A stretch of 14,887 nucleotides of DNA from an uncultured bacterium (lineage in GTDB: Bacteria > Bacillota_A > Clostridia > Oscillospirales > Oscillospiraceae). The notes beneath the pieces are model-generated. The model was not told the DNA's origin. It saw nothing but the letters and a program-made list of their open reading frames with translations, and searched no databases. The translations under genes and the position numbers were made by a program. Location of the stretch: positions 1 through 14,887 of the forward strand of contig CAMEHJ010000005.1 in NCBI GenBank assembly GCA_945917385.1. Direction: 5' to 3'. Shown here in pieces: positions 1 through 14,887 of this stretch (the stretch's first letter is position 1; every line of letters begins with the position of its first letter).

Positions 1-15
1 TGTCCTTTTTGGATT

Positions 16-24
16 TGATATAAT
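16..24 (+). promoter_or_regulatory. Extended -10 promoter of the histidine kinase gene
   Basis: TATAAT at 19-24 is preceded by TGA at 16-18, an extended -10 arrangement. A -35 box at normal spacing would fall at or before the first base of the window, so it cannot be seen. Transcription would begin near 31, giving a leader of about 25 bases with a GGGGGT ribosome binding site at 42-47. The promoter supports the start at 56 and argues that the kinase is not a truncated fragment of a longer gene. Confidence 0.6.
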
Positions 25-55
25 ATAAATTGATACAGTTTGGGGGTAACGCCAA

Positions 56-1291
56 ATGAACAGAAAGCCGCAGCCTGAACCCGCCGTCCGTGAGGACGAC
101 CTGCAATTCCGCAGCGCTCAGCTTGAGGAGCTTATCCGGCAGGAGCAGAAGTCCAACGACGCAAAGCGGGAATTTCTCCTGAATATTTCGCACGATATCC
201 GCACGCCGATGAACGCCATAATAGGCTTTACCGACATCGCGCTCCGGCAGAACCCCGACGAAATCGTGCGCCGCTGTCTTGAGAACATCAGCGCAAGCTC
301 AGAGCATCTGCTGTCGCTTATTAACGATATGCTCGATATAAGCCGTGTCGAGTGCGGACTGGAGACGCTTGCCGCGGCGCCGGTGGATCTGTGCGCGGTC
401 ACCGACTCCGCGATTACCGTCGCACACGGGCTTATGAGCGGGCGCGATTTGACGCTTGATGTGGAGCGCGGAGCGAAGGAAAAGCTTCTCGTCGTGGCAG
501 ACTCCGCCAAAGTGCGCAGGGTGCTTGTGAATATACTCGGCAACGCCGTCAAGTTCACCGACGACGGAGGAAGCGTCTCGCTCTCTGCCGAGCGTCTGCC
601 CGGTGAGGACGAGCGCCATATCCGCGTGCGCTACCGCATCGCGGACACAGGCGTCGGCATGAGCGAGGAATTCATCGGCTCTGCCTTTGACGATTTCACG
701 CAGGAAGCCGCCGGAGCGAGGACGCAGTACGCCGGCTCCGGGCTTGGGCTTGCAATAACAAAGCGTTACGTCGAGCTTATGAACGGCACAGTCTCGGTTC
801 AAAGCGCAAAGGGCACGGGCACGGTCTTTACGGTCGAGCTGCCGTTTGAGCTTGCGCAGAGTGAGGATATGAAAAAATCCGCCGCCCCGGAGTTTTCGCC
901 GGACATATGCGGACTGCATATCTTGCTTGCCGAGGATAACGACCTCAACGCGGAGATAGCCGTCACTCAGCTTGAAAGCCGGGGTCTGTGCGTAACGCGC
1001 AGCCGCGACGGCAAAGAGGCTGTCGAGCTTTTCCGTGACAGCCCCTGCGGGTATTTCGACCTTGTGCTCATGGACATCATGATGCCGGTCATGGACGGCT
1101 ATGAAGCTGCGAGAGCCATCCGCGCGGAAGAAAACCGCGCCGACGCTGCCACCGTTCCGATAATCGCCATGACTGCCAACGCCTTCACCGAGGATGTCCG
1201 CGCCGCGCTCGATGCGGGGATGAACGCGCACATCGCAAAGCCCGTCGATATGGACGCGCTTTTGAAGCTGATTTCGGAACACGTCAGATAA
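56..1291 (+). CDS. Hybrid histidine kinase with C-terminal receiver domain, no sensor domain
   Basis: A 411-residue signalling protein. After a short charged, probably coiled-coil start (residues 1-40) comes a HisKA domain with phospho-acceptor His46 in SHDIRTPMNAI. A HATPase domain follows with the N box (Asn159/Asn163), DTGVG at 197-201 and GSGLGLAI at 227-234. Residues 287-411 are a receiver domain with acidic pocket E293-D294, phospho-acceptor Asp340 in LMDIMMPVMDGYE, Thr373 and Lys395. All key residues are present, so the enzyme should autophosphorylate and pass phosphate to its own receiver. There is no membrane segment, PAS or GAF domain and no DNA-binding domain, so it is predicted to be cytosolic and must take its input from a partner. 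It is convergent with an HD-GYP gene. Which downstream phosphotransfer protein it serves is unknown. Confidence 0.95.
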   Translation: MNRKPQPEPAVREDDLQFRSAQLEELIRQEQKSNDAKREFLLNISHDIRTPMNAIIGFTDIALRQNPDEIVRRCLENISASSEHLLSLINDMLDISRVECGLETLAAAPVDLCAVTDSAITVAHGLMSGRDLTLDVERGAKEKLLVVADSAKVRRVLVNILGNAVKFTDDGGSVSLSAERLPGEDERHIRVRYRIADTGVGMSEEFIGSAFDDFTQEAAGARTQYAGSGLGLAITKRYVELMNGTVSVQSAKGTGTVFTVELPFELAQSEDMKKSAAPEFSPDICGLHILLAEDNDLNAEIAVTQLESRGLCVTRSRDGKEAVELFRDSPCGYFDLVLMDIMMPVMDGYEAARAIRAEENRADAATVPIIAMTANAFTEDVRAALDAGMNAHIAKPVDMDALLKLISEHVR

Positions 1292-1329
1292 AGAATGAGC
1301 GCGGGGAAAATTCCCTGCGCTCATTCTTT
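1290..1329 (+). terminator. Rho-independent terminator of the histidine kinase gene
   Basis: The arms 1290-1308 and 1311-1329 are complementary over 19 positions with a single G-T wobble. The left arm starts inside the TAA stop codon. The right arm ends in TTT and is followed by an AT-rich stretch. The length and near-perfect pairing make it a strong hairpin that could also stop transcripts of the convergent gene. Confidence 0.8.
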
Positions 1330-1382
1330 ATCTTAGCTCATCAAAAATATTTTTTTTATAAAAATACGTAATACCCTGCTTG

Positions 1383-1425
1383 GCTCTCCCCCTGGGAGAG
1401 CTGTCAGCATAGCTGACTGAGAGGG
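1383..1425. repeat. Double-hairpin intergenic repeat element
   Basis: Two hairpins lie side by side. The first has an 8-bp stem GCTCTCCC/GGGAGAGC (1383-1390 with 1394-1401) and a 3-base loop. The second has a 6-bp stem GTCAGC/GCTGAC (1403-1408 with 1412-1417). The trailing GAGAGGGC can alternatively pair with the first arm. The element sits two bases beyond the stop codon of the HD-GYP gene. It resembles short palindromic repeats scattered through gut clostridial genomes, but only one copy lies in this window, so its repeat status is inferred. Confidence 0.55.
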
Positions 1426-1426
1426 C

Positions 1427-2713
1427 TTATTCTTTTTTCATCAGGGCCTCTACCTTGCCGCGCGCGCCGAGGAATATCTCCACAAGCTCCGGGTCAAAGT
1501 CCGCGCCGCTCCCCTTTCGGATAATATCAAAGCATTCGTCAACGGGCAGCGCGTCACGGTAGCAGCGCCGTTGGGAGACCGCGTCAAATACGTCCGCAAT
1601 AGCCATTATCCTCGCGTGCAGGGGTATCTGCTCCCCCGAAAGCCCGTCGGGGTAGCCCCTGCCGTTGAACTTTTCGTGGTGATACCTCGCAAGCTCGTAC
1701 GCGATATGCCTAAATTCCTCGTTATTCAGGTCGTGAAAGGTGTTCAGGATGATCTCAGCGCCGTTGGGGGCGTGCATCTTCATTATCTCGAACTCCTCCG
1801 GCGTCAGCTTCCCCGGCTTTTGCAGAATACTGTCGGGCGTGGATATCTTGCCGATGTCGTGCAGAGGCGCGGCGTTGCCGACATTCTCCATGTAGTCGCG
1901 GCTCATAATCGCGCGGTAGCGCCTGCTTCGTCTCATCTCGGAGAGCATAAGCTCGACATAGGCGCGCGTTCTCTTTATATGCCCGCCGGTATTGTTGTCG
2001 CGGCTTTCAACCATGGTCGCAAAGCCGTCCACCATCTCGTTGTGCTGTGCGGTCACCTCGCGGATATACGGATTTTCAAAGTCCATGTATATGCCGAGCA
2101 GCAAAAACGTCGGAAACAGTGAGGTCAGCAGCACCTCCGGGAAGCGGAGCTGCACCGCCAGAATAACGCCCACCAATACAACAAACGACAGGATATTGAG
2201 CTTTTTTCCGCGCGGGAGGAAGCGGCGTCGGGCAATGATTATGTACAAAATCGAGCCGTAGTACAATATGACCGTGGCGTAGCACACATACACCGAAAAA
2301 CCCATCGAATACCATGTGGTCGTGCCCTGTATGAAACGGAGCCTGCCGATCCCCGCAGCCGCGAGCGCGACGGAGACGATACCCGGAAGCTCGGACAGGA
2401 AGATCACCCGGCGCCTGTTTTTGAAGCTGAGAAGCTGGTCATACATATATTCCGCCGTGGCAACAAGCGTCATCTCCATAAAAATGAAAAACAGCAGGTG
2501 CGCACCGCGGTTGATGATATCGGGGACGCTGTCCATGTGGTTCACCGTCCACGCGCTCACCCCGTCAAACAGCACCGCCCACGGCGCGACGACCATCAGC
2601 GCGTCATAAAGCCGGTTGCGCGGTATCTTCCCGCGCAGCGTCGCGCGGATATATGAGATTTCGATGTATGCAATGATGAGCAGACAGCCGAGCTGCAACT
2701 TGAAATACTGCAT
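1427..2713 (-). CDS. Membrane-anchored HD-GYP domain phosphodiesterase
   Basis: A 428-residue protein. Residues 1-210 hold about six or seven hydrophobic segments (for example 6-18, 36-48, 70-87, 104-120, 135-160, 171-188, 192-208), forming a membrane input domain that I cannot assign to a named family. Residues 225-428 are an HD-GYP domain: Glu236, His245, the HD pair His285-Asp286 with Lys289, His314, His345-His346, GRGYP at 351-355 and Asp374. These metal-ligand positions are intact, so hydrolysis of cyclic di-GMP is the expected activity, although HD-GYP proteins can prefer other cyclic dinucleotides. The ATG at 2713 is preceded by AAGGAAAG at 2723-2730. The gene is convergent with the hybrid kinase. 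A functional link to the kinase is plausible but not shown. Confidence 0.93.
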   Translation of the reverse strand: MQYFKLQLGCLLIIAYIEISYIRATLRGKIPRNRLYDALMVVAPWAVLFDGVSAWTVNHMDSVPDIINRGAHLLFFIFMEMTLVATAEYMYDQLLSFKNRRRVIFLSELPGIVSVALAAAGIGRLRFIQGTTTWYSMGFSVYVCYATVILYYGSILYIIIARRRFLPRGKKLNILSFVVLVGVILAVQLRFPEVLLTSLFPTFLLLGIYMDFENPYIREVTAQHNEMVDGFATMVESRDNNTGGHIKRTRAYVELMLSEMRRSRRYRAIMSRDYMENVGNAAPLHDIGKISTPDSILQKPGKLTPEEFEIMKMHAPNGAEIILNTFHDLNNEEFRHIAYELARYHHEKFNGRGYPDGLSGEQIPLHARIMAIADVFDAVSQRRCYRDALPVDECFDIIRKGSGADFDPELVEIFLGARGKVEALMKKE

Positions 2714-2735
2714 GGCGCTTCTCTTTCCTTACGAC

Positions 2736-2741
2736 ATTATA
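2736..2741 (-). promoter_or_regulatory. Possible -10 box of the HD-GYP gene
   Basis: TATAAT on the minus strand lies 23 bases upstream of the start codon at 2713, with the ribosome binding site AAGGAAAG (2723-2730) between. No convincing -35 hexamer lies 16-18 bases further upstream in this very AT-rich stretch, so the call rests on the -10 alone. Confidence 0.35.
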
Positions 2742-2786
2742 TACATGATTATGACTTATTATTTATTAAAAATCAATATGGAATGG

Positions 2787-2843
2787 AAAACAAAAACCCG
2801 AAATCACGATGTGATTCCGGGTTTCTGGCACGCTGTAAGGGAT
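2787..2843 (-). repeat. Second copy of tRNA-Arg 3' end plus its terminator
   Basis: These 57 bp match 2962-3018 with a single difference (C at 2825 against T at 3000), at an offset of 175 bp. The copy holds the last 18 bases of the tRNA including CCA (2826-2843) and the complete terminator hairpin next to it. The rest of the tRNA is absent, so it is a tRNA 3' remnant and not a gene. Direct repeats of a tRNA 3' end are typical of integrase attachment sites, but no integrase gene is present here. Confidence 0.85.
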
Positions 2844-2961
2844 GTCGCTTGCATAGAGTTCTTCACCTTGAAGAACTCTATATAGGAAGAAACCAGTGTT
2901 TGCACTGGTTTCTGAAACTGCCGCAGGCAGTTTCGATTATGATTCGAATCCCACAGCGGAC
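2844..2961. other. 118-bp insert with three perfect tandem hairpins
   Basis: Three perfect hairpins follow each other: 13-bp arms 2853-2865/2869-2881 (loop CCT), 11-bp arms 2888-2898/2903-2913 (loop TTTG) and 9-bp arms 2914-2922/2926-2934 (loop GCA). The whole can be closed by an outer stem: 2831-2836 with 2953-2958 and 2839-2843 with 2948-2952, leaving AA unpaired. Positions 2941-2958 are an inverted, slightly altered copy of the tRNA T-arm and acceptor sequence. Short frames here are interrupted or read straight through the hairpins, so I see no protein gene. It could be a small mobile element, a structured RNA made by read-through from the tRNA, or debris of rearranged tRNA DNA. Confidence 0.7.
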
Positions 2962-3018
2962 AAAACAAAAACCCGAAATCACGATGTGATTCCGGGTTTT
3001 TGGCACGCTGTAAGGGAT
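2962..3018 (-). repeat. First copy of the 57-bp tRNA 3' end/terminator repeat
   Basis: This is the copy that belongs to the intact tRNA-Arg gene: 3001-3018 is the tRNA 3' end and 2962-3000 its terminator. It pairs with the copy at 2787-2843. The outer boundary is sharp on both sides, since sequence identity stops at 2843/3018 and at 2787/2962. Confidence 0.85.
2967..3000 (-). terminator. Terminator of tRNA-Arg
   Basis: On the minus strand, immediately after the CCA of the tRNA, AAAACCCGGAATCAC pairs with GTGATTTCGGGTTTTT around a short loop, and a T run follows. One internal mismatch is present. The same hairpin recurs at about 2792-2825 after the duplicated tRNA end. Confidence 0.85.
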
Positions 3019-3077
3019 TCGAACCCCTGACCTTCTGGTCCGTAGCCAGACGCTCTATCCAGCTGAGCTAACAACGC
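3001..3077 (-). tRNA. tRNA-Arg (anticodon ACG), CCA encoded
   Basis: A complete 77-base cloverleaf. Acceptor arms GCGTTGT/ACAGCGT pair fully if G1-U72 and one internal U-G wobble are allowed. The D stem is GCTC/GAGC. The anticodon stem is TCTGG/CCAGA with loop CTACGGA, which gives anticodon ACG, normally edited to ICG to read CGU, CGC and CGA. The T stem is AGGGG/CCCTT with loop TTCGAAT. Discriminator G73 and CCA are encoded at 3001-3004. The G1-U72 pair at the very end is a little unusual. Confidence 0.97.
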
Positions 3078-3097
3078 ATGTCTCTGACAGCTCATAC

Positions 3098-3126
3098 ATA
3101 TTAGCACAGCCTTTCAAAAATTGCAA
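3098..3126 (-). promoter_or_regulatory. Promoter of tRNA-Arg
   Basis: On the minus strand TTGCAA (3126-3121) and TAATAT (3103-3098) are exactly 17 bp apart. The -10 lies 20 bp upstream of the first tRNA base. The -35 box coincides with one arm of the terminator hairpin of the upstream 55-residue protein gene. Confidence 0.75.
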
Positions 3127-3142
3127 GACCTTTTTTGCAATT
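3116..3142 (-). terminator. Terminator of the small membrane protein gene
   Basis: On the minus strand AATTGCAA (3142-3135) pairs with TTGCAATT (3126-3119) across an 8-base loop and runs into T residues at 3120-3116. It lies 18 bp after the stop codon at 3161. The stem is short and AT-rich, so termination may be leaky into the tRNA. Confidence 0.6.
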
Positions 3143-3160
3143 CTTTATTTTTGTGCTGGA

Positions 3161-3328
3161 CTACCAGCCCAAAGTATCGGAAATGGAGTCCGCGACCTCG
3201 CCCATCGCCTTGAGCGTCCTGCCGATCATGCAGCTCATGCTGCTTTTCTTGGGTCTGACCATCATGCCGGCTCCCATGCCGACCATAAGACCCATACCCA
3301 TGCCTATCATAAAGTTCGTCTTGTTCAT
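3161..3328 (-). CDS. Small Gly/Met-rich membrane protein, 55 residues
   Basis: A short gene starting at ATG 3328 behind a near-ideal ribosome binding site GGAGGTG (3339-3333, five bases before the ATG) and ending at TAG 3161-3163. Residues 5-24 form one glycine- and methionine-rich hydrophobic segment (about eight Met in 24 residues), followed by basic RPKK at 25-28. The C-terminal half looks like an amphipathic helix (SCMIGRTLKAMGEVADSIS), ending in GW. The topology suggests a single-pass protein with a cytoplasmic tail. Promoter-proximal position, ribosome binding site and a following terminator all argue that it is real. I recognise no named family and propose no function. It is divergent from the ymdB-like operon. 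Confidence 0.75.
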   Translation of the reverse strand: MNKTNFMIGMGMGLMVGMGAGMMVRPKKSSMSCMIGRTLKAMGEVADSISDTLGW

Positions 3329-3402
3329 GTGACACCTCCAATTTTTGTACTCTTATTATGTGCAGAAATTGCATTGATACGGAGATGTAATTTGTGGTAG
3401 AA

Positions 3403-3433
3403 TATAATCAATATTAATGCGGTATTTCGGAGG
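3403..3433 (+). promoter_or_regulatory. -10 box and ribosome binding site before the ymdB-like gene
   Basis: TATAAT at 3403-3408 is followed by GGAGG at 3429-3433, five bases before the ATG at 3439. No good -35 lies 17 bp upstream; TTGATA at 3374-3379 is too far away (23 bp). The ribosome binding site is certain and the promoter probable. Confidence 0.5.
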
Positions 3434-3438
3434 CGCAA

Positions 3439-4212
3439 ATGAGCGTTAGAATATTGGCCGTGGGCGATATCTGCGGCGAGCCGGGACTTTCGTTTCTGGA
3501 CAAGAATCTCAAAAAAATCAAGGAAACGCATCACATAGATTTTACCGTCGTAAACGGCGAAAACGCGAACGTCGTCGGTATCACGCCGCGCCAGGCGGAC
3601 GCCATCTTCCGCGCGGGCGCGGACGTTATCACCCTCGGCAACCACACCTGGACAAGGACAGAGCTTCAGCCCTATCTTGACGAGCGGCGCAAGATCCTGC
3701 GTCCTGCAAACTTCGGCCCCCAGTGTCCGGGGCGCGGCATCGCGGTGTTTTCGACTAAATTCGGTGATGTGTGCGTGCTGAACCTCATGGGGCGCTTCAC
3801 GCTGGACGCGAACACCGACAACCCCTTCGTCATCGCAGACGGATATATGGCGGAGATAAAGGAGAAGATAATCCTCGTTGATTTTCACGCCGAGGGGACG
3901 AGCGAGAAACGCGCTATGGGCTACCTGCTTGACGGCAAGGCCAGCGCCGTGTGGGGCACGCACACCCACGTTCAGACCTCCGACGCCTGCGTTCTTCCCA
4001 ATGGGACGGGCTACATCACGGACATCGGCATGACCGGCGCCGTGCAGTCCGTGCTCGGAATAAGCCCGGAGCAGAGCATAGGCAAGTTCATGGGCGACCC
4101 GCCGCGCCGCTATGAGGCTGCGGGGGGCGCAGCGAAGCTTGAGGGCTGTATCTTTGAAATTGACACAGACACCGGGCACTGTCTCGGCGCTGAGGCAATA
4201 CGCATACTTTAA
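3439..4212 (+). CDS. ymdB: YmdB-family metallophosphoesterase (TIGR00282 type)
   Basis: A 257-residue cytosolic enzyme, the full length for this family. Binuclear metal ligands are visible: Asp10 in VGDICGEPG, Glu41-Asn42 in VNGENAN, Asn68-His69 in LGNHTW, His150 in VDFHAE, and His175 and His177 in GTHTHVQT. Further family hallmarks are ITDIGMTGA and the Ser/Ile-rich stretch after it. The Bacillus subtilis YmdB protein hydrolyses 2',3'-cyclic nucleotides and affects biofilm and colony development, so the same activity is expected here. In many Firmicutes the gene follows rny (RNase Y). Here it starts an operon with YhaO/YhaN-type repair genes, only 11 bp before the next start, so another metallophosphoesterase follows directly. 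Confidence 0.93.
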   Translation: MSVRILAVGDICGEPGLSFLDKNLKKIKETHHIDFTVVNGENANVVGITPRQADAIFRAGADVITLGNHTWTRTELQPYLDERRKILRPANFGPQCPGRGIAVFSTKFGDVCVLNLMGRFTLDANTDNPFVIADGYMAEIKEKIILVDFHAEGTSEKRAMGYLLDGKASAVWGTHTHVQTSDACVLPNGTGYITDIGMTGAVQSVLGISPEQSIGKFMGDPPRRYEAAGGAAKLEGCIFEIDTDTGHCLGAEAIRIL

Positions 4213-4223
4213 CGGAGAAGCTT

Positions 4224-5339
4224 ATGAGAGAAGTCAGAATCCTGCACACGGCAGATTTGCACATGGACTCGGCCTTTGAGAGCCTGAGCGCCGGGAAAGC
4301 CTCCGTCCGCCGAAGCGAACAGCGGGTCCTGCTTGGCAGACTTGCGGAGCTTGCGGTGCGTGAGAGCGCGGACATCGTTCTTTTGTCCGGCGACCTGCTT
4401 GACAGCGACAGCACCTTTTTCGAAACCGGGGAGGAGCTTATCAGAAGTCTCGGACACATCCCCGTGCCGGTCTTTATCGCCCCAGGCAACCACGACTATT
4501 ATTCACCGCGCTCACCCTACGCGAGACTCAAGCTGCCGAAAAACGTGTATGTGTTCACTTCCCGCGAGCTTGAGTGTGTTGAACTGCCGGAGCTCGGGGT
4601 CAGGGTTTTCGGCGCCGCCTTTACGGACAAGCGCTCTCCCGCCCTGCTTGAGGGCTTCACGGCGGACAGAAAGGACGGTATGTTCAACCTCCTGTGTATT
4701 CACGGCGAGGTTGGGGTGAAGGACTCGGCGTATAACGGCGTGAGCATGGAGGCGCTCGCCGCGTCCAACATCGACTATGCCGCCTTCGGACACATACATA
4801 AAGGCTCCGGGCTTCAAAAGGCGGGCGGCACATGGTACTCATGGCCCGGCTGCCCGGAGGGGCGCGGCTTTGACGAGACGGGCGAAAAGACCGTGAATCT
4901 TGTCACGCTGTCGGAGGAGGGCTGTGAGCTTGAAACGCTGTGCATTGCGGAGAGGCGGTATGAGGACATCACCGTTGACATCACCGGAGTTGACCCGCTG
5001 CTTGCGATACACACCCAGCTCCCGGACGACACTGCCTCGGACATTTACAGAATAACGCTCACGGGCGAGGCGGACATCTCCCCCGACATCGGTGCACTGT
5101 ACGCCCAGCTTGCGGATATGTTCTTTGAGCTTCAGCTTCGGGACGAAACACGCCTGAGACACGATATTTGGGAATACACCGGCGAGGACACCCTGAGGGG
5201 GCTGTTTCTGCTGAAGCTTAAAAAGAAGCTTGACGAAGCAAAAGACGACGAGCAGCGCCGCGAGATAGAGCAGGCAGCCCGCTGGGGGCTTGCGGCGCTC
5301 TGCGGAATGGAGGAGGTTGCGCGGCATGAAGATAAATAA
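4224..5339 (+). CDS. YhaO/SbcD-type DNA repair metallophosphoesterase
   Basis: A 371-residue member of the Mre11/SbcD/YhaO nuclease group. Phosphoesterase motifs occur in order: Asp11-x-His13 (HTADLHMDS), Asp57 (LLSGDLLDSD), Asn89-His90-Asp91 (PGNHDYY), His160 (IHGEVG), and His190-x-His192 (FGHIHKG). The C-terminal part (residues 220-371) is the capping/partner-binding region and ends in a charged helix. The start ATG has GGAG six bases upstream. The stop overlaps the start of the next gene by 14 bp, suggesting translational coupling with the SMC-like ATPase that would form its complex partner. Expected role: nucleolytic processing of DNA ends or hairpins; the exact substrate is not known for YhaO proteins. 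Confidence 0.9.
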   Translation: MREVRILHTADLHMDSAFESLSAGKASVRRSEQRVLLGRLAELAVRESADIVLLSGDLLDSDSTFFETGEELIRSLGHIPVPVFIAPGNHDYYSPRSPYARLKLPKNVYVFTSRELECVELPELGVRVFGAAFTDKRSPALLEGFTADRKDGMFNLLCIHGEVGVKDSAYNGVSMEALAASNIDYAAFGHIHKGSGLQKAGGTWYSWPGCPEGRGFDETGEKTVNLVTLSEEGCELETLCIAERRYEDITVDITGVDPLLAIHTQLPDDTASDIYRITLTGEADISPDIGALYAQLADMFFELQLRDETRLRHDIWEYTGEDTLRGLFLLKLKKKLDEAKDDEQRREIEQAARWGLAALCGMEEVARHEDK

Positions 5340-7233
5340 GCTGACCGCGTCCTTCGGAAAGCTTGAAAACGAGACGCTGTCGTTTCACGACGGATTGAAC
5401 GTCATCTACGCGCCGAACGAGAGCGGCAAGTCCACCTGGTGCGCGTTCATACTCGCGATGCTCTACGGCGTTGACTCGTCCGAGCGTGCAAAGGCCGGGT
5501 ATCTGCCCGACAAGCTGCGCTATGCCCCGTGGTCGGGCGCGCCGATGGAGGGCACGATGGAGCTTCGCGCGGACGGCTGCGACATCACGATAAGCCGCAC
5601 CACACGCGCCAAAAACGCGCCCATGCGCGAGTTTTCCGCGACCTACACCGGCACCTCCACCCCCGTGCGCGAGCTTAACGGCGCAAACGCCGGCGAGCTG
5701 CTGACCGGCGTTTCCAAAGAGGTTTTCCGCCGCAGCGCGTTTGTGGCACAGGGCAGCGTCGCCGTGACGGGCGCGCCGGAGCTTGAAAAGCGCATAAACT
5801 CCATCGTCTCCACCGGGGAGGAGCAGACCTCCTACACCGAGGCGGACGAGACGCTGCGCGCATGGCAGCGCAAGCGCCGCTACAACCGGCGCGGCTATCT
5901 GCCGGAGCTTGAGGGACAGATAGACGAAGCTCAGCGCAGACTTGAAGAGATGAGCGGCGCCATGGACGCGCTGGACGCGCTGGAGGGGCAGCTTGACAGA
6001 GCGCGGGAGGACTGCGTAAAGCTTGAACAGGCGGTGAACGACAGCCGCAAAAAGCAGCGGCGCGACGCGCTGAACGCGCTCAGCGCGGGTCAGGATAAAT
6101 TGAGACGCAGCAGCGAGGCGCACGACGCGGCAATGTCCGCGCTTTCCGAAAAGCGTGAGGAACTGAGACGCGGCGGCTTTGGCGGAAGGAGTGCGGACGA
6201 GGTCGAGGCGACAATAAATGCAGACCTTGAAAGCTTTTCCGCCCTCTCATCAAGCGCGAAAAGGAAGGCAAATCCTCTGCTCGCGATACTCATGTTCATA
6301 ATCGCCGCGGCGGGCGCGGCGCTGTATATCCGTTTTCAGCAGATACCGTATGTTATCGTCTCGGTGATCGCGTGCATTGCGGCAATCGCGTTCTTCTTCC
6401 GCGTCAGCAGTGTGAAGCAGAACGCGCGCAAAGCGCAGGACAGGCGGCGTGAGATACTGTTAAAATACGAGGTAACATCACCCTCGGAGCTGAGAGAGAA
6501 GCTTGAAAGCTACCGCGCGCTGTGGGACGAGGTAAGCGAGTGCGAAAGGTTTGAACGGCAGACGCGCGCCGAGTACGAGAGCGCGCAGGACGCGCTCAGC
6601 GAGATGCAGGAGCGCACCCTGCAGGAGCTTGACTTCAGCACCGGAAGCTCCGAGGCAGCCCAGCTCGGCCGCGAGCTTGCTGCCGCGCGCGCGAAGGCGG
6701 AGCGGCTTGCCGCGCAGTCGGCAAACATCAGCGGGCGGCTTGCCGCGATGGGTGACCCGCTTGTGCTGTCGAGCAGTCTGAGCTGTCTTAAAGAGGAATA
6801 TGAAAACATCAGTCAGGAGTACGACGCGCTCTCGCTTGCGATAAGTACGCTCAAGGAGGCGGACAGCGAGATGCAGAGCCGCTTCTCGCCGGAGCTTGGG
6901 CGCGTTGCGGCAAAGTATATGTCTCTTGTCACCGGCGGGCGCTACTCCGAGCTTATGCTAAGCCGCGACTTCTCCGCCAAAACCAAAACGCAGGACGATA
7001 TCGTCGCGCGCGACGCGGAATATCTCAGCTCCGGAACGCTCGACCTCATGTATCTCGCGGTGCGCCTTGCTGTGTGCAAGCTGGCTCTGCCGGAGGGGGA
7101 GAGCTGCCCGCTGATAATCGACGACGCGCTTGTAAATCTTGACAACGACAGGCTCTCGCAGGCGATGAAGCTTTTGCGGGAGATAGCCACGGAGAGACAG
7201 GTAATTCTCTTTACCTGCCGCGAGCTGACATGA
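5326..7233 (+). CDS. YhaN/SbcC-like AAA ATPase with two central membrane segments
   Basis: A 635-residue SMC-like ATPase. The ATG at 5326 is chosen over an in-frame TTG at 5290 because GGAGGAGG (5309-5316) lies nine bases before it and the protein then begins with the family start MKINKLTASFGKL. Walker A is APNESGKST (29-37). Long coiled-coil stretches (about 190-280 and 365-540) flank two hydrophobic segments at about 318-335 and 342-360. The signature-like SSGTLDLMYLAVRLA lies near 566 and Walker B LIIDDALVNLD near 595-605. B. subtilis YhaN is clearly longer (over 900 residues), so this is a short form with reduced coiled coil. With the upstream nuclease it should form an Mre11-Rad50-like complex, here tethered to the membrane through the hairpin between the coils. 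Confidence 0.9.
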   Translation: MKINKLTASFGKLENETLSFHDGLNVIYAPNESGKSTWCAFILAMLYGVDSSERAKAGYLPDKLRYAPWSGAPMEGTMELRADGCDITISRTTRAKNAPMREFSATYTGTSTPVRELNGANAGELLTGVSKEVFRRSAFVAQGSVAVTGAPELEKRINSIVSTGEEQTSYTEADETLRAWQRKRRYNRRGYLPELEGQIDEAQRRLEEMSGAMDALDALEGQLDRAREDCVKLEQAVNDSRKKQRRDALNALSAGQDKLRRSSEAHDAAMSALSEKREELRRGGFGGRSADEVEATINADLESFSALSSSAKRKANPLLAILMFIIAAAGAALYIRFQQIPYVIVSVIACIAAIAFFFRVSSVKQNARKAQDRRREILLKYEVTSPSELREKLESYRALWDEVSECERFERQTRAEYESAQDALSEMQERTLQELDFSTGSSEAAQLGRELAAARAKAERLAAQSANISGRLAAMGDPLVLSSSLSCLKEEYENISQEYDALSLAISTLKEADSEMQSRFSPELGRVAAKYMSLVTGGRYSELMLSRDFSAKTKTQDDIVARDAEYLSSGTLDLMYLAVRLAVCKLALPEGESCPLIIDDALVNLDNDRLSQAMKLLREIATERQVILFTCRELT

Positions 7234-7256
7234 CAATTCGATTAGGAGGCGGCACT

Positions 7257-7670
7257 GTGGACAATAGAAAAAAAGAGCTTATCCGCGCGGTGAAATTCAC
7301 GCTGTTTTCGATAAGCGCAGGTATAGTTCAGGTTTTGTCGTTCACGCTGATGAACGAGATTTTCGCGTGGAGCTACCGGGTGTGCTATTTCACGGCGCTG
7401 GTTCTGTCCGTGCTGTGGAACTTCACGCTCAACCGCAACATCACCTTCCGCTCGGCAAGCAACGTGCCGATCGCCATGCTGAAGGTGGCAGGCTTCTACC
7501 TCGTGTTCACACCGCTGAGCACATGGGCGGGCGGCGCGCTCACGGAGCTTGGGTGGAACGAATATCTGGTGCTGGCGCTGACGATGATAACAAACTTCGT
7601 GACGGAGTTTCTGTTCGACCGCTTCATCGTTTTCGGAGACAGCATCGACACCGCGGTGAAAAAGAAATAA
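7257..7670 (+). CDS. GtrA-family four-helix membrane protein
   Basis: 137 residues with four membrane segments (about 12-32, 40-57, 72-92, 102-121) and the family signature WNFTLNRNITF between the second and third. A GTG start at 7257 is chosen because AGGAGG lies at 7244-7249, seven bases upstream. An in-frame ATG at 7230 that overlaps the previous stop would add nine residues and lacks a good binding site. GtrA proteins are linked to transport of lipid-linked sugars or to cell-surface polysaccharide synthesis. No glycosyltransferase is adjacent, so the substrate is unknown, and the connection to the repair genes may only be transcriptional. Confidence 0.88.
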   Translation: MDNRKKELIRAVKFTLFSISAGIVQVLSFTLMNEIFAWSYRVCYFTALVLSVLWNFTLNRNITFRSASNVPIAMLKVAGFYLVFTPLSTWAGGALTELGWNEYLVLALTMITNFVTEFLFDRFIVFGDSIDTAVKKK

Positions 7671-7674
7671 AAAA

Positions 7675-7748
7675 GGAACGGCACACAAGCCGTTCCCTGC
7701 GAAGAATGATTGGATTGATTGTAGGGAACGACCTGTGTGTCGTTCCCT
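7675..7748. repeat. Inverted REP pair (BIME-like), left of the RAYT gene
   Basis: Hairpin one is GGAACGGC/GCCGTTCC (7675-7682 with 7689-7696, loop ACACAA). Hairpin two is AGGGAACGAC/GTCGTTCCCT (7723-7732 with 7739-7748, loop CTGTGT). Read on opposite strands, the two are variants of one unit joined by 26 bp. The last base of the second hairpin is the first base of the RAYT stop codon. Hairpin one follows the GtrA gene by four bases and may attenuate its transcript. Confidence 0.85.
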
Positions 7749-8257
7749 TATTGCGGCCGGTTATACATCAGCATCCATTTATCCGGGTTGTTCTCAATAT
7801 ACTCCCAAATCTCATTATAGTCCTGCTGGTTGCGTATGATGTGGTCATAATATGATTTTTGCCACAGCTTTTTGTTAAAAGGCTGCAAAATGCCCTGCTT
7901 AACGCCCCGGATATACTCGTTTGTGGTCATAGTCTTCATGAATCGCATGATATCCGGTACAGAGCCGCCCGGACATCGCTCTTTTATATTAATAATAAAG
8001 TGCAAGTGGTCGGGCATAATAACATACTGGTCGATTGATATGCCTTCAAATTTATGGTGTAATTGAGCAATCCAATTACGAATGACCTGGTTTGCCGGAT
8101 TATTTGGAACGGCACGCAGGCCGTTCCCTACGGAGGATTTTTCCATGAGGAAAAGCGACTGACGATGGTGGGTGCAAAGGGTTATAAAATAACAGCCAAT
8201 TTCTCCGTAGTCGTAGCAATTCAATCTGTTTGGCTTTCTGATTTGTTTTTCCACCAA
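7748..8257 (-). CDS. REP-associated tyrosine transposase (RAYT, Y1/HUH family)
   Basis: 169 residues, typical of the family. The HUH motif is His84-Leu-His86 in MPDHLHFII. The helix LWQKSYYDHIIRN (131-143) and the later YIENNP (153-158) carry the conserved tyrosines; Tyr153 is the likelier nucleophile, judged from family pattern only. The start is TTG 8257 (GGGGTG five bases upstream) or the adjacent GTG 8254. Residues 44-51, GNGLRAVP, are encoded by a REP hairpin (8106-8127) that sits in frame before the HUH motif. The enzyme should bind and cut single-stranded REP hairpins. Base use is more AT-rich than its neighbours, in keeping with a mobile origin. The reading frame is intact. Confidence 0.9.
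   Translation of the reverse strand: MVEKQIRKPNRLNCYDYGEIGCYFITLCTHHRQSLFLMEKSSVGNGLRAVPNNPANQVIRNWIAQLHHKFEGISIDQYVIMPDHLHFIINIKERCPGGSVPDIMRFMKTMTTNEYIRGVKQGILQPFNKKLWQKSYYDHIIRNQQDYNEIWEYIENNPDKWMLMYNRPQ
8106..8127. repeat. REP hairpin inside the RAYT reading frame
   Basis: GGAACGGC/GCCGTTCC (8106-8113 with 8120-8127), loop ACGCAG, followed by CTAC as in the copy at 8325-8350. It has the same orientation as the first hairpin of each flanking pair, and its length keeps the RAYT frame open. Confidence 0.85.
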
Positions 8258-8287
8258 TGCAGCACCCCGCTGATTATTCTGGTTTTT

Positions 8288-8316
8288 ATTGTATCACAGC
8301 ATGGCTTGTCGCACAA
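8288..8316 (-). promoter_or_regulatory. Promoter of the RAYT gene
   Basis: On the minus strand TTGTGC (8316-8311) and TACAAT (8293-8288) are 17 bp apart, and TGA directly before the -10 makes it an extended -10. Transcription would start near 8281, about 25 bases upstream of the start codon. Confidence 0.6.
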
Positions 8317-8324
8317 TAAAAAGC

Positions 8325-8395
8325 GGAACGGCACACAGGCCGTTCCCTACAAATTTTTTATGATAATCGTAGGGAACGACCTGTGTGTCGTTCCT
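8325..8395. repeat. Inverted REP pair (BIME-like), right of the RAYT gene
   Basis: Hairpin one is GGAACGGC/GCCGTTCC (8325-8332 with 8339-8346, loop ACACAG). Hairpin two has left arm AGGGAACGAC 8371-8380 and loop CTGTGT, with a right arm from 8387 that has lost one C. The composition equals the left pair at 7675-7748; the linker differs in sequence (about 24 bp). It lies 16 bp beyond the YgjP-like stop codon. Confidence 0.85.
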
Positions 8396-8411
8396 TTGTG
8401 CTTTATAAAGC

Positions 8412-9089
8412 TCACTGATTCAAAAGCTTTTTTCTGCGTTTCCAGTCGGGCATGAAGGCATCAAGAACGGCATAGAATTCCGCGCCGTGGTTCGGGGCGC
8501 GAAGATGCGCAAGCTCATGCAAAATGACGTACTCAAGACACTCCGGCGGATGCTGCGCGAGACGGACGTTCAGCCATATCTTGCCCGTGCGGGTATTGCA
8601 GGTGCCCCAGCGCGTGCGCATATCCTTCGTCTGCCACGAGCTTGGGTGAAGCCCCGTTATATCCGCCCACTTTTTAATTAGCGGCGGCGCCGCGTCTTTA
8701 AGCTCGCGCCGGTACCACTCCTTAACGATGTCGGCGCGTTTTTCTTCGTCCGCGTCCTCGCGCAGCATGAGCACTGCCGTTCCGTTTTCCTCGATAATAA
8801 GGGTGTTTCTCGCGCCGCGCTCCACCGTGAGGGTGTAGGGCGTTCCCCAGACATAGACGGTGTCCCCCGTGTGATAGCCTGCGGCGTTCTCGCGGCGTGA
8901 CATGACTTGTGCGCGCTTATTCGTTATCCAGTCGAGCTTATCTGCCACAAAGCGCTCTATCACAGCCTCGCTCATCCTGCGCGGCGCGGTTATCTTTACT
9001 CTGCCGTCGGGCGGCAGAATATAGAGGTGCAGATTTTTTATGTTCTTTTTCTCTATCTCAAGGTCAATGCCGCATATGCACTTATGCAT
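8412..9089 (-). CDS. YgjP-type zinc metallopeptidase (DUF45 / M48-like)
   Basis: 225 residues. The C-terminal half carries the zinc signature His191-Glu192-Leu-Ala-His195 with the third ligand His201 in PNHGAEFY, and the family motif MRTRWGTCNTRTGKIWLN (157-174) before it. The N-terminal half is the beta-rich domain usual in YgjP proteins (IKNLHLYILPPDGRVKITAP). There is no signal peptide or membrane segment, so it is cytosolic. The physiological substrate of the family is not established. It starts three bases after the stop of the acyl-ACP thioesterase and has GGGGAC as ribosome binding site inside that gene, so both share one transcript. Confidence 0.9.
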   Translation of the reverse strand: MHKCICGIDLEIEKKNIKNLHLYILPPDGRVKITAPRRMSEAVIERFVADKLDWITNKRAQVMSRRENAAGYHTGDTVYVWGTPYTLTVERGARNTLIIEENGTAVLMLREDADEEKRADIVKEWYRRELKDAAPPLIKKWADITGLHPSSWQTKDMRTRWGTCNTRTGKIWLNVRLAQHPPECLEYVILHELAHLRAPNHGAEFYAVLDAFMPDWKRRKKLLNQ

Positions 9090-9092
9090 CGC

Positions 9093-9821
9093 TCAGTCCC
9101 CGATAACAAGATGTATCGTCGCGCCTATGCCCCCGTCCGGGCGGACAACGCCGATGTCCATGCCGTCCTCCGTTTCGCGGCGTCGAAAGCTCAGCTCCTC
9201 GCCCTCACGGCACTGGGCGATATAGTTTATCTCAAGCTCCTTTATATCCATGCGCTCAAGCTCTGCGGTCGAGAACATGGACATCGCGGCGCGGATATCC
9301 GCGACGTTATTCATATGGTGTCCTATATCAATATCCGTTGAGCGCACGATGTATCTGCCAAGCTCCGCGTCTGCGGAGAAATCGCGGCTCATGCGCACCT
9401 TGCGCCCCGCGCAGACGGTCTCTTCGTTATACGGCAGGCAGAGCAGCTCCGCCGCGCTCGTCTCTATGCGGTTTTCCTTCGTATTGAACACGACCCACTC
9501 GGTCAGCCCCTCTGCAAGAAGCTCGCCGCCGCTCGTCATGGTGTAGAAGCGGTTGCAGACGGCATAGCGTATCTTGCCCGGCCACGTCGTGACAGTGACA
9601 TTTTCAAGGCAGTCCGGCATCCTGTGAAAACGGTAGCGGCACCGCGCCGCCATCCAGAACAGATCGCGCTCCGCCATCTTTTCAAAGCCCACGCCCAGCA
9701 TATCGCCGTGATCGGTTGCGGCGTCCATGAAGATATCCGCCGCCTGCGCCACGCCGAGCCGATAGCGAAAGTCACAGCGGCTCATCGGTATTTTAACGTC
9801 AAAGCTGTACTTGTTATCCAT
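9093..9821 (-). CDS. Acyl-ACP thioesterase (FatA-like)
   Basis: 242 residues made of two hot-dog domains. It hydrolyses acyl-ACP to release free fatty acids in the cytosol. The N-terminal domain (1-130) includes the usual MAARCRYRFHRMP and WPGKIRY stretches. The C-terminal domain holds the conserved DIDIGHHMNN (163-172) and a region IKELEINYIAQCREGEEL that matches the family active-site strand. The start is ATG 9821, not an upstream in-frame codon at 9884, because GGAGG (9831-9827) lies five bases before it and the -10 box of the promoter lies downstream of 9884. It is the first gene of an operon with the YgjP peptidase. Chain-length preference cannot be told. Confidence 0.9.
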   Translation of the reverse strand: MDNKYSFDVKIPMSRCDFRYRLGVAQAADIFMDAATDHGDMLGVGFEKMAERDLFWMAARCRYRFHRMPDCLENVTVTTWPGKIRYAVCNRFYTMTSGGELLAEGLTEWVVFNTKENRIETSAAELLCLPYNEETVCAGRKVRMSRDFSADAELGRYIVRSTDIDIGHHMNNVADIRAAMSMFSTAELERMDIKELEINYIAQCREGEELSFRRRETEDGMDIGVVRPDGGIGATIHLVIGD

Positions 9822-9855
9822 ATTGACCTCCGGGGGATTCATTCTTTCTCCGCTT

Positions 9856-9884
9856 ATTATCCGACTTTCGTTCAACAATTTCAA
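9856..9884 (-). promoter_or_regulatory. Promoter of the thioesterase operon
   Basis: On the minus strand TTGAAA (9884-9879) and GATAAT (9861-9856) are separated by exactly 17 bp. The -10 lies 35 bp upstream of the chosen thioesterase start, leaving a leader of about 28 bases. Confidence 0.75.
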
Positions 9885-9892
9885 GTATCTTG

Positions 9893-9923
9893 TGTGAACA
9901 TTGCTGTTTACAGCTTGTTCACA
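9893..9923. promoter_or_regulatory. 31-bp near-perfect palindrome upstream of the thioesterase promoter
   Basis: TGTGAACA (9893-9900) pairs with TGTTCACA (9916-9923). Inside it GCTGT (9903-9907) pairs with ACAGC (9910-9914). The palindrome ends eight bases upstream of the -35 box, a place used by activators or upstream repressors. It could instead be a hairpin left from the gene whose 3' remnant lies at 9944. Confidence 0.5.
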
Positions 9924-9943
9924 TATTTTTATGTTCCGTTTAA

Positions 9944-10138
9944 GCTTTCGGCGGAGGCGGAAGCAACGCCACAGCAGCAGCCGGCTCTCAGTCCGCCGAT
10001 AGTTTCTACATGGACGCCGTGACGGGAATGGAGCTCATCCCGCAGTCCGATATGACTGTAACGCTCACCATGGACAAGAACGACACCGTGTGGTACGCCT
10101 ATTACGATATTCTTGAAATCTCAAACAAGGCGGAATAA
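9944..10138 (+). pseudogene. 3' remnant of a lost gene (C-terminal 64 codons)
   Basis: An open frame from just after an in-frame TAA (9941-9943) to TAA at 10136-10138. It encodes a Gly/Ser/Ala linker (GGGGSNATAAAGSQSADSF) and then a compact tail with MDAVTGMELIPQSDMTVT and DTVWYAYYDILEIS. There is no ribosome binding site; the first ATG (10010) lies in the middle of the frame and would give only 42 residues. Codon use and the following strong terminator suggest a genuine gene end. The linker-plus-domain layout suggests an exported or cell-wall protein, family unknown. Most of the gene has been deleted or replaced. Confidence 0.55.
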
Positions 10139-10140
10139 AT

Positions 10141-10177
10141 AATAAGAACAGACCGATTTTTTCGGTCTGTTCTTATT
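10141..10177. terminator. Bidirectional terminator between the remnant gene and cca
   Basis: A perfect 16-bp stem (10141-10156 with 10162-10177) around a TTTTT loop, with A and T rich ends in both directions. It starts two bases after the stop of the gene remnant and overlaps the stop codon of the CCA enzyme, so it serves both convergent transcripts. Confidence 0.9.
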
Positions 10178-11528
10178 TACCAAGGCTTTTGGCGTAGGAG
10201 AGCGTTTGCTTCAGGGCGTTTTGCTTATCCACGCCCGAAAGCCGGAGCTTATGCGCGTAGGCGAGGATATCCGAGTAATACTCCCCCGGCGTAAGCCCGG
10301 CCTGCACGAGGTCCTTGCCGGTCACAAAGGGTCTCGACATATACTCTCTGTAAATCTCAAGCCGCTCAAAAAGAAACGCTTCTGAGGATTCGCCCGGCGC
10401 TTCGCGAATCTGTCCCTCCCTGTCCGAGAGGGCGAGATAAATGAGCGCCGCCGGGTCGGGCACGCTGTCGAACATCCTGTTCGTAGCTTTTATACCCGCC
10501 TTCGCCTCCGCCAGAAGATTCGGTCTCATGTGGTTTTCAACAAGCGGCAGGGCGTAGTCCGCCGTTTTGTTCGCACAGCCCAGGCGTTCGAAAAATGCAC
10601 TCGCCGCGTTCACGCCCTCGTTCTCGTGTCCGTATGAGTGCAAAACGCCGTCCGTCTCCTGCGTTGTCAGCGGCTTTCCGAAATCGTGCGAGAGCGCCGC
10701 GAGCATGAAGGCATAGGGATTTTCCACCTTGTCCCGATACTTTGCCGCCGCGTCCAGAACGAGCATCGTGTGCTCCCACACGTCCCCCTCCGCGTGAAAG
10801 CGCGGGTTCTGCTTAACGTCTATAAGCGCGCTCACTTCCGCGAACCACTCGCCGAGCCTGTCCATATCGCGCAGGACCCGGAAAAAGACCGACGGCTTTG
10901 AAGCCTTGAGCAGCGCTTTTTTAAGCTCCGCCTCCACCCGCTCACGGGCAAGAGCATCGAGCGTCATCCCCCGGCACAGCTCGACAGTTTCCGGCGCCAC
11001 AGTAAACCCAAAGCGCGCGGCAAACTGCGCCCCTCGAAGAACGCGCAAGGCATCCTCCGAAAAGCTCTCGTCGCTGACATGGCGTAGGATGCGCGCCGAG
11101 AGGTCGTCCATGCCGCCGAAAAAGTCCAGCACCTCCCCACTCAGCACGTCCTGCATCATGGCGTTCACGGTGAAGTCGCGCCTTTTTGCCGCTTTTTCCG
11201 CACCGAGGAAGGGGTCAACGATTATATCAAAATCACGGTGGCCAACGCCGCGCTGTTTTTCCCGGCGCGGCATGGCAATGTCCAGCCCGCAGCCCTTCAG
11301 GGCGTACACGCCGAAGCTCTGCCCGATGGTCATTCGCTCACCTATGGAGTCGAGAATCTCTTCCAACTCTCTCGGCTGTATGCCGTGAACCTCGATGTCA
11401 ATATCCTTGTTTTCATGGCCGAGCAGTCTGTCCCGGACAAATCCGCCGACATAGTACACCCTGCCGCCCTTATCCGCGGCCATGCGGGCTATCCTCTCCG
11501 CCGTCTGAAAATCTGTATTCACGGACAT
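10173..11528 (-). CDS. cca: CCA tRNA nucleotidyltransferase with HD domain
   Basis: 451 residues, class II nucleotidyltransferase. Motif GGFVRD is at 28-33, the two catalytic aspartates are Asp42 and Asp44 in DIDIEV, and RRDFTVNAM at 116-124. The NTP-selecting region DALRVLRGAQFAARF follows (159-173). A C-terminal HD domain has WEHT (His253) and HDFGKP (His281-Asp282), typical of CCA enzymes with added phosphatase/phosphodiesterase activity. The enzyme repairs or adds the 3' CCA of tRNAs. Since the tRNA in this window encodes CCA, repair may be the main role there. Separation from poly(A) polymerase I homologues is by overall match, not by an assay. The start at 11528 follows GTGAGGTAAGG and a strong promoter. 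Confidence 0.93.
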   Translation of the reverse strand: MSVNTDFQTAERIARMAADKGGRVYYVGGFVRDRLLGHENKDIDIEVHGIQPRELEEILDSIGERMTIGQSFGVYALKGCGLDIAMPRREKQRGVGHRDFDIIVDPFLGAEKAAKRRDFTVNAMMQDVLSGEVLDFFGGMDDLSARILRHVSDESFSEDALRVLRGAQFAARFGFTVAPETVELCRGMTLDALARERVEAELKKALLKASKPSVFFRVLRDMDRLGEWFAEVSALIDVKQNPRFHAEGDVWEHTMLVLDAAAKYRDKVENPYAFMLAALSHDFGKPLTTQETDGVLHSYGHENEGVNAASAFFERLGCANKTADYALPLVENHMRPNLLAEAKAGIKATNRMFDSVPDPAALIYLALSDREGQIREAPGESSEAFLFERLEIYREYMSRPFVTGKDLVQAGLTPGEYYSDILAYAHKLRLSGVDKQNALKQTLSYAKSLGK

Positions 11529-11560
11529 TTTGCCTTACCTCACGAGTTTTTCATGCTCAC

Positions 11561-11589
11561 ACTTTATCAACAGCGCAGCATAATGTCAA
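11561..11589 (-). promoter_or_regulatory. Promoter of cca
   Basis: On the minus strand consensus TTGACA (11589-11584) and TAAAGT (11566-11561) are 17 bp apart, with TGA before the -10. It is one of the best sigma-A type matches in the window and lies 32 bp upstream of the start codon. Confidence 0.8.
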
Positions 11590-11641
11590 GTTGTTAAGCG
11601 CGAATGTGTGCAAGAATGATTGGGCTGTGGGCGAAAAGCAT

Positions 11642-11676
11642 AAACCGGCTGTTTTCCGCTCGGACTCAGCCGGTTT
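11642..11676 (-). terminator. Terminator of the lipoprotein gene
   Basis: AAACCGGCTG (11642-11651) pairs perfectly with CAGCCGGTTT (11667-11676) across a 15-base loop, 11 bp beyond the lipoprotein stop codon. The downstream T run on the minus strand is weak (ATGCTTTT), so strength is uncertain. Confidence 0.6.
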
Positions 11677-11687
11677 TGCCTTTCGGA

Positions 11688-12830
11688 TTATTTCAGAAGC
11701 ACATCGACCCACGTCTGCTCCCAGGTGTAGCGCTCCGTGTCAAGCTCCGTCAGCGCGAACTGCCGGAAGGAATCCGGCGTGCTTATCCCCCGGTCGGAGG
11801 TCGCGTCGAACCAGAGCCACTCTCCGTCTATGCGCGCGATATTCCACATATGGTTTTCGCGGCTGCATTTGCCCGTCACGTTATAGCAGGTGATCCCCGC
11901 CTGCTCAAACAGCAGCTTCAGCGCGTTGGAGTAGCCGCCGCAGATTGCGAGATTATCGCGCAGCGCGCCGATGGCGGTCTGCGAGTCATAGGGCATATTG
12001 CTCCGGTCGGAGTAATAGCGCCGGTCGTACTGCACATTGACTGTCAGATAGGTGTAGAGCGCCTGCGCCTTCTCCATCTCCGTCATGGAGTCGTCCGTCA
12101 CCTGCGCGGCGATCTGTGCTGCAAGCGTGTCCGCCTGTTTGAGCAGCGCCATGCAGTCCTCAAGCTCCATTCCCATGGCGGGCGAATATGTGATGGCGGT
12201 CGCGTCCCGGTTCAGGGCGCAGAGGATATACCCGCCCCCTGCCTGCTGAAGCACGCGGCTCATGTCGTCGGGCGTGAGCGAGGTGTCCGTCAGGCGTATC
12301 GGGTAATCCTGCGCGCCGATGTGCTCCTCAGCCGCGCGCATAAGCTCCTCGGCGGACGAGACCTCCTGTGCCCCGGCACAGCTCTCCGGCCAGTCACCGG
12401 TCATGTACGGCATATAGGATACGCGGCAGTTGAGGATACCGTTTTCCGTCTGCGCCTCAAGGTCGTAGGCGTATTTTATCTCCGGAAAGCGCGCCGTGAG
12501 ACCGTAATAGAGGTTTTTCACCGCAAGCTCCGGCTCCATGTCAAACGCAACTGAGGAGATGTCCATGGTTGCGGGCTGGCGCAGGGCGCAGACGGCGGCG
12601 TAAAGCTCATTCTCGACGTCCTCCGGCGTCTGTGCAATAAGCAGCTCCGGCACAGGAGTCGGGGTCGGTTCCGGCGCTGCCGTGGGGGTCGGCTCGGCAG
12701 ACGGCGTTTCTGCCGGAGCGCTTGGGGTGACGGTCTGTGCAGGCGTCGGCGTCGGCTTGGATGCTCCGCAGGCACACAGCATGAGCGTGGAAAGAATGAT
12801 CAGTCCAGAAATCAGTTTTTTCTTATTCAT
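11688..12830 (-). CDS. Lipoprotein with transglutaminase-like domain
   Basis: 380 residues. A positively charged start (NKKK), hydrophobic core and lipobox LCAC give lipidation at Cys21, so it is anchored outside the membrane. Residues 25-60 are a Pro/Thr/Ala linker (repeated PTPTP). The C-terminal half is a transglutaminase-like cysteine protease fold with the triad Cys297 (AICGGYSNALKLLFEQAGI), His327 (NHMWNIARI) and Asp342 (WLWFDATSD). Such proteins are usually predicted peptidases or amidases acting at the cell surface; substrate unknown. GAGG lies six bases before the ATG. No convincing promoter of its own is visible, although a weak TACAAT lies just upstream. It may once have been read from the TetR/MATE promoter. 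Confidence 0.9.
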   Translation of the reverse strand: MNKKKLISGLIILSTLMLCACGASKPTPTPAQTVTPSAPAETPSAEPTPTAAPEPTPTPVPELLIAQTPEDVENELYAAVCALRQPATMDISSVAFDMEPELAVKNLYYGLTARFPEIKYAYDLEAQTENGILNCRVSYMPYMTGDWPESCAGAQEVSSAEELMRAAEEHIGAQDYPIRLTDTSLTPDDMSRVLQQAGGGYILCALNRDATAITYSPAMGMELEDCMALLKQADTLAAQIAAQVTDDSMTEMEKAQALYTYLTVNVQYDRRYYSDRSNMPYDSQTAIGALRDNLAICGGYSNALKLLFEQAGITCYNVTGKCSRENHMWNIARIDGEWLWFDATSDRGISTPDSFRQFALTELDTERYTWEQTWVDVLLK

Positions 12831-12854
12831 ATTATCCTCGGTTTAATTGTAATT

Positions 12855-13086
12855 TTACGATGCGTGACCCATGCGCTCTGACGCGATGCGCTTCATCGCG
12901 CGCACCGAGCAGACACAGACGATAATGGTCAGCACGTCTGCCGCGGGCGGTATCAACTATGTTGTAAACCGCCTTTGCAAGCAGCGCGAGCATCGCCGGC
13001 ACAGCCAGCTTTACGATAGCCCCGGAGGGCTTCATCTCTCCCAGAACGTACTGGGACTGCGTCTTTTTCTCACTCATACCTTTCAC
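12855..13086 (-). pseudogene. MATE efflux pump with large internal deletion
   Basis: The N-terminal 44 codons from ATG 13077 (SGAIVKLAVPAMLALLAKAVYNIVDT) match the start of MATE family transporters. After about 12946 the frame changes: a different frame encodes ADVLTIIVCVCSVRAMKRI and ends at TAA 12855-12857, which is the usual MATE last helix and tail. A normal MATE protein has around 450 residues, so over 1 kb of the middle is missing and the two ends are joined out of frame. Translation could start at ATG 13077 behind AAGGTGAAAGG or at GTG 13086, which overlaps the TetR stop. The gene would have been the pump controlled by the adjacent repressor. Confidence 0.8.
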
Positions 13087-13673
13087 CTTCTGATTACACC
13101 GTAAAGAATCAAATCCAGCGCCTTTTTACAGCGCTCGTCCCTCTGCGAGAAATCCTGGCTCCGGCTCGTCGCGTTGATAAAGTCCTGATACTGACTGAAA
13201 AGCTCCACAACCTCCGGCATGGAAACGCCGTCTCTGAGCGGCATATTCTCAAGCACACTCTCAAGTACGCCGATGTTCAGCTCATCAAACGGACGCTTTC
13301 TCTCTTCGATTGCGCCGGCAAGATTCGCCGGCGGCGATATGACGGCCTCGCAGAAAATCGCCTGATACCTCGGATTGTCATGGAAAAACGCCGCACGGGC
13401 AGAGAAATAGCTCTCAAGCCTGTCCTGCGGCGAACCTTCCCCGGAAAGCTTTCCCTGAAGAAACTCCGTCAATTTCAGAAAACACTCCTCAACGCAGGCA
13501 AGGTACAGCTCATCCTTTGTCTCAAAATAGTGGTAAATTATCCCCTTTGATATTCCTTCTGACGCGCAGATCGTGTTAATTGAACCCGCCGCGTAGCCCC
13601 TCTGCGCAAATTCCGCCACGGCGCCGCTCATAATGCGCTGCCGCGTCAGGCGCTTTTTTTCTTCTCGTTTCAT
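13083..13673 (-). CDS. TetR/AcrR-family transcriptional repressor
   Basis: 196 residues. The N-terminal helix-turn-helix covers about 31-50 (SINTICASEGISKGIIYHYF), which is the strong TetR signature including the conserved YHYF and the following KDEL. Residues 60-196 form the ligand-binding half, which is not assignable to a ligand. GAGG is six bases before the ATG. The stop overlaps the start of the MATE pseudogene, marking a former two-gene operon of repressor plus drug or metabolite exporter. Two GACC-type inverted repeats in its own promoter region suggest autorepression. The repressor frame is intact although its likely target pump is destroyed. Confidence 0.93.
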   Translation of the reverse strand: MKREEKKRLTRQRIMSGAVAEFAQRGYAAGSINTICASEGISKGIIYHYFETKDELYLACVEECFLKLTEFLQGKLSGEGSPQDRLESYFSARAAFFHDNPRYQAIFCEAVISPPANLAGAIEERKRPFDELNIGVLESVLENMPLRDGVSMPEVVELFSQYQDFINATSRSQDFSQRDERCKKALDLILYGVIRR

Positions 13674-13691
13674 AATACGCCTCTAAATATT

Positions 13692-13703
13692 GACCAACCG
13701 GTC
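13692..13703. promoter_or_regulatory. TetR operator 1 (leader region)
   Basis: GACCAACCGGTC, a partial palindrome (GACC/GGTC) of the same 12-bp pattern GACCRASCGGTC as the site at 13731. It lies between the -10 box and the start codon, where bound protein would block elongation or initiation. Confidence 0.6.
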
Positions 13704-13715
13704 TATTTTTTAAGG

Positions 13716-13744
13716 ACTATATCACAAACCGACCGAGCGGTCAA
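13716..13744 (-). promoter_or_regulatory. Promoter of the TetR operon
   Basis: On the minus strand TTGACC (13744-13739) and TATAGT (13721-13716) are 17 bp apart, with TGA before the -10. The -35 box is shared with operator 2. Confidence 0.75.
13731..13742. promoter_or_regulatory. TetR operator 2 (over the -35 box)
   Basis: GACCGAGCGGTC has perfect 5-bp half sites (GACCG/CGGTC) around AG. It overlaps the -35 box of the TetR promoter by four bases. Together with operator 1 it is framed by an outer inverted repeat AATATTGACC/GGTCAATATT. Confidence 0.65.
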
Positions 13745-13787
13745 TATTATGAGTAAAAAATATACAGACCGTTCACAAACCCTGTGC

Positions 13788-13816
13788 TTGCAAACAGCAG
13801 CGGTTGGGCTTATATT
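13788..13816 (+). promoter_or_regulatory. Promoter of the M3 oligoendopeptidase gene
   Basis: TTGCAA (13788-13793) and TATATT (13811-13816) are exactly 17 bp apart, about 43 bp upstream of the start codon. It lies about 45 bp beyond operator 2, so control by the TetR protein is possible but not obvious. Confidence 0.65.
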
Positions 13817-13858
13817 AATTACGGCGCTATTCCATATGAGTTTATCGGGAGAAAAAAT

Positions 13859-14887
13859 ATGAAAGTAAAAGACCTGCCCTACTTCCGCGTGACGCTGGAG
13901 GATTTTGAAGAAAAGCTGAACGGCATAATCGCGCGCGTCGAAAACGCCGAGTGCGTCGGTGACATCCTTGACGCGCGCCGCGATTATCTCGCCATATACA
14001 ATGACTACTATACCATGACCGCCCTCGCGTATATGCGCTACACCATCAACACCGAGGACGCTTTTTACATTGCCGAGCAGGATTATTACGCCGAGAGCGG
14101 GCCGAGCGCCCACAACCTGTGTACCCGCTATGCCGCCGCGCTGCTTGATTCCCCCTTCCGCGCAGAGCTTGAGCAGGCACTGTCGCCGCTGCTGTTCCGC
14201 TCTATGGAGAACCGGCGAAAGTGCGTATCCCCCGCCGTTATTTCCGACATGGTCGAGGAAAACCGTTTGGTTCGCAGATACTCAAAGCTGATGGCGGGGA
14301 TGGAATTTGAATTTCGCGGTGAAAAGCTCCCGCGTCCGGCGCTGCTGGGCTATCTCAAGAACGACGACCGTGAGACCAGGCGCGAGGCGATGGAGGTGCT
14401 GGGCAGGACGCTTGCCGCTCATCGAAGCGAGCTTGACGGAATCTTCGACGAGCTTGTCCATGTGCGCGACAAAATTGCAAAAAAGCTCGGCTTCAAGGAC
14501 TTTACCGAGCTTGGCTACTGCCGTATGGACAGGCTGTGCTATGACCGCGCCGCGGTCGAGGTGTTCCGGGAGAATGTACTGCGCGACATTGCGCCTGCGG
14601 TGTCACGCCTGCGCGAAGATAACGCCAAGCGCATGGGGCTTGACAGGCTGATGTTCTATGATAATGATGTCATCGTCCCCGGCGGCGACCCCCGTCCGTT
14701 CGGGAAAGAGGAGATCTTCTCCGCCGCGCGTGAGATGTATCACGCCATGGGCGAGGAGACGGGCGCGTTCATCGACATGATGCTGGAAAACGAGGCCTTC
14801 GACGTCGATGCGAGACAAAACAAGTGGGGCGGAGGCTACTGCACGGAGTTTCCGAAATACCGCCAGCCGTTCATCCTCGCAAACTTC
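13859..14887 (+). CDS. M3-family oligoendopeptidase, N-terminal part (cut by window end)
   Basis: 343 codons are open to the window edge. The start ATG follows GGGAG (13847-13851) at seven bases; an upstream ATG at 13836 is out of frame and stops at once. The sequence matches the helical N-terminal half of M3 metallopeptidases (PepF/thimet-like; FRVTLEDFEEKLNGIIARV, then KKLGFKDFTELGYCRMDR), ending with KWGGGYCTEFPKYRQPFI, which in the family precedes the HExxH zinc helix by a few tens of residues. The active site therefore lies outside the window. Family members are usually about 550-600 residues, cytosolic, and cut short peptides. Confidence 0.92.
   Translation, partial: MKVKDLPYFRVTLEDFEEKLNGIIARVENAECVGDILDARRDYLAIYNDYYTMTALAYMRYTINTEDAFYIAEQDYYAESGPSAHNLCTRYAAALLDSPFRAELEQALSPLLFRSMENRRKCVSPAVISDMVEENRLVRRYSKLMAGMEFEFRGEKLPRPALLGYLKNDDRETRREAMEVLGRTLAAHRSELDGIFDELVHVRDKIAKKLGFKDFTELGYCRMDRLCYDRAAVEVFRENVLRDIAPAVSRLREDNAKRMGLDRLMFYDNDVIVPGGDPRPFGKEEIFSAAREMYHAMGEETGAFIDMMLENEAFDVDARQNKWGGGYCTEFPKYRQPFILANF

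Follow-up and report, generated by a model that had tools for sequence, protein, structure and literature searches.

The window, that is, the whole stretch of 14,887 nt that was analysed, carries an intact tRNA-Arg(ACG) gene followed by a compact arrangement of repeats and hairpins (Table 1). Read on the tRNA strand, the order is the tRNA 3' end (S), an intrinsic-terminator hairpin (T1), part of the tRNA 3' end in inverted orientation (S'), a core of three hairpins, a second S and a second terminator (T2). An initial annotation had described a 57-bp block with the tRNA-Arg 3' end and its terminator, occurring twice with one mismatch, 175 bp apart, and a 118-bp triple-hairpin insert between the copies. 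We recovered both, as the 57-nt direct repeat lies at 2787-2843 and 2962-3018 (98% identical, one mismatch, start-to-start distance 175) and the 118 bp with the three hairpins at 2844-2961. The repeated block is real, but the hallmark of the family described below is the tRNA 3' end alone, from C56 to A76; the 18 tRNA nucleotides of that annotation correspond to 2826-2843, within the distal S. It did not include S', the imperfect inverted tRNA 3' end with which the insert starts on the tRNA strand.

Table 1. Features of the tRNA-Arg(ACG) locus in the window, with position, strand and source of each call.
Feature	Position	Strand	Source
tRNA-Arg(ACG), intact, CCA encoded	3001..3077	minus	ARAGORN; Rfam RF00005 62.1 bits
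Proximal S, last 21 nt of tRNA-Arg (C56-A76)	3001-3021	minus	
T1, intrinsic-terminator hairpin immediately 3' of the tRNA	2966..3002	minus	terminator scan; repeat search
S', partial tRNA 3' end, inverted	2943..2959	minus	sequence reading; family S' profile
S', T-arm part GGGATTCGAA	2943-2952	minus	
S', acceptor remnant CCGCTGT	2953-2959	minus	
Core hairpin 1, stem ends GCC, loop, GGC	2914..2934	minus	sequence, fold, alignment, covariance model
Core hairpin 2, apex CCAGTGCAAACACTGG	2888..2913	minus	sequence, fold, alignment, covariance model
Core hairpin 3, 13-bp perfect stem	2853..2881	minus	inverted-repeat search
Complete type-A unit S'-core-S	2828..2961, 134 bp	minus	covariance models R1, R2
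Distal S, repeat of the tRNA 3' end with an additional base behind A58	2826..2847	minus	sequence, repeats, alignment
T2, terminator 3' of the distal S, 97% like T1	2791..2827	minus	repeats; terminator scan

Both T1 and T2 of the window pass as intrinsic terminators in the terminator scan. The fold is strong as RNA (z -11.6 against shuffles, with 0/100 shuffles equally good) and as single-stranded DNA (z -9.8 for the minus strand and -9.1 for the plus strand). Two covariance models, R1 from 15 type-A units and R2 from 98 copies, score the window unit at 118.9 bits and at 106.1 bits (E 1.7e-27), respectively, the window sequence being among the training sequences of both. No second strong R2 match was found within the 14,887 nt, and only the tRNA reaches gathering score in the Rfam scan of the window. 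As in the islands that Islander detects, an intact tDNA and a direct-orientation 3' fragment bound the insert; no integrase gene lies within these 118 bp, and the unit of 134 bp has neither the integrase inside nor the length of at least 2 kb that Islander also asks for.

Elsewhere in the window, a Y1_Tnp gene (RAYT-like, IS200-type) lies at 7748-8257 on the minus strand, bracketed by at least five related, REP-like palindromes (GTAGGGAACGACCTGTGTGTCGTTCC) within 7665-8404. A TetR-type regulator gene was found at 13083-13673. Behind it comes a short ORF (12832-13086) that we take to resemble the N-terminus of a MATE-type transporter at its start before it diverges, and that may be a broken gene.

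Comparison of the tRNA-Arg locus across relatives, as the initial annotation had proposed, revealed both occupied and empty sites. Through the neighbouring gene ymdB (Pfam YmdB), 80 loci were fetched from metagenome-assembled genomes of Oscillospiraceae and other Clostridia, and we counted the 48 (window included) that have a CCA-bearing tRNA-Arg(ACG) and no less than 200 nt of sequence beyond it; three loci were excluded from this count, two without CCA and one too short. A second tRNA tail (17 nt, at most 2 mismatches) lies no more than 450 nt away in 21/48 of these orthologous loci and is missing from 27/48, and shuffled tRNA tails gave 0 matches in 2400 trials. Four of the 21 occupied loci have two S copies, that is, tandem arrays; a trace of S' is retained in 5 of the 27 loci without a second S, some of these five being visibly decayed units. 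We distinguished at least four core kinds at this locus, A (that of the window), B, C and D, in a common S-T1-S'-core-S frame, and S' is present in 66/68 tRNA loci having an S copy. An ordinary integrase-bearing element was also observed at tRNA-Arg(ACG) (L023:2356-3768), in a genome whose site is without the small unit.

The terminators indicate the place of entry. At tRNA-Ser(GGA), whose end was found in 11/16 genomes searched, the native terminator comes straight after CCA in two empty loci (L197, L203), and a near-identical one follows the distal S in two occupied loci (L202, L199), where T1 is unrelated. Likewise, the terminator after the distal S in two kind-B loci (L012, L017) is the one that stands directly after the tRNA in L001. 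These empty and occupied sites indicate that T1-S'-core entered 3' of the tRNA and ahead of the tRNA's native terminator, doubling the tRNA 3' end. Other tRNA-Ser(GGA) loci are empty with a different terminator (L204), carry a kind-D core (L200) or hold a decayed unit (L205). An origin of T1 by fold-back copying of the native terminator was discarded, since T1 and T2 are unlike at tRNA-Ser(GGA). The genomes sampled, one per species, are mostly incomplete metagenome-assembled genomes, and among them no excision product, circle or strain pair differing by the element alone was seen.

A search of related genomes for the insert, also proposed by the initial annotation, showed that the core recurs at other tRNAs. 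R1 matched 13 of 16 genomes, with up to 17 matches per genome; those 13 had been picked for holding a type-A unit and the 3 without match for other core kinds. R2 matches were found in 54/101 genomes of one genus (1-18 copies each, 262 in total) and in 3/295 genomes across the order, and R1 matches in 9/150 genomes across the family, the starting genome being included in the last two counts; these larger searches, in genus, order and family, used stricter filters that lose weak matches. The counts indicate that the core of kind A occurs chiefly in one genus, within which its distribution is patchy. The possibility that all relatives carry one fixed arrangement, with no empty site and an insert found nowhere else, fails on every point. 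Like a MITE, the unit is short, gene-less and present in several copies per genome. In 16 loci and the window, tRNA/tmRNA are the only Rfam families at gathering score. Phage and plasmid records gave 0 matches at E 1e-3; among viral contigs two patterns gave 0 matches and one short pattern 10, with a model match in one contig (L230).

Concerning the targets, 65 of 120 copies collected for this analysis lie no more than 60 nt from a called tRNA 3' end, and 20 anticodons are represented. Among the other 55 are second units of tandems, contig ends and units next to tmRNA; 39 of the 55 still close with the tail of a tRNA or tmRNA (0/1100 in a shuffled-tail control), and a tRNA tail stands before T1 in 5 of the remaining 16. 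Units adjoining tmRNA (identified by Rfam) were found in L103 and L143. A profile of the ends was made from 57 of 64 copies by a CCA-bearing tRNA, with 19 anticodons and S of at least 14/21; the other 7, with S below 14/21, are decayed and were excluded. Identity of S to its own tRNA rises abruptly from 0.02 at position 55 to 0.81 at 56 and lies at 0.84-1.00 over 57-73; across 61-72 it reaches 0.956 with the own tRNA versus 0.455 with other tRNAs. S' is the complement of positions 54 to about 66, with identities of 0.98-1.00 at 54-60, 0.96-0.98 at 61-63 and 0.74, 0.79 and 0.63 at 64-66, against 0.09 at 53. Beyond the T-stem, S' scores 9.37 with its own tRNA versus 7.48±0.23 with others on average, the own tRNA being strictly best for this outer part in only 8/57 copies; in the best cases the inverted repeat extends without a break from T1 across CCA to the acceptor of the own tRNA.

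We regard it as established that the window carries one member of a family of non-coding inserts, matched to their targets, at the 3' ends of tRNA and tmRNA genes. In these, a T1-S'-core module stands between an intact tRNA and its native terminator, at many different tRNAs, patchily and sometimes in tandem, with ends that fit the adjoining tRNA in every case. How the ends come to match each tRNA is the most surprising part. We also found a core lying right in the T-loop of a fragment of tRNA-Arg (L094:1501-1641; L005:3023-3163), with neither T1 nor S'; the intact tRNA-Arg and its unit are about 2.3 kb away.

Compensatory double changes occur in 20/35 predicted pairs of a MAFFT alignment built without structure. 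Over 98 copies, in an alignment fitted to the model and so biased towards it, 97.2% of the cells pair and 818 cells show double changes versus 200 in shuffles; this covariation signal is lost when partners are slid by 1-3 columns. G-U cells amount to 0.7, 0.6 and 1.9% in hairpins 1-3, where mismatches amount to 1.2, 1.2 and 2.0%, and the S'/S stem has 3.6% G-U and 4.7% mismatches. For 69 distinct tRNAs from the same loci, G-U reaches 7.2% in the acceptor and 14.2% in the T stems, with 1.0 and 2.3% mismatches. G-T is treated nearly as a mismatch, which suggests that selection, or a copying process, acts on DNA hairpins; judging from these sequences, selection on the core hairpins seems to act on DNA.

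Among the 57 profile copies, cores at different tRNAs of the same genome are more alike than in permutations (0.676 vs 0.621±0.017, p 0.002), and cores at the same tRNA of different genomes are not (p 0.18). T1 is more similar at the same tRNA (0.591 vs 0.543±0.010 permuted, 0/2000 permutations as high), with a value of 0.554 within the same genome (p 0.02); tRNA labels in these tests were those of ARAGORN. The pattern suggests that the core is the travelling part, by movement or gene conversion, and that S, S' and T1 go with the tRNA. Only 5/57 copies, that of the window among them, have a T1 and a T2 with a likeness of 85% or more. Since the locus with the closest core found to that of the window (L036) has a similar T1 and a different T2, we take the near-identity of T1 and T2 in the window as the probable result of a later local exchange between its two S-T blocks.

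Several units have unusual surroundings. Upstream of three units in L112 and L120, a common sequence with the end ATCTTAATGACATTG stands in place of T1's left arm; by our reading an insertion has replaced part of T1 there, as though the T1 hairpin were preferred by an insertion sequence. A protein with two GNAT acetyltransferase domains is encoded between two tRNA-Ser(GGA) units (L136:1672-2670), the second of which has decayed ends, and looks like a gene carried between units. Behind the tRNA-Arg of L020 (5469-5545), about 600 bp with small ORFs are followed by a kind-D-like closing hairpin and a distant tRNA tail; the same gene sequence occurs in the neighbouring stretch of L074, beside a shrunken unit.

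As to candidate movers, the viral contig L230 contains a phage-satellite-like element of about 8 kb that encodes a tyrosine integrase (PF00589, PF14659; phrog_1), a repressor-like protein and terminase small subunits. It is flanked by an intact tRNA-Ser(GGA) on one side and by the segment TTCGAATCTCTCCATCTCCGCCA on the other, after which come T1, S' and a type-A core interrupted by the contig end. The element has its attachment at tRNA segment 54-76 and brings in its own terminator. Its ends contain neither S' nor the cloverleaf core, and R2 found no match in 20 further integrase loci, so that the mini-element is no shortened version of these integrase elements; the ends shared with an autonomous element that define a MITE were found neither in L230 nor in these 20 loci. 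In 16/20 of the loci fetched, the integrase gene ends 96-315 bp from a tRNA 3' end that faces it (Ser, Gln, Trp, Leu, Val; the distances in L239 and L241 derive from reported gene positions). L249 contains an integrase element that ends at a tRNA-Trp piece at the contig end, L250 has a tRNA-Ser tail alone, and no tRNA end was found near the integrase in L233 and L245. In L247, a kind-C unit lies between tRNA-Val and an integrase-bearing element. As the arrangements in L230 and L247 show, small and integrase-bearing elements share one attachment site, in both orders.

Relatives of the L230 integrase are present in 49/101 genomes of the genus. Its distribution speaks against a simple helper link, as it is found in 27/54 genomes with elements and 22/47 without (p 0.84); at E 1e-50 it is absent from four genomes with 9-18 copies. 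Tyrosine recombinases overall (PF00589) occur in 99/101 genomes, so their presence is uninformative. Reverse transcriptase (PF00078), for which the tRNA 3' end might act as primer, was likewise discarded (27/101 genomes; 14/54 with elements, 13/47 without) and is missing from six genomes with 9-17 copies. A search for a recurrent mover gene beside the elements, by ORF clusters over 87 loci, gave no common mover among the 25 largest, which are read-through of elements or tRNAs, or neighbours of a single tRNA locus. In L128 and in contig C85 of G010, a 47-nt tRNA-Thr 3' fragment with its unit has a tyrosine integrase gene about 350 bp upstream; here an ordinary island using the anticodon-loop sub-site apparently displaced the tRNA end together with the unit.

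In our view, the unit in the window is probably a copy of a miniature integrative element that is non-coding and site-specific for tRNA/tmRNA 3' ends. The initial annotation had offered a minimal non-autonomous element, the footprint of an excised island or a local duplication, and the first of these agrees best with the core beside other tRNAs, the occupied and empty sites and the tandems; from the empty sites, the arrays and the patchiness we infer that the element is mobile. A recombinase may exchange strands in the T-loop region, where the copy starts at C56, and such an exchange would leave the tRNA intact and supply a new terminator. S' and S could pair in folded DNA and thereby rebuild the T-arm recognition duplex, like the two arms of an integron attC. 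The enzyme would act in trans, its most plausible source being phage-like elements whose tyrosine integrases attach at this tRNA segment too. Phage Ms6 (PMC1762012) is the precedent for a T-loop integrase that is retargetable to other tRNAs by altering the attP core. A plain integrase exchange does not account for cores at differing tRNAs with fitting ends. Tentatively, tRNA and tmRNA genes of these bacteria might be general docking sites for folded DNA cassettes, among which a small cloverleaf core is passed within a genome, S and S' being remade from each target; the integration chemistry would then rewrite the element's ends to suit the target.

Other explanations have to be weighed against this element. 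A folded-single-strand cassette system of its own, with an attC-like cloverleaf, T-arms acting like attI, a dedicated recombinase and S/S' re-templated on the target tRNA, would fit the S'/S pairing and the DNA-type covariation, the presence of S' at nearly all loci with an S copy, a core similarity that follows the genome while T1 follows the tRNA, the inverted repeat that in several copies continues beyond T1 and takes in the own tRNA's acceptor and CCA, and the larger units with genes between S copies (the tandem GNAT protein of L136; L020). However, the dedicated recombinase was not found, gene conversion among the cores of one genome would yield identical statistics, and the boundary base C56 leaves GTTRRRY unmatched; we hold such a system to be rather unlikely. 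Improbable, in turn, is a structured RNA gene or tRNA-processing element under cis selection. The strong fold speaks for it, as do the constant location of the unit downstream of the gene, on the strand of the tRNA, and its CCA end; nevertheless, G-U pairs in the hairpins are as rare as mismatches, a terminator stands between tRNA and unit, presence is patchy, and in 16 loci and the window Rfam detects nothing besides tRNA/tmRNA at gathering score.

Very improbable is also a purely local event at this single tRNA, either a duplication or the footprint of a lost island. The near-identical T1 and T2 of the window suggest a local exchange between S-T blocks, and an ordinary integrase element does exist at the same tRNA in L023, but the core recurs and covaries at many tRNAs of many genomes, and its occurrence in more than half of the genomes of the genus largely refutes this explanation. 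Of the initial proposals, local duplication accounts for T1 = T2 in the window and for nothing beyond that, and the excised-island footprint is left unsupported by a core that is conserved and covarying across 98 copies. DNA hairpins, which are involved in both, and the Y1_Tnp gene of the window could point to a REP-like element moved by a Y1 (RAYT-type) transposase; this is the least credible of the alternatives, and hardly to be expected, as Y1_Tnp is present in 6/11 genomes, while G005, G008 and G010, with 7, 8 and 9 matches to the element, gave no hit at E 1e-4 (these genomes may be incomplete), and the RAYT gene of the window has its own palindromes, unrelated to the unit.

Compared with known systems, the miniature element resembles several. 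In integron attC sites, inverted arms pair in single-stranded DNA, structure counts over sequence and tandem arrays form at a fixed site, with GTTRRRY as crossover motif. The mini-element likewise has paired inverted arms, structure conserved over sequence and tandem arrays at a fixed site, whereas it differs from integron cassettes in being usually gene-less, in its three-hairpin cloverleaf, in targeting the tRNA 3' end and in ends that vary with the tRNA; no GTTRRRY site is present at the unit boundary, where a pyrimidine (C56) occupies the position needing R. MITEs and REP/REPIN are also short, non-coding, multicopy and palindromic, and are presumably moved in trans; unlike them, the mini-element has a site confined to the 3' ends of tRNA/tmRNA; the search gave no autonomous partner sharing its ends, and the Y1 transposase is dispensable. 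With tRNA-targeted islands and phage satellites, moved by tyrosine integrases, it shares the direct duplication of the tRNA 3' end, the intact tRNA, an own terminator and tandem accretion, but it measures about 140-190 bp, has no gene or integrase, and has the inverted T-arm S' and the three-hairpin core. A duplication starting in the T-loop is also found at the sub-site of phage Ms6, according to PMC1762012. In the account of Islander (PMC4383910), filters discard candidates below 2 kb or without integrase, so that scans of this type, as described there, would not list these units. In the open-licence literature that we searched, we found no description of such elements.

If the element is mobile, it would be an integrative element ten-fold below the 2-kb floor of tRNA-island scans, one that occupies many tRNA types per genome with ends matched to each target. 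This raises a testable question, namely how the same core gets into different tRNA genes and yet has the correct tRNA ends each time. A mobile unit would also constitute a natural, very small insertion module that preserves the tRNA. Furthermore, the family accounts for puzzling repeats beside tRNA genes of gut bacteria.
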